Of a stretch of 55,894 nt of DNA, positions 1 to 55,894 are shown piece after piece. This stretch comes from Ignavibacteria bacterium RIFCSPLOWO2_12_FULL_56_21 (GTDB lineage Bacteria; Bacteroidota; Ignavibacteria; UBA10030), in the NCBI GenBank assembly GCA_001802945.1, contig MHAK01000022.1, positions 1 through 55,894 on the forward strand, read 5' to 3'. The notes under the pieces are model-generated. The model made no database searches. It saw only the letters and a list, made by a program, of their open reading frames with translations, and was not told the DNA's origin. The position numbers and the translations under genes are program-made. Position 1 is the stretch's first letter. Each line of letters starts with the position of its first letter.

Positions 1-90
1 CCGAATCAAGAAGAACTTGGCATCAGGGGAAAATGTGATTTCTGTTTCCTGTTTCCATCTCTCGCCTCGAGCTTCTCCCCCATTTCTTTC

Positions 91-128
91 AAGTCCCGTA
101 GGGACGTCCTATTTGTAGCTCTACCCTA
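91..128. repeat. GTCCC-GTA-GGGAC hairpin repeat at the 3' end of the aminotransferase gene
   Basis: GTCCC (93-97) and GGGAC (101-105) form a perfect 5-bp stem with a 3-nt loop, followed by GTCCTATTTGTAG. The element abuts the TAG stop of the minus-strand aminotransferase (126-128), so it would be the first thing transcribed after that gene. I recall similar GTCCCTACGGGAC elements as dispersed repeats in FCB-group genomes, but copy number cannot be checked here. There is no clear T-tract, so it is not called a terminator. The rest of 1-90 holds nothing recognisable. Confidence 0.45.
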
Positions 129-1484
129 CTGTCGAAAGAATTGCGCAATGCTTTCCACAACGAAAGCAATCTGATGTTCCTTTAATTCAGGAAAAATCGG
201 CAATGCCAAGCTATGTTCTGCCACTGAATCAGCCACCGGGAACGCCGTCTGCGATGGTTTCAGGTACGCGAAGCATTCCTGCCTGTGAAATGGCACCGGA
301 TAGTAGATCTCCGTCGCGATCTCCTGCTTCGCAAGAAAGTCCCTCAGCGCATCCCGCTTCTCCACACGGATGACATATTGATTGTAGATGTGACTGCGCA
401 GATCGGAAGATGGAATGGTAGAATTCTGGGTAGTGCTCGCTGATGGAATGGTGGAATGAGAAGATGGAATATTGGAATCTTTTGAAGTGCCTAGAGATGG
501 AGTATTGGAGTTCGGCGTAGAACCTGACTTTGGAGGATTGGAGTTCGATGGAGAACCTGATTGTGGAGTATTGGAGTTCGAGGTAGAGCTCAGTGATGGA
601 GTATTGGAGTATATGGAATCTGGAAGGAGAACTCGGTTTTGTCTGTCAAACGCTGTTCTTCCAGGTCCCGCGGAAAGTCCTGCCTTCAAGAACAGACTGT
701 TGTAAAGCTCTGCATTATTCTTGCGTCCTTCCGACCAAGAATTCAGATGAGGCAATTTCACGCGGAGGACCGCCGCCTGTAGGGCATCGAGCCGGAAATT
801 GCCTCCGATCATCTTGTGATAATACTTCGGGTGCATTCCGTGGACGCGCTGGTACTTCATCATTTCATACAAATCGGGATCGTTCGTTGTCACTAATCCC
901 CCATCACCGTAACCTCCTAAATTCTTACTGGGAAAGAACGAAAAACATCCGATGTCTCCGATCGTCCCGACTTGCCGCCCATCCTTGTACTGCACGCCGA
1001 TCGCCTGGGCGGCATCTTCAATGACTTTGATCCCCCGTTCCCTCGCGATTGTCATAACAGGGTCCATGTCAGCGGATTGACCAAACAGGTGCACGGGGAT
1101 GACAGCCTTGGTGTGGGAATGAATGGAATGTTGGAATAATGGAATGGAAATGTTAAAGCTCTTAGGATCGATGTCAACAAATACCGGCTTCGCATTCAGC
1201 CGTGATACCGCGCCGGCCGTTGCGAAGAAGGAGAACGTCGGCACAATGACCTCGTCACCCGGCCCCACGCCGATCGCCATCAACGCAAGCAAGAGCGCGT
1301 CGGTCCCGGACGAGACCCCCAACGCATACTTGACTCCAATGTACTCCGCGATCTCTTTCTCGAACACCTCCACCTCGGGACCGAGAATGAAGTGCTGAGA
1401 TGCAGCGACGCGAAGAACAGCAGCATCCAATTCGGACTTCAGAGCTAGGTACTGCGGATGGAGGTCTAGAAGGGGGACTTTCAT
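126..1484 (-). CDS. DegT/DnrJ/EryC1/StrS family aminotransferase with in-frame repeat tracts
   Basis: 452 residues; a PLP-dependent sugar aminotransferase of the type that makes amino sugars for surface polysaccharides. Visible family features are the N-terminal VPLLDLHPQY, SSGTDALLLAL near residue 60, the IEDAAQAIG stretch near 155 with the cofactor-binding Asp, and FFPSKNLGGYGDGG with the PLP lysine at about K187. The ATG at 1484 gives the canonical N-terminus. It is odd in carrying a Ser/Asn/Thr/Pro-rich tract at about residues 291-364 that the family lacks, and a short atypical stretch at 112-123. Both match degenerate GGAAT-type DNA repeats. The tract lies in the C-terminal domain, between the NRVLLP strand and YNQYVIRV, so the fold might survive with an exposed loop. 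The gene is open throughout. Family assignment is firm; substrate and activity are unknown. Confidence 0.9.
   Translation of the reverse strand: MKVPLLDLHPQYLALKSELDAAVLRVAASQHFILGPEVEVFEKEIAEYIGVKYALGVSSGTDALLLALMAIGVGPGDEVIVPTFSFFATAGAVSRLNAKPVFVDIDPKSFNISIPLFQHSIHSHTKAVIPVHLFGQSADMDPVMTIARERGIKVIEDAAQAIGVQYKDGRQVGTIGDIGCFSFFPSKNLGGYGDGGLVTTNDPDLYEMMKYQRVHGMHPKYYHKMIGGNFRLDALQAAVLRVKLPHLNSWSEGRKNNAELYNSLFLKAGLSAGPGRTAFDRQNRVLLPDSIYSNTPSLSSTSNSNTPQSGSPSNSNPPKSGSTPNSNTPSLGTSKDSNIPSSHSTIPSASTTQNSTIPSSDLRSHIYNQYVIRVEKRDALRDFLAKQEIATEIYYPVPFHRQECFAYLKPSQTAFPVADSVAEHSLALPIFPELKEHQIAFVVESIAQFFRQ
393..614. repeat. Degenerate GGAAT/GGAGT tandem words inside the aminotransferase gene
   Basis: On the plus strand the segment is built from variants of TGGAATATTGGAAT and GATGGAGTATTGGAGTT, repeated roughly every 15-40 bases. 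Read on the minus strand they encode a Ser/Asn/Thr/Pro-rich loop (about residues 291-364 of the aminotransferase) with recurring SNTP and STIPS words. The unit length varies and the copies are diverged, but the reading frame is kept. Confidence 0.7.
1113..1151. repeat. Second GGAAT repeat tract in the aminotransferase gene
   Basis: This stretch contains GAATGGAATGTTGGAATAAT followed by GGAATGGAAATG, the same words as the larger tract at 393-614. It encodes about residues 112-123. The flanking residues FNI and TKAVIPVHLFGQ are family-typical, and the spacing between them matches my recollection of family members. The repeat therefore seems to replace native codons rather than lengthen the protein. 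Confidence 0.6.
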
Positions 1485-1518
1485 GAGCCTGTGAAGTTCA
1501 ATTATGAAGCATTATTTG

Positions 1519-1567
1519 GTAAATAGTGAACCTGCCCGCCGTATGAGTTCTCTGAGGGCAGTTGGGT
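1519..1567 (-). repeat. Hairpin repeat copy A, left of the four-helix-bundle gene, inverted relative to copies B and C
   Basis: The plus strand reads AAATAGTGAACCTGCCCGCC, then a variable centre, then GAGGGCAG. Its reverse complement aligns to copy C (2071-2120) with about six differences over 47 bases by eye. The internal stem CTGCCC/GGGCAG is preserved. With copies B and C on the other side, it brackets the small gene at 1606-1926. The rest of the 1485-1605 gap is A/T-rich wording such as GTAAATCGTGGATCGTTAAT. Confidence 0.7.
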
Positions 1568-1605
1568 CGTGAATCGAAAAGCGTAATGCCGTAAATCGTG
1601 GATCG

Positions 1606-1926
1606 TTAATCGTCAATTGCATCCATAGTGTCATTATACGTACGCTCATCGATCATTTCCAGTTTGCGCGCGATCTCGACCAGTGTATCCAATTCGCTCA
1701 ATGAACCCTGAGAAATTTCCAGAAATCGGGTGCGATCTTTTGGACTTCGTTTTGCCATGCCTTCAGCAATATTTGAAGGAACGGATATAGCAGCACGTTG
1801 AATCTGTGCGCCCAAAACATAAGTCTGCTCTTTTGGCAACTTGGCGGACATGCGGAAGACAGTGCACACCAAATCGACAGCCTTCTGCCAGACTCGCAGA
1901 CTCTTATGCGGCCTATTTGCTCTCAT
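1606..1926 (-). CDS. Four-helix bundle protein (S23/IVP-like family)
   Basis: 106 residues from the chosen ATG. The family is the small four-helix-bundle group once called S23 or intervening-sequence proteins, found as 23S rRNA insertions and as free-standing genes; their function is not established. Diagnostic text includes LRVWQKAVDLV near the N-terminus, QIQRAAISVPSNIAEGMAK in the middle and EISQGSLSELDTLVEIA toward the end. An upstream in-frame TTG at 1941 is possible, but ATG 1926 is preferred because AGGGAGG lies 5 bases before it, an ideal ribosome binding site. Inverted copies of a hairpin repeat lie on both sides (1519-1567 and 1981-2120), which suggests that the gene and repeats travel together. 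It is separated from its neighbours by unusually repeat-rich DNA. Confidence 0.88.
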   Translation of the reverse strand: MRANRPHKSLRVWQKAVDLVCTVFRMSAKLPKEQTYVLGAQIQRAAISVPSNIAEGMAKRSPKDRTRFLEISQGSLSELDTLVEIARKLEMIDERTYNDTMDAIDD

Positions 1927-1980
1927 GGCTCCCTCCCTCAAGGAATCATTGAGAATTCAGAGAAACGAATTCCGATTGAC

Positions 1981-2027
1981 TACCCGCCTGCCCTCTGAGA
2001 CCTTATATGGCGGGCAGGTTTACTATT
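1981..2027 (+). repeat. Hairpin repeat copy B
   Basis: It begins TACCCGCCTGCCCTCTGAGA and ends GGCGGGCAGGTTTACTATT. CCTGCCC pairs with GGGCAGG across a loop of about 18 bases, and CCCGCC/GGCGGG is an alternative pairing. It differs from copy C at about two positions over the shared length. It lies upstream of the four-helix-bundle gene, in the opposite orientation to copy A. Confidence 0.75.
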
Positions 2028-2070
2028 AACGATTCACCTCATCAGCTCAACGCACCGCTTTGCGATTGTC

Positions 2071-2120
2071 TACCCGCCTGCCCTCTGAGACCTAATATGG
2101 CGGGCAGGTTCACTATTTAC
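2071..2120 (+). repeat. Hairpin repeat copy C
   Basis: Near-identical direct repeat of copy B, starting 90 bases downstream, and running into TTCACTATTTACTATT. The TTTACTATT-type linker recurs after the next hairpin as well, so the gap 1942-2177 is a small array of GC-rich hairpins joined by A/T-rich linkers. No gene is visible in the gap. Confidence 0.75.
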
Positions 2121-2126
2121 TATTCT

Positions 2127-2165
2127 CTACCCCTCGACTTCGCTCGGGGCAAGTTTACTATTCAC
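2127..2165 (+). repeat. Third hairpin with a different core but the same linker
   Basis: ACCCCTCGACTTCGCTCGGGG can fold as a stem of about 6 bp around CTTCGC and is followed by AAGTTTACTATTCAC. The linker matches the tails of copies B and C but the hairpin core differs, as if cores were interchangeable cassettes. It ends 12 bases before the stop of the next minus-strand gene. Confidence 0.5.
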
Positions 2166-2177
2166 CCATCCAACGCT

Positions 2178-3134
2178 TTACAATCGCAGCTTCACGTCCA
2201 CATGTGGCACGAACTCGACGAATCCACCGCCGCGCATCACCGGACGTAATTCCGCTCTGGCTTCAACCGTTCGATTCGCACGCGACACTTCCCATGCCGC
2301 CTCGAGCGCGGAAAGAACGTGGTTTGCGACGATGACGAGGCTGGCCGTTCTCGCAATGTTGTACATCTCGTTCGCGCCTCCCCGCATGTCCCTGTATATC
2401 AAAAAGTTCGGCGACACGTTGTCCGTCAGAATGTTCCCCGGCGTGAATCCCGAAGCATCGTTCCAGCCTCCGCCATATTGCGGATATTTGCCGATCAGCT
2501 CATAGTATTGCTGCTGCGGCCGGGGAGGCAATCGATGAGTGAAGCCGTTGCCCACAGCCTGGGCGATCTCTTCTTCGCATTGATTCAACCTGGTCCAGTC
2601 GATCCGGTCCCAGGGGTTTGCGGCGTTGGGATTCACGATGATCTGGTCCCTGCTCCACGTTGAGCCGGCGTTGAGCTGCGACTGCCACTGAATGATCCAG
2701 TCAACGTACCTCGTGACGTCCCAGTTCGCGTCCGCGTATTGTTCGAATCTCGCGGTACGATTGTCGGCCCAGTGAATGTATGAGGCGTAGATGACCCAAA
2801 GAGAAACCTCGGCGCCGGCAAAAGCCAGGCTCTTCCAGCTCAGCGACCAGTCCTGTGCGTATGACTGTCCGAGTCCAGGTAGAGCGGCAGAGTATAGAGC
2901 TGCGGTCAACGGAGACTTTTTCGCATCCATCGCGGGGGGAGCTTCCTGCGCCTGAATGCCGGAAAGCATCGCAGTCCGAAGGTCTTTTGAGCCGGACCCA
3001 TCCGTTCCCATGATGAAGAACGCCCACACATTTTGTTTCGGCGGCGGCGAAGGCCGGAATGGAGCATACAATTGCGCATATGACTGAGAAACACAAAGTA
3101 GCGCTATGAAGATTATGAATTTCAAGTGTGACAT
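2178..3134 (-). CDS. DUF5683-like exported protein
   Basis: 318 residues. The N-terminus MSHLKFIIFIALLCVSQSYA is a clear signal peptide, so the protein is exported. The recognisable part is near residues 75-125, where ALYSAALPGLGQSYAQDW is followed by a hydrophobic segment containing SLAFAGAEVSLWVIYASYIH. This PGLGQ-plus-helix arrangement resembles the DUF5683 family of Bacteroidota. A second hydrophobic stretch lies at ARTASLVIVANHVLSALEAAW. The C-terminus ends in short beta-like strands (VEFVPHVDVKLRL), compatible with envelope location. It sits 27 bases downstream of the peptidase/propeller/barrel gene and probably ends the export operon. Function unknown; family match by eye only. Confidence 0.75.
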   Translation of the reverse strand: MSHLKFIIFIALLCVSQSYAQLYAPFRPSPPPKQNVWAFFIMGTDGSGSKDLRTAMLSGIQAQEAPPAMDAKKSPLTAALYSAALPGLGQSYAQDWSLSWKSLAFAGAEVSLWVIYASYIHWADNRTARFEQYADANWDVTRYVDWIIQWQSQLNAGSTWSRDQIIVNPNAANPWDRIDWTRLNQCEEEIAQAVGNGFTHRLPPRPQQQYYELIGKYPQYGGGWNDASGFTPGNILTDNVSPNFLIYRDMRGGANEMYNIARTASLVIVANHVLSALEAAWEVSRANRTVEARAELRPVMRGGGFVEFVPHVDVKLRL

Positions 3135-3161
3135 TGAATCGCTCCCATCTTTACTTATCTC

Positions 3162-6100
3162 CTACCTCCCATCTCCCCTCACTCCGCCATTCATCCTTCC
3201 CAGTCTTCCCATCTCTGAAATATCAAAATCGAACAACACACCCAGATAGAATCTCCACTCTTTGCCGTAGGTGACGGCTACGCCTTGGATGTTCCGCGTG
3301 AACTTGTCAAAACCGTAAGCGCCAGCGATGGAGATCCGGGTCGGATAGGCATAGAATGAAAAGGCCTCCAGCCTCAATTCAATGCCCGCATCGCGCTTCC
3401 ATGAGGCGCGGTCAATCGGCCCGGTCCAGGCATCGCCGATATCGGCAAACACCGACGCATACAACTTTGTGAAGAAGAACTGCGCGATGCGCGTGTCGAT
3501 CGACGTCCAGAGTGGGAACCGGTATGCAGCGCCGAGCTGGGCGACACGCGTGCCTTCGATGGCATAGAACGGATATCCTTTCAGTCCGATCAACCCGCCG
3601 CCGTAGAAATGGAAGATCGTGTCGGCGGTCCCGCCTGTGATCGTCCCTCCCCGAAGACTGACGTTGAATGTGTGACGCTCCAGCGGAAGCCGCACGTGTT
3701 CGTTCCACTGCACTTCCCATCTCGTAAAGTTGAATCGTTTGTAGAGCGGTACCGGCACACCCGTCGAAAAATCGTAGTCAAAATCCCTGTTATATCTGTT
3801 GAACTCGCTCGTGAGGCGGAACGCGGCCGTCCGGCCGACCGGGTTGATGGCTTCATCCACCGTCTGGTGAATGTCCCGATGCGTCAGCTGAAGCCACAGG
3901 GAAGTCCCCAGCAAATAGACATTGCGGAAAGATGAAAACTGAATGATGCGAAAGGATGAATCCCTGAACGGTTCGGAGCGAATGTCGGCGGAGTACCTGC
4001 TTGAAGTAAAGCCGAACGTGGCGCTCGTGTGTTGGGACAGGACGGGAAACCTCAGCGTCGCGTCGAATTCGAGCAGACTGTACGTCACTTCCGCCAATCG
4101 TTCGTATTCTCTGTCGGTGAAGACCGAAAAGCTTGAGTTCGTGACCCTGGTGATGTTGTACAGCTCCAACGACAGTGTGGGTTCAAGGCCTGCAAGAGAG
4201 AACAACGGCAGCCTGTCACGAAACTGGAAAATAAGGAACAGGTCACGCTCCAACCGGCGGTTGATCGCCGCCCCGCCGAACATCGAGATCTTATCGAGCA
4301 TTTCGGAGGAGACGAAATACAATCCGAGTTTGACGATGTCGATCCCCGAGTTCTTTGTGTTGTAGTTGTCGACACGAAGGAGCGGAATCAGAGAAAGACT
4401 GGAAAACGAAGACCTGTAGGGCCGGGACGAATCGGCATGCGAAGTAGCAGCCACCGGGGCGGGCGATGATTCCCGGGAAAGACCGTTGTTCCAGGAATTG
4501 CCGACGGTTGGACTCGGTGCAGACTGAAACACCGCTTTCGGCGGTTGCATCCCGGGGGATTCCAGCAGGGCGATCTTGTATCCCGACGCATCGTAGCGTG
4601 CAAATGCGACGCTCCCCGTGCTGTCGACGGAAGGCTGAAAGGCTCCACCCAACACCTGTGTGACTTGTTCAATACTACCGGTGCGAGTATCTTTCCGATA
4701 GATGTTGAACCTGCCCGTCGTATCCCATGCGAAGTAGAGCCAGTTTCCGTCCGGCGAAAACGCCGGATCACGTGCGTCCCCCGAAACCTGCAACGACCGC
4801 ATGCCGAATCCCGAAGAATCCACGATGACGATCGATCGGCCGTGGCCACGGGAAAATCCAAACGCGATCGAAGCTGCATCCGTTGACCACGAAGGGTCGT
4901 ACACCTGCTCCCCCTCCGCGAAATTCGTCAGCCGTCGCACGTTGCCTCCGTCCGCATCGCATGTCGCAAGGTTCATCGTGCCGTCATGACCGGTGGTATA
5001 CGCGATGCGACGCCCGTCGGGGGAAATGCTCGGCGAGAAAGCGCGCTGTCCGTGCGTCAAACGTTGTTCGTCGTCGTCGACGAGGTCATACCGATAGATG
5101 TCCGAGATCGCCGACCAATGAGGATTGTCCCGGGTTATGCGCGCATAATACAGGTAACGGCCGTCCGGCGACAACGACAGTGCGGACCTCACCAGCGGGG
5201 CGATGGTCTTGCTCTTCTTCGTCGCTCTGTCGTATTCGACAATCGAGCTTAAGCTCAGAAAGTCCTCGCCCGCATTGGACACATAGTAGATCTTGCTCCC
5301 ATCCTTGCTGAACACCGGATGGAAATTCCCGAAGCCGTCCGGGGCGATGAGCGTTCCTTCCGTACGTGTCTGCGCAATCGAAACCCGGACGGAATCATAC
5401 TGAACCCTCTTTGCGGCCATCCATGTGTCGTAGAGTTGCTGACCGCTGATACCGAGCACATCCTGCACGGCCCCGTCGATGGTCACTCGTGCCGCCGATC
5501 CGAGCGCTTTCGCAATGCGAACGACGGCCGTGTCGCCGTAGGCACCGGCGATGTACTGCACGATCGAGAACCCGGCGTTGTATGACGATTCATTTCCCAG
5601 GCTCGTTTTGCCAAATACGGCCATCTGTTCCCAGGTCAGCGGACGCCCCTCCAAAATATGCATCCGGAGGATCATGTCGCGGTGCGTGTCCCACAGGTCG
5701 TACCGCAGGTCCGGGTGATTGTATTGCGCCGTCCCTTCGGCGAACCAGCTCGGTACGACAAAACCGGATACAGGGTACGAGACGATGACGTTCGGATAGC
5801 CGTAGAGCACGTCGGGCCGACGCTCTGCTTCGTACCCGAGCCATTGCAGGTAGACTGCCGGCACCCGGCGCGTCCACTTCATCGAGGCCTGCATTTGAAC
5901 GATGTGCGTGAATTCGTGCGTCACAACGTTCTGCAGCCACGGGTGCGTACCGCGGAGCTCGAAGTCGAGCGCAGGGACCCAGATCTGGATCTTGTTGTCG
6001 TAGAAGTACGCCGCTCCGTTTGAATAGTCGTCATAGTCGAGGAGGACGAAATGGACCTTCTGTTCGGGCCTATACGCGTAGAGGTCGGTCACCGGACCGT

Positions 6101-6239
6101 AGACCGATTCCGCGATCGACGCCACTTCGCGCGCGGTCCGCTCGTTGCCGTTGTGGAAATGGACGAAGAAGTGCTCCGTGGGGATGGTGCGCCACTCCAG
6201 CTCCGTGTGCGGGAAGGATTCCTGCGCCTGTATCGGCAA
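3162..6239 (-). CDS. Peptidase MA-like / TolB-type beta-propeller / outer-membrane barrel fusion
   Basis: 1025 residues from TTG 6239. Residues 1-290 look like a gluzincin peptidase: VVTHEFTHIVQMQ has HExxH at H108/E109/H112, and WFAEGTAQY near 165 supplies the likely third zinc ligand. Residues about 300-575 hold WD40-like PD40 repeats (SPDGRYLYYA, SPDGRRIAYT, SPDGNWLYFA), a TolB-type propeller. From about 620 onward aromatic-rich alternating strands and GLKGYPFYAIEGTRV resemble a BamA/D15-like barrel. The product is likely an outer-membrane protein with a periplasmic or surface protease and propeller. The TTG start would fall inside a hydrophobic signal segment; an in-frame CTG at 6284 would add LNRAYCSFAAAILLA and give a complete signal peptide, and it overlaps the upstream stop. 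I favour CTG but give the conventional start here. Confidence 0.85.
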   Translation of the reverse strand: MPIQAQESFPHTELEWRTIPTEHFFVHFHNGNERTAREVASIAESVYGPVTDLYAYRPEQKVHFVLLDYDDYSNGAAYFYDNKIQIWVPALDFELRGTHPWLQNVVTHEFTHIVQMQASMKWTRRVPAVYLQWLGYEAERRPDVLYGYPNVIVSYPVSGFVVPSWFAEGTAQYNHPDLRYDLWDTHRDMILRMHILEGRPLTWEQMAVFGKTSLGNESSYNAGFSIVQYIAGAYGDTAVVRIAKALGSAARVTIDGAVQDVLGISGQQLYDTWMAAKRVQYDSVRVSIAQTRTEGTLIAPDGFGNFHPVFSKDGSKIYYVSNAGEDFLSLSSIVEYDRATKKSKTIAPLVRSALSLSPDGRYLYYARITRDNPHWSAISDIYRYDLVDDDEQRLTHGQRAFSPSISPDGRRIAYTTGHDGTMNLATCDADGGNVRRLTNFAEGEQVYDPSWSTDAASIAFGFSRGHGRSIVIVDSSGFGMRSLQVSGDARDPAFSPDGNWLYFAWDTTGRFNIYRKDTRTGSIEQVTQVLGGAFQPSVDSTGSVAFARYDASGYKIALLESPGMQPPKAVFQSAPSPTVGNSWNNGLSRESSPAPVAATSHADSSRPYRSSFSSLSLIPLLRVDNYNTKNSGIDIVKLGLYFVSSEMLDKISMFGGAAINRRLERDLFLIFQFRDRLPLFSLAGLEPTLSLELYNITRVTNSSFSVFTDREYERLAEVTYSLLEFDATLRFPVLSQHTSATFGFTSSRYSADIRSEPFRDSSFRIIQFSSFRNVYLLGTSLWLQLTHRDIHQTVDEAINPVGRTAAFRLTSEFNRYNRDFDYDFSTGVPVPLYKRFNFTRWEVQWNEHVRLPLERHTFNVSLRGGTITGGTADTIFHFYGGGLIGLKGYPFYAIEGTRVAQLGAAYRFPLWTSIDTRIAQFFFTKLYASVFADIGDAWTGPIDRASWKRDAGIELRLEAFSFYAYPTRISIAGAYGFDKFTRNIQGVAVTYGKEWRFYLGVLFDFDISEMGRLGRMNGGVRGDGR

Positions 6240-6280
6240 CGCCAGAAGAATGGCGGCGGCAAAAGAACAATACGCGCGGT

Positions 6281-6286
6281 TCAGTT
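6281..6286 (-). promoter_or_regulatory. Proposed CTG start overlapping the upstream TGA stop
   Basis: On the minus strand the sequence reads AACTGAAC. CTG at 6284-6282 is in frame with the peptidase/propeller/barrel gene, and TGA at 6283-6281 ends the lipoprotein gene, giving a CTGA overlap analogous to the common ATGA coupling. No ATG, GTG or TTG in that frame would give an intact signal peptide. This is inference; CTG starts are rare. Confidence 0.45.
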
Positions 6287-6994
6287 CAGCCCCACATTCT
6301 TCTGAATGAGCTGATTCTTTGCGAGGGTGAGCCGGTATTCTGCCGTGCTTTGCGAAGATTCAAAGAACACAAAGATCTCGTCTGTGATCTGCGAATTGCC
6401 GTAGTATGTGGACCCGGTGTATTCCGCGACAGGATAGAAATCCACAGGAAGGTTGCGGTTGGTGATCGAGTATCGGCCGTTGGCATCGCTCTCTGTGACC
6501 TTCGTACCAAACACAACAACCGGATATGAGTGTTTCGTCTGCCCACCGACCACGTACCGAACAAAGTACGCGCCCGGAGGAGCGGGGTTTCCGAGAGCAT
6601 CGCGCTTATTCCACAAGTATTCGTAGGCACCCGGCCCGCCCGATTGGGTGGCTACGACTGCAAACGGGCTTCCGTCCGAGTAGACGATTGTGACGGTAAT
6701 CTCCTCCTGCTGACCCACAACGGTATATACCCGTGACGGTTCGGGACCGTAGTCGACGAATCGTCTGCCGTAGTCCACGTAGACGTCAACCCCCTGAACG
6801 CCATTGCCAAACCTGTCGTAGACAATTCCCTGCACGCCGTATCCGTCGATCTGAATGGACGGGTCATTGACCACGATCTCGCGTTCGCAGGCGGCTATGC
6901 CGACGACGATAACGCCAAGCGCGTGAAGGATCAGACGGCGGGATAAGTCTGCCGAAATGCGCCGGCATTCTCCGTTATGGGTCTTCTGCACCAT
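6281..6994 (-). CDS. Lipoprotein with carboxypeptidase-regulatory-like and FlgD/Ig-like sequence
   Basis: 237 residues. After a basic N-terminus, LHALGVIVVGIAAC gives a lipobox with Cys36, so this is a predicted lipoprotein. VQGIVYDRFGNGVQGVDVYV resembles the start of a carboxypeptidase-regulatory-like Ig fold. YLWNKRDALGNPAPPGAYFVRY has the W-D-G-G-Y pattern of FlgD-type Ig domains. SDANGRYSITNRNLPVDF is another Ig-fold signature. It lies 10 bases after the stop of the M6-like gene and overlaps the next gene's proposed start, so it is part of the porU-porV operon. The role is probably structural at the outer membrane; no enzymatic motif is seen. Confidence 0.8.
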   Translation of the reverse strand: MVQKTHNGECRRISADLSRRLILHALGVIVVGIAACEREIVVNDPSIQIDGYGVQGIVYDRFGNGVQGVDVYVDYGRRFVDYGPEPSRVYTVVGQQEEITVTIVYSDGSPFAVVATQSGGPGAYEYLWNKRDALGNPAPPGAYFVRYVVGGQTKHSYPVVVFGTKVTESDANGRYSITNRNLPVDFYPVAEYTGSTYYGNSQITDEIFVFFESSQSTAEYRLTLAKNQLIQKNVGLN

Positions 6995-7004
6995 GTTTCG
7001 CGAC

Positions 7005-10000
7005 TCACTTGACTACGGCGATCTTGATGATAGCGACTCCGCTTCCGCCTACCGTATTCAAGGCGACCCGCGCCATGTAGACACCCGATTGTATTCCACT
7101 GACGTCCCAAGGAATCTCGACGTCTTGGCCCGCGAGAGACCGCCCCCGCAATTCCGTCACCCTGTCGCCGGCGACGTCATAGATAGTGATGACGACTTCT
7201 CCATCCCACTCCGAATAGAGACGAATCAACGTTTGCTTTCCGTAGACTGGATTCGGCCAATTGTACACGCGGTCTTTTGGCAGCACGCCCGATCCGAGCG
7301 GCGCGGCCGACGAGGTCGCGATCATGCTGAGTCCCGAACCAGAAGCATCTCCACCCCGCATCGCCCACAACACTTTTGTCGAATCATACGGCGTGCGAAG
7401 GTCCCACGCGTTCATCCCTCCCGCAACATCAGTGACGAACAAACCCAGCGATGAAGTCACCCCGGACGGTACGGAGGCAAATGCTGCCGACATCGCAACC
7501 CGGTTGGATGCCTGGAATCCCACATCGGCGCCGGACGTATTGAACCGAACAATACCGTCTGCTCCGGCCGTCACGACGGTCGTCTTTCCGCTGCCGTCAA
7601 GCTCTGCGGCGAGGAGGTCCACGGATGTCCATCCTCCCGCATGCGACACCACGTCCGGCGAGCGGTCCAGCAACACGCCAGACAGCGAAGCCGCAACAAT
7701 GCGGCCCATAGAAGTCGAAACCACAACATCTTTCTTCCCATCCCGATCGCGATCGGCGAGCATCAGGGTCGCAAGGACTTCTTCGCCGGTTTTCAGATAT
7801 TGACCAAGATCAAACGTCGCAGAGACCGTACCGGCGCCTCCATCGACAACGGTCACTCTGCTTGCTCCGGCAATTCCAGTGCTGAGCGCGACGATCGACG
7901 GAGAACCCGATCCTGTGCGCGCGGCCGCAAGTCCCATGATCGTACCCCCCATTTCAATCGCGGGTGACCCGAGGACGAAAGGATCGCCGGGTAAGTTCTC
8001 ACCCAGCGTTCGCAGAGAACTTCCCAGAGCAGAATAAAACTGATGCTGAGTGCCGGTCCAAACAATGTGCGTTGCGCCGGAAGGGAAATTCGCAAGAAGC
8101 GTCCCCGACAAACCGAAGACCGAGACTCCCGGAGGTCCATACGCGATCACGAGTGTGTCGGACAGCAGCACCAACCACGCCGCGGTGTCGGGCGAGAGCG
8201 AGACAGAGAATCGAACGTCGAGAAGCGAATCCAGATTGAGATCCTGACCGTTCCAAACGGTCAATTGAGCGGTTCCGCACGCGGCAAAAACCGAAAGGCT
8301 GGAACCCGGAATACGCCCGGCAGATAGTCTTCCAATGACCGCTGAGTCGATCCTCGCTACAACGCCCGAACTGTCCGAGAGGGGAAGTACCCCCGTCCCC
8401 GACGAAGTCCATCCGAGCACTTCTCCGGATCCTGTCGGCGATCCCGTGCGACCGTCGGGTCCGGACTTCCGAGTGCGCGTCGTAAAGATCTCAGACCATC
8501 CGTCACCGTCGATATCGAACGGAATGGCCGGTCCAGGAACGCCCGCGATGTACTTCGGAAAACCCGACAGTGATGACGCCCGGGTGCTCCCAAATTCGAC
8601 GACTGCAGTCATTCTGGGACCACGCGCGCTGAAGTCGCGAATCGTCACCAGGCTTGCCGCCCCTGCATTTGTGCGACTGTTTGGGAATGAAGTGTCGTCG
8701 AACCTGTTCGCATACACCGGTGAATCATTCCCCAGGAACCAGGGGTCGAACGGAGTGCCGACCTCCGAACCTGACCCGCCTTCGAACGAGGAATAGTTCT
8801 GGCTGATGTCCTGAGATCCGTCCGCCTCCATAAGCACCACGCCATGGACCCCGGACCCTGCGTTGACAGAATTCGACGCCATGCGGGCTGCGATCACGTC
8901 CTCATCGATATGCCAGATCAACGTCCCGCCGCCGTCGAATCTTCCTGCACTGGTAATAAACCCGACCAGCGCCCAATCAAGGTCCACGACGTCGACGACC
9001 GATCCGTCGACCGCTCTCACGTCGTCGTACATGAAATAATTCAGGGAATCGTACGGAATATAGAGAGGGTACAGGACGTTCTTCCGCATGATCGTCAATA
9101 GCTGTCCTTTGGGGAGAAGATCACGGGCACGGTTTTCGACGAGGAAATACTCGGTGTTTGAAATCGGGACTTTGTAGATGGAGTCCTTCTTCGTCGATCC
9201 GACTGCGGGAAGGATGATCGTATCGATGGGCGATGTTACCATGATCGGCTCGACCCAGCCCAGCGCAATCTTTTCCCAAGCGCTCGGCTCAGGCGGAAAG
9301 AGTCCGCGGAAAGCGAAAAAGGAGGCGCCGTCCATCAAACCATGCTGGCCGATGCCGGATGCGCCAGTCTGCGTGTCGAAAAGGTCGGGGAGTCCGAGAT
9401 GGCTGCCGATGCTTGCGGCAAAGAGGCCGTTGAACGAAATCTCCAGCGTGTCATTCGTCCCCGACGTCGCATAGACACGCGATTCCGTTTCGGGCAGGAT
9501 CATGGTATTCCGGATGAGAACCGTCCCATTGCGGACACGGATGCCGTCGAATGCTGCGCTGTCGAGAGCAGTGCGGAGTGCCTCGAGGCCGAGATACACT
9601 GAAGGTACGTCGTATGGTGCCGGGTCATACCCGAACAGGCCGACAAGGTCGATGTCCTTTCCAGTGCCGGCATGAAACAGGACGAAGGCGTCGTACGCGG
9701 AAAAATCGACGGCGGGGAAAGCGGTGTCGGCCTCCATCCAGCTTTCTACTGCCAGGCGCGCGAGGCCGCGAAACGACGGCGCATTATCCTGCGAGTAGTC
9801 AGCCATCCGCTTGGAGACAGTGACGGGCGACGGAAGCACGTCGCCGTCGATGAATAGAAGGCTGTCCGACGCCCGGGCAAAGTAGTTCCTGACAAAACTC
9901 ATCTTTGCTTCAAAGAATGCGGCGTTGTGCGGAGGCGGGTCGATGACGGCGGGATGTGTTGTAGACGTGTCGAATCGTCCGGTTCCCGCAGTCCGTCCGT

Positions 10001-10199
10001 CGTCGACTTCTTCGTAATCAAACTCCACCATCACTCCGAGAAGGCGCAGCGTGTCGACAGCCGCGGTGCGGGCGGCGGTGAGCTGACGGTAGGGGGCAAG
10101 CGGGCGCCGTGCATCCCATCGGACGGCGACCTGCGCGTCGAGAATCGCCGCGGCGAAGAGAACGGTCACAGCAGCCCGGTGGATTCGTTGGCGCAACAT
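7005..10199 (-). CDS. M6-peptidase-like T9SS cargo protein lacking the HExxH zinc motif
   Basis: 1064 residues from ATG 10199. That start gives a signal peptide (MLRQRIHRAAVTVLFAAAILDAQ); the frame is open further upstream but would overlap porV. Residues about 30-500 resemble M6 (immune-inhibitor-A-like) peptidases, with FDYEEVDDG, AYDAFVLFHAGTG, GLPDLFDTQTGASGIGQHGLMD and GGTLIWHIDED. The expected HExxHxxGLPD motif reads ASIGSHLGLPD, so both His and the Glu are gone (A262, S263, S266). Residues about 540-960 are FG-GAP/propeller-like repeats with DxDxDG-type loops (DIDGDGWSEIF, DRDRDGKKDVV). The C-terminus from NWPNPVYGK to IAVVK is a T9SS type A sorting domain with a FlgD-like core. Likely secreted through T9SS and anchored by PorU. 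Activity as a protease is doubtful. Confidence 0.88.
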   Translation of the reverse strand: MLRQRIHRAAVTVLFAAAILDAQVAVRWDARRPLAPYRQLTAARTAAVDTLRLLGVMVEFDYEEVDDGRTAGTGRFDTSTTHPAVIDPPPHNAAFFEAKMSFVRNYFARASDSLLFIDGDVLPSPVTVSKRMADYSQDNAPSFRGLARLAVESWMEADTAFPAVDFSAYDAFVLFHAGTGKDIDLVGLFGYDPAPYDVPSVYLGLEALRTALDSAAFDGIRVRNGTVLIRNTMILPETESRVYATSGTNDTLEISFNGLFAASIGSHLGLPDLFDTQTGASGIGQHGLMDGASFFAFRGLFPPEPSAWEKIALGWVEPIMVTSPIDTIILPAVGSTKKDSIYKVPISNTEYFLVENRARDLLPKGQLLTIMRKNVLYPLYIPYDSLNYFMYDDVRAVDGSVVDVVDLDWALVGFITSAGRFDGGGTLIWHIDEDVIAARMASNSVNAGSGVHGVVLMEADGSQDISQNYSSFEGGSGSEVGTPFDPWFLGNDSPVYANRFDDTSFPNSRTNAGAASLVTIRDFSARGPRMTAVVEFGSTRASSLSGFPKYIAGVPGPAIPFDIDGDGWSEIFTTRTRKSGPDGRTGSPTGSGEVLGWTSSGTGVLPLSDSSGVVARIDSAVIGRLSAGRIPGSSLSVFAACGTAQLTVWNGQDLNLDSLLDVRFSVSLSPDTAAWLVLLSDTLVIAYGPPGVSVFGLSGTLLANFPSGATHIVWTGTQHQFYSALGSSLRTLGENLPGDPFVLGSPAIEMGGTIMGLAAARTGSGSPSIVALSTGIAGASRVTVVDGGAGTVSATFDLGQYLKTGEEVLATLMLADRDRDGKKDVVVSTSMGRIVAASLSGVLLDRSPDVVSHAGGWTSVDLLAAELDGSGKTTVVTAGADGIVRFNTSGADVGFQASNRVAMSAAFASVPSGVTSSLGLFVTDVAGGMNAWDLRTPYDSTKVLWAMRGGDASGSGLSMIATSSAAPLGSGVLPKDRVYNWPNPVYGKQTLIRLYSEWDGEVVITIYDVAGDRVTELRGRSLAGQDVEIPWDVSGIQSGVYMARVALNTVGGSGVAIIKIAVVK

Positions 10200-10230
10200 T
10201 CTGCCGGAGAAAAAGGAACGACGGGACCGG

Positions 10231-11346
10231 TTACTGGATGGAGAGTGAGCCCCATTCGATGGCCAGCGAGAACCTGAGTGTTTCGCCGAGTGGATGCTGG
10301 TCCTCGAAGGCGCTGATGTAGCTGAAGTCAAAGCCGTAGATATCATATCGTATTCCCGCCCCGAACGTCATGAATTTCCTGTTGCCGGCGCGGGGATCTT
10401 CGTAAAAAAATCCCACCCGGATCGCGACCAATTTGGGGTCGCCGTACCAATATTCAGCCCCGAGTCCAGTGACGAACTGGCGCAATTGTTCGGAGAGCGA
10501 GCCTCCCTTGGTCCACGTGGTCACAAAAGCCTCGTAAAACTCGTCAGTGTGCGTGGTGTCCTTATGGATGAGGAGCCTGCTCACGTCGCCAATGAACGTT
10601 ATGTTGTTGTACTGGCTTTCCAGCACTTTCCAGGAAAGTCCCAGCCGAAGATTCATCGGAAGTGCGTCGGCTTGCGCTTCGTCGATATACGTCAGTTTCG
10701 GACCGATATTCGAGAGATTCGCGCCGAACGTCATCACGTTTCCGACGTCGACGTCGGTAAAAGGAATGAAAAGTGACGTGGGTTTGTAGAGCACGGCGAC
10801 ATCGAAGCTAAACCCGGTGGCCACGCCTCTCCCCTGTTCGACACCCGCGCCGAGGTTTGCCAGACTGCTATAGATGAGCCGCGTGTTCACTCCAAGGCCC
10901 GTGTTCTCGCCGATCTTCGTTCCGTATCCGAGAGCGAGAGCAACTTCGTATCCTTTCCATGTTTCGATCGGGTCGGGCGTGTTCGTCGTGCGCACAAACT
11001 CGCCCAGATTCAAGTACGTGAGCCCCACGGCGACCACGCCGTTGACCTCTTCCCACGGCTGTTTGTAGACGCCGTGTGCGATCCAAAGGTCGGACAGTCC
11101 GAATGCCGGCAGCCAGTTTGCCTGCGTGAGGGCGACCTCTGAGTTTGTCTGGAAGGCATATCCGGCCGGATTCCAAAAGATTGCCCAAGCGTCGTCGCCC
11201 AATGCGACGCCCGATTCTCCCATGGCGCTCGCGCGTGAGTTCGGCGCGATCAGGAGGAAAGGAACCGCAGAGGTCGTTACCTGGGCCTCTGCCCACTGCC
11301 AACCGATGAAGCCCAGAAGTGCAACCACTGCAAACCGATGTCTCAT
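10231..11346 (-). CDS. porV: T9SS outer-membrane protein PorV (PorV/PorQ family)
   Basis: 371 residues from ATG 11346, chosen because AAGGAG lies about 10 bases upstream and because it produces a signal peptide (MRHRFAVVALLGFIGWQWAEAQ). The mature N-terminus VPFLLIAPNSRASAMGESGVA followed by FWNPAGYAF is diagnostic for the PorV/PorQ family, a 14-strand FadL-like barrel. PorV shuttles cargo from the translocon to the PorU attachment complex by binding sorting domains. It lies directly downstream of porU, the same order as in Porphyromonas gingivalis, and upstream of a cargo gene. PorQ is the alternative, but the adjacency to porU favours PorV. Confidence 0.9.
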   Translation of the reverse strand: MRHRFAVVALLGFIGWQWAEAQVTTSAVPFLLIAPNSRASAMGESGVALGDDAWAIFWNPAGYAFQTNSEVALTQANWLPAFGLSDLWIAHGVYKQPWEEVNGVVAVGLTYLNLGEFVRTTNTPDPIETWKGYEVALALGYGTKIGENTGLGVNTRLIYSSLANLGAGVEQGRGVATGFSFDVAVLYKPTSLFIPFTDVDVGNVMTFGANLSNIGPKLTYIDEAQADALPMNLRLGLSWKVLESQYNNITFIGDVSRLLIHKDTTHTDEFYEAFVTTWTKGGSLSEQLRQFVTGLGAEYWYGDPKLVAIRVGFFYEDPRAGNRKFMTFGAGIRYDIYGFDFSYISAFEDQHPLGETLRFSLAIEWGSLSIQ

Positions 11347-11386
11347 GCGATGATGTCTCCTTGTTCCTGATTCATTGAAAAGACTA

Positions 11387-11465
11387 AACCGCAAATTGAC
11401 GCGAATGAACCCGAATCTGATACATGATGTCTTCTCTTCGCGTGTATTCGCGTTCATTAGCGGTT
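11387..11465. repeat. Inverted repeat of CGCGAAT words between porU and porV
   Basis: The left arm starts AACCGCAAATTGACGCGAAT and the right arm (11437-11465) is its imperfect reverse complement, ending TTCATTAGCGGTT. Folded, it would make a long imperfect hairpin in the porU-porV transcript. It uses the same ACGAAT/CGCGAAT vocabulary as repeats at 17283-17363 and 20641-20751. The remainder of the 179-base gap shows no gene. Confidence 0.6.
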
Positions 11466-11525
11466 GAAAATCATAGGATATTCGATTCGAGCATTAATAA
11501 TACCCATTTTTGCAGGTATTGGCAA

Positions 11526-14500
11526 TCATCTCATTATCGCCAGTTTTCCCACCACTTCATTTATCTGTGCTCCGTCTGTGGAACGGACAACGATCTTGTA
11601 GAGATAAACACCGTTCGCCATTTCCGAGCCGTCCCTGTCGCGTCCGTCCCAGGGAATTCTTACAAACCGATCGGTGAGACCCGGAGAGACAAGTCGCTGC
11701 ACCATTCTTCCGGCAACGGTGTAGATGCGCACTTCAACATCCACGGGAATTGCCGCAGTCCGTTGAAACGTGAACGATGTCGAACGAGCAAACGGGTTCG
11801 GATAATTCACGACCTGGAACACGTCGACATCCGTGCCTGAACGAACTTCGAACACGACCTCGGCGGAAGCGGAGTTGTTTCTTGTGTCCCATGCGCGCAC
11901 AACGACGCGATGCCGTCCTTCCGAAATTCCGGTCAGTGTCGTCACCGCGCGTCCGCTCTGATATGTATCCAGCTTCCCGCGATACGACGACCCAAGGTCC
12001 ACTTTCCGCTCCTCATCCACCAGTTCCGCCTCCAACTGGTGGCCGATGCCGACCGTTGACGTGTTGATGCCGCTGACATCCGCCAGATCCACGATCAGGT
12101 CCGGGTCGAGCGGTACGACGTCCCCCGATTTGAATTCGGTCGAGCCGACCATGATCGAGATTTCCGGCCCCGTGGTGTCGACCGCAGCCGTTGCATCCGT
12201 GCCGGAGACCGTCACTTGTTCGGTTACACCGACTGCATCCATGTTGGATGAATACGCGTAGAGGGATATCCGCGACTGACTTCCGAACGTGACGTCCTTG
12301 GGGACGGGGAACAACGCGTTGAACGATCCGCTTTGGATGGAAACATCGCCGCGATACAGGATGCTCCCACCCACCACATATGTGAAGCCCGACCATTCGG
12401 GTACAGCCACGGTTCTTTTCGCGTCATTCACTTCCAGAAGTCCTCGTCCCGTGAAGTCGGACCAGACGGAGCCGTCGTTCCGACGTACAACGCCACGCAC
12501 CTGAACGACACCCAGTGCCGGCACGCTTACACGCTGAGCTGTGGAAGCTCCATTCAGCGAATCGATAGAGGCCCTCCCCCGCGGCCGTGCAAGACGAACC
12601 GTCGGGTCGCCCAGCAGATGGAACTTCTGGTCGTTCGAATCGTACCGAATCTGTTTCATCAGAAAATAGGCATCTCCCATCCGCACAGGGAGACCCTGAG
12701 CGTCCGAACCGAAGAGATACGTATACAGCGTATAATTCAACTCGGCATTGAAGTTGGAATAGACCGAGCGTGTAGCTGTCACGACTGCAACCGCGCCTCC
12801 GTGGTCCATGGTGAGCATCAATTCACCTGCGCTCTGGAAAGCAGGGTCATCCCATTGGGCAAAGTTGCAGGTGGCGGCGACGAGCAACGTCATCCGATCG
12901 CGATTAGTGAGCAGGGGCAGATCGGACTCTTTCACAAAGATCTGTTCATGTGCCCACAGGCGCTGATTACCATGGCCCGTATAGTTCAGCACGATCGTCC
13001 CTTGATTTATGGCTGCGACGATATCGGCGTTTGCCTGAGGCTTACGGCGGCCAGAGCCGCTCAAGACCGTCGGGTATTCCACGATATAGATCTTTTTCCG
13101 TTCGAACGTCGCCGGCGTATAACTCTGGGCAAGATTCTCCGCTTGAGCAGTATGGGTACTTTTGTCGTCCTGGGTTGTCGACGTCAGGCCGTCGTCCGCC
13201 ACAAATGTTATGCGATTTCGCCAGGAATCGTACGGGCTCGATGTTTCGTACCGAATGATCTTGTCGACCATCGAACGCATTTCTTCGAGGTTGCGGCCGG
13301 GCAGACGTCCGATGGCAAGCGATATCCTCTGAGACCCGGCATCCAGCATCGCAAGGAAATCGTCGCTCGCATAGGACCTGATCTGTTCGTTGGATTCCTC
13401 AGTTTCGTATGGGACCACCCAGTTGGGCGACGATGTCAAGATATTCCGGTAATCAAAATGACCGTTCCCAAAGAACAGCACGTAACGCGGCGGACCAGGA
13501 TAGTTCGCACGCGCATACGCCAGGAAGTCCCGTATCGCCATAGGATCGGCTATTCCACCGCCGAACTCATTGTACACTGCGTTGATATCGACGATCATCG
13601 TCGGGAGACTGTCGGACGACTCCCGATGCGCCTTTAGCCTTTCAGCTTCTTCCATGAAATCCGTGGGGCTGATGATAATGAATCGTGCCGGCGACTGCGG
13701 ACCACGGAGATTCGACTGGGGCACCGTTGTCGCCGCCGGGGGAACCAGGAAACCGTTCGCTCCGACGACAGCAAGTTCACGGACCGAACCCGTCGATTGC
13801 TGCAGACGGAATGTGCATACGGTAGGGTTAACTTGATCAAACCCGATGCCGGAGATCCGCTTGACGTTGGCGTGATCGGACACGTCGAGACAAAGAACCG
13901 TCCGGGAGGAAAGGCCCCGTATGGTATATTCAAGCACGGCAGCCGTATCGGGAGATGGAAAGAACAGACGGTCGTCAACGACATCAAGCGATCGCCGGTA
14001 GAAGATCTCGAACCAATCGAGCCAACCTCTTGCGTCGGAATTCCGCGTGCCGAACACGAATTTCAGGTTGCTCCTGTTTCCCGGCAATGAGCCGGGATGT
14101 TGAAAGTTGATTGCCGAAGTTTGAAACGCATAGTTGCCGGTTTGGTCGACTGAGTTGATGTCGGACGTAGACATGATCACCGGACCGGCAACGGGGTCGG
14201 AGTTCTCAAACACTCGAAATGTATCGATCGTCCCCGACCGTGAGAAGAAGACTGCACGGTACTTGACGGGGGTTCCGGGGACCAATCCGGGGAGCAAGTT
14301 GGTATAGACGGCGATAGGATCGGAAATGTTGAACAATTCGCCCACCCAATATCGGCCGGAGCTCTTGAAATTCAAGCGTTCCTGGTCAACGGCGATTCGA
14401 CCGACGACGTGCTGCACCGTCACTGCAGTCGCCGACGACGACTGGAGAGAATCCATGTCTCTGCCGTTGACCGTTTCGTCAAACGTGAAGAAATACGGAT

Positions 14501-15437
14501 TCCGTTCGGTGAAGGAATTGATGGTATGGGAAAACGAACGTGAACCTGCCGTGTATCTCCACGATCGAACAGACCTTCCGAAGAAAGCGACATATTCTCC
14601 GTCATCGAGGCGATTATTTCCGTTGGCGTCGTTAATGAGCCTCGACACCTCCTGGAGTCCGCTACTACGCGGGAGGGTGATGGGTTCCGGAACGAGAGTC
14701 CCCCCGTTTCCGAACACACGAAGCTTTCTGATATCATCCAGTCGTGCAGGGGACACACCAGCGGACTGAAAATAGGTTCGGTCCATCCTATAAACTCCGG
14801 TCTCGTCAATGTCTATTCTGTACCACGATCCCGAAGCGAATTGAGACTGCATTACTTCTGCGGTGCGAAAAGGAGATTCCGATGAGATGCCTGTTGACGG
14901 AATGCGACCCTCCAAAAACGCGAACGATCGGGTGCCCGATGATTCCCATCCTGCATGATCGATGCGGATATGTATACGCGAGGGAATCGTCAGGCGATCG
15001 CCTTGCAGAGACGCGACGGCAACTTCAAGCGTTGCAATGGTTCCGTAGGCGTTAGTTGCACGGTCGACAATCCGCGTCCAACCCGACCAAGGTGTCGAGG
15101 CCGTGTCCACAGGGAGTCGGTTTGGCGTCCCCTCTATTGTATAACGGGTATCGGACGAGGGCTCGACGGACAGAGTGTAGCTGCCGGCGGGAAGCAAAAG
15201 CGGAAAGCGACGCACAGCCGCGAATCCTCCGGAACCCGAGGTCAGGAGTCGTTCTCCAGCAAGAACTGCGGCAAGACGCTCGGCGCTCACAATCGGCGGA
15301 AGTCCGGGGACGTCGATCGTTATTTCGACCTCGGCGGAGGAGGCGCCGTCTTCCAGGACATTGGCCGAGACGCGCACCTGGGCGAATGCGCTACCAGCGA
15401 ACGCGAAAAGAAGGAGAGATATGTTTCGTATGCGCAT
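11526..15437 (-). CDS. porU: T9SS sortase PorU (C25 gingipain-like peptidase)
   Basis: 1303 residues with a signal peptide (MRIRNISLLLFAFAGSAFAQ). The C25 peptidase domain runs from about 585 to 960. NYTGHGNQRLWAHE carries the catalytic His at about H822 and LLVAATCNFAQWDDP the catalytic Cys at about C857, both typical. The N-terminal 580 residues are beta-rich, as in PorU. The C-terminus (VNYPNPFARSTSFTF to LAIMR) is a T9SS type A sorting domain containing WDGRDRDG, as PorU itself carries one. PorU cleaves sorting domains from cargo at the cell surface and attaches the cargo to A-LPS or an equivalent lipid. It is the first gene of the minus-strand export cluster, with a strong hairpin 11 bases upstream of its ATG. 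Confidence 0.93.
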   Translation of the reverse strand: MRIRNISLLLFAFAGSAFAQVRVSANVLEDGASSAEVEITIDVPGLPPIVSAERLAAVLAGERLLTSGSGGFAAVRRFPLLLPAGSYTLSVEPSSDTRYTIEGTPNRLPVDTASTPWSGWTRIVDRATNAYGTIATLEVAVASLQGDRLTIPSRIHIRIDHAGWESSGTRSFAFLEGRIPSTGISSESPFRTAEVMQSQFASGSWYRIDIDETGVYRMDRTYFQSAGVSPARLDDIRKLRVFGNGGTLVPEPITLPRSSGLQEVSRLINDANGNNRLDDGEYVAFFGRSVRSWRYTAGSRSFSHTINSFTERNPYFFTFDETVNGRDMDSLQSSSATAVTVQHVVGRIAVDQERLNFKSSGRYWVGELFNISDPIAVYTNLLPGLVPGTPVKYRAVFFSRSGTIDTFRVFENSDPVAGPVIMSTSDINSVDQTGNYAFQTSAINFQHPGSLPGNRSNLKFVFGTRNSDARGWLDWFEIFYRRSLDVVDDRLFFPSPDTAAVLEYTIRGLSSRTVLCLDVSDHANVKRISGIGFDQVNPTVCTFRLQQSTGSVRELAVVGANGFLVPPAATTVPQSNLRGPQSPARFIIISPTDFMEEAERLKAHRESSDSLPTMIVDINAVYNEFGGGIADPMAIRDFLAYARANYPGPPRYVLFFGNGHFDYRNILTSSPNWVVPYETEESNEQIRSYASDDFLAMLDAGSQRISLAIGRLPGRNLEEMRSMVDKIIRYETSSPYDSWRNRITFVADDGLTSTTQDDKSTHTAQAENLAQSYTPATFERKKIYIVEYPTVLSGSGRRKPQANADIVAAINQGTIVLNYTGHGNQRLWAHEQIFVKESDLPLLTNRDRMTLLVAATCNFAQWDDPAFQSAGELMLTMDHGGAVAVVTATRSVYSNFNAELNYTLYTYLFGSDAQGLPVRMGDAYFLMKQIRYDSNDQKFHLLGDPTVRLARPRGRASIDSLNGASTAQRVSVPALGVVQVRGVVRRNDGSVWSDFTGRGLLEVNDAKRTVAVPEWSGFTYVVGGSILYRGDVSIQSGSFNALFPVPKDVTFGSQSRISLYAYSSNMDAVGVTEQVTVSGTDATAAVDTTGPEISIMVGSTEFKSGDVVPLDPDLIVDLADVSGINTSTVGIGHQLEAELVDEERKVDLGSSYRGKLDTYQSGRAVTTLTGISEGRHRVVVRAWDTRNNSASAEVVFEVRSGTDVDVFQVVNYPNPFARSTSFTFQRTAAIPVDVEVRIYTVAGRMVQRLVSPGLTDRFVRIPWDGRDRDGSEMANGVYLYKIVVRSTDGAQINEVVGKLAIMR

Positions 15438-15447
15438 ACAACACGAA

Positions 15448-15475
15448 GGCCGGAACGGGAGCCTCCCGTCCGGCC
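15448..15475. promoter_or_regulatory. Strong hairpin in the porU leader
   Basis: GGCCGG (15448-15453) pairs with CCGGCC (15470-15475) and ACGGGA (15455-15460) with TCCCGT (15464-15469), leaving a single bulged A and a 3-nt loop. It ends 11 bases before the porU start codon, so it would lie in the porU 5' leader if transcription starts upstream of it. There is no T-tract on either strand, so it is not a standard terminator. It could control porU translation or message stability, or bind a protein. Confidence 0.6.
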
Positions 15476-15684
15476 AATTGAGCGACCGTGATCGAGATCC
15501 GAAAAAGGCTCCTACGCGAACTGCATACCTGCACCGGGGGTACTTGCGGAACAGGAAAGAACCTTTATCAATCTTCGATACTTGGTCAGTACGTCGGATG
15601 TTGTTGTTGGAAGATACTGAGGATCGGAGGAATTGTCAAGCCATGCGTACGAGCCAGCGTGAGCCGGGGCACGTTGGGACTTTC

Positions 15685-15716
15685 GTTGCCTCTCTTGCGA
15701 TTTTTCGGTAACTTTG
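15685..15716 (+). promoter_or_regulatory. Possible Bacteroidota-type promoter for glgA
   Basis: GTTG at 15685-15688 and TAACTTTG at 15709-15716 are separated by 20 bases, matching the Bacteroidota TTTG / TAnnTTTG pattern. The -7-like box is 49 bases before the glgA ATG. The rest of the 15438-15765 gap shows no gene. Confidence 0.4.
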
Positions 15717-15765
15717 AGGTTCGAAGGCGTGTCTCGAAATTCAGACTTTCCATTTCAAGCAACGA

Positions 15766-17247
15766 ATGTCCAAACCGCTCAACATTCTTTTCGTTTCGAG
15801 TGAGGTAGAACCCTTTGCAAAGACGGGTGGGCTGGCGGATGTCTCCAGCGCCCTACCGAAGGCCATCAAGGAACTCGGTCACGAAATCCGCATCATGATG
15901 CCCCGCTACCGGTTCATCAGCGAACGACGGTTCCGGTTGCACGACATCATCCGTCTGAAGGAGATCCCCATTCCGGTCGGGAACACCGTCCAGGTGGGGA
16001 ATGTCAAGTCTTCGTTCATCTCCAATCTGAAGGAAAAGGTCCAGGTCTATTTCCTGGACAACGAAGCGTACTTCGGCCGCGAGGGAATATATCAGAGTCC
16101 CTCGACGAAAAAGGATTATAAAGACAATGACGAACGGTTCCTCTTCTTCTGCCGCGGTGTTCTGGAGACGCTGAAACGGCTGGGATGGCAGCCGGACGTC
16201 ATCCACTGCAACGATTGGCAGACCGGGCTCATCCCGGCGTACATGAAGACCTTGTACAAAGACGATCCCTTCTTCAAGTCGATCAAGACAGTCTTCACAA
16301 TCCACAATATGGCGTATCAGGGGGCGTTTCATGCCGATACGTTCGAAAAGTCGGGTCTGCCGCGGGAGACGTTCCATTTGAACGGGACCGAGGCCTACGG
16401 AAGGTTCAATTTCCTGAAATCGGGTCTGGTCTTTTCGGACGCGATCACAACGGTAAGCGAAAAATACGCGCATGAGATCTGCAGCTCGGAGGAATTCGGC
16501 GCGGGTCTCGAGGGTCTCTTAACAACGCGCAGGAAGGACCTCCGGGGGCTACTCAACGGCATCGATATTTCGACGTGGGATCCGTCGTCGGATAACTTCG
16601 TCTTCCGGAAATACGATGCCAAGTCGGTCGAAGCGAAGGTGGACAATAAGAGAGCGCTGCTGACGCGATTCGGCATGGAGTTCACACCTTCACGCCCTGT
16701 GATTGGCGCGATCACCAGGCTGGTGGAGCAGAAAGGGTTCGACCTGGTGCTTGAGGTCCTCGAGGACCTCGTGAAACTCGACGTGCAGTTTGTCATGCTG
16801 GCCTCGGGAGACAAGGATCTCGAAGCAAGGTTCGATAAGATCCAAAGGAAACACCCGCGCAATATTGCACTCGTGTTCGGTTTTGACGAAGAGCTTGCAC
16901 ATATGATCGAAGCAGGAAGCGATATGTTCCTCATGCCATCCCGGTATGAGCCGTGCGGGTTGAACCAGATGTACAGCATGCGATACGGCACAGTGCCGAT
17001 CGTTCGGGCGACCGGCGGACTCGACGACACAGTCGAGGATTACCAGGCCGGCGGCAAAGGAACCGGGTTCAAATTCGAGAAATATGATGCAAAGGAATTC
17101 CTGAAAGCGGTCCAGCGCGCAACAACGGTGTTCCAGAAGCCTGAGGAATGGAAGAAGATCATGAAGAATGGCATGGCGAAGGACTTCTCCTGGGAGCATT
17201 CGGCGAAGAAATATATCGGACTTTACAGGGACTTGGTGAAGCAATAG
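15766..17247 (+). CDS. glgA: Glycogen synthase (ADP-glucose type, GT5)
   Basis: 493 residues, the usual length for bacterial starch/glycogen synthase. It transfers glucose from ADP-glucose to alpha-1,4-glucan in the cytoplasm. Signatures are EVEPFAKTGGLADVSSALPK at residues 17-36 with the ADP-glucose-binding KTGGL, the HCNDWQTGLIPAY segment near 150, FTIHNMAYQG near 185 and MPSRYEPCGLNQMYSMRYGT with the catalytic Glu near 400, then RATGGLDDTV. The ATG at 15766 gives the canonical N-terminus. A Bacteroidota-like promoter is present 49 bases upstream. No glgB or glgC is nearby, so it is likely transcribed alone or with gmhB across a 293-base repeat-containing gap. Confidence 0.97.
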   Translation: MSKPLNILFVSSEVEPFAKTGGLADVSSALPKAIKELGHEIRIMMPRYRFISERRFRLHDIIRLKEIPIPVGNTVQVGNVKSSFISNLKEKVQVYFLDNEAYFGREGIYQSPSTKKDYKDNDERFLFFCRGVLETLKRLGWQPDVIHCNDWQTGLIPAYMKTLYKDDPFFKSIKTVFTIHNMAYQGAFHADTFEKSGLPRETFHLNGTEAYGRFNFLKSGLVFSDAITTVSEKYAHEICSSEEFGAGLEGLLTTRRKDLRGLLNGIDISTWDPSSDNFVFRKYDAKSVEAKVDNKRALLTRFGMEFTPSRPVIGAITRLVEQKGFDLVLEVLEDLVKLDVQFVMLASGDKDLEARFDKIQRKHPRNIALVFGFDEELAHMIEAGSDMFLMPSRYEPCGLNQMYSMRYGTVPIVRATGGLDDTVEDYQAGGKGTGFKFEKYDAKEFLKAVQRATTVFQKPEEWKKIMKNGMAKDFSWEHSAKKYIGLYRDLVKQ

Positions 17248-17282
17248 CTAGTGTCGCGTGTCGGGAAAAACCTAACAAAAAC

Positions 17283-17363
17283 TCCCCGCGAATCTCCACG
17301 AATCTCCGCTCATGATTCTTTGCATTCATAAACAATTCGCGAGGATTGGCGGGGATTCGCGGG
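17283..17363. repeat. Inverted repeat of CGCGAATCTCC words after glgA
   Basis: The left arm contains CCCCGCGAATCTCCACGAAT and the right arm (about 17336-17363) contains GGCGGGGATTCGCGGG, its imperfect complement. The two arms enclose about 27 A/T-rich bases. It may end the glgA transcript, although no T-run follows. The remaining gap to gmhB (17364-17540) shows only short GC-rich words such as two GCGTTGCGA-like copies near 17510-17530. Confidence 0.55.
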
Positions 17364-17540
17364 CCAAACTAATTTAAGGTTCTTCTGACAAGAGACACTC
17401 GTGTCGCGACCCAACTCGAGGCCGGCCTGCAATAGTTTCTCGCGGCGCCCGCAACGTATTGTTTTCGGAAAGACCCGGCCAAAAGAATCACTTTCTCTCA
17501 CCGTAGCGTTCGTTGCGAGCGTTGCGAGACCATTTTTGAA

Positions 17541-18164
17541 ATGAGTTCTCAAAGGAACTCTCAGACTCCAAACGCGAACGGAATCGCGCTGTTTCTTGAC
17601 CGTGACGGCACGATCAACACCGAGGTCGATTTTCTGCGTCACCCCGACGACCTGCGCCTGATCCCGGGGGCTGCGCAGTCCATACGTGAAGCCAGATCGG
17701 CGGGACTGAAGGTCATCATCTTCACCAACCAGTCCGGCATAGCACGAGGGCTTCTGACTGAAGACGACCTCGAGCGCGTCCACGAACGACTGAGGTCACT
17801 GCTGACAGCGGAAGGCGCCGGCGCGGATGCGATCTATTACTGCCCGCATCATCCCACCCTGGGTTCGCCGAAGTACTCGCTCGATTGCGATTGCCGCAAA
17901 CCGAAGCCCGGCATGCTGCGGCGGGCTGCCCGGGAGCACGGACTCGATCTTGAAAGGTCGTTCGTCGTTGGGGACCGTTCCGTGGACATGGAGGCCGGCC
18001 GCGCGGCAGGTTGCAGAACGATTCTCGTGCTGACCGGGTATGGATCGACGGAACGGTCGGAATGCGAGGAACGTCTGATCGTGGACCACGTTTCACCGGA
18101 CGTGCATCATGCATGGTTGTACGTGCAGAACAGACTGCGCCGCGGCCTCGACCACAACATCTGA
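17541..18164 (+). CDS. gmhB: D-glycero-D-manno-heptose 1,7-bisphosphate 7-phosphatase (HAD-IIIA)
   Basis: 207 residues. It removes the C7 phosphate of heptose bisphosphate in ADP-heptose synthesis for LPS inner core. LFLDRDGTINTEVDFL (residues 17-32) has the HAD nucleophile DxD, IIFTNQSGIARG is motif II, and CRKPKPGML plus VVGDRSVDMEAG are motifs III and IV. The zinc-binding loop CPHHPTLGSPKYSLDCDC near 115-130 is specific to GmhB-type phosphatases. The related histidinol-phosphatase domain is the only serious alternative. It lies 6 bases before a lipoprotein gene, and so is probably in the same transcript. Confidence 0.92.
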   Translation: MSSQRNSQTPNANGIALFLDRDGTINTEVDFLRHPDDLRLIPGAAQSIREARSAGLKVIIFTNQSGIARGLLTEDDLERVHERLRSLLTAEGAGADAIYYCPHHPTLGSPKYSLDCDCRKPKPGMLRRAAREHGLDLERSFVVGDRSVDMEAGRAAGCRTILVLTGYGSTERSECEERLIVDHVSPDVHHAWLYVQNRLRRGLDHNI

Positions 18165-18170
18165 GACAGC

Positions 18171-19376
18171 ATGCGTCAAACGATTACGGTTGTTGGAGCC
18201 CTGATTCTTTTCCTTGCATTCGCCCTTCCCGGTTGTGCCGAAGATCCGACGTCCGTCGGAGCTGGCGTGCTGCCGATCGGAGACCTGCCGGTATATTCCA
18301 TCGATACGTTAGACGCCAGTTCCATGAACGCGCAACGGGCCACCGTTCTGACAACGCGGTCGGATGGCACGGTCTTCAACTGGGTACCGACCACGCTCTT
18401 CCTTGGCAATGTGCAGTCGCTGAGATCGGGTGTGTTCGTCAAATTCCATCAGATCCCCGACTCCTTGGAAGGTGGGACTGTTACGGGAGCCGACCTCCTT
18501 CTCTATACACGATCGTTCGTCGGCGATTCTTCGGCGACGGTCGCCTTCACTATACACCGCGGCCTCACGTCCTGGACCGGCGATTCTCTTACGTACGATT
18601 CTCTTGAAGTGGTCGACCGCTATTTCAGCTCGTCGGCAACTCCTCCGGGCATCGGCGCAGGCTCGACGGATTCCGGCGCCGTCGTCATACCACTCGACAC
18701 CGCTATGGTCACTGCGTGGCTTGTGTCGACGATCGACACAGGAAACGTCAATCAGGGCGTATATCTGAATCCGTCTTCCGCGACGGTGATCCGTGGATAC
18801 TACTCTTTCCTGGGGTCGAGCGTATTCCAACCGCATTTGCGCGTTCGGTATCTCAAAGATGGAGTTTCAAGGACTTACGTCCACGGAACCGGCGTTTCCC
18901 GATATATTGCCTCGCTCCCCCCTGCCGATCTTCCACAGAACAGCGTTCAGGCGGGCGTGGCCTATCGGAGCATACAGACGTACAACATTTCGGCGTTGTC
19001 GCGCCTCGCATCTGTGAACGATGCAAGGTTGGAGTTAACGTTGGATTCTGCTGCGTCGTTATTGACCGGTTTCGGTGCGGATTCCCTGTATGCATTCCTT
19101 GTCCAGGACAACGGATCGATCAGTTTGGCATCGCGAGCGCTGAGTACCCCATCATACATCAACAGTCGCCGGACGTATTCACTTGCGCTCAACTCTATCG
19201 TCCAAACCTGGCTACACCAGGTTCAGGCAACGCTGGCTATAGCGGCTTTTTCTGAGAATTCAAGCATGGATCGTTTCGTGTTCTTCGGTCCCGCGGATTC
19301 GATCGGTCTTCGGCCGCGCCTGATCGTCACGTACTCAGAAGCACGGCTCGTTGCGCCAAACGGAGGCGGACAATGA
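18171..19376 (+). CDS. Hypothetical lipoprotein
   Basis: 401 residues with a lipoprotein signal: MRQTITVVGALILFLAFALP followed by GC, giving Cys22 as the lipidation site. The rest is beta-rich, Ser/Thr-rich and lacks enzyme motifs. Passages such as VTGADLLLYTRSF, LRVRYLKDG and SVNDARLELTLDS resemble DNRLRE or DUF4270-type extracellular beta domains, but I cannot assign a family with confidence. Its stop overlaps the start of the next gene (ATGA), so the two are translationally coupled and probably act together at the outer membrane. Confidence 0.8.
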   Translation: MRQTITVVGALILFLAFALPGCAEDPTSVGAGVLPIGDLPVYSIDTLDASSMNAQRATVLTTRSDGTVFNWVPTTLFLGNVQSLRSGVFVKFHQIPDSLEGGTVTGADLLLYTRSFVGDSSATVAFTIHRGLTSWTGDSLTYDSLEVVDRYFSSSATPPGIGAGSTDSGAVVIPLDTAMVTAWLVSTIDTGNVNQGVYLNPSSATVIRGYYSFLGSSVFQPHLRVRYLKDGVSRTYVHGTGVSRYIASLPPADLPQNSVQAGVAYRSIQTYNISALSRLASVNDARLELTLDSAASLLTGFGADSLYAFLVQDNGSISLASRALSTPSYINSRRTYSLALNSIVQTWLHQVQATLAIAAFSENSSMDRFVFFGPADSIGLRPRLIVTYSEARLVAPNGGGQ

Positions 19377-20605
19377 CTGCGCGCCGGGTGCTTCCGATCT
19401 CATTGCTGCTCGTTGTCGGCACACTTTCGAGCTTTGCCGGCGGACCGGTCTACAGTCGCTACGGCTTTGGCGACATTGTGTGGTTCGGGAGCGGTCGGGC
19501 CGCCGGACTTGGCGGACTGGGGTACGGGCTTCGGGGAGAAGGATTCTTGAACCTTGCCAATCCTGCGGGGCTGAGCGGACTCCGTCAAACCCGATTCGAC
19601 GGCTCCTTCTTCTACACATCGACCACATCTGAGGCCGGAGGAGCATCGTCGCCGTACTCGCAGGCCGGTCTGCAGTCCCTTTCTTTCGGCATTCCGATTG
19701 ACACGGCGCGCGGGATCACGCTCCTCCTGTCGACCAATCCCTACAGTCAGATCGGGTACGCGGTCACCCGGAGGGACGAGCAGCGAGGAGTCGTTTCCAA
19801 CCAGGAATTCTATGGTCGCGGAGGATTATCGGAGTTGAGTCTCGGGCTGTCGTACGCTCCGGACCGATCTTTCTTCGTCGGCTTCAAGGCTTCGTATCTC
19901 TACGGACGTGTCCGGCAATATACGCGCATCGATTTTGAAAACGCATCATTCACCGACGATGTGATCGAAAGGTCGTCGTTTCATTCCGGATTTCTGCTGA
20001 CCTTGGGAGTTCTTTGGGAACCCTCGTCGACGACATTTGGAATTCGTCTCCCCAGAGATTTCTCGATTGGCGTAGCCCTCTCGCTTCCAACGTCCACCAC
20101 CGTCGAACAGGACGCTGTGTTCGGGGTACTCGACACCGTCCTGACGAATCATGGAACTGCGTCTGTTCCCCTGCGATTCGGACTCGGCACGGCGTTTCGT
20201 TTTGCGGATCGGTACGTCGTCGCAGCGGATGTTGCCTTGCAAGACTGGTCGGGTTCGACGTATCTCGGTGCTTCGGTCCCTGATCTTCGCAACAGCATAC
20301 GGATGTCGGCGGGGATTGAAGCTTTACCGCGGCTCAACGACCTCAGCGTTTTTCAGAGGATCGCATACCGCCTTGGCGCAGGCTATCATCAAACATCCGT
20401 CAGTGTCAACGGAACGGGTATCGACGAGATGTTTGTGACGGGTGGCGTCGCGGTGCCGATCGGACCCAATGCGCGGTTGAACATTGCGCTCCAATACGGC
20501 GTTCGGGGAACGACAAGCAACGGACTCCAACGCGACTCGTATCTGCGACTGAATGTCGGACTTACCGGCAGCGAGTTGTGGTTTGTGAACTTTGAAGAAG
20601 ATTAA
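19373..20605 (+). CDS. Outer-membrane beta-barrel protein, FadL/OmpP1-like
   Basis: 410 residues. A signal peptide (MTARRVLPISLLLVVGTLSSFA) precedes GGPVYSRYGFGDIVWFGSGRAAGLGGLG and LNLANPAGLSGL, an N-terminal layout shared with FadL-like and PorV-like barrels. The remainder is alternating aromatic/polar strands ending in ELWFVNFEED. The ATG overlaps the stop of the preceding lipoprotein gene, which implies a lipoprotein-barrel pair, as in many envelope complexes. Transport substrate unknown. It may be another accessory of surface export, but no direct evidence links it to T9SS. Confidence 0.8.
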   Translation: MTARRVLPISLLLVVGTLSSFAGGPVYSRYGFGDIVWFGSGRAAGLGGLGYGLRGEGFLNLANPAGLSGLRQTRFDGSFFYTSTTSEAGGASSPYSQAGLQSLSFGIPIDTARGITLLLSTNPYSQIGYAVTRRDEQRGVVSNQEFYGRGGLSELSLGLSYAPDRSFFVGFKASYLYGRVRQYTRIDFENASFTDDVIERSSFHSGFLLTLGVLWEPSSTTFGIRLPRDFSIGVALSLPTSTTVEQDAVFGVLDTVLTNHGTASVPLRFGLGTAFRFADRYVVAADVALQDWSGSTYLGASVPDLRNSIRMSAGIEALPRLNDLSVFQRIAYRLGAGYHQTSVSVNGTGIDEMFVTGGVAVPIGPNARLNIALQYGVRGTTSNGLQRDSYLRLNVGLTGSELWFVNFEED

Positions 20606-20640
20606 CTGACCGCTGAAATGTCACGGTTCAAGTAAAAAGA

Positions 20641-20751
20641 TTGAACCGCCAAGAACGCCAAGACTGCAAAGGTCGCCAAGAGAATTGTTTTTTTGACCAC
20701 GAATGGACACGAATGCTTTGAAGGGCATGGAGCGCGAAGAGCCACGAAGGT
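20641..20751. repeat. A-rich dispersed repeat words upstream of rpiB
   Basis: The gap contains GAACCGCCAAGAACGCCAAG, GACCACGAATGGACACGAAT and GAAGAGCCACGAAGG, spaced irregularly. These words are typical of a repeat family I recall from many environmental bacterial genomes. The last word, with the following TGAG, creates AAGGTGAG 8 bases before the rpiB ATG, so the repeat probably supplies that gene's ribosome binding site. Confidence 0.55.
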
Positions 20752-20760
20752 GAGAATATC

Positions 20761-21201
20761 ATGATTGCCATCGGAAGCGACCACGCGGGATTCACGTATA
20801 AAGAGCGGATCAAAGAGCTCCTTCTGACTCTCGGCGAAAAAGTGCAGGATGCGGGGCCCACATCGGCAGCGTCGACAGACTACCCCGATTGGGGTCATGC
20901 CGTCGCCGAAGCGGTGAGCACGGGGAAGGTCGATAGGGGCATTCTGATCTGCGGTACTGGAATAGGTATGTCGATCGTCGCCAACAAGCACAAGGGTGTC
21001 CGTGCGGCTGTCTGTGAGTCCGTCACTTCCGCCCGGCTGGCCCGGCTGCACAACGACGCGAACATCTTGTGTGTGGGCGAGCGAGTGATCGGCTGGGAAA
21101 GCGTCGTAGACATCGTTACGGCGTTTCTGAAGACGCGGTTCGACGGCGGCGAACGCCACGCACGACGCGTCGGCAAGATCCACTCCCTGACCAACCTCTG
21201 A
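20761..21201 (+). CDS. rpiB: Ribose-5-phosphate isomerase B
   Basis: 146 residues, the normal RpiB length. It interconverts ribulose 5-phosphate and ribose 5-phosphate in the pentose phosphate pathway. [14 protein letters not shown] at the N-terminus and [20 protein letters not shown] at about 60-80, with the catalytic Cys, are diagnostic. [12 protein letters not shown] is the usual C-terminal landmark. The ATG at 20761 is preceded by AAGGTGAG. It is followed 7 bases later by glyA, so the two are co-transcribed. Confidence 0.96.
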
Positions 21202-21208
21202 CGACACC

Positions 21209-22510
21209 ATGCGCCACCTCCAGTCTCAGGATCCCGAGATCTACGCGGCGATCCGCTCCGAAGTCCACCGCCAGAATACCAAGCTTGAGCTCATCGCCTC
21301 CGAAAATTTTGTCAGTCCGGCCGTCCTGGAAGCGCTGGGGACCGTGCTGAACAACAAGTATGCGGAAGGTTACCCGGGGAAGCGATATTACGGCGGGTGC
21401 GAGTACGTCGATATTGCGGAGAATCTTGCCCGCGACCGCGCGAAGCAGTTGTTCGGGGCAGCGTACGCCAATGTGCAGCCGCATTCAGGTTCGCAGGCCA
21501 ACATGGGGGTCTACTTTTCATTCCTGAAACCGGGCGACACGGTGCTGGGCATGGACCTTTCCCATGGCGGCCACCTGACGCATGGATCACCCGTGAATTT
21601 CTCAGGGCAATTGTATCGGTTTGTCGCTTATGGCGTAAAGAAAGAGACGGGGATCATTGATTACGACGCCGTTGCCGACGTCGCAAAGCGGGAAAAGCCG
21701 AAAATGATCACCGTCGGGGCAAGCGCATATTCTCGGAATATCGACTACCTAGCCTTTCGTCGCATCGCCGACCAGGTCGGCGCATTTCTGTTCGCCGACA
21801 TCGCGCATCCCGCAGGGCTTATCGCCGCCAAGCTCTTGAACGATCCCATCCCGCATTGCCACGTGGTCACTTCGACTACCCACAAGACCCTCCGCGGACC
21901 TCGCGGAGGATTGATCCTTATGGGAAAGGACTTCGACAATCCATTCGGCCAGATCTGGGTAAAGTCCGGCCGGACCAAGCGTATGTCGGAAATCCTCGAC
22001 TCGACGATCATTCCCGGAATTCAGGGGGGTCCGCTGATGCACGTGATCGCCGCGAAGGCGGTCGCATTTCGCGAGAATTTGCTTCCGGAATTCCGCGTAT
22101 ATGCCGCGCAGATCATTGCAAACGCTCAGGCGCTTTCAGCCGAACTGACCGCGCTGGGATACTACATCATCTCCGGCGGTACCGACAATCATCTCATGCT
22201 TATCGACCTGCGCAACAAGGACGTCACGGGCAAGGAGGCACAGGAAGTTCTCGACCTTGCGGGCATTACGGTGAACAAGAACGCCGTTCCTTACGACGAC
22301 AAATCGCCGCTCGTCACCAGCGGCATACGCGTCGGCACGCCTGCCATTACGACCCGCGGCATGAAAGAACGCGAAATGCGTCAGATCGCACAGTTAATCG
22401 ACCGGGCCATCCGGTCGCGGAAAGACGCTGCCGCCCTTGCACAGATCAGTGAAGACGTGAAGTCACTCTGCGACGGATTTCCCCTCTATCCTGAGCCTCT
22501 TTCAGCTTGA
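21209..22510 (+). CDS. glyA: Serine hydroxymethyltransferase
   Basis: 433 residues, a usual bacterial length. It converts serine and tetrahydrofolate to glycine and 5,10-methylene-THF. [20 protein letters not shown] and [20 protein letters not shown] (residues 28-75) are family signatures, and [20 protein letters not shown] near 220-240 carries the PLP lysine. LITSG-type sequence near [19 protein letters not shown] completes the active site. ATG 21209 gives the expected start. The tatC gene begins beside its stop, so this is a tight operon rpiB-glyA-tatC-polyprenyl synthase. Confidence 0.98.
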
Positions 22511-22515
22511 TTCCC

Positions 22516-23289
22516 ATGTCCCCTGTCGGCACGCCTGCCGATCCCGAACCAGTGCACGCCAACCGGCGCGAGATGTCGTTCCTCGACCATCTTGAAGAGT
22601 TACGATGGTCCATTCTTAAGGTCGTCGTCGGCGTTTTGCTGGCGGCGATCGCATGTTCGGTCTACGCCGATTTCATCGTCACGACCATTCTGCTTGGTCC
22701 TTTGAAGACCGCGGGCATGAAGGCCCAGGTGTTATCCCCCTACGGAATCGTCCTGCTGTACATGGAAACCGTGCTGATCTGCGGACTGATCCTCAGCATG
22801 CCGAACACGCTGTATTGGCTCTGGAAATTCGTCGCTCCCGGGCTGTTGCCAAAAGAACGCAGGTACATTTCCCGGATCGTCTTCTTCACGTCTCTGTGTT
22901 TCTTCTCCGGCGTCGCTTTTGCGTATTATATCCTGTTGCCAACTGCGTTGAAATTCTTCGCAACATTTGGGACCGATCAGATCGACCTTAACATCGCCCT
23001 CGACCGGTACGTCAGCTTCGTGCTGGCAATGCTTCTCGGGGCCGGCCTCGTTTTCGAGCTGCCGATGATCTCGTATTTCTTGTCGAAGATGGGCTTCCTT
23101 ACGCCTGCCTTCATGCGCCACTATCGGCGCCATGCGATCGTGGCCATTCTCATTATTTCCGCAGTCGTGACACCGACGCCCGACGTCGTGACCCAGGTCC
23201 TCCTGGCGGCACCGATGATGCTCTTGTACGAAATCGGCATTTTCGTGTCGCACGTGTCGCAGCCGTCGAAAGACGGGGAGGCGGCGTGA
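22516..23289 (+). CDS. tatC: Sec-independent protein translocase TatC
   Basis: 257 residues from ATG 22516; an in-frame TTG at 22507 overlaps the glyA stop and is less likely. TatC is the multispanning receptor for twin-arginine signal peptides in the inner membrane. MSFLDHLEELRWSILKVV is the canonical N-terminus, with six hydrophobic segments following (for example VVGVLLAAIACSVYADF and FVLAMLLGAGLVFELPMISYF, which holds the conserved FELP). VVTPTPDVVTQVLLAAPMM is the typical sixth helix region. No tatA or tatB gene lies in the window. The stop overlaps the GTG start of the next gene (GTGA). Confidence 0.96.
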   Translation: MSPVGTPADPEPVHANRREMSFLDHLEELRWSILKVVVGVLLAAIACSVYADFIVTTILLGPLKTAGMKAQVLSPYGIVLLYMETVLICGLILSMPNTLYWLWKFVAPGLLPKERRYISRIVFFTSLCFFSGVAFAYYILLPTALKFFATFGTDQIDLNIALDRYVSFVLAMLLGAGLVFELPMISYFLSKMGFLTPAFMRHYRRHAIVAILIISAVVTPTPDVVTQVLLAAPMMLLYEIGIFVSHVSQPSKDGEAA

Positions 23290-24272
23290 CGACATCAACT
23301 CCGGGCTTGGGCGACCTCCGCAGGCCGGTTATCGAAGAGCTCAAGCGCTTCGACGGTGTCTTTCGAGAATCCCTGCGTTCCAGAGTCGGACTGCTCAACA
23401 TCATCACCCGTTATATCATCCGACAAAAAGGGAAAAAGGTCAGACCTTTGCTGGTCTTCCTCAGCGCCCAGGCCACCGGCGGCATCACCGACCGCACGTT
23501 CCGCGGCGCCACACTCGTCGAGATCCTCCATACCGCCACGCTTGTTCACGACGATGTCGTGGACGATGCCGACACGAGACGCGGATTCGCTTCCATCAAC
23601 GCCGTGTGGAAAAACAAGGTCGCCGTTCTCCTTGGAGACTATCTGCTTGCCCGCGGCCTTCTGCTGTCGATCGAACACGGCGATCACGATTTTCTGCAAC
23701 GCACGTCGGATGCCGTCAAACGCATGAGCGAAGGCGAACTCCTGCAGATCCAAAAAAGCCGCCAGCTCAACCTCAATGAAGAAACATATCTCCAGATCAT
23801 CGGCGACAAGACGGCCTCGTTGTTTTCCACCTGCACCGAGATCGGAGCCATGAGCGCCACGTCCAACGCCGATCTCCACCGGCGGCTCAGGGAGTATGGC
23901 GACCGTGTCGGCATAGCGTTTCAGATCCGGGACGACCTGCTCGATTACCTCGGAAAACGGTCGATCATCGGCAAACCGACGGGAATCGACATCAAAGAGA
24001 AGAAGCTCACACTCCCGCTCATTTTCGCGCTGGACAACGGACGTCGCACCGACGCACATCAGGCGTTGAGCAGGATCCGAAAGGGGGCAAACGCAAAGGA
24101 CGTTGCGTGGATCGTCGATTTCGTCGAACGATCGGGGGGTATAGAGTATGCCGGGCGGAAAGCGCAGGAATTTGCGGATCAAGCCCGTGCGGCAATCGGT
24201 CCGCTACCGCCGTCCGTTGCAAAGGACGCGCTTATGAAGTTTGTGGATTTCGTGATGCAGAGGAGCACCTGA
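23286..24272 (+). CDS. Trans-polyprenyl diphosphate synthase (octaprenyl/heptaprenyl type)
   Basis: 328 residues with a GTG start that overlaps the tatC stop. It extends farnesyl or geranyl diphosphate with IPP to make the quinone side chain. LVHDDVVDDADTRRG (about 82-96) holds the first Asp-rich motif and FQIRDDLLDYLGKR (about 212-225) the second; KGKKVRPLLVFLSAQ binds IPP phosphate. GEL-LQIQKSR and the following helix fit long-chain enzymes. The product length cannot be read from the sequence. It is the last gene of the plus-strand run and is followed by a strong terminator. Confidence 0.93.
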   Translation: MTTSTPGLGDLRRPVIEELKRFDGVFRESLRSRVGLLNIITRYIIRQKGKKVRPLLVFLSAQATGGITDRTFRGATLVEILHTATLVHDDVVDDADTRRGFASINAVWKNKVAVLLGDYLLARGLLLSIEHGDHDFLQRTSDAVKRMSEGELLQIQKSRQLNLNEETYLQIIGDKTASLFSTCTEIGAMSATSNADLHRRLREYGDRVGIAFQIRDDLLDYLGKRSIIGKPTGIDIKEKKLTLPLIFALDNGRRTDAHQALSRIRKGANAKDVAWIVDFVERSGGIEYAGRKAQEFADQARAAIGPLPPSVAKDALMKFVDFVMQRST

Positions 24273-24296
24273 GACCCACACCCCCGAATACACAGG

Positions 24297-24328
24297 AAGG
24301 CCCCGGCGGAGAATCCGTCGGGGCCTTT
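24297..24328 (+). terminator. Rho-independent terminator after the polyprenyl synthase gene
   Basis: GGCCCCGGCGG (24299-24309) pairs with CCGTCGGGGCC (24315-24325) around AGAAT, giving an 11-bp stem with one G-T wobble, then TTTGC. The A-rich left flank could let it also serve the converging minus-strand gene at 24379. Confidence 0.8.
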
Positions 24329-24378
24329 GCATTTCATCTCTTCGTGCAGATCGTGGGAAAATCTCTTCCCGGCTTTTC

Positions 24379-24960
24379 CTACGCTTTGACCTCTCGCTGT
24401 ACGTCCGAACCGCCGTTCGTTTCCTGTATCTGATCCAGTTTGCTCTTGAGCTTTGACAGCTCCCGGTCCGTGTTGCGCAAGCGCATTGCCACGATCTCTG
24501 CAAGCTTGAGCACGATCTTAATGCCGAGGGAAGATTTCTTTTCAATGAGGTCGAAGAGGTCGGGACGGAAGAACCCAATCAGCGTGCAATCCACTTTGCA
24601 CACCGCATTCGCTGAACGCGGGGATTCATCCAACAGCGCCAGCTCACCGAAAAAGTCCCCTTCTGTAAGGTTGACGAGCTCTCTCTGCTGTCCGTCTTTA
24701 TCACCGATCGAAATGGACACCTCCCCCTCCTGCACAATGTACATTCCAAGCCCGGGGTCTCCCTGATAGAACACAGGCTCGCCCACGCGGTATTCTCGCT
24801 TGTGTACGATCGCGGCTACTTCCTTCAATTCGCGAGGAGTAAGGATGGAGAACGCCGGCACGCGGCTGAGCACTTCTTCGACGGAGCCTTTTCGAACGCT
24901 CCGTCCCGTAAAGATGTTCTTCCAGATCGGGTTTTCGGTGACGAACTTTTTTACCGCCAT
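24379..24960 (-). CDS. Cyclic-nucleotide-binding domain protein without DNA-binding domain
   Basis: 193 residues. A cNMP-binding fold covers about residues 35-145: FYQGDPGLGMYIVQEGEVSI and the phosphate-binding cassette FFGELALLDESPRSANA are clear. The cassette has the Gly-Glu and Arg-Ser positions expected for cAMP or cGMP binding. The C-terminal 45 residues (LKLAEIVAMRLRNTDRELSK onward) form a charged helix or coiled coil instead of the helix-turn-helix seen in Crp. It is therefore more likely a ligand-sensing regulatory protein than a transcription factor. It lies 15 bases downstream of ilvE on the same strand. Confidence 0.88.
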   Translation of the reverse strand: MAVKKFVTENPIWKNIFTGRSVRKGSVEEVLSRVPAFSILTPRELKEVAAIVHKREYRVGEPVFYQGDPGLGMYIVQEGEVSISIGDKDGQQRELVNLTEGDFFGELALLDESPRSANAVCKVDCTLIGFFRPDLFDLIEKKSSLGIKIVLKLAEIVAMRLRNTDRELSKLKSKLDQIQETNGGSDVQREVKA

Positions 24961-24975
24961 GGCGGCATGTAAACC

Positions 24976-25896
24976 TTATGTAATGAAGTTCAGCCAGTGA
25001 TACTTGTCGACACCGTTCCGTACGACGTCGAAGAATGCGGTCTGCAGGTCCTTCGTCACGGGTCCAGGCTTTCCTTCACCTACGGGAATGCGGTCGATCG
25101 AACGAACCGGCGTTATTTCCGCCGCCGTTCCCGTAAAGAAGACCTCCTCGACGGTGAAGAGCATTTCGCGGGGGATGTTCATTTCGACGACGTTGTATCC
25201 GAGCTCCCGAGCGAGCGTGATGATGCTCGACCGTGTGACGCCCGGAAGGATGGCGGCCGAGATCGGGGGCGTAAAGACAGTTTTTTCGCGAACCAGAAAG
25301 ATGTTCTCGCCGCTTCCTTCACTGACGAGACCGAACGCGTCGAGGGCGATGCCCTCGATGTATCCTCCTGCGATAGCCTCAAGCTTGATGAGCTGAGAAT
25401 TGAGATAGTTGCCGCTGGATTTGGCGATCGTCGGGAACGTGTCGGGAGCGGCACGGCGCCACGAGGAAACGCAGGCGTCGATGCCGCGCTCCAGCGCCTC
25501 GGCGCCCAGATATGCGCCCCATTCCCACACGGCGATCGTCACATCCACCGGGCAGCCGAGCGGATTTACGCCGACCTCGCCGTACCCGCGGTACACAATG
25601 GGCCGGATGTAGCATGCCTTCAGAGAATTCGCCTTGATGGTCTCCTTGATGGCCTGCTCAAGGTCCAGTTTCGAATACGGCACATCGGCCCTGTAGATCT
25701 TTGTGGAATCGTACAGCCGGCGCAAATGGGCGTCGAGCCGGAAGATCGCCGGACCTTTCTTCGTATCGTAACAGCGAATGCCCTCGAACCAGCTCGACCC
25801 GTAGTGGATCACATGCGACAGGACGTGGATCTTTGCCTCGTCCCATTTCACAAGTTTTCCGTTCATCCATATGTAAGGAACGTTTTTGACGGCCAT
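24976..25896 (-). CDS. ilvE: Branched-chain amino acid aminotransferase
   Basis: 306 residues, a standard class IV PLP aminotransferase length. It carries out the last step of Leu, Ile and Val synthesis. [20 protein letters not shown] (about 28-47), [15 protein letters not shown] near 100, [17 protein letters not shown] near 160 with the PLP lysine, and [12 protein letters not shown] plus [17 protein letters not shown] are all typical. [18 protein letters not shown] is the conserved C-terminal block. The ATG 25896 gives the usual [13 protein letters not shown] start. It sits 27 bases after the GNAT gene, apparently in the operon with serine palmitoyltransferase. Confidence 0.97.
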
Positions 25897-25923
25897 GGTA
25901 GCGTCTGTAGTCAGTGGAAGAGT

Positions 25924-27042
25924 TCAGATCGGCATCTGGAACAACCGATACCGTTTGTCGATGACACCATTCATCGCTTCTGCGGATCGGACCATTCGCT
26001 CGTTGTCTTCAAGCACCCAGCTTGCCTCGCCGAATTGGTAACCCAATTTCCTGGCGCGAACTGCGGTCTCGTAGAACAACGCCCCTGCCGCTCCGGTGCT
26101 AAGGTATTCCGGGAGCACGCCGAGAACAATAATCCGAACCGTGTCGATGTGCTTCTTTTTTGTGTACAAATGCCAGAGGCCCGTCAGCAAGCCGCCCCCT
26201 CTGTTGAACTTCAGGGCCTGATGAATATCGGGAAGAGATAATCCAAAACCAATCGTTTTCCCTTTGCTTTCAGCGAAGATAACCAGCTCGGGTACGATGA
26301 CGGGCTTAAGATCCTTGGCCAGTGCGTCAATCTCTGCATCCGTCATGGCAACAGCGCCCCAGTTCTTTGCCCACGCCCGGTTATAGATTTCCTTGACGCG
26401 CTCCACGTCCTCCTGAAACTTGTTCATGTTGATGGAGCGGAAGGTCAGGCTCTGACGCTGTTTTACGACCTCGTGCGCACGGTTGAAACGGTCCGAATAC
26501 ACGGTTTCCTGGGACAGGTGATACGCAAACAAGTCCTTGATCTTCCGGAGCCCGTACGCTTCCAGCAACGTCGCATAGTACGGAAGATTGTACGGCATCA
26601 GGAGGGTTGGACTTTTGTCGAATCCATCGATGAGCAGACCGTATTCATCGTTCACGGAAGGAGATGCAGGTCCACGGAGCGCCGTGGACCCTTTAGCCTT
26701 GACGAAATCACGGGCAGCGTCGAGGAGCGCGTTAGCGACGGCCTGGTCATTCACAGACTCAAAAAAGCCGAAGAACCCCATCGATTCTCCATGCTCTTTG
26801 TTGTGATTGTGATTTACTATCGCAGCTATCCGTCCCACCATGGTCCCGTCGCGCTCAGCGATGAAGAATTCCGAATCTGCGTGAACGTAGAAGGGGTTCT
26901 TCTTCACGTCCATGAGTTTTCGCCGGTCCATGCGCAAAGGAGGGACCCATGCCGGGACATCAGAATACAGGGACCAGAGGAAGTCGATGAATGTTTCAGT
27001 ATCGCGGGACGTGCGTACCGGACGGATGTGGATGCTGCCCAT
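25924..27042 (-). CDS. GNAT-superfamily acyltransferase, candidate bacterial ceramide synthase (bCerS-like)
   Basis: 372 residues from ATG 27042, preferred over 27069 because AGGAAAAGG lies just upstream. The protein has two GNAT-like halves. FFIAERDGTMVGRIAAIVNH and GFFGFFESVND are typical acyl-CoA-binding strands. The second half includes GKTIGFGLSLPDIHQALK and VLGVLPEYLSTGAAGALF. Proteins of this size and fold next to a serine palmitoyltransferase include the Caulobacter ceramide synthase bCerS, which N-acylates 3-ketosphinganine. Here it follows the SPT gene by 86 bases on the same strand, with an SDR gene divergent, matching the Spt-bCerS-CerR set. The substrate is inferred from context only; it could acylate something else. 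Confidence 0.8.
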   Translation of the reverse strand: MGSIHIRPVRTSRDTETFIDFLWSLYSDVPAWVPPLRMDRRKLMDVKKNPFYVHADSEFFIAERDGTMVGRIAAIVNHNHNKEHGESMGFFGFFESVNDQAVANALLDAARDFVKAKGSTALRGPASPSVNDEYGLLIDGFDKSPTLLMPYNLPYYATLLEAYGLRKIKDLFAYHLSQETVYSDRFNRAHEVVKQRQSLTFRSINMNKFQEDVERVKEIYNRAWAKNWGAVAMTDAEIDALAKDLKPVIVPELVIFAESKGKTIGFGLSLPDIHQALKFNRGGGLLTGLWHLYTKKKHIDTVRIIVLGVLPEYLSTGAAGALFYETAVRARKLGYQFGEASWVLEDNERMVRSAEAMNGVIDKRYRLFQMPI

Positions 27043-27128
27043 AAACCTTTTCCTGGAAGTGAAAGACAAAGCCGCCCCGTTGGTGCGAAGCGGCTTGGGA
27101 ATGGTCGGTCACGAGAACACAGCGTCAG

Positions 27129-28346
27129 TCAAGAAAGTACGCCAACCTTTCTGCCGACTGTGGCAAACACATCAAGGATCTTATCTAGGTGCTCATCCTC
27201 GTGCGTGGCCATGTAGCTTGTCCGGAGCATTTCCATGCCCGGCGGCACCCCCGGTCGGATGAATGCGTTGACGAACACTCCGCCTTCGAACAGGTATTTC
27301 CACATGATCAGGACCTTCTCGGTATCGCCGATGATGACGGGAACGACGGCCGAATCATGTTCGTTGACACGGTACCCCATCTGTTTCAGGCCCGACCTCA
27401 TTTTCCTGGCGTTCTTCATGAGACGATCGATCCGTTCCGGTTCGCGCTCCAGGATCCCCAATGCTGCAATCGCGGAAGCCACAGAAGCGGGCGTCGGACT
27501 TGCGCTGAAGATCAATGCAGGGGCAGTGTGCTTGAGGTAATTGATGACCGCCCGATCCCCCACGACAAACCCGCCCAGCGAAGCGAAGGTCTTGCTGAAT
27601 GTTCCCATGGTCATGTCGGTCTCGTTCTCAAGGCCGTAATGACTCGCTGTCCCGCGTCCTCCCTTGCCGATGACGCCAACCGAATGCGCGTCGTCGATGA
27701 GAATTCGGGCGTTGTACTTCCGCGCAACGCGGACCATGTTCGGCAGGTCAACGATCTCACCCGATGTGCTGAACACGCCGTCTGAAACAATGATTTTCCC
27801 CGCTTCCAAAGGCAAGCGGGAGATCATTGCCTCGAGATGTTTCATATCGTTGTGCTTATAGCGAACGACGGCTTCGTTGGGCTTCGCCCCGGCATATGAT
27901 GCCGCACCGGCAGCGATGAGATTACCGGCCACAATGCAGGCGTGATTGTCCTTGTCCGTCACCACGTACTCTCCCCGTTGCACGAGGGACGGAATGACTC
28001 CCTGTGCTGTCTGATACCCGGTACTGAACAGCAGGCAGTCTTCTTTACCGAAGAATTTGGAGAGTCGGGCTTCCAACTCCACATGAAGGTCGAGTGTCCC
28101 CGTCAAGTAGCGGGAACCGGAACAGCCGGTGCCATATTTTTCCACCGCTTTGATCGCGGCTTCTTTGACGTCGGGATGAGCGGTGAGTCCGAGGTAGTTG
28201 TTGGACCCGGCCATGATGACCTTGCGGCCTTCAATGGTGACGACCGGACCCTCGTTTTCCTCGATGGCATGGAAGTAGGGATACAGCCCCGCGGCTTTCG
28301 TTTCGTCGGCACGCGTGAAACTTCGACACTTTTCAAAAAGGTCCAA
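27129..28346 (-). CDS. spt: Serine palmitoyltransferase-like alpha-oxoamine synthase
   Basis: 405 residues, PLP-dependent, condensing an amino acid with an acyl-Co[18 protein letters not shown] (about 48-64), [20 protein letters not shown] (71-90), [13 protein letters not shown] with the cofactor Asp near 218, and [12 protein letters not shown] with the PLP lysine at K252 are seen. The TFSK-xxASLGG form and the [10 protein letters not shown] block point to serine palmitoyltransferase of the Bacteroidota type; KBL and BioF usually have a TLGKALG-like motif. The product would be 3-ketosphinganine, the first step of sphingolipid synthesis. The neighbouring GNAT and SDR genes support this. BioF and 2-amino-3-ketobutyrate ligase are less likely alternatives. 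Confidence 0.88.
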
Positions 28347-28459
28347 CGGTTACTCCTTCGACTATGCACAGGTTCGATCTCTCCAACCTCCAGCACGTTT
28401 TCTTTGCGCAACCTAACAAATTTCAATATACTGAGAGCCACACGGAAAGTCAATTACAA

Positions 28460-29467
28460 GTGCAAGCAAGACAACGAGTTAGCAAGAATGGGAACATCCT
28501 GGTCACGGGAGCGACCGGATTTATCGGAAGTCATCTCGTCGAGAAGCTGCTCGCGGACGGACTGCGTGTACGCTGCATTGTCCGACCCGGCAGAACGGTC
28601 GGCACCTGGATCGATGGATTGCCGTTGGACGTCGTTGAAGCCGACCTGACTGCATCGACCTCTCTCGATGCGGCGTTCGAAAATGTCGACACGGTCATTC
28701 ATGTCGCCGGAGTCACCAAGGCGAAGCGTGAGCGTGACTACATGCATGGAAACGTGGATGCCACTTCTTCCCTGCTGCGGGCCGCCGGACGAGCTGGAGT
28801 CCGCCGCTTCACGTTCATCAGCAGTCAGACTGTCGCCGGCCCGAGCCCGGACGGCCGCCCGTTGACAGAAGACGATCCATGCCGACCGCTGACCGCTTAT
28901 GCACGGTCTAAACGAGAATGCGAATTGATGTGTTTGGACGCGGCGACGAGCATACCAATGACCATTATCCGGCCTTCCGCCGTGTATGGGCCGCGTGATC
29001 GTGATACTCTGGAGATGTTCCGGTGGGTCAGGTATGGCATCCGGCCCGTGATCGGCTCGGCGGACAAGACGTTAAGCCTGGTACATGTCCGCGACCTCGT
29101 GGAGGGGATCTTCGCGGCCACGTTCGACAATCGGGGCGCCGGTCGTCTATATTTTGTAGCCGACTCCGAACCGTATCGTTTCGACAACATCATCGAGGCC
29201 CTTTCTCGGGTCATGAACAAACAGCCGGTCGCCATACATTTTCCATCAGGGCTGCTGTTCACCGTCGCGGCCATCGTACAGGGGGTCTCGTTTTTCGGAA
29301 CCAGACCAGCCGTGCTGTCTATCGATAAAGCGCGGGATATGATACAGTCTCACTGGGTGTGCAACCCAAACCGTATCGCACAAGAGATCGGATTCCGTTC
29401 GATACTTCGTGTGAGCGAGGGATTCCAAGAGACGTATGACTGGTACCGTGCAAACCGCTGGCTGTAA
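28460..29467 (+). CDS. Extended SDR NAD-dependent epimerase/dehydratase, candidate ceramide reductase (CerR-like)
   Basis: 335 residues from GTG 28460. An ATG at 28364 is in frame, but it would leave only 17 bases to the divergent SPT start and add about 30 non-conserved residues before the Rossmann fold. NILVTGATGFIGSHLVEKLL contains GxxGxxG, FISSQTVAGPS and AYARSKRECE give the Ser and YxxxK catalytic residues, and IIRPSAVYGPRDRDT is the extended-SDR block. It is read divergently from SPT and converges on pckG with a 15-base gap. In Caulobacter an SDR beside spt (CerR) reduces the ceramide keto group; the same role is inferred here. Sugar-nucleotide epimerases are the general alternative. 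Confidence 0.85.
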   Translation: MQARQRVSKNGNILVTGATGFIGSHLVEKLLADGLRVRCIVRPGRTVGTWIDGLPLDVVEADLTASTSLDAAFENVDTVIHVAGVTKAKRERDYMHGNVDATSSLLRAAGRAGVRRFTFISSQTVAGPSPDGRPLTEDDPCRPLTAYARSKRECELMCLDAATSIPMTIIRPSAVYGPRDRDTLEMFRWVRYGIRPVIGSADKTLSLVHVRDLVEGIFAATFDNRGAGRLYFVADSEPYRFDNIIEALSRVMNKQPVAIHFPSGLLFTVAAIVQGVSFFGTRPAVLSIDKARDMIQSHWVCNPNRIAQEIGFRSILRVSEGFQETYDWYRANRWL

Positions 29468-29482
29468 ATTTCGCGCGGCGTC

Positions 29483-31225
29483 CTATTCAACAAGCCGTTT
29501 GCGAAGTGCGGCGTGTTCCTCCCAAATCTCTTTCGGAAGCCGGTCGCCAAACTGACGATAGAATTTTTCCATTTCCACGGTCCCGTTCAGCCATCCATGC
29601 CCGTCCAGGGCGGTCAATGTTTCCATAGCACCAGCCGGAATCTTGAGTCCGTCCGTTTCAATGGCATCCGCCGTAGGCATATATCCGAGTGGTGTTTCGA
29701 CAGCTTTGCCGCGCCCTTCCACTCGATCCAGTATCCACTTCAGCACACGGATGTTCTCGCCATAGCCCGGCCAGAGGAATTTCCCGCTTGCGTCCTTGCG
29801 GAACCAGTTGACGCGAAAGATCTTCGGCGGATCCTTCATGCGCTTTCCCATCTCCAGCCAATGGGCAAAATAGTCCGCCATATTGTAACCGCAGAACGGC
29901 AGCATCGCCATGGGATCACGCCGAACAACTCCTACCGCACCCGTCGCAGCCGCCGTAGTCTCCGCCCCCATGCTCGACCCCATGAAAACACCGTGTTGCC
30001 ACGAAAACGCCTGATATACCAGCGGCACCGTTACCGAGCGGCGGCTACCGAATATGATGGCCGAAATGACCACGCCATGAGGGTCCTCCCAGGACGGCGA
30101 GATCGTCGGACACTGTCGTGCCGGCGCAGTGAACCGTGAATTGGGATGGGCAGCCTTCGCTCCACCCGGGCCCCATGTTCGCCCTTGCCAGTCGATCAGG
30201 CCTGAACCCGGCTCCGTGCCGATACCCTCCCACCAAGGTTCATGATTCGCCGTCAACGCCACATTCGTGTAAATTGTGTTCTTCCTGATCGTTTCCATCG
30301 CGATCGGGTTGGTCGAAAAACCGGTCCCGGGCGCAACACCGAAGAATCCCGCTTCCGGATTGATCGCACGCAAGCGGCCTTCCCTGTCGATGAACATCCA
30401 TGCGATGTCGTCACCGATAGTCCACACCTTGTATCCTTGATCCGCCAGCGTCGACACGAGCATTGCAAGGTTGGTCTTGCCCGAGGCACTCGGAAAAGCC
30501 GCGGCCATGTACGTCACTTTGCCCGACGGATCCTGCAGGCCTATAATGAGCATATGTTCCGCCATCCATCCCTGCTGCCTGGCCATGAATGATGCGATCC
30601 GAAGCGCGAAGCATTTCTTGCCCAGCAGAGCATTCCCACCGTACCCGGACCCGATGCTCCAGATCAACCGTTCCTCGGGGAAATGCATGATGAACCGCCG
30701 GTTGGGAGAGATGTCGCCCAGCGAATGAAGGCCCGGAATAAACTCTTTCGATGCCTTGTAATGCTCGAGCGCCACCGTACCGACTCGCGACATGATGTGC
30801 ATATTCGCGGCCACATACGGGCTGTCCGTGATCTCTACGCCAACCTTGCTGTAGGGGGAACCGACGGGGCCCATCAAATACGGAATGACATACATCGTCC
30901 GCCCCTTCATCGAGCCCGCAAACAACGGCCTCACCTTTTCCTTCCCTTCAGCAGGGGATATCCAGTTATTGTTCGGACCGGCGTCTTCCTTTCGCTGCGT
31001 ACACACGAACGTCAACTGTTCGGTGCGGGCAACGTCGTTCGGATCGCTCCGATGAAGATAGCAGTGCGGATGCGTCGACTGGTTGAGCTCAATGAGCGTT
31101 TTGTCGGCCAACATCGATGCGATCAGGGCATCATACTCGCGCTGAGAACCGTCGCACCAGTACATGCGGTCGGGTGTGGTCACACGTGCCGATTCGTCCA
31201 CCCAGCGTTCGATATCAGAACTCAT
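29483..31225 (-). CDS. pckG: GTP-dependent phosphoenolpyruvate carboxykinase
   Basis: 580 residues, close to family length. It interconverts oxaloacetate and PEP with GTP/GDP. The substrate loop YVAANMHIMSRVG (about 137-149), SIGSGYGGNALLGKKCFALR with the metal-binding Lys (about 190-210), the kinase-1 P-loop AFPSASGKTNLAML (about 243-256) and kinase-2 GDDIAWM are present. FRVNWFRKDASGKFLWPGYGEN is the guanine-nucleotide pocket. The P-loop has Ser (S248) where most GTP-PEPCKs have a reactive Cys. It is the last gene of a long minus-strand run and faces the SDR gene. Confidence 0.96.
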   Translation of the reverse strand: MSSDIERWVDESARVTTPDRMYWCDGSQREYDALIASMLADKTLIELNQSTHPHCYLHRSDPNDVARTEQLTFVCTQRKEDAGPNNNWISPAEGKEKVRPLFAGSMKGRTMYVIPYLMGPVGSPYSKVGVEITDSPYVAANMHIMSRVGTVALEHYKASKEFIPGLHSLGDISPNRRFIMHFPEERLIWSIGSGYGGNALLGKKCFALRIASFMARQQGWMAEHMLIIGLQDPSGKVTYMAAAFPSASGKTNLAMLVSTLADQGYKVWTIGDDIAWMFIDREGRLRAINPEAGFFGVAPGTGFSTNPIAMETIRKNTIYTNVALTANHEPWWEGIGTEPGSGLIDWQGRTWGPGGAKAAHPNSRFTAPARQCPTISPSWEDPHGVVISAIIFGSRRSVTVPLVYQAFSWQHGVFMGSSMGAETTAAATGAVGVVRRDPMAMLPFCGYNMADYFAHWLEMGKRMKDPPKIFRVNWFRKDASGKFLWPGYGENIRVLKWILDRVEGRGKAVETPLGYMPTADAIETDGLKIPAGAMETLTALDGHGWLNGTVEMEKFYRQFGDRLPKEIWEEHAALRKRLVE

Positions 31226-31275
31226 TCAGCAATTCTCCGTTCAAGAAAGAAACAATGGCCAGTGTCACCTACGGC

Positions 31276-31914
31276 TCAGGATCGCGGCTGCCAGCCACGA
31301 ACGTTGGCAGTTTCAATTCTCACTTCATCCCCCAACAGCGTACTGGGGATGGGATCAGGATAGTACTTCTGGCAGCAAGCGTATGCTTCCAGACTCGATG
31401 CGTTCCAGTACGACGGACATGACGCGCAATGGATGTTGTCGCCGTCGAGATAGAAATCCTGCGACCTGCAGTTCTCACTCTGGCTCATCGCCGTAACTAC
31501 TTTTCCCCCGGGCGTGATGTATGCGAGCACCGGAACCTTTTGTTTTCCCTCGGGGTCAAGGAATCGCACAATACGATACTTCTGGACCTCACTCAGCGGC
31601 ACGATCATGAACGGACCCTCGACACGGGCGGTGACCATGGTGCTGGCAGTCTTCTCTGCGGGGCCGGGCGCAGTGATATCCGGTTGTTTGGCAATGACCG
31701 GATGATAATCACGAAATGCGTCCCGATAGAACGACCAGATGCCCACAGCCACGACTGACGCAATCACCAGCCGGAGGACCCAGGGAGCCAGGCGTCCGGA
31801 ACCGGAAGATGCACCGGAGGAGGCACCTACCGTATCATGGACCTTCGCCCCGCATTGCGGACATACGCCCGCATCGGCTTCGACTTCGTTTCCGCAAACT
31901 TGGCATACGTTCAT
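31276..31914 (-). CDS. Zinc-ribbon, membrane-anchored DUF2318 protein
   Basis: 212 residues from ATG 31914, which has GGTGA a few bases upstream; ATG 31929 is the alternative. An N-terminal zinc ribbon (CQVCGNEVEADAGVCPQCG) precedes one transmembrane helix (LRLVIASVVAVGIWSFY). The outer part ends in the DUF2318 Cys pattern: ENCRSQDFYLDGDNIHCASC, then PSYWNASSLEAYACC and YPDPIPS. DUF2318 proteins are thought to bind metal or Fe-S and often associate with membrane metal handling. The fusion of a cytoplasmic zinc ribbon to an exported DUF2318 is notable. It sits 45 bases after purK and 50 before pckG. Confidence 0.82.
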   Translation of the reverse strand: MNVCQVCGNEVEADAGVCPQCGAKVHDTVGASSGASSGSGRLAPWVLRLVIASVVAVGIWSFYRDAFRDYHPVIAKQPDITAPGPAEKTASTMVTARVEGPFMIVPLSEVQKYRIVRFLDPEGKQKVPVLAYITPGGKVVTAMSQSENCRSQDFYLDGDNIHCASCPSYWNASSLEAYACCQKYYPDPIPSTLLGDEVRIETANVRGWQPRS

Positions 31915-31959
31915 TTTTTCACCAAACATCCGCTCTGCTGTTGCGATCAGAACCTTCCA

Positions 31960-33114
31960 TTATTCCTGCGAAATATCCGGCTCCCCAATCAAGGCCCTCA
32001 CTCGTGCGACTGACTCGGCCACGCGGGCGGCAGTATCACCCAGGATCATCACGTGCCCCATTTTCCGCCGGGGCTCTACTCTCTGTTTTCCGTACACATG
32101 GAGTTTCACACCCGGGACCTCGTGCAGCCGACGGACATCAAGCGTCTCCACATGCTTACCCAAAAGATTCACCATCGCGCACGGCGTCAAAAGTCGCGGT
32201 TCAGGGACGTCCAAGCCGGCGACGACCCGGACGAGAACCTCAAATTGTGAGATGGAACATGCATCGAGCGAAAAATGACCCGAGTTGTGCGGTCTCGGCG
32301 CCAATTCGTTCACAAGGACCCTTTCGTCCTTTGTGACGAACATTTCCACGCACAGCACGCCGACAACGTTCAAGCCTTCGATAATCTTCCTCGCCAAAGC
32401 CAATGCTTCCGTCCTTGCTACGCCGGATATTTCCGCCGGAACGACCGTGCAGTGGAGGATGTGGTCGCGGTGTTCGTTTAATGCGACCGGAAATTCCTGC
32501 ACTCTGCCGGAATCCTCCCTGGAGGCGATGACCGAGACTTCGCACGCAAGGTCGAGGAATTCCTCGACGACAACTTCTTCCGGGGCTGACGCATAGCTCC
32601 GAACATATGCTTCGACGTCGCCTGAACTGCGAAGCAATGTTTGTCCCTTGCCGTCGTATCCTGCGTTGGCTGTCTTTACGACCGCAGGAAGGCCCACGGA
32701 AGCGATCCCCTCGCGAAGACCGTCTGCCGTCAATGCCGAGGCAAATCGCGCGACCGGGATTCCCAGTCGTTGCAGTGCTTCTTTTTCCTGCACACGGTGT
32801 TGCGAGATCCGCAGAATCTCATGTCCTGGGCGGACACGTTTCAGTCGTTCCAGTCCCTCGACGATATCGGTGCTGATGTGTTCGAATTCGTATGTGACAA
32901 CGTCGGCCGACGTTGCCAGACGTCTGGCAGCGACTTCGTCCGAAAACGGCGCAACGATAGTCTCATCAGCCAGCCGGGAAGCAGGGCACGTTCTGTCCGG
33001 ATCCCACACAATGCTCCGATACCCCATGCGCTGGGCTTCGCGGACCGTCATCATGCCAAGCTGGCCGCCGCCGATAATGCCCAGAACGGAGGGCGGGAGG
33101 AGCGGTTGGCTCAT
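31960..33114 (-). CDS. purK: 5-(carboxyamino)imidazole ribonucleotide synthase
   Basis: 384 residues, an ATP-grasp enzyme that carboxylates AIR with bicarbonate and ATP in purine synthesis. [22 protein letters not shown] at the N-terminus, [20 protein letters not shown] near 70-90 and [16 protein letters not shown] near 145-160 are signatures. [19 protein letters not shown] near 268-286 is the metal and substrate site. The ATG overlaps the purE stop (ATGA), so PurE and PurK are translationally coupled and work consecutively. Confidence 0.97.
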
Positions 33115-33644
33115 ATCTTCGCTGCCAGAACCTTTTGCTGAAGTCGCTCGGCATATTGTTCCAGCCGCTCCCGGAGCCCGGACTCGCTGTTGGCCAAAAT
33201 GCGAACCGCGAGAAGGCCGGCATTCGCCGCGTTCCCGATGGCGACCGTCGCGACGGGGATTCCTGCCGGCATTTGGACGATGGAAAGCAGGGAATCGAGG
33301 CCGTTCAACGCACGAGACTGAACGGGAACGCCGATGACCGGAAGCGACGTCTTCGACGCCACCATCCCCGGCAAGTGAGCCGCACCACCGGCGCCGGCGA
33401 TGATGACCTTCAATCCCCGGCGGGCAGCGTGCGCTGCGTATGAGAGCATATAATCTGGAGTGCGATGCGCCGAGACCACGAGAAATTCATGCGGAACGTC
33501 AAATTCTTTGAGGATGGAACGCGCACCTTCCATTGTTTCGGCGTCCGAAGAGCTCCCCATAATGATGCCAACGAGCGGTTTCTTTCCCCGAATGCGGGAT
33601 GCGGACCTGAGTTTCTTGGTAGATTTTTGAGCGCGATGTGGCAT
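33111..33644 (-). CDS. purE: N5-carboxyaminoimidazole ribonucleotide mutase
   Basis: 177 residues. It moves the carboxylate of N5-CAIR to C4, the step after Pur[18 protein letters not shown] (about 25-41), [17 protein letters not shown] (about 54-71) and [20 protein letters not shown] (about 82-101) are the conserved PurE blocks. The presence of purK means class I. The N-terminal 20 residues are basic and may be an extension. It is followed by purK with ATGA overlap, and lies 58 bases downstream of larB with a small hairpin in between. Confidence 0.96.
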
Positions 33645-33679
33645 TGTGAACTCTTGAAGTCGTAGAATTGCGGGTCAAG

Positions 33680-33703
33680 GAAACACGCCGTCCAGGGTGT
33701 TTC
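33680..33703 (-). terminator. Small hairpin between larB and purE
   Basis: GAAACAC (33680-33686) and GTGTTTC (33697-33703) form a perfect 7-bp stem around 10 bases, starting at the larB stop codon. On the minus strand it is followed by CTTG, not a T-run, so it is at best a weak terminator or an mRNA-end stabiliser. Confidence 0.3.
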
Positions 33704-34416
33704 TATTTGGATCGAGATGCAACCGCGACCCGATTGGCAATGAGGGCCGCCGTGGCACCTGCTCCGAATCCGTTGTCAATGTTAACCACGGTCAGTCCGG
33801 GCGAACACGATTGAAGCATCGTCATTAAAGCTCCCTCGCCCCGACCTCCATAGCCATATCCAATACTCGTCGGAACACCGATAACAGGAATGGGCACAAG
33901 ACCGCGAACAACTGACGGAAGCGCTCCTTCCATGCCCGCGACCACGACGGCGACGGATATCTCATCCTTGAGAATTGTCTCGACAGGTTTCAACAGGCGG
34001 TGAATTCCGGCGATTCCAACGTCGAAAAACGCGGTCACGGCGCATCCCATGGTTTCCGCCGTGACACGAGCCTCTTCGGCCGCCGGCGCATCGGACGTCC
34101 CGGCGGCAAGAACGGCAATTCGACCACCGGTCGGTGGTATGTCGAATCCATCCTTCCGAACGACCAGGATCCGGCCCACGTCGTTCCATTCGGTCCTAAC
34201 ACCGGGACCGAGAAGCTGCAGAATGGAGTGAATGTCCGTGGACCTCACCCGGGTAGCCAAACCGAATCCCGTTCGGGCGACAAAGGCAGTCAGTGCAGCG
34301 GCGATCTGCTCGACGGATTTCGATTCAGCAAAAACGGCCTCCGGGATCCCCGTTCGTCGGACACGATCATGGTCGAGATTGGAGAACGATTTCAGTATGT
34401 CTGAGGATTCGTGCAC
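33703..34416 (-). CDS. larB: LarB, nickel pincer cofactor biosynthesis protein
   Basis: 237 residues from GTG 34416. The open frame extends to 34536 but that would overlap the upstream gene. LarB carboxylates and hydrolyses nicotinic acid adenine dinucleotide to make the precursor of the nickel-pincer cofactor of lactate racemase. The C-terminal half is PurE-like: IAVLAAGTSDAPAAEEARVT, VVVAGMEGALPSVVRGL, PVIGVPTSIGYGYGGRGEGA and LTVVNIDNGFGAGATAAL are LarB signatures. LarC and LarE are absent here, and neither LarA nor another racemase is seen. It lies directly before purE/purK, its distant relative and partner gene pair. No strong ribosome binding site was found at the GTG. Confidence 0.9.
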   Translation of the reverse strand: MHESSDILKSFSNLDHDRVRRTGIPEAVFAESKSVEQIAAALTAFVARTGFGLATRVRSTDIHSILQLLGPGVRTEWNDVGRILVVRKDGFDIPPTGGRIAVLAAGTSDAPAAEEARVTAETMGCAVTAFFDVGIAGIHRLLKPVETILKDEISVAVVVAGMEGALPSVVRGLVPIPVIGVPTSIGYGYGGRGEGALMTMLQSCSPGLTVVNIDNGFGAGATAALIANRVAVASRSK

Positions 34417-34477
34417 GGAAGGATTTTGAAATATTGTAGACTGAAAATATATGCAAAAATGAGGAAAGACCAGAGAA

Positions 34478-35497
34478 CTATATGGGATTTCCGCCCCTGG
34501 CGGCCCTGCGAATGCGGTCGACGATCGCCTCTCCAATGCCCCGTTCCTCAGGCGCTTCGATCACAATGGCATCCACGCCTGCTCCGTCAAGTTCCCTCAG
34601 TGCCCCGAAGAGAAGGCGAGCATATGATTCCACAGACCCCTTTGCCCTGACGACCCGAAGTCCCGAAGTAGACTCCACGTTCAGCGTCCTCACAATAACT
34701 CCAATCGACCGTCCGCCGGCGCGCAAGTCTGACAAGTTTTGGTCGAGCGCATTCTGTCCGCCTTCCTGAACCACGATCACTTCGGCACGGGGGGCATAAT
34801 GTCGGTGTCGCGTCCCCGGTGATCGGCGCAATAGTGCCAGATCTTCGGCGATACGCATAGGTCCGGCAGTCTTTTCAAGCTCCTCCCTCGTTACGCCGCC
34901 GGGCCGCAGAATGACAGGAGGACGGACCGTGACATCGACGACAGTCGATTCGAGACCGATATGCGTCGGTCCGGCATCGAGAATAAGGTCAATCTGACCC
35001 TGCAGGTCCGCGAACACGTGTCCGGCCGTCGTAGGTGATGGACGGCCTGATAGATTGGCGCTGGGTCCGACAATGCCGCGGCCCAGCTTGATGATGATAT
35101 CGCGCGGTACAGGATGGTCGGGCACTCGAACCGCCACCGTATCAAGACCTGCGGTCACCGCCGCAGGCAACATTCCATTGCCGTGCAGCACGAGCGTCAG
35201 CGGTCCGGGCCAGAATGCCGCAGCGAGACGCTCTGCAAGCGACGGGACTTTTGCCGCAACCTGCGACACCTGTTCGACGCCGGCAAGATGGACGATCAGC
35301 GGATTATCTCCCGGCCGTCCCTTTGCGGCGAACACACGACGGACTGCGTTTTCATTGAACGCATCGGCAGCGAGTCCGTAGACTGTTTCCGTGGGAAAAG
35401 CTACAATGCCTCCCGCATTTAAGATCGCAGCAGCTTCGTCAATGACGTTGGCAGAAGGATGATCGCTGGAGACCGGCAGGATGCGTGTTTCTGGCAC
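34478..35497 (-). CDS. L-threonylcarbamoyladenylate synthase, Sua5 type
   Basis: 339 residues: an N-terminal YrdC domain (about 1-200) plus a C-terminal Sua5 domain (about 205-335). It makes threonylcarbamoyl-AMP from Thr, bicarbonate and ATP for the t6A37 modification of tRNA. GGIVAFPTETVYGLAADAFN (about 29-48), AKGRPGDNPLIVHL and GPSANLSGRPSPTTAGHV are family hallmarks; LRPGGVTREELEK is the linker and TRHRHYAPRAEV starts the Sua5 domain. It is 33 bases after paaD on the same strand and 61 bases before larB, so it may be co-transcribed with both. Confidence 0.95.
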   Translation of the reverse strand: MPETRILPVSSDHPSANVIDEAAAILNAGGIVAFPTETVYGLAADAFNENAVRRVFAAKGRPGDNPLIVHLAGVEQVSQVAAKVPSLAERLAAAFWPGPLTLVLHGNGMLPAAVTAGLDTVAVRVPDHPVPRDIIIKLGRGIVGPSANLSGRPSPTTAGHVFADLQGQIDLILDAGPTHIGLESTVVDVTVRPPVILRPGGVTREELEKTAGPMRIAEDLALLRRSPGTRHRHYAPRAEVIVVQEGGQNALDQNLSDLRAGGRSIGVIVRTLNVESTSGLRVVRAKGSVESYARLLFGALRELDGAGVDAIVIEAPEERGIGEAIVDRIRRAARGGNPI

Positions 35498-35530
35498 AAC
35501 CGCTCAGGGAAAGTGAGAACGTGGCGTCCG

Positions 35531-36022
35531 TCAGAGCGGCTTGAAACGCTCGAAGGCCTGATGGCAGGAATTGCAGAGATACAATTGCTTACAGAGCGTT
35601 GCGCCAAACTCGCTGTCAAGCTTCGTCTCGGACGAACCGCAATGGGGACACTTCACCGGCAACGCCAGCGTGGCGGGCAACGATTCGCCCCGCGGAGGCG
35701 GAGGAGCGATGCCAAACGCCTGAAGACGACGCCGTGCATTTTCAGCGAGGAGATCTGTCGTCCATGACGCCCTCTGATCCACGATGACGGTTACCTGGGT
35801 ACAGCCGTGCGACACAAGCGTTTCCTCGACATCCATGCGCATCTGGTGGAGCGCAGGACAACCGCTAAACGTCGGACACAACGTCACTTCGACGGCGCCG
35901 TCGTCAGTTCTGACGCGCGTGACAATTCCCAGATCGATGAGCGACAGTACGGGGATCTCCGGGTCGGGGATCGTCCGAAGAATGTCCCACACCGCCTGTT
36001 CCGAAATGGGTACGCTTACCAT
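35531..36022 (-). CDS. paaD: Phenylacetyl-CoA epoxidase assembly protein PaaD
   Basis: 163 residues from ATG 36022, which overlaps the paaC stop by a few bases; the longer frame upstream is an overlap artefact. The N-terminal part is a MIP18/DUF59 domain: ILRTIPDPEIPVLSLIDLGI and TLCPTFSGCPALHQMRMDVE with the conserved Cys. The C-terminal zinc ribbon CPHCGSSET to LYLCNSCHQAFERFKPL is specific to PaaD and separates it from general Fe-S assembly proteins. PaaD is needed for making active epoxidase. It is the fourth gene in paaABCD. Confidence 0.94.
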   Translation of the reverse strand: MVSVPISEQAVWDILRTIPDPEIPVLSLIDLGIVTRVRTDDGAVEVTLCPTFSGCPALHQMRMDVEETLVSHGCTQVTVIVDQRASWTTDLLAENARRRLQAFGIAPPPPRGESLPATLALPVKCPHCGSSETKLDSEFGATLCKQLYLCNSCHQAFERFKPL

Positions 36023-36789
36023 GACGCCCCCGACACGGATTGGTAGACCATGTGCAGGTCTGCGATCAACTGTTCCAGGTCGGACGTATGATCGCCGGCG
36101 CGACCGCCGTAATCGGCCAGACACAGCGGCTTGCTCGAGCCGTCGAGGGGGAGCGTGATCGAGACGGCGCCAAACGTCGCCACGATGCGTTCAATCCACG
36201 CAGTCTGCAGCTTTGCATTGCCGGGGAAAACACGCTCGCGGACCAGCACATCTTCATGCTCGAGCCGTTCAAACAATCCCAGGGATTGGGGAAACGCCGT
36301 TGCCGTTGCCGCGTGCATTCTTCTTCTGCTTTCGTCCGTTGCGTCGCCGAGCCGTTCCACGAGTGCCTCGCTGTGCAACAGATGATATGCTTCCTCCTTC
36401 ATGATCCTTGCGGCCGCATCGCGTATCGGTCCATACGAACTTTGCGCCAGGGCTTCGAGCCGCACGTGTTCCGCTTCGTCGAAGAGATATTGTCGGACGA
36501 CCGTATACGCGAAATCTCCGCGTGGGTACGCAACGAATCTGCAGCACCGGAAGTCCAGCCACTGACGCTCAAAGGCCATCGCGTCCGGCGATCGTTGCAA
36601 CAGACGTTCCAGCAGCGTGTACCACACGAGGCTGTGCCCGATCTCATCCTGCGCGATGTTCGAGAAGGCAATATCCTCCTCCAGGATGGGAGCATACCCT
36701 GTCCATTCCGAATCACGGTGGCCGATGACCAGCTCGTCGTCGGCGAGCGCGGTCAACATTTCTATTACTGGGGCGTTAGCCTTGGTCAT
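36016..36789 (-). CDS. paaC: Phenylacetyl-CoA epoxidase structural subunit PaaC
   Basis: 257 residues from ATG 36789, which overlaps the paaB stop (ATGA). PaaC is the ferritin-like, non-iron structural partner of PaaA in the multicomponent epoxidase. LADDELVIGHRDSEWTG (about 17-33), EEDIAFSNIAQDEIGHSLVW (about 38-57) and RIMKEEAYHLLHSEALVERL are typical. The C-terminus NAKLQTAWIERIVATF matches the family. The order A-B-C-D is that of classical paa operons. Confidence 0.95.
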   Translation of the reverse strand: MTKANAPVIEMLTALADDELVIGHRDSEWTGYAPILEEDIAFSNIAQDEIGHSLVWYTLLERLLQRSPDAMAFERQWLDFRCCRFVAYPRGDFAYTVVRQYLFDEAEHVRLEALAQSSYGPIRDAAARIMKEEAYHLLHSEALVERLGDATDESRRRMHAATATAFPQSLGLFERLEHEDVLVRERVFPGNAKLQTAWIERIVATFGAVSITLPLDGSSKPLCLADYGGRAGDHTSDLEQLIADLHMVYQSVSGASW

Positions 36790-37067
36790 TCGTGGAGCTT
36801 GTCGGGAGCGTCGAATGCTTTGGGGTCTCTGTAACTCTTGTCCGTTGTGTGCACGAAGAATACGTCGTCCTGATAATCCGTCATCGCAATATCGCGGGAT
36901 CGCACGACCCAGATGCTTGTGCACGCCATGCGGCGGGCGAACTGGTCCCTCGCCATCTGGAGGGCGATCTGCGGGTCGGGGGCATGCACCGCCCCGACGT
37001 GTTCGTGCGAGTCTCCCCGCTTGGCCTGATGGAAGACCTCATACGTCTCCCACTGAGTGTCGCTCAT
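36786..37067 (-). CDS. paaB: Phenylacetyl-CoA epoxidase subunit PaaB
   Basis: 93 residues, the normal length. [20 protein letters not shown] at the N-terminus, [18 protein letters not shown] near 30 and [10 protein letters not shown] near 52 are diagnostic. PaaB bridges two PaaAC heterodimers in the epoxidase. The ATG overlaps the paaA stop, and the stop overlaps the paaC start, so the three proteins are made at linked rates. Confidence 0.95.
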
Positions 37068-37999
37068 ACTGCCTTCCGCGTTTGATGTGCCTGGAGCGCC
37101 TCGCGTACCCAGCGGCCCTCTTCATGCGCCTTGCGGCGGACTTCCAATCGTTCCTTGTTGCACGGTCCATCCCCGCTGATCACGCGCTTCAACTCCTCCC
37201 AATCGGGCGGAGAATAGCGATAATGCCCGGTCGTGCCGTCCAGACGGCATTCCTGGTCCGGTACACTTATGCCCAAGGCCCTGATCTGGGGGACGATGTG
37301 GTCGACGAATTCTTGACGGACCTGTTCGTTGGATTTTGTCTTGATCCGCCACCGAAGCGCCTGCTGAGAGTGGACCGACATCGCGTCCGGGGGACCCGAC
37401 ATCATCAGCGTCGGATACCACCACCTGTTGACGGCATCCTGCGCCATCGACCTCTGCGCTGCCGTTCCTTTCGCAAGAGTGACGATGGAGTCATAACCCT
37501 GTTTGATGTGAAACGATTCCTCGTAACATATTCGTTTCATTGCCCGCGCGTAGGGCCCGTACGAGCTCTGGGCGAGCATCGTTTGATTTATCACTGCGGC
37601 GGTGTCGACGAGCCATCCGATGACACCCACATCCGCCCAAGTAGGTGTCGGATAGTTGAACACATTTGCGTACTTTGCCTTACCGGACAAGAGTTCGTCG
37701 ATCATCTCTTCCCGCGTCTTTCCTAGCGTCTCGGCCGCCCGGTAGAGGAGTTGTCCGTGACCCGCTTCGTCCTGCACCTTTGCGATCAACGTCAGTTTTC
37801 TTCGGAACCCGGGAGCATAGGGAATCCATTTCCCTTCGGGCAATTGGCCGACGATCTCACTGTGCGCATGCTGGCTGATCATGCGGATGAGATTCCTCCG
37901 GTAATCCTCCGGCATCCAGTCGCCCGGCTCGACCTTTTCACCCCGGTCGATCCGGCGCTCGAATTCCACTAATCGCTCTTCGCCAGTCAATTCAGCCAT
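37064..37999 (-). CDS. paaA: Phenylacetyl-CoA epoxidase catalytic subunit PaaA
   Basis: 311 residues. It is the di-iron subunit that epoxidises phenylacetyl-CoA to the 1,2-epoxide. The iron-ligand regions are visible: [20 protein letters not shown] with ExxH (about 75-95) and [18 protein letters not shown] with the second ExxxH-type site (about 150-170). [20 protein letters not shown]-like sequence between them and [13 protein letters not shown] are family-typical. GGGGAG precedes the ATG at 37999. It begins the run and would be the first gene of its operon. No paaE reductase is nearby. Confidence 0.96.
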
Positions 38000-38091
38000 A
38001 ATTCTCCCCGAGCATGACCGTTATCGCTGCGCTTGCCATGAACGTCCGAAATCAATTGGTTTCCTGAATATAGAAAAAAGAGGGGGGAATG

Positions 38092-38119
38092 AAAAGGCGG
38101 CCCTAGAAAGAGGCCGCCC
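38092..38119 (-). terminator. Terminator after the Arg-tail membrane protein gene
   Basis: On the minus strand GGCGGCC (38118-38112) pairs with GGCCGCC (38102-38096) around TCTTTCTAG, and TTTTC follows. It ends the gene at 38153-39205 just before the paa genes. The rest of the gap 38000-38152 shows nothing else recognisable. Confidence 0.75.
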
Positions 38120-38152
38120 GGTGACATGAAAGTTTAGAAGACTTCCGTTCGG

Positions 38153-39205
38153 TTATTTGTGCCTGCCGCGCCGGGGACGGCGCTGCATTCGCGTGGGCCG
38201 CATGCCGACCCGTCTTCCGACGTTTCTCCGGCGCCGCGGACCGGCGACGGGTTGTATCGCGGCGGAAGGCTCGGGAAGCGGCAGCGTTGCTTGCAACTCC
38301 GCTGGCGCAGGCACTTGGGAGGTAACAACCGGGATGTCGGGCGTTATGGTGCTCACTAGACCAACGCCGTTCGCCGTGTTCCATACCCGCGTGAATACCT
38401 TCACCAGAACGCTCGCCTGCTGGAAGATCAGCACAACAAAGATCCCGGCGACACTCGTCATCCCTACCGCGTCTTCAAAGATCCAATAGAAAAGAACGCT
38501 GAAGCTGAGTACGACCGCCACGCTGCCGTGGAGTGCCGCCATTCTCACCGGATGACGGCCGACAAACGCCAGCCCGTTCCACATCGCCTTGAACGACGAC
38601 GACATGTCGTTGCGAACCAGAAAGATCCGCGCATACTCCGCTGAGAGGACGAGGTAGACCAACGGCAGACCGACGATCGCGATGGAGACAATGATGGCGC
38701 TCAGATACGTCGGCTCGACCACATCCCCTTTTGTCATCATCATCCAGGCGGCGCCGGCGAGAAGAACACAGACCACAACGACCGCTGCGGCTACAAGTCC
38801 CGTGGCCAGCAGCAGCCTGACTGACCGCCAAAAGAATCGTGCCGTATCGTGGAAGAACTGGCGCACAGGCCCATCTCCCTCGAACGAGGCCACAAGACCG
38901 GGGCCGAGAATTGCGTTCAGAACGAGTGAGACCAGCGCGAGCGGAATGAACGACCTCTTGACGAATTCATAGATCTCTTCGTGATGCCGGGTCATATCGG
39001 AGTAAATCGTATGATCATACCCTTGGAGCAGCGATTCGATATACGGCGATGAACCGACGGCGTTTGACAGGACGGCACGCAAGGTCAGCATCAGCGGTAC
39101 GGCGAGGAGAAGATTGACGGCGTACAATGTCGCAATGATTCCACGCCGTTGCCATGCGTTGTACGCTCCGTTTAGGAGTAGAACCGGTGAAGAAGGAGTG
39201 GTCAT
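38153..39205 (-). CDS. Hypothetical membrane protein with Arg-rich C-terminal tail
   Basis: 350 residues. About six hydrophobic segments are visible, including GIIATLYAVNLLLAVPLML (about 19-37), LLLATGLVAAAVVVVCVLLA (about 133-152), LSAIIVSIAIVGLPLVYLVL (about 168-187), and VAVVLSFSVLFYWIF. No catalytic or family motif is recognised. The last 25 residues (PRRRRNVGRRVGMRPTRM onward) contain more than a dozen Arg, suggesting nucleic acid, phospholipid or polyphosphate contact on the cytoplasmic side. It begins 12 bases after the M1 peptidase stop and ends at a terminator, so the two form one transcript. Function unknown. Confidence 0.82.
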   Translation of the reverse strand: MTTPSSPVLLLNGAYNAWQRRGIIATLYAVNLLLAVPLMLTLRAVLSNAVGSSPYIESLLQGYDHTIYSDMTRHHEEIYEFVKRSFIPLALVSLVLNAILGPGLVASFEGDGPVRQFFHDTARFFWRSVRLLLATGLVAAAVVVVCVLLAGAAWMMMTKGDVVEPTYLSAIIVSIAIVGLPLVYLVLSAEYARIFLVRNDMSSSFKAMWNGLAFVGRHPVRMAALHGSVAVVLSFSVLFYWIFEDAVGMTSVAGIFVVLIFQQASVLVKVFTRVWNTANGVGLVSTITPDIPVVTSQVPAPAELQATLPLPEPSAAIQPVAGPRRRRNVGRRVGMRPTRMQRRPRRGRHK

Positions 39206-39217
39206 GGTCGGCCTCGG

Positions 39218-41191
39218 TCAGAACAGAGCGGTATAATGAACAACGTTTTGGAACCAGTAGAGCGTTTTGAGCGCATATTTCCAGAACACCGAGGTCCCGA
39301 CGGACTCGGCCCGCGCATTGTTTATGATGTTGACGTCCACAAGAAGTTTCCGGTCTGGGTCGACTTCCGCCCTGACCACGCGTGCTGGCCGTGTCTCGCG
39401 TATGCGGAGCACACGGCCTTTTCCGTCCCATGTCATGCGCATCGTGTCGCCATCGGCAAACTCCAGACGTACGTCAACGGGGAGCACAACTTCACCAAGC
39501 CGCGACACGACGATCACCGATTCGAACCGGCGCTCAGCGTCTTCGACGCGCGAGGTATCAGCGCCGCGTCCCCTGGGCACAGTAACCGGCTGTGAGACCA
39601 TGGACGTGACCTCGTAGTCGCATACATCGGTCCCACCAATCATCTGCGAAAAGAACCAGTCCATCGATGGGCCAAACGCCGTTCCGTAGTGCTTGCGCAC
39701 GACTTCGTTGATTACTGCTTCGAAATCCGCTCGTCCAGGATGTCGGAATCTCCATCGTTCGAAATACGTGCGCATGGCCTCATCCATGACGCGTATTCCG
39801 ACGATTCGCTCCAGGGTCGCCAGAACAGTGGCTGTCTTTGAATACGTCACCGCAGAGTACCCTCCGGACGCATACTCCCAGGCCGGGATGCTCATCGGCG
39901 CTATCTTCGGATTGTCCATGCCGACATAGCTGATGCGGTTCGATTCGACGTCCCCTTCGTGATATCCGAGCACGTCGAGCACCGATCGATCAGTGCCGTA
40001 GAGAGCGTCCATGATCCTGCCTTCAGAATACTGATTGAGCCCCTCGTCCATCCAAGCCTCTTCGAATTCGTTCGACCCCACAAGTCCATACCAATACTCA
40101 TGACCGAATTCGTGGATCGTTACTAATTCCACCAGCCTTACACTCTCGGGGAGGTAGCTGACCGAAAGGCCGGTGATCAATGTGGGATATTCCATCCCTC
40201 CTGCACCGCTGGCAAACAACGGTGGATCGACAATGGTCAGGTTCGAATAGGGATACTTCCCAAGCCATTTGTCGAAATACGCAAGAGCCTCTTTCGCCGA
40301 CTGAAGATAGCGCTCCTGTTTGTCGGCATGCTCGGGCTGGATCAACAAGCGAATCTTCACATGATCCCAACTGTCTTCAACCACTTCGTAGTCCGGCGAA
40401 CACGTCCAGGCAAAATCATGCACGTCTTCAGCGCGGTATGTGTGCGTCAACATGCCGTCGGGACGTTCCACGATCGATCGTTGAATGCCGGTCGCTCCAA
40501 GGACGTAGCCTTTCGGCACGGTCATCGACACATCATACACTCCGTAGTCTGCGTAGAATTCAGTCGTCGAATGGAACTGATGACAATTCCATCCGCCGGC
40601 AGGTTTGCCGCGCATGCCTTTGGGCTCATACACGCCCACCTTCGGAAACCATTGGCCCACGAAAAAGAAATTCCCTGCATATCCCGTCCTAGCCAAAACT
40701 TTCGGCAGTCGTGCACTGAAAGCGATTTCAACGGTGACGGACCTTCCTGGACGGACTGAGGTCGGAAGGGGTACGCGGAGGACCGTCATGTCCCTCGCAT
40801 TGCCGTCGTCGGGCGCGATGAATCGGGCTCCTTGCAGCAGATCTGTCCCGTCGGTCAAACGCATGGACGTGACGTCTGTCCATCCCCACTCTCCTTCGCT
40901 CATCGACAATCCACGACTAGCTCCACCTAATGCCTTCATGAATGTCGATTCCGAATTTCGGAACGCATTCAGATATAGATGGAACTGAAGTTCCCGGATG
41001 TTGTCCCTCGTTGTATTCGTCCAGACCAACGTCTCTCGCCCGACGAGCGTCTTTTCCTGAACATCCAGGTTCACGTCGATGATGTAATTGGCGATCCTCG
41101 GACTCAACGGCTGAGGGAAGATCGGTTGGGCCTGGAGGAAGCACCCGAAGCTTGCGGTCACGATGAACGCGATCATTGTTCTTCTACGCAT
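39218..41191 (-). CDS. M1 family zinc aminopeptidase, exported
   Basis: 657 residues from ATG 41191, with AGGTGA a few bases upstream; an earlier in-frame codon at 41209 adds only six residues. A signal peptide (MIAFIVTASFGCFLQAQ) exports it. The zinc motif HEFGHEYWYGLVGSNEFEEAW is followed by MDEGLNQYSEG, giving HEFGH-x18-E, and GAGGMEYPTLITG is the GxMEN-like exopeptidase loop (here GGMEYP). The N-terminal domain is beta-rich, as in M1 enzymes. The GGMEY variant is common in Bacteroidota M1 homologues and leaves the substrate class open. Probably a periplasmic or surface peptidase. Confidence 0.93.
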   Translation of the reverse strand: MRRRTMIAFIVTASFGCFLQAQPIFPQPLSPRIANYIIDVNLDVQEKTLVGRETLVWTNTTRDNIRELQFHLYLNAFRNSESTFMKALGGASRGLSMSEGEWGWTDVTSMRLTDGTDLLQGARFIAPDDGNARDMTVLRVPLPTSVRPGRSVTVEIAFSARLPKVLARTGYAGNFFFVGQWFPKVGVYEPKGMRGKPAGGWNCHQFHSTTEFYADYGVYDVSMTVPKGYVLGATGIQRSIVERPDGMLTHTYRAEDVHDFAWTCSPDYEVVEDSWDHVKIRLLIQPEHADKQERYLQSAKEALAYFDKWLGKYPYSNLTIVDPPLFASGAGGMEYPTLITGLSVSYLPESVRLVELVTIHEFGHEYWYGLVGSNEFEEAWMDEGLNQYSEGRIMDALYGTDRSVLDVLGYHEGDVESNRISYVGMDNPKIAPMSIPAWEYASGGYSAVTYSKTATVLATLERIVGIRVMDEAMRTYFERWRFRHPGRADFEAVINEVVRKHYGTAFGPSMDWFFSQMIGGTDVCDYEVTSMVSQPVTVPRGRGADTSRVEDAERRFESVIVVSRLGEVVLPVDVRLEFADGDTMRMTWDGKGRVLRIRETRPARVVRAEVDPDRKLLVDVNIINNARAESVGTSVFWKYALKTLYWFQNVVHYTALF

Positions 41192-41350
41192 GGTTTCACC
41201 TGCTGACACTGTTGAAAAACATGGAAATTGTTACATTGCGTTTTGCCTTCTCCTCCCCGGCAAATCATCTTTCTCTCGACTGCCCCTCGACTCCCACCAC
41301 ACAGATGGCGCCAGCCCGAACGACCGATCATGTGACTCTTTGAGTTCGGT

Positions 41351-41396
41351 CGCCCGCCCGCCCCATTTGGGGCCCTCTCTGGTCGGGCGGGGGCGG
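41351..41396. repeat. GC-rich inverted repeat in the gap before the M1 peptidase gene
   Basis: CGCCCGCCCG pairs with CGGGCGGGGGCG across a centre with CCCCATTTGGGG, itself a 4-bp hairpin. It is followed by CGCTCGGGGCAGG, reminiscent of the hairpin at 2127-2165. The gap 41192-41437 otherwise contains no gene. Confidence 0.55.
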
Positions 41397-41437
41397 TGGC
41401 AAGTCGCTCGGGGCAGGCATACTTCCTGCTTTCTTTG

Positions 41438-42931
41438 TTATTTCCTGACAAACTCCCCCACGCCGTCCCACTTGAACGATGCAACCTTTCCGTCAACACC
41501 CTGAACAAAGACAACGTCGTCCCATCCGAGAACCTTGTCTCTCCAATTCACTTGGAAGGTCTCATAATGTCTATGGTCCAGATCGCCGGTATACATCGGG
41601 CCGAATGCGAGCACGAGTTTCCCCCGTTCCAGATAGATTTTCGCTTCACCATACATCCCATGCTGATATGTTCCCAAATACGCCGTAAGCGGCATAGCCG
41701 GTTTCGTGCCCGGCACGAGGGCCTTCTTCCGTTCCTCTGTTCGTTCCTTTGCCTTGGCCTCATCGTTGCGCACGATGTCCAGCATCTCTCGGCTCCAGTC
41801 TCTCCTCTCCACTCCCAGGTAATGGTCGAAGATCCAATACACGAGCGCACCATGGAGCGCGGCACGCGGTCCGTTGAGGAGCACGACTACTCCCAGTTTC
41901 AGTTCGGGGATCATCCCGACCCGCGACCGCATACCATCTAGCCAGCCGTCATGCGTCACGACCTTTTTGCCCTGATAATCCAGAAGATTCCAGCCGAACC
42001 CGTACAATAGAAAATGCGTCGACGGTCGAAGAGCCTTCGCCAGCGAATCGAGTCGATTGATCATCTGGGGAGTCTGCATCTCCTCCACAGATTTTTGAGA
42101 AAGCAGTTGTTTTCCGTTGAAGACGCCGTTGGACAGATTCAAGCGGACCCATTGTGCCATATCGTGAGCGGTTGAATTCACAGAGCCCGCTGAACCCACG
42201 TTGTCATAGTTCGGCCATCGGATCGGTACGATGTCCTCGTCCACTTCTTCATGCGGCGTCGCCACATTTTGCCGGCCATCGAGGTCTTTCACGCTCGTCG
42301 AACTCGAGCTCATGCCCAAGGGACGGAACAACCGTTCGACGATGAACTGGTCCCACGACATGCCGGAAGCCGACCGCACCACTTCACCGGCGGCCATATA
42401 CATGATGTTCTGATAGCCGAAACGGCTCCGAAAACTCGTCGCGGGCTCCAGCATCTTGACCTTCCGAAGAACCTCGGACCTGTCGTTGGTGGAACCATAC
42501 CAAAGAAGATCTCCGCGGGGAAGTCCGGACCGATGGGTCAGGAGATCTCGCACGGTCAATTCACGCGTTACCCACGGGTCGTGCAGCTCGAATTCCGGCA
42601 GCCACTTGGTCACCGGATCGTCCCAGGTCATCTTCGCTTCGTCGACGAGCATTCCTACGCACGCCGCTGCCATCGCTTTTGTCGTGGAGGCAACGGAGAA
42701 GATCGTGTTCTCATCGACCGTCTCCGGCGACCCCAGTTTCCGCACTCCATAACCGCGCTCGTAGATGATGGAATCGTTCCTGACAATGGCGATCGCGAGT
42801 CCCGGTACGCTCCAGTCTTTGAGCGCTTGCTCGATGTATGCGTCCAGTCCGGGCACGCGCGAATTCTGTGCCGACAATGGAGCGGACATTCCTAGAATCA
42901 GGAAGAGCATGAACAACGGACGACGTTTCAT
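41438..42931 (-). CDS. Serine hydrolase of the class C beta-lactamase family
   Basis: 497 residues from ATG 42931. A signal peptide (MKRRPLFMLFLILGMSAPLSAQ) exports it. IFSVASTTKAMAAACVGMLV (about 74-93) has the catalytic SxxK (STTK); RFGYQNIMYMAAGEVV has YxN (YQN) near 170. A C-terminal DUF3471-like part (TAYLGTYQHGMYGEAKIYLE onward) is usual in these D-Ala-D-Ala peptidase/esterase-type proteins. The true substrate may be peptidoglycan, an ester or a D-peptide. The start at 43021 is unlikely because it precedes the signal peptide by 30 residues. Confidence 0.92.
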   Translation of the reverse strand: MKRRPLFMLFLILGMSAPLSAQNSRVPGLDAYIEQALKDWSVPGLAIAIVRNDSIIYERGYGVRKLGSPETVDENTIFSVASTTKAMAAACVGMLVDEAKMTWDDPVTKWLPEFELHDPWVTRELTVRDLLTHRSGLPRGDLLWYGSTNDRSEVLRKVKMLEPATSFRSRFGYQNIMYMAAGEVVRSASGMSWDQFIVERLFRPLGMSSSSTSVKDLDGRQNVATPHEEVDEDIVPIRWPNYDNVGSAGSVNSTAHDMAQWVRLNLSNGVFNGKQLLSQKSVEEMQTPQMINRLDSLAKALRPSTHFLLYGFGWNLLDYQGKKVVTHDGWLDGMRSRVGMIPELKLGVVVLLNGPRAALHGALVYWIFDHYLGVERRDWSREMLDIVRNDEAKAKERTEERKKALVPGTKPAMPLTAYLGTYQHGMYGEAKIYLERGKLVLAFGPMYTGDLDHRHYETFQVNWRDKVLGWDDVVFVQGVDGKVASFKWDGVGEFVRK

Positions 42932-42942
42932 GGTGCACCGGG

Positions 42943-42958
42943 CAACAACGGGTTGTTG
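42943..42958. promoter_or_regulatory. CAACAA-CGGG-TTGTTG palindrome upstream of the serine hydrolase
   Basis: CAACAA (42943-42948) and TTGTTG (42953-42958) form a perfect 6-bp inverted repeat with a 4-base spacer, 11 bases before the serine hydrolase ATG. It could be a regulator site or leader hairpin; one copy only. Confidence 0.3.
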
Positions 42959-43058
42959 AGAATGGATACGAATGCAGTCGCAAAACCGGAGCAACGTAGC
43001 GATTGGTGGTAGGAAAAGCAAGGTAACGGTGTGATCGACCGGAAGCGCGAATCAGTTG

Positions 43059-45401
43059 TCAGAGGAGTTGTGCAACTCCAAGCGTCACCCGAATTCCTTC
43101 GGGAGCGCGAAACCGGTAGGTAACATCCAGTCGGAAGAGTTGAAAAAGCCTGTTGATGCCGATGCCGGCTTCCGAATACACGCCGGAAACCGCCGGGGCG
43201 ATCGACATGCGTCTGCTTCTGAACGACGACGCGGCAACCGTCGCATAGGCGACAGTCTCAATTCCGCGCTCATAGAAGTACGGCAGACCTATCCATAGGA
43301 AGAATGCGCTCCGGAAATTATGTTCCGCGGAAAACTGCACGAATCGATCACCGGCAAATTCCTTTACCCGCGCTGCACGGAGCACGCCGAGAGGCGCATA
43401 GTCCGACGATTGAGTTTCGAGCGCGAACTGACGCTGCAACGGAAGCGATCCCGTGGAAGTCCCTGCAGACAACCGCATGGTCAGCTGCGCCGGGAACAGA
43501 TTACGCCGTAAGAACGTCGCGATGCGGACCTGTCCGCGGACGAGTACTCTGCTGAAATCGAATTCACCTCCCGTGGACCGCCGTGCGCTGTGTTCCATGT
43601 CGATCTGCAACTCGTTCTGGGGAATGAGGTTGAACATCACTGCCTCCGGACCCCACCGCACGGATAAACCGATCGGCTGCATGACACCTTCCTCAACGAG
43701 AGGCTGCGGACGATATTTCTCCCGGGCATAGAAAAGACTGTAGTTCGTGGTTTGGCGTGCGGAACGGTGAACCTCGCGGCCAAACGAAGCGCGTACCGAC
43801 ACTTCTCCCAAAGGCCTGGCCCCGATCGTAACACGACCCCCCTGCACACGGTAATAGTCGAAGTAATCATTCTTGCCGAGCAATGAGGTCAATGTGTTGG
43901 AGAAGGATGAGTGATATCCTTCATCCGAGATTGCACGAGCCTGAGAGAACCACTCCGCGCCCGTGGTCAACGAGTGATCGCTGTCCCACAGGTATTCAAC
44001 TCCTGCACTTCCCTTCCATCGGTGATCAGCAACGCCGTACCCCGCCGCCGTCCGCACAGTCCAGCGTCCAGCCAGTGAGTCGAAGGTGTTTTCTCCCCCT
44101 ACATACCAGCCTTCGACTCGATTGAAATGAATATCCGCATACTTCAACCATGAGAACCCGGGACCGTCGAGTCCTGCCAGCGGTCCGGAAGGCTTAAACT
44201 GCTTATCGAGGGTCTGCGTACTGTCCAGTTTCACGTAGGCTTCGTGTTCCTCGCGTGTCAGAGGGATGACCTCCCGCTCCGCCCAGAATGACGAGTCGTA
44301 TTTTGCCGAAGCCGAATCGGACCGAATCCTTCGTTGCTGAAAAAGGGAATCCGGTAATGCGACGTTGATCGCATAGTCATAGATGGACGAGACGTTTTCC
44401 AGACCGAACGGCGGGAATGTGAATCCCGCAAACGAAATGCGGACGATGGCCTTGATCCGGATATCGACCGGCATCCAGTAACGGCCGGAGACCAGCGCAA
44501 ACTGTTGGTCGTATGCGAGAGAGAAGTCCGGTACCAGTGGAATGACGAATGCCTCGTTCGGCCGAACGTGCACGCCGGCAAGCGCGAACTGTTCGTCCAC
44601 GACATTGATCGTCCCATAGAACAACGGCGCCAGGCGTGTTGTCGGATGGATGCTGATCCGAAACACCGTCCGTCCATCAGTCGACTGTGTGCCCACAAGC
44701 TTGAAGTTGTACATATCGAACGCACTCGGAGCCGTGAATCCGACAAAAGTATACCCGGCGAACCGGATGTCATCGTCATAGAAATTGACGATCCCTCCGA
44801 CAGCGGCGAGATTCCGCGCTTCGGGAACATTTTGCGTCTGCCTCTTCTGCCGTATCACCTCGCGAAGCGTGTCTCCTCGGCGCCAGTATCCGGTGGTAAA
44901 CGTCTCGGCGATGCTCGCAATGGCGGTATCCCTACGGATGGTCTGTCGTGTGAACGCTTCGAACCGGTATGTCTCCAATGCGTTCTGCCACTTCTTTTTC
45001 CGTTCGATCACTTGCCGCATGATAGCCATCGCTGGATCTTCCCCCGTAACGACCACTTCGGGGAACTGAATCGGTGAAGGCTGGAGGTTGACGTCGACGT
45101 GTGTGTTCATATTCGAACCGACCGTAACCGTGTCCGACACGTAGCCGATGAATGAAAACGCACAGCGATAGGCACCCGCCGGAAGCACAAGGCGATACGA
45201 GCCGTCAGCGTTGGCGATCGTCCCGCGGTCTGTTCCAACGACGCGGACCGTTGCCGCGGGAAGCGGGTCACGCGACACCGCATCACGTACGGAACCTGTG
45301 ACCGTGACGGTCTGGGACACCAGAAATGGGGGGAACAGCAACGACGCCGCGAGAAGGAGGAGACTGCGTCGCAGAATTAGGACGAAGATGAGTGAAGGCA
45401 C
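43059..45401 (-). CDS. DUF5686 / carboxypeptidase-regulatory-like outer-membrane protein
   Basis: 780 residues with a signal peptide (about residues 12-30). VTVTGSVRDAVSRDPLPAAT and DGSYRLVLPAGAYRCAFSFIGY (about 32-90) form a CarbopepD_reg-like domain, then FPEVVVTGEDPAMAIMRQVI and the DUF5686 region (YRFEAFTRQTIRRDTAI, TFVGFTAPSAFDMYNF, GRYWMPVDIRIKAIV). The C-terminal half has barrel-like strands to GIRVTLGVAQLL. DUF5686 proteins are Bacteroidota outer-membrane proteins of uncertain function. It lies 46 bases after the small coupled gene. The family call is firm; function is unknown. Confidence 0.9.
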   Translation of the reverse strand: MPSLIFVLILRRSLLLLAASLLFPPFLVSQTVTVTGSVRDAVSRDPLPAATVRVVGTDRGTIANADGSYRLVLPAGAYRCAFSFIGYVSDTVTVGSNMNTHVDVNLQPSPIQFPEVVVTGEDPAMAIMRQVIERKKKWQNALETYRFEAFTRQTIRRDTAIASIAETFTTGYWRRGDTLREVIRQKRQTQNVPEARNLAAVGGIVNFYDDDIRFAGYTFVGFTAPSAFDMYNFKLVGTQSTDGRTVFRISIHPTTRLAPLFYGTINVVDEQFALAGVHVRPNEAFVIPLVPDFSLAYDQQFALVSGRYWMPVDIRIKAIVRISFAGFTFPPFGLENVSSIYDYAINVALPDSLFQQRRIRSDSASAKYDSSFWAEREVIPLTREEHEAYVKLDSTQTLDKQFKPSGPLAGLDGPGFSWLKYADIHFNRVEGWYVGGENTFDSLAGRWTVRTAAGYGVADHRWKGSAGVEYLWDSDHSLTTGAEWFSQARAISDEGYHSSFSNTLTSLLGKNDYFDYYRVQGGRVTIGARPLGEVSVRASFGREVHRSARQTTNYSLFYAREKYRPQPLVEEGVMQPIGLSVRWGPEAVMFNLIPQNELQIDMEHSARRSTGGEFDFSRVLVRGQVRIATFLRRNLFPAQLTMRLSAGTSTGSLPLQRQFALETQSSDYAPLGVLRAARVKEFAGDRFVQFSAEHNFRSAFFLWIGLPYFYERGIETVAYATVAASSFRSRRMSIAPAVSGVYSEAGIGINRLFQLFRLDVTYRFRAPEGIRVTLGVAQLL

Positions 45402-45447
45402 GTATTCAAGGACGCAACGTGCGGGGGAAAGTTGCGAACCTGGCAGC

Positions 45448-45651
45448 TCAGCTCGCGGCCCGCACTTGTTCGAATCGGTGGATGACCTTCGCGGTGCCGG
45501 CGACCATCTGCATCACGATGGCGACGTCGCCGTTGAGGTCGATCAGTTTTTGTTTTGCCGCCGCAACGGCTGCCTCTTCGGATCCGTACATCTCCTGAAA
45601 GATGTTCTTCGGCACATCGAGGGTCTTGGTGATCAAGATGCGGTAGTTCAT
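45448..45651 (-). CDS. Small 67-residue protein coupled to the HdrD-like Fe-S protein
   Basis: 67 residues, soluble and mixed-charge: [20 protein letters not shown] starts it and [12 protein letters not shown] ends it. No Cys and no transmembrane segment are present. Its ATG overlaps the stop of the large Fe-S membrane gene (ATGA), strong evidence that it is a real, co-translated gene. An open frame continues upstream to 45813, but that part lies inside the Fe-S gene and is not coding. I do not recognise the family. Its coupling suggests that it is an accessory or regulatory partner of the Fe-S protein. Confidence 0.78.
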
Positions 45652-47705
45652 GCTTCGGCCTTCGGTGGTTGTAATGGATCGTGCATTGGGTTCCCGGCAT
45701 GCGACGTGTGGACTGCGTCGCGAAGGATTTCCGCCACGTCGCGCACAACTACGCGCTCGGAAGCTTCTTTCGCCTTGACACCGTCGCTCATCATGGTCAT
45801 GCAGAACGGGCACGCCGTGGCGATGACCGCGGCTCCGGTTGCCAGGGCTTCTTCCGTTCGCTCAATATTCACGCGCTTTCCTTCATGTTCCTCCATCCAC
45901 ATTCTGCCTCCCCCGGCGCCGCAACAGAACCCGCGCGACTTCGAGCGCTCCATTTCCACGAGATCCGTGCCCGGAACAGCCTCAAGCACATTGCGGGGTT
46001 GATCGTACACATCGTTGTATCTTCCCAGATAGCAGGAATCGTGGAACGTTACTTTGGCCGCTTGCTCTTTTGAGATCTTCAGTCGTCCATCGTTGATCAA
46101 CTGCACGAGGAAATCGGTGTGATGCAGAACGCGGTACGTTCCTCCAAATTGCGGGTACTCGTTCCTTAAGCTGTTGAAGCAGTGCGGACAGCTTGTCACG
46201 ATTGTCGTAACGCCGTATCTGTTGAGCGTGGCAATATTCTCTTTCATCAGGGTCTGCGCAAGATATTCATTTCCGATCCGGCGCGCGGGATCTCCCGTGC
46301 ATTTCTCCTCCGTGCCGAGAATTGCGAACGTCACTCCAGCCTCGCGCATCAGTTCCGCAAATGCCCGGGATACGCTCTTGTACCTGGCGTCATACGACCC
46401 CGCACAACCGACCCAGAAAAGCACCTCCACGGTCGGTTTCTGAGCCATCGTCGGAATGTTCAGCCCTTCGGCCCACTCGGCCCGGCTCGACGCGGAAAAC
46501 GCCCATGGCGTGAAATTGTTCTCGAGATTCCGGAACACCGTCTGCACTTCGGGCGGAAACTGCGATTCCATGAGGACCAAATGCCGCCGCATCTCCACGA
46601 TCGCGTCGACATGTTCGATGTTCACGGGACATTCCTGCACGCACGCCATGCATGTCGTGCAGGCGAACAATTCTTCCGGTGTGATCAGGTCCGGCACGAG
46701 CGACCGATTCTTCAAAACCGGAAGAGCGGCACCGTCCTCGCGCGAGCCCACGACTGTGGGGCCCTTCTCCTCGACCCGGCGCCGGATATCCACGATGATC
46801 TTGCGCGGCGAGAGGCGCTTGCCGGTGGTATTCGCCGGACACACAGACGTGCATCGACCGCATTCCGTACACGTGTATCCGTCGAGCAACTGCTTCCACG
46901 TGAGGTCTTCAATGTCCGATGCCCCAAACTTCTCCACGCCTTCCGCTTCCAGGTCGATCGGCTTCAATGCCCCCCGGGGTTTCGTGGACGAAAAATAGAC
47001 ATTGGGAACCGATGTCAGGACGTGTAAGTGCTTCGAGTGAGGGAGGTAATTGAGAAAGGCAAGAACAAGCGTGATGTGCGTCCACCAAAAGACATCGTAC
47101 CAAACAGTCCGAACAGCCGGGTCCATGTCCAGGAATGCCGGCATCACGGCCTCCGCAACAAACCGGAGTGTCCCTTCGTCCGGTTGGTCGACAAGCCGCA
47201 CGGCATTCTGTCCGATCATGCTGACCATGATGACCAGGATTGCGCCGAGAATGAGCGCTGCATCCAGCTTGCCATGAGCGTCGACCTCCAATCGCTTCGG
47301 GCGCACAAGATACCGGCGCACGAAAGCCCATACGACGGCGAAGATGACGAGCGCAGAAAACAGGTCCTGCGAGAACGCGATGGCCGCAAAGAACGGCGTT
47401 GGAAACATTCGCGCGAAGACAAAATCGGGGATCGCTCCCTCGAGCATCGATTCGACAACTGCCGTCAAGAGCACAAGGAATCCCCAAAAGATGAGGGCGT
47501 GCATCAGTCCCGGTCCTGGATCGCGGAAGAGTTTTGACTGTCCGATCGCAACCCGCAAAGTCTTGAGCAGCCGTCCGGCGGGATCGTCGAACCGTTGGTC
47601 CGGCTTTCCGACAGACAAAAGCCGGATTAATCTGCGCAGACTGTACGCAAATGCGGCACACGAAACGGCGAGTACGATCCAGAATGCGATGATCTTCACG
47701 CTCAT
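45648..47705 (-). CDS. HdrD/GlpC-like membrane Fe-S protein, probable ETF-linked quinone oxidoreductase
   Basis: 685 residues. The N-terminal 220 residues are hydrophobic with several helices, resembling a nitrate-reductase gamma-type cytochrome b domain. Two 4Fe-4S motifs follow: [20 protein letters not shown] and [20 protein letters not shown] (about 275-365). Two CCG-type domains come next: [33 protein letters not shown] and then [29 protein letters not shown]. Family members move electrons between ETF-type flavoproteins or acyl-CoA oxidation and the quinone pool. No etfAB lies in the window. It follows phzF by 6 bases and is coupled to the 67-residue gene. Confidence 0.9.
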
Positions 47706-47711
47706 GATCGA

Positions 47712-48635
47712 TCAGAAGGACAAGGTCGATTGCATGACTGTTACTGCTTCGCCGGCGATCCACAGCCGCTCAATGCGGTCGGGCGTTGTCTTCAGACGAA
47801 TGCGGACGCGTCCGGGGCGATTCAGCTCGTCTCCCTGCTCGCCGACGTATTCCGTTCTGCCGTCCGGAAGGTCTTTGCTTGCCGGAACAAATCCTGCACG
47901 CAATGCGAACATATGCAGATAAGCTCCAAGCGGACCGTTCGCCGACCCGGTCACGGGATCTTCATTGATGCCGACGCTCGGGGCAAAGAACCGTGAGTGA
48001 ACGGAAGACTCCGGTTCCAGGGTTTGCAGCGAAAAGAGAGAGACTCCCAGGACCTTTGAAGAGCGGCACGCTTTGCTGAGCGCTGAAAAATCGGGACGCA
48101 GACCCTGAATCTTCTCGAGCGACTTCAGGGGAACGTACAAGTACGATTCCGATACCACCGGCAAAACCGTGTCGAGATCCCAATCTCCCAAACCCAACGC
48201 ATGCATCATCGCTTCGGAGATCGAGGATGTCTGCGCAAAGTTTGGGACGGGAAGCTCAAATTCCACGGTACTGCTACTTTTCCGTTTTTCTACTGACACG
48301 CCCAGAATGCCGCTTTTTGTCTCGAGACGGAAGGCAAATGTGCCCTCTTCCCCCATTCCCAATTCACCCTCTTCCGCAAGTGCATGGAAAGTCGCTATCG
48401 TCGCGTGACCGCACAACGGGACTTCTTCCGCGGGCGTGAACCACCGGATCCGGACATCTGCCTCCTTGACGCTTGGTTTCAGGACAAATGCGGTTTCAGA
48501 AACGTTCTTTTCCCGCGCAATGAGCTGCATGTGTTCGTCGGAGAGACCATCGGCGTTGAGCAGCACTCCAGCGTAATTCCCCGTAAACGGCGTCCGTGTA
48601 AAGGCATCGACATGCTGTAGTCTGTACGAAGGCAT
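47712..48635 (-). CDS. PhzF family isomerase
   Basis: 307 residues. PhzF folds are diaminopimelate-epimerase-like and have acid/base roles. LQHVDAFTRTPFTGNYAGVL at the N-terminus, REKNVSETAFVL with the catalytic Glu near 47, and EDPVTGSANGPLGAYLHMFA near 240 are family signatures. The product is not known to be phenazine, since no phz operon is present. It is the gene before the HdrD-like one, with a 6-base gap, and so belongs to the same operon. Substrate unknown. Confidence 0.93.
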   Translation of the reverse strand: MPSYRLQHVDAFTRTPFTGNYAGVLLNADGLSDEHMQLIAREKNVSETAFVLKPSVKEADVRIRWFTPAEEVPLCGHATIATFHALAEEGELGMGEEGTFAFRLETKSGILGVSVEKRKSSSTVEFELPVPNFAQTSSISEAMMHALGLGDWDLDTVLPVVSESYLYVPLKSLEKIQGLRPDFSALSKACRSSKVLGVSLFSLQTLEPESSVHSRFFAPSVGINEDPVTGSANGPLGAYLHMFALRAGFVPASKDLPDGRTEYVGEQGDELNRPGRVRIRLKTTPDRIERLWIAGEAVTVMQSTLSF

Positions 48636-48656
48636 GGATTATCTCAGTTGGTAACG

Positions 48657-49514
48657 TTACTGCGTTCGCGAAAGCGGCATTGCATTCAGCGTGCGGTCCT
48701 GTGTGATGAAATACAGGATACCGGAATGCGCAAAAAAAGTGTCGGGAAGCGGCGCCTTTGCGTCGTCGTGCACGAGCGCTTCAAACTCCACGCTACGGTC
48801 TTTCGAGTACACGACCAGATGCTGGTGAAAGCGGGGCGCATCGCCGCGAAATGGGGCCGTGACATACCAGCCAACAACGGAGCGGTCCCCTACCTGAAGC
48901 ATTTCCACGTCCCCCACCGCCCCTTTCGGATGCATGGGCAATTCTGCCCCCACGTCCACATGCTCCGCCGGACCAATCGGGTGCGGGTGTTCAACCGCTC
49001 CTTCTACAACTTCGGATACAGCAAGCGAGCGTAACGGAAGGATCGTATCGTCCCCCTTTGGGAACTCTTCCACCACCTCCCCGCTCATCACATCGAGTGC
49101 GATGAACGTTCGTGAGTCGCTTCCCGCACGAACCGCATACAGCCGATCCTTATACGCAAAGGAATACGTCGCATCTCTTCGTCCCCACAACACCCTCCCC
49201 GTTTCGATGTCGACGGCCCGAATACCAAGATGGTCGGGCATATCGGGCGTCGCGAATTCATGGATCAGGACGACCGCGCCGTGCACCGCCTCGATACCCA
49301 CCCACCACTGTTCTTCGAAGACGAGATTGGACCACAACACTTTGCCCGACCGCCCGTCAACGCAGAAAAAGCGGACCGTCTTGCGTTCGGTGTCGCGATC
49401 CTCGCCCACGATGTGCCCGTCGCCGGAGACCAGGAGTCTCCAAATGACTCCCCCGGGTGTGTACGACCATGCGGGAGAAAGTCGGTGTCGGCGCAAGAAA
49501 GATGGCAGCCTCAT
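48657..49514 (-). CDS. DUF4905-like PQQ-repeat protein
   Basis: 285 residues. The sequence has PQQ/quinoprotein-like strand repeats such as VDGRSGKVLWSNLVF, VDIETGRVLWGRRDAT and IALDVMSGEVVEEFPKG. The overall text fits Bacteroidota DUF4905. No signal peptide is visible at MRLPSFLRRHRLSPAWSYTP, so it may be cytoplasmic. It lies 21 bases after phzF in the reverse direction and may be in its operon. Function unknown. Confidence 0.8.
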   Translation of the reverse strand: MRLPSFLRRHRLSPAWSYTPGGVIWRLLVSGDGHIVGEDRDTERKTVRFFCVDGRSGKVLWSNLVFEEQWWVGIEAVHGAVVLIHEFATPDMPDHLGIRAVDIETGRVLWGRRDATYSFAYKDRLYAVRAGSDSRTFIALDVMSGEVVEEFPKGDDTILPLRSLAVSEVVEGAVEHPHPIGPAEHVDVGAELPMHPKGAVGDVEMLQVGDRSVVGWYVTAPFRGDAPRFHQHLVVYSKDRSVEFEALVHDDAKAPLPDTFFAHSGILYFITQDRTLNAMPLSRTQ

Positions 49515-49584
49515 ACGTCGTGAAGTTCGGCGGGCAACCTACGGTTTTTTCGCAGGAGATTCAACAAATCCCGCAGCGTGGCAT

Positions 49585-50553
49585 TCAATTGTTGAGGAAG
49601 GAAGGAAGATCGACGCCGATCGAATCGAGCGTGAACGATCCGAAGACTCCAACTCCTCCGAGCACGTTCGAATAATCGGGTCGATCGGTACGGATAGTGT
49701 ACGGATCGAGAAAACCGTTGACGATGAAGTAATAATTGTAGAGCGGTTCATCGATAAGATTGACATACAACTTCACTTGTTTGAAGTGCACATTGGTGAT
49801 TCCGTATGTGCCGGTGATCGAACGAATCACATATTGATACGAGGTCCCTCTGAACGCGTACATCGCCGACGTTGTGTTCGACGGCGTCCCAAATTGCTCG
49901 ATCGGCGTGAGCCGTGGATATTCGAAGGAAGCCGATTGGTCAACGGTTTCCACGTCGAAGGGAACCTCCATACGCTCCTCGCGCGGCGACGGCGTTTGAA
50001 CCTCATATTCAACGAACAGCCGGGGGAGAAAACCTTTCGCCTCCGGTGGCGGCCGCACGATGACAATGACATCCTGAGTATCGAAAAGCCGCGGTGTCGA
50101 AAGCGCAAATGCGTTCAGGATGCTCACGGTGGGGTTGCCGGGAACCGTCGTCGCAGCTGTGGCCGTGGGATAACCGGGAACCGTTGCCCGAAGCGTGTAC
50201 GGCCGGCCACGCACAATCGAGATCGGAGTCCCGTAGAAGATACGCATGGAACTTCCGTAGCGGCTTGAATCCGGATGCGCCACCGTTGAGTCATTCAGCA
50301 CCACCGTCCCCGAATCATACGTCAACGTTACCACTGCACCCGTGAGCGACGGTTCCGAGGTGTGTTCGAAAGGATTGAACGACGGCGGGTCGTAAGCTGC
50401 ATGGAGCCTCACAAAAACCGAATCTGCGTCCGGCGTAAGCACGCTGTACACGACTAATGCCTGCTGGAATTTTCCTTTGGGCTGGAAGTCTTCCTCACAC
50501 CCGAGCGCAAGCATCGCGAGCACGGCCGGTATGAACGCACGTCGTCCCATCAA
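49585..50553 (-). CDS. DUF4249 family lipoprotein
   Basis: 322 residues. MMGRRAFIPAVLAMLALGC gives a lipobox with Cys19. The start QALVVYSVLTPDADSVFVRL matches the DUF4249 domain, which is typically the lipoprotein partner of a TonB receptor. Its ATG overlaps the receptor's stop (ATGA), so the pair is translated together. The barrel-facing part and the C-terminus (VFGSFTLDSIGVDLPSF) are typical of this class. Likely works with the receptor in uptake of an unknown ligand. Confidence 0.87.
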   Translation of the reverse strand: MMGRRAFIPAVLAMLALGCEEDFQPKGKFQQALVVYSVLTPDADSVFVRLHAAYDPPSFNPFEHTSEPSLTGAVVTLTYDSGTVVLNDSTVAHPDSSRYGSSMRIFYGTPISIVRGRPYTLRATVPGYPTATAATTVPGNPTVSILNAFALSTPRLFDTQDVIVIVRPPPEAKGFLPRLFVEYEVQTPSPREERMEVPFDVETVDQSASFEYPRLTPIEQFGTPSNTTSAMYAFRGTSYQYVIRSITGTYGITNVHFKQVKLYVNLIDEPLYNYYFIVNGFLDPYTIRTDRPDYSNVLGGVGVFGSFTLDSIGVDLPSFLNN

Positions 50554-52847
50554 TATTCGACCGTCAGATTGAATGAAGGAAAGAACGGCAGCTGGTGGAC
50601 CAACTCACCCGTCATTCGGTCAAAATAGAAGATGTTCCTCCGGTCGTAGACGTTCACAATGTGGAGACCCGCGTTCCCCCTGATGCCGCCCAGGTCAAAC
50701 CGGTATGTCAGGGACATATCCAGCCGGTGATACGACGGCAATCGTGCTGCATTCTTGTCTCCCAACCGAACGAACGGTGTACCGTTCTCATCGATGAGAG
50801 GATCGGAAACGGGGTCGTCCAGGCTCAGGCGATCATAGTAACCGATCGATTGTGTGTAGGGAAATCCGCTACCGAATTCCCAGCGGAAGGTCGCATCCAC
50901 TTTTTCGGCCACATGGAAAACGCTCAGAAGATTGACGGAATGTCGGCGGTCGAACCGCGGCGGATATGTCAGCGATCCGTTGGTCACGGTCGTCCAACCC
51001 AGCGTATACGTCCCGTAGAGGTCGCACCATGGGATTCCGTAGCGCAGCAGGAACTCGAAACCCGAAGCCTGTCCGGTTCCCCGAATGTAATCAGGGTCGT
51101 TCGGTTCTATCTTGTCCCGGTTGTAAGCGACCAGGGAGCTGTAATATTTGTAGTATGACTGGATGCTGACCGAAAGTTGAGGCAGGATGTTCCCTTCCAC
51201 TCCCGCGACATAGTGATCCGCCCTTTCGGCGCCGATCTCCTCCGGTACGCTGATCCATGCATCAAAAACGGCGATCACATCGTCTTCATTGTTGACTGTC
51301 ACCACGTGTTGGCTAAATCGTCCGTAGGAGAGTTTCGCGCGCCACGTAGGGGTGAACAGATAGCTCGCGTTCAGACGGGGTTCCAGCACTTCCAGGCCCG
51401 CCGAGCGCTGAAACACCGACCCGACATCAATGTGAAGACCGCCGTCGATCTGCAGCGATCCAACCGTCGCCTGATAACGGACCCACGTCCAGAAATCGAC
51501 ATATGACGTCGCCAACGTTATCGGCGTTCCGACGTTGTTGATAAGGCTGTATGACAGATTCGGGAATGTGAACTCAAATCCGAAGAAGAACAGATCCTTT
51601 GAGTCAAGGTATTGCGTCGCATTGGCCCGGATGCCCGTCTCGCGAATGCTCGTGGAAGCGGGAGTGGCTGACGATTGCTTGGGATCCCTGAAGGCCTCAA
51701 AAGAATTCTCGAACGCCACAACGTCCACGAAAAGCCGTTCTTCAACCAGACCGCCGCCGGTAAACCCAATCGCGTGGTTCTTCCACGTGTAATCGGGGCT
51801 TTGCAGCGATCTCGTCTTGAGTCTGTCGCCGCTGAAGAATCCAGTGAAGCCGTACCGGGAATGGTCCTCCATGTCCTCTCCCGTGACCTTCAGAAAAGCA
51901 TCATAGAACGAGAGCGGCGTGTTCTTGCGAAGGACGCGGTCGAGCGTTTGCGTAAAAGTCGACGTCCGTCCGCTGACCAAAAACCGCAGATCGTTGGACA
52001 CGGGCCCTTCCAATTGAAGCTTGGACGACACAAGGTTGATGTCTGCCCGGCCGCCAAATTCTTTGCGGTTCCCGTCTCGCGTGATCATATTGACGACGGA
52101 AGACAATCTTCCTCCATAGCCCGGCGGAAATGCTCCTGTGTACACTTCCGTTGTTTTGATCACGTCGGCGTCGAACGAGCTGAAAATGCCGAACGCATGG
52201 AACGGATTGTAGACTTTCATTCCGTCGAGGAGAATGAGATTCTGGTCCCCGGCACCGCCTCTCACGTAAAAATGCGTGTTCACATCGCTCGTTGAGACGA
52301 TCCCCGGAAGGACCTGAATGGCTCGGAAGACGTCCGGTTGCAGTGCAATGGGGATGACCTTGATATCCTTGACATCGAGCACATGCACACTTGTGTTGAT
52401 CTCCGAGAGTTCACGGCGCGAACGCTCGGTGACGACGACCTCGGAAAATTCGACCGGCTGGGGAACAAGCTCGAAATTCAACACGGACGCCTCACCCTCG
52501 CGGACGATCACCCTCTTCGTGGTTCTGTGATACCCGACGGACCCTGCGGTGACATCGTAGGCGCCCGACGGAACGCCCGTAAATAGATAGAAACCGTTGA
52601 TGTTTGTCGCGCCGCCGCGATTGAGCTCCGAGACCGTGACGGTGGCAAAGGGGATCCGGTCACCGCTGGCACTGTCGACGACAATGCCGCGCAGGTCCGA
52701 GGTTTGGGCAGTGAGCGGTGCGGCGGGAAGAATGACAAGAAGAGTGAGAGGAAACACCCTCACGACAGTATCAAGAGCAGTTTCATCCAGAAATGTAGAC
52801 GTATTTGCAACAAGTTCAAAGAAGAGGCTCGCACAGAACCGCGGCAT
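50550..52847 (-). CDS. TonB-dependent receptor
   Basis: 765 residues. A signal peptide (about residues 29-47, FPLTLLVILPAAPLTAQ) precedes a carboxypeptidase-regulatory domain (LRGIVVDSASGDRIPFATVT, about 52-130). The plug domain contains HFYVRGGAGDQNLILLDGMK and YPGYGGRLSSVVNM-like text, and the barrel runs to SFNLTVEY with the terminal aromatic. The start at 52847 has a moderate AAGG upstream; an internal GTG at 52763 would shorten the n-region and is possible. It is followed by a DUF4249 lipoprotein with ATGA overlap, a receptor-lipoprotein unit. Ligand unknown. Confidence 0.94.
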   Translation of the reverse strand: MPRFCASLFFELVANTSTFLDETALDTVVRVFPLTLLVILPAAPLTAQTSDLRGIVVDSASGDRIPFATVTVSELNRGGATNINGFYLFTGVPSGAYDVTAGSVGYHRTTKRVIVREGEASVLNFELVPQPVEFSEVVVTERSRRELSEINTSVHVLDVKDIKVIPIALQPDVFRAIQVLPGIVSTSDVNTHFYVRGGAGDQNLILLDGMKVYNPFHAFGIFSSFDADVIKTTEVYTGAFPPGYGGRLSSVVNMITRDGNRKEFGGRADINLVSSKLQLEGPVSNDLRFLVSGRTSTFTQTLDRVLRKNTPLSFYDAFLKVTGEDMEDHSRYGFTGFFSGDRLKTRSLQSPDYTWKNHAIGFTGGGLVEERLFVDVVAFENSFEAFRDPKQSSATPASTSIRETGIRANATQYLDSKDLFFFGFEFTFPNLSYSLINNVGTPITLATSYVDFWTWVRYQATVGSLQIDGGLHIDVGSVFQRSAGLEVLEPRLNASYLFTPTWRAKLSYGRFSQHVVTVNNEDDVIAVFDAWISVPEEIGAERADHYVAGVEGNILPQLSVSIQSYYKYYSSLVAYNRDKIEPNDPDYIRGTGQASGFEFLLRYGIPWCDLYGTYTLGWTTVTNGSLTYPPRFDRRHSVNLLSVFHVAEKVDATFRWEFGSGFPYTQSIGYYDRLSLDDPVSDPLIDENGTPFVRLGDKNAARLPSYHRLDMSLTYRFDLGGIRGNAGLHIVNVYDRRNIFYFDRMTGELVHQLPFFPSFNLTVEY

Positions 52848-52856
52848 GGGAAACCT

Positions 52857-54749
52857 TCAACGACCCCCGACGAAGTGGACCCGCAGAAGTCCGCGCAATG
52901 CGTTGCACACGTAGACCTCGTCCGCCGCCGCGAGGTCGGCGGGAGTAAGATGAGCCTCTATGAGCGGCTTCGACTTCGACCGAAGCAATGTGCTTCGCAT
53001 GACCCCCGGAAGCACGCCGTCAAACAGCATTGGCGTGCGCCATGAGTTCCCGGTCCTGATGACCACATTCGACCTTCCTCCCTCTGACACGTATCCGAGC
53101 TCGTTCAGGAGGATGCCATCGAACCAGCCCCGACGAAGCGCTAGTTCGATCGCAGCATCATGTACTTCGCGCAGTGTAGTCTTGTGGTAGATAAATGGGT
53201 CGGTGCTGGTGATCGCCTTGCTCGAGATCCCGACTCGCAATACTTCGGGTAGCGGCTCGAGCGGTGCCGAATCGATCCGAGCTTCTCCCGCTGACGTCAG
53301 TACCAATCGCACCCGTAGCGGGACGTTCGCTATGCGACGACATCGGCGGTGCTCAGCGTCCAACACCTCCAGGACCAACCTGCGGGAAAATTCCCGTCCG
53401 AAGTATTCGCTGGAATCGGCCAGGCGGCGTAGATGGTCGGGAAGCAGCCAGTAACCCTTGTCGGGGCGCCACAGGATCGTCTCGAACAGATCGAACGTGA
53501 CGGGCGGACGCGTTACAAACCGGGCCTTGAGCAGGCATTCATCGTATTCATTCTCGGACTGCGATCCGATCGTCACTCCGCTCCCTACGTGCAGCCGGAA
53601 TTTCCCCTCGTCTTCATTCGCAATCAGCGTGCGTATTGCGACGCTGAAGGAAGCCGCACCGTCGGGACCGGCGTATCCGATCGCACCGGTATACACTCCA
53701 CGCGGCTCATTCTCCAGCTCATTGATGATCCGCATTGTCTCGATCTTCGGAGCCCCCGTGACAGAGCCGCAGGGAAAGAGTGCCCGAAGGATGTCGACAA
53801 TCGCCGTCGGACGGGGCAAAGCCGCCGTGATCGTGCTCGTGGCCTGGAACAGCGTCCCATACTTCTCGATCGAAAAGAAATCCCGTACGTCGACGGTCCC
53901 CGCGATTGCGAGTTTTCCGACATCATTGCGGAGGAGATCGACGATCATCAGGTTCTCCGCACGGTCTTTCTCGGACCGATCCAATTCCCGCGAGCGTACC
54001 GCATCTTCGGCGGTCGTCCTTCCGCGTGGAGCGGTCCCCTTCATAGGCCGCAGTATGATCGACCGGCCATCCGTCGTAAAAAAAAGCTCCGGTGAAAGGG
54101 AAACTACCGCCGTTTCATTGTGCCGCACGAACGACGAATACGGAACCGGCTGGGATGTCCGCAGACGCGCGTAGAGGTCTATGGCGGAACCGTCAAACCG
54201 TCCTTCTATGGGGAATGTGTAATTAACCTGGTACGTGTGCCCCCGTTCGAGATAGGAGCGAATGCGACCCAGTGCCCGGCGAAATCTGTTCCGATTGATC
54301 TCTGGTTCAACCTGACCCACGGTCAATTCCTGGTCACGCTCCACACGAGGAACGTTCGTCCCGGAGCGCTGCGCGACAATGGGTGTGTCGTACACGCCGA
54401 GCCAGACAAGGTGTGTGGGTCCGTCGTAAGGATCCCGTGCCGGTACCGGGAGGAATGCAGGAGCCGATTCATAGGCAACGTATCCGGCCACATAATATCC
54501 GCGCTCCAGGCAGACCTGCGCCCGAACGAGCGCGGGGATCACCTCGGCCACGCGATGCGCCCTGATGACGTCGACAGCGTCGACGAAGACAAACGACCTG
54601 GCGTCCGTCCGGTCGGGCAGGACGGATTCCAACAGCACAGCGTCGTCGTACTCATCGAACGCGCGCAATCCTGCGGCAGAAAGAAGTCCCTGATGAGCCG
54701 CGAGTTCGCGGGAGATCGTTGAGCGGAGTTCGGCAGACGATGTCTTCAC
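52857..54749 (-). CDS. Aminodeoxychorismate synthase component I fused to aminodeoxychorismate lyase (PabB-PabC)
   Basis: 630 residues. Residues 1-410 are the chorismate-utilising PabB domain: PCGSVTGAPKIETMRIINEL and RALGRIRSYLERGHTYQVNY are its signatures, with the catalytic TGAPK loop. Residues about 415-630 are a class IV PLP aminotransferase-like domain: FDLFETILWRPDKGYWLLPD, FIYHKTTLREVHD with the PLP lysine and GYVSEGGRSNVVIR. It makes 4-amino-4-deoxychorismate and then p-aminobenzoate for folate. The amidotransferase PabA is not in the window. It begins 10 bases after the DinB gene's stop. Confidence 0.95.
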   Translation of the reverse strand: MKTSSAELRSTISRELAAHQGLLSAAGLRAFDEYDDAVLLESVLPDRTDARSFVFVDAVDVIRAHRVAEVIPALVRAQVCLERGYYVAGYVAYESAPAFLPVPARDPYDGPTHLVWLGVYDTPIVAQRSGTNVPRVERDQELTVGQVEPEINRNRFRRALGRIRSYLERGHTYQVNYTFPIEGRFDGSAIDLYARLRTSQPVPYSSFVRHNETAVVSLSPELFFTTDGRSIILRPMKGTAPRGRTTAEDAVRSRELDRSEKDRAENLMIVDLLRNDVGKLAIAGTVDVRDFFSIEKYGTLFQATSTITAALPRPTAIVDILRALFPCGSVTGAPKIETMRIINELENEPRGVYTGAIGYAGPDGAASFSVAIRTLIANEDEGKFRLHVGSGVTIGSQSENEYDECLLKARFVTRPPVTFDLFETILWRPDKGYWLLPDHLRRLADSSEYFGREFSRRLVLEVLDAEHRRCRRIANVPLRVRLVLTSAGEARIDSAPLEPLPEVLRVGISSKAITSTDPFIYHKTTLREVHDAAIELALRRGWFDGILLNELGYVSEGGRSNVVIRTGNSWRTPMLFDGVLPGVMRSTLLRSKSKPLIEAHLTPADLAAADEVYVCNALRGLLRVHFVGGR

Positions 54750-54759
54750 ACGACTCTTC

Positions 54760-55266
54760 TCACAGGTTGTAGAATCGCAGGTCCTTCCCCGTACGCAATT
54801 TCGTTACGTACACCACTTGCCCGAGGTGATACGAACAGTGCTCGACTGCATGGTAGAGCGCTTCCAAACCCGTCACGGAGTAGCTCTGGATCGACCTCAC
54901 GCGATTGAAATCGGCGGGATCGGCCCGTTCCAAATGCGCGCAGACTTCAGTGATCGTCGACCTCAGGAGGTCTTTCAGCTCCGCAGTCGACCGACTCTTA
55001 CGGGCGGAGAATTCTTCCGGCCTGTTTCGAATATCCTCCGCACCGCACACCCCGGAGATCACCCATTGACGCATGTTGCCGCAGATGTGCAGTATGATGT
55101 TCCCAACGGCGTTGTTCGTCTCATGCTCGCGCCACCAGACGTCTTTATCGGACAATTCCGACAGACAGCGTTCATACCGGGGCAGGTAATCGTCCTTGAG
55201 TTTGGAGATGGAGAGACCAACGAGATAAGCTTCTGGAGTACCGGAGGACCAAGGAATAGGGATCAT
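54760..55266 (-). CDS. DinB-family (DUF1572-like) protein
   Basis: 168 residues from ATG 55266. The open frame to 55371 lacks family similarity. The four-helix DinB fold is suggested by LPRYERCLSELSDKDVWWRE and NNAVGNIILHICGNMRQWV with the first His near 60. The later VEHCSYHLGQVVYVTKL completes the metal-binding triad. Such proteins are often thiol-dependent metalloenzymes, but activity cannot be assigned. It lies 10 bases before pabBC and is probably in its operon. Confidence 0.88.
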   Translation of the reverse strand: MIPIPWSSGTPEAYLVGLSISKLKDDYLPRYERCLSELSDKDVWWREHETNNAVGNIILHICGNMRQWVISGVCGAEDIRNRPEEFSARKSRSTAELKDLLRSTITEVCAHLERADPADFNRVRSIQSYSVTGLEALYHAVEHCSYHLGQVVYVTKLRTGKDLRFYNL

Positions 55267-55435
55267 AGATGTGCTATAGATTACAGAAACCGTTGAGGAA
55301 ACTGAAAAAGGAAAGTTGAAAGACCGTGGCTCAGTGTACTGCGTGCAATGCGGTGAGCGTTCGCAGATCACCTACAGCGCAGCCATTACCAAGCAGCACT
55401 ACGAACGCCATTTCTCTTTTCATTGTATTCATCGC

Positions 55436-55867
55436 CTATTCGTCGTCAGACATCGGCCGGCGTCGCCCCGCCTTTTTCTGTGAATCGATGCGTTTCCTTT
55501 CGAGCCGCTTCGTCTTCGCCGACCTCGTTGGTCGTGTCGCTACTCTCGGCCTCTCCGGCTCAAGTGCCCGTTCGATCAGATGTGCCAACATTTCCAAAGC
55601 TTCCTGCTTGTTCCTCCATTGGCTTCTGTGCTTCTGCGAGGAAACGCGAATGCGTCCCTGGGCATCCACGCGTCGGCGCAATGAGTGTTCGATGAGCGAT
55701 CGTTGGGCTTCGGTGAGCCACCAGAGTTTTGAAAGGTCCAACAGAACATCGACCTTCGTGTCCAGCTTGTTGACGTTTTGTCCGCCTGGACCGGAGCTCC
55801 GCGAGGTGGTGAAACTAATGGCCGAACGGGGGATCACCAGTCCGGACGACAGGCGAATGTCCGGCAT
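55436..55867 (-). CDS. arfB: Alternative ribosome-rescue peptidyl-tRNA hydrolase ArfB
   Basis: 143 residues. SFTTSRSSGPGGQNVNKLDT (about 18-37) carries the GGQ motif of class I release factors, and the C-terminal tail (RLERKRIDSQKKAGRRRPMS) is basic, as needed to enter the empty mRNA channel of a stalled ribosome. ArfB frees ribosomes stuck on truncated messages. The short gap 55267-55435 shows no gene of any length; a 30-codon frame there was rejected. It lies near the right edge; nothing coding is visible in 55868-55894. Confidence 0.95.
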   Translation of the reverse strand: MPDIRLSSGLVIPRSAISFTTSRSSGPGGQNVNKLDTKVDVLLDLSKLWWLTEAQRSLIEHSLRRRVDAQGRIRVSSQKHRSQWRNKQEALEMLAHLIERALEPERPRVATRPTRSAKTKRLERKRIDSQKKAGRRRPMSDDE

Positions 55868-55894
55868 GGCGAACGGGTCAGAAGAAGTAGTAGT

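Follow-up and report, generated by a model that had tools for sequence, protein, structure and literature searches.

The PF05635/TIGR02436 family is common in bacteria, was first found in rRNA intervening sequences and is still without a known function. One of its members lies between inverted hairpin repeats in the window, the stretch of 55,894 nt analyzed here, which makes up all of contig C22 in a draft genome of 3.36 Mb. The first-pass annotation read this arrangement as a possible non-autonomous mobile cassette, which raises the question of what unit the gene belongs to and where that unit ends. The gene (1606..1926, minus strand) was delimited by PF05635 and TIGR02436 matches and by alignment to a relative in G001, a genome of the same genus, and encodes a four-helix-bundle (S23/IVP) protein of 106 aa with a shortened C-terminus. 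The protein matched PF05635 at 113 bits (1e-32) and TIGR02436 at 104 bits (6e-30), in agreement with the earlier statement that the cargo family also occurs in 23S rRNA; it aligned with the G001 relative at 63% identity, and the solved structure 2gsc is a further relative (E 1.8e-24). Based on the open reading frames, the upstream neighbor is a DUF5683-like gene (2178-3134, minus strand) and the downstream neighbor a DegT-family aminotransferase gene (126-1484, minus strand). Both are protein-coding, so the locus is not inside a 23S rRNA helix. The ORF list, a survey of arm positions and the predicted fold indicated that the whole element corresponds to the intergenic gap from the upstream stop codon to the downstream start (1485..2177, minus strand).

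The three hairpins were located as first described, with the gene between them and copy A inverted to copies B and C. B (1981..2027, plus strand) and C (2071..2120, plus strand), both on the 5' side of the gene, matched the hairpin profile at 1952-2050 (89 bits) and 2045-2145 (85 bits), and A (1519..1567, minus strand), on the 3' side, matched it at 1495-1595 (82 bits). A repeat search of the window recovered B and C as a direct repeat pair (1957-2035 / 2047-2125, 85%). A is inverted to C over 65 nt (1519-1583 vs 2056-2120, 85% complementary) and to B at 80% (1519-1584 vs 1965-2030). When the intergenic stretch was folded as RNA, A was predicted to pair with C around the gene (z = -6.5). When the 3' flank was reverse-complemented and locally aligned to the 5' flank, the score was 45, the highest among the 14 four-helix-bundle genes of this genome, while the flanks of control genes had a median of 9.5 and reached at least 25 in 0.6% of cases. 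The score derives chiefly from the hairpins; the heptamer runs of the window are short and degenerate.

Such hairpins could be the ends of a non-autonomous cassette moved by a transposase that recognizes them, in a REP/RAYT-like or MITE-like manner. Their inverted arrangement around the gene, the 12 dispersed copies of the hairpin family, the seven Y1 transposase-like genes of the genome and the absence of the gene from this site in the same-genus relative are consistent with this explanation, and A, B and C resemble REP/RAYT palindromes in being short, dispersed palindromic repeats with many intergenic copies. The genome-wide distribution of the hairpins argues against it. Exact GGCGGGCAGG cores numbered 64, compared with 11 for the reversed control pattern, and sorting by loop and flanks assigned 12 of them to the A/B/C type and 10 to a sister type. 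Nine of the 12 A/B/C-type copies, and most of the 64 cores, were found elsewhere in the genome, away from four-helix-bundle genes. Conversely, a core within 600 bp was detected for 3/14 of these genes (on C22, C23 and C14) and not for the other 11, and the window's gene was the only one with cores on both sides. The figure of 3/14 exceeds uniform placement, yet hairpins and four-helix-bundle genes both reside in intergenic DNA. Moreover, the dispersed pair of gene copies in G001, described below, has no A/B/C-type hairpin in common. On these counts, the hairpins are not the limits of a cassette that carries four-helix-bundle genes, and we regard a hairpin-bounded cassette as improbable. Thus, the part of the earlier proposal that stands is a gene between inverted repeats that has moved within the genus; the hairpins as mobile boundaries do not. 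REP elements of RAYT systems have a conserved 5' guide tetranucleotide (GTAG/GGAG); a CTAC/CGAC edge is seen in many of the hairpin copies. Among the seven Y1-like matches, one lies on C39 at approximately 550 bp from a sister-type hairpin, and this hairpin adjoins a gene-less inverted heptamer run (C39:1000-1950, locus L059); no RAYT gene flanked by A/B/C-type hairpins was found in this genome.

In the window, the three copies of this dispersed GC hairpin overlie arms of another kind. The A/T linker reported for the repeats is present, but is itself a degenerate heptamer array. On the 3' side, the run CAATTGACGATTAACGATCCACGATTTACGG (1589..1619, minus strand) holds the stop codon of the gene. 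On the 5' side, GTGAATCGTTAATAGTAAACC (2017..2037, minus strand) lies between B and C in inverted orientation relative to the 3' run, and the repeat search linked the two through an inverted match (1598-1616 / 2019-2037); AGAGAATAGTAAATAGTGAACC (2107..2128, minus strand) adjoins C, and GTGAATAGTAAAC (2153..2165, minus strand) is the outermost run, separated by about 12 nt from the stop codon of the upstream gene. The window gene is about 14 C-terminal residues shorter than its G001 relative, and its terminal codons and stop fall within the run at 1589-1619, suggesting that the array has taken the place of the original C-terminus; some other upstream genes likewise terminate within an arm. As for the hairpins, they may have arrived independently, or one side may have been copied to the other.

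The heptamer arms, rather than the hairpins, proved to be general: four-helix-bundle genes in several phyla are bracketed by degenerate 7-8 nt arrays whose two arms are reverse complements of each other. Many flanks of these genes carry degenerate tandem heptamers or octamers. Within 250 bp of the gene, the 40 loci of the window's family had 123 period-7 and 40 period-8 arrays per 100 kb, and the 80 named loci 240 and 27. At more than 2 kb from the gene, the density was 0.3-27 per 100 kb over both periods and 0.8-27 for period 7. Other periods gave a few scattered arrays at most, except for the 14-nt harmonic. To score orientation, 200 bp upstream of each gene was aligned to the reverse complement of 200 bp downstream, and a score of at least 14 was taken to indicate inverted arms. 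Median scores were 18 in the window's own genome, 17.5 in its family and 22 in the named genomes, whereas medians of 9-10 resulted when the flanks were aligned in direct orientation, were shuffled or were paired with those of other loci. The threshold was reached by 10/14 genes of the own genome, 38/51 of the family, 61/82 of the named genomes and 21/30 from 28 further loci spread over the phylum, that is, approximately 70-75% in four samples; in direct orientation the corresponding numbers were 0, 5, 13 and 6 genes. Inverted heptamer arrays, with or without hairpins, are therefore the feature common to most four-helix-bundle genes, and no clear inverted arms were seen at approximately 25-30% of these genes or at half of those on plasmids.

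A trivial explanation would be that the gene is an ordinary small gene in repeat-rich intergenic DNA, with the bracket a by-product of low complexity. The hairpins, which are indeed dispersed intergenic repeats, fit this account. However, control genes reached the threshold in 5.0% of 1,236 cases (5.7% of 383 small control genes), random stretches of related genomes contained 0-28 period-7/8 arrays per Mb whereas, in the same family, the DNA up to 250 bp from the genes contained roughly 1,600 per Mb, and the arms are locus-specific, as set out below. Low complexity is refuted for the family as a whole and, as a reading of the bracket, receives almost no weight from us; it may account for some details of the window's own locus.

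The samples share ancestry in part, and the majority of loci come from draft or metagenome assemblies. The 80 named loci, which include Acidobacteriota, Pseudomonadota, Fibrobacterota, Kiritimatiellota and Uhrbacteria, lean to Prevotella and its relatives because they were found with a two-sequence alignment; the phylum-wide set and a set of finished plasmids were added to offset this lean. The finished plasmids, from Cyanobacteriota and Gemmatimonadota, agreed in part with the draft and metagenome loci, with inverted arms at 6/12 genes compared with 11% for cross-locus pairs. In general, 5' arms were purine-rich (G/A) and C-poor, which indicates a strand-asymmetric process. In the window's genome, the gene on the dnaG side (L007, flanks of 1495-1833) has arms of the CCAAACGGT type with a period of about 9, which shows that the repeat unit can depart from 7-8 nt.

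Next to their inverted orientation, the arms are specific to each locus: arms of other loci in the same genome matched at only 4-7%, and they are therefore not the terminal repeats of one transposon. As to placement, the 5' arm sets in at the stop codon of the upstream gene (median -1 nt, n=78), and the 3' arm reaches to within 7.5 nt (median, n=74) of the downstream start; for ordinary same-strand gaps, the median is 52 nt. Both neighbors are on the strand of the gene at 68/80 and 36/50 loci, against a background of 52%. Occupied sites include the gap adjoining recA in 17 Prevotella-type genomes and the ftsA-ftsZ gap in the window's family. At the recA site, the heptamer varies by species (GGTTAGA, GGGCAAG, GGTGAGA, GGTAAGA and others), and the two arms match within each. 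Across the 17 species, the mean score of a gene's own arms was 25.1 compared with 15.8 for permuted partners, and the maximum of 10,000 permutations (21.1) remained below the observed value. Six genomes with the ftsA-ftsZ site showed the same trend (mean 18.75 vs 13.8), which did not lie beyond all permutations. The gene tree grouped by site with five changes, the minimum. Most genes are thus passed on at their sites, with turnover of the arms around them, and movement is rare. In two species with 97% identical FtsZ, the arms already differed in length. Arrays distal to the genes carried the heptamer type of the locus in 24% of cases (vs 1.3%); we dropped the broader idea that the distal arrays of a genome are all of its own heptamer type, as it applied to these 24% only. 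Solo arrays numbered 0 in 348 kb of gene-poor genomes and 6 in 356 kb of gene-rich genomes, a difference that may point to a genome-wide coupling between gene number and solo arrays.

Matched arms that change together could reflect selection on RNA. On this account, the arms are a selected RNA structure, the resident protein binds or protects the intergenic stem, in autoregulation or the processing of operon mRNA, and the gene is not mobile. In predicted RNA folds, the flanks paired by at least 25 bp for 80% of 149 genes but for only 15% of 150 controls, and this fits the account, as do the co-variation of the arms, their vertical persistence at sites and the co-orientation with neighbors, a bias that would also suit an element acting as RNA. 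The wobble test lent no support. Mismatches between arms comprised 161 of the G.U type and 197 of the A.C type, with no wobble excess, and flank pairing in the predicted folds was equal for sense and antisense. We therefore rejected selection for RNA pairing as the sole cause of the matched arms; the missing G.U excess points to copying at the DNA level, and RNA may have a role as well. The presence and absence of the gene within a genus and the dispersed copy in G001 also count against an immobile, RNA-selected structure, and we consider it unlikely.

Orthologous sites provided evidence of gain or loss. At the ftsA-ftsZ gap, the gene is present in 13/27 genomes and absent in 14. Within one genus, the gap is empty in G010 (74 bp) and filled in G022, G025, G027 and G029. 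In G021, the 189-bp ftsA-ftsZ gap (L322) holds inverted GCAGAAT-type arms without a gene, in contrast to the filled gaps of related genera. The comparison of relatives called for by the first-pass annotation yielded an empty site for the window itself: in G001, the gap between the DUF5683-like gene and DegT lacks a four-helix-bundle gene. This gap (L122:4741-4915) contains gene-less inverted heptamers (GAATGGAAAATG / CATTTTCCATTC). The empty site is evidence that the gene moved or was lost and does not support the hairpins as the limits of a mobile unit; of the two findings that together would have spoken against the cassette, hairpins dispersed without association with the genes were observed, and a gene occupying the same site in all relatives was not. 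The closest relatives of the window's protein are two G001 copies, one just after DegT and the other beside an rmlA-like gene on another contig. Their alignment extends over 432 bp (82% identity) and takes in the 5' arm and the gene up to its last codons; the flanks are unrelated. The pair shows that a unit has dispersed, although not recently. No target-site duplication and no transposase were found for the element.

A period of 7-8 is typical of target duplications, and the arrays could accordingly be footprints left by an element that inserted and excised again and again, each time with a 7-8 bp target duplication, so that their length would count past visits. The gene-less inverted arms at the G021 ftsA-ftsZ and G001 DUF5683-DegT gaps are compatible with this. 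Footprints predict neither two arms in mutually inverted copy nor a heptamer type common to a locus and its distal arrays (24% vs 1.3%), and we consider this explanation highly improbable.

Among known systems, the closest is the 23S rRNA intervening sequence (IVS). The IVS of Coxiella burnetii is bounded by 28-bp terminal inverted repeats and carries tandem heptamers (GACAGAT), in two or three copies depending on the strain, just before the S23p start codon (PMC4990558). The window element has the traits of an IVS in that it holds an S23p/PF05635 ORF and is bounded by stem-forming inverted repeats. Likenesses extend to the protein family, an ORF within inverted repeats that form a long stem, a unit of about 430 nt and tandem heptamers just before the ORF (PMC4990558). 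However, IVSs lie in rRNA, whereas units of the window type lie between protein-coding genes in many copies per genome, and their arms are locus-specific heptamer arrays. A second set of candidates comprises the TAACTGA heptamer direct repeats described in Beggiatoaceae, Cyanobacteria and Bacteroidetes (PMC4679880) and the cyanobacterial STRRs; these too are intergenic tandem heptamers, often near start codons, in overlapping host phyla. Arrays of the window type differ from the TAACTGA repeats in being locus-specific inverted pairs around one gene family, and the main text of the TAACTGA paper mentions no S23 or four-helix genes (PMC4679880). Thirdly, Avd of diversity-generating retroelements belongs to a homologous four-helix-bundle fold family (PMC10053308; NF033474). 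The window's protein scored 29.2 bits against the Avd model (cut-off 80), and no RVT_1 (PF00078) match at E<=0.001, a search that divergent reverse transcriptases could escape, was found in the 95%-complete genome. A link to reverse transcriptases or diversity-generating retroelements was rejected because RVT_1 was absent and the Avd score was far below the cut-off; a link to defence was rejected as well, as PADLOC gave no match. Of two top matches to the Avd model (L333 and L334), the one scored showed no inverted arms.

Taken together, the bracket, the locus specificity and co-variation of the arms, the presence and absence of the gene at orthologous sites, the G001 pair and the stop-to-start placement lead us to favor, with moderate confidence, a relative of the 23S rRNA IVS that stands free in intergenic DNA, rarely spreads and has its arms renewed at the DNA level. 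Such a unit would comprise the four-helix-bundle gene and two arms around it, the 5' arm made of degenerate heptamers or octamers and the 3' arm being its inverted complement, and would fill the stop-to-start gap between genes, mostly on the same strand. The arms would lengthen and shorten through slippage and could be kept matched by copying between them, by template switching or conversion between inverted repeats; we place this copying at the DNA level because the mismatches have no wobble excess. In transcripts, the arms would pair into a long stem whose loop contains the gene. RNase III cuts the rRNA IVS and, by analogy, probably also this predicted stem, so that an insertion in an operon would be tolerated. 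Occasionally, the unit may be copied, again at the DNA level, to a new intergenic site.

We tentatively raise a further possibility, that in a widespread class of intergenic elements the four-helix-bundle protein helps to write its own arms, through the addition of tandem 7-8 nt units and copying of the arms from one another, which would give every locus a matched pair of its own that keeps changing. The 23S rRNA IVS would then be a special case, and some cyanobacterial and Bacteroidetes heptamers would be gene-less remnants. Tandem heptamers are an unexplained trait of cyanobacterial and Bacteroidetes genomes, and tying them to the four-helix-bundle family would offer one explanation for both that is open to test; we found no report of the association between this gene family and heptamer arms in open-licence PMC papers. 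Mobility and arm renewal are directly testable through comparison of close strains. As copies lie inside core operons (ftsA-ftsZ, beside recA, CRISPR-cas), they may influence the expression of important genes.

Several single loci deserve mention. On cyanobacterial plasmids, L403 and L413 (cas6 / cas4) and L411 (cas10 / cmr3) have four-helix-bundle genes inserted within cas operons of type I-D-like and III-B, with matched arms at two. L413 (flanks of 1198-1557) is an exception in that the long AAAGCTA/AAAGCCA arrays flanking its gene are direct rather than inverted repeats of each other. The arms of L230 and L200 are of the CCCTAAA type, resembling plant telomere repeats. In the window itself, the DegT-family aminotransferase carries an in-frame low-complexity insert of about 80 aa (398-650), rich in S/N/T/P and built from short repeats such as GGAATGATGGAATATTGGAAT; its G001 relative has just a short stretch at this position.
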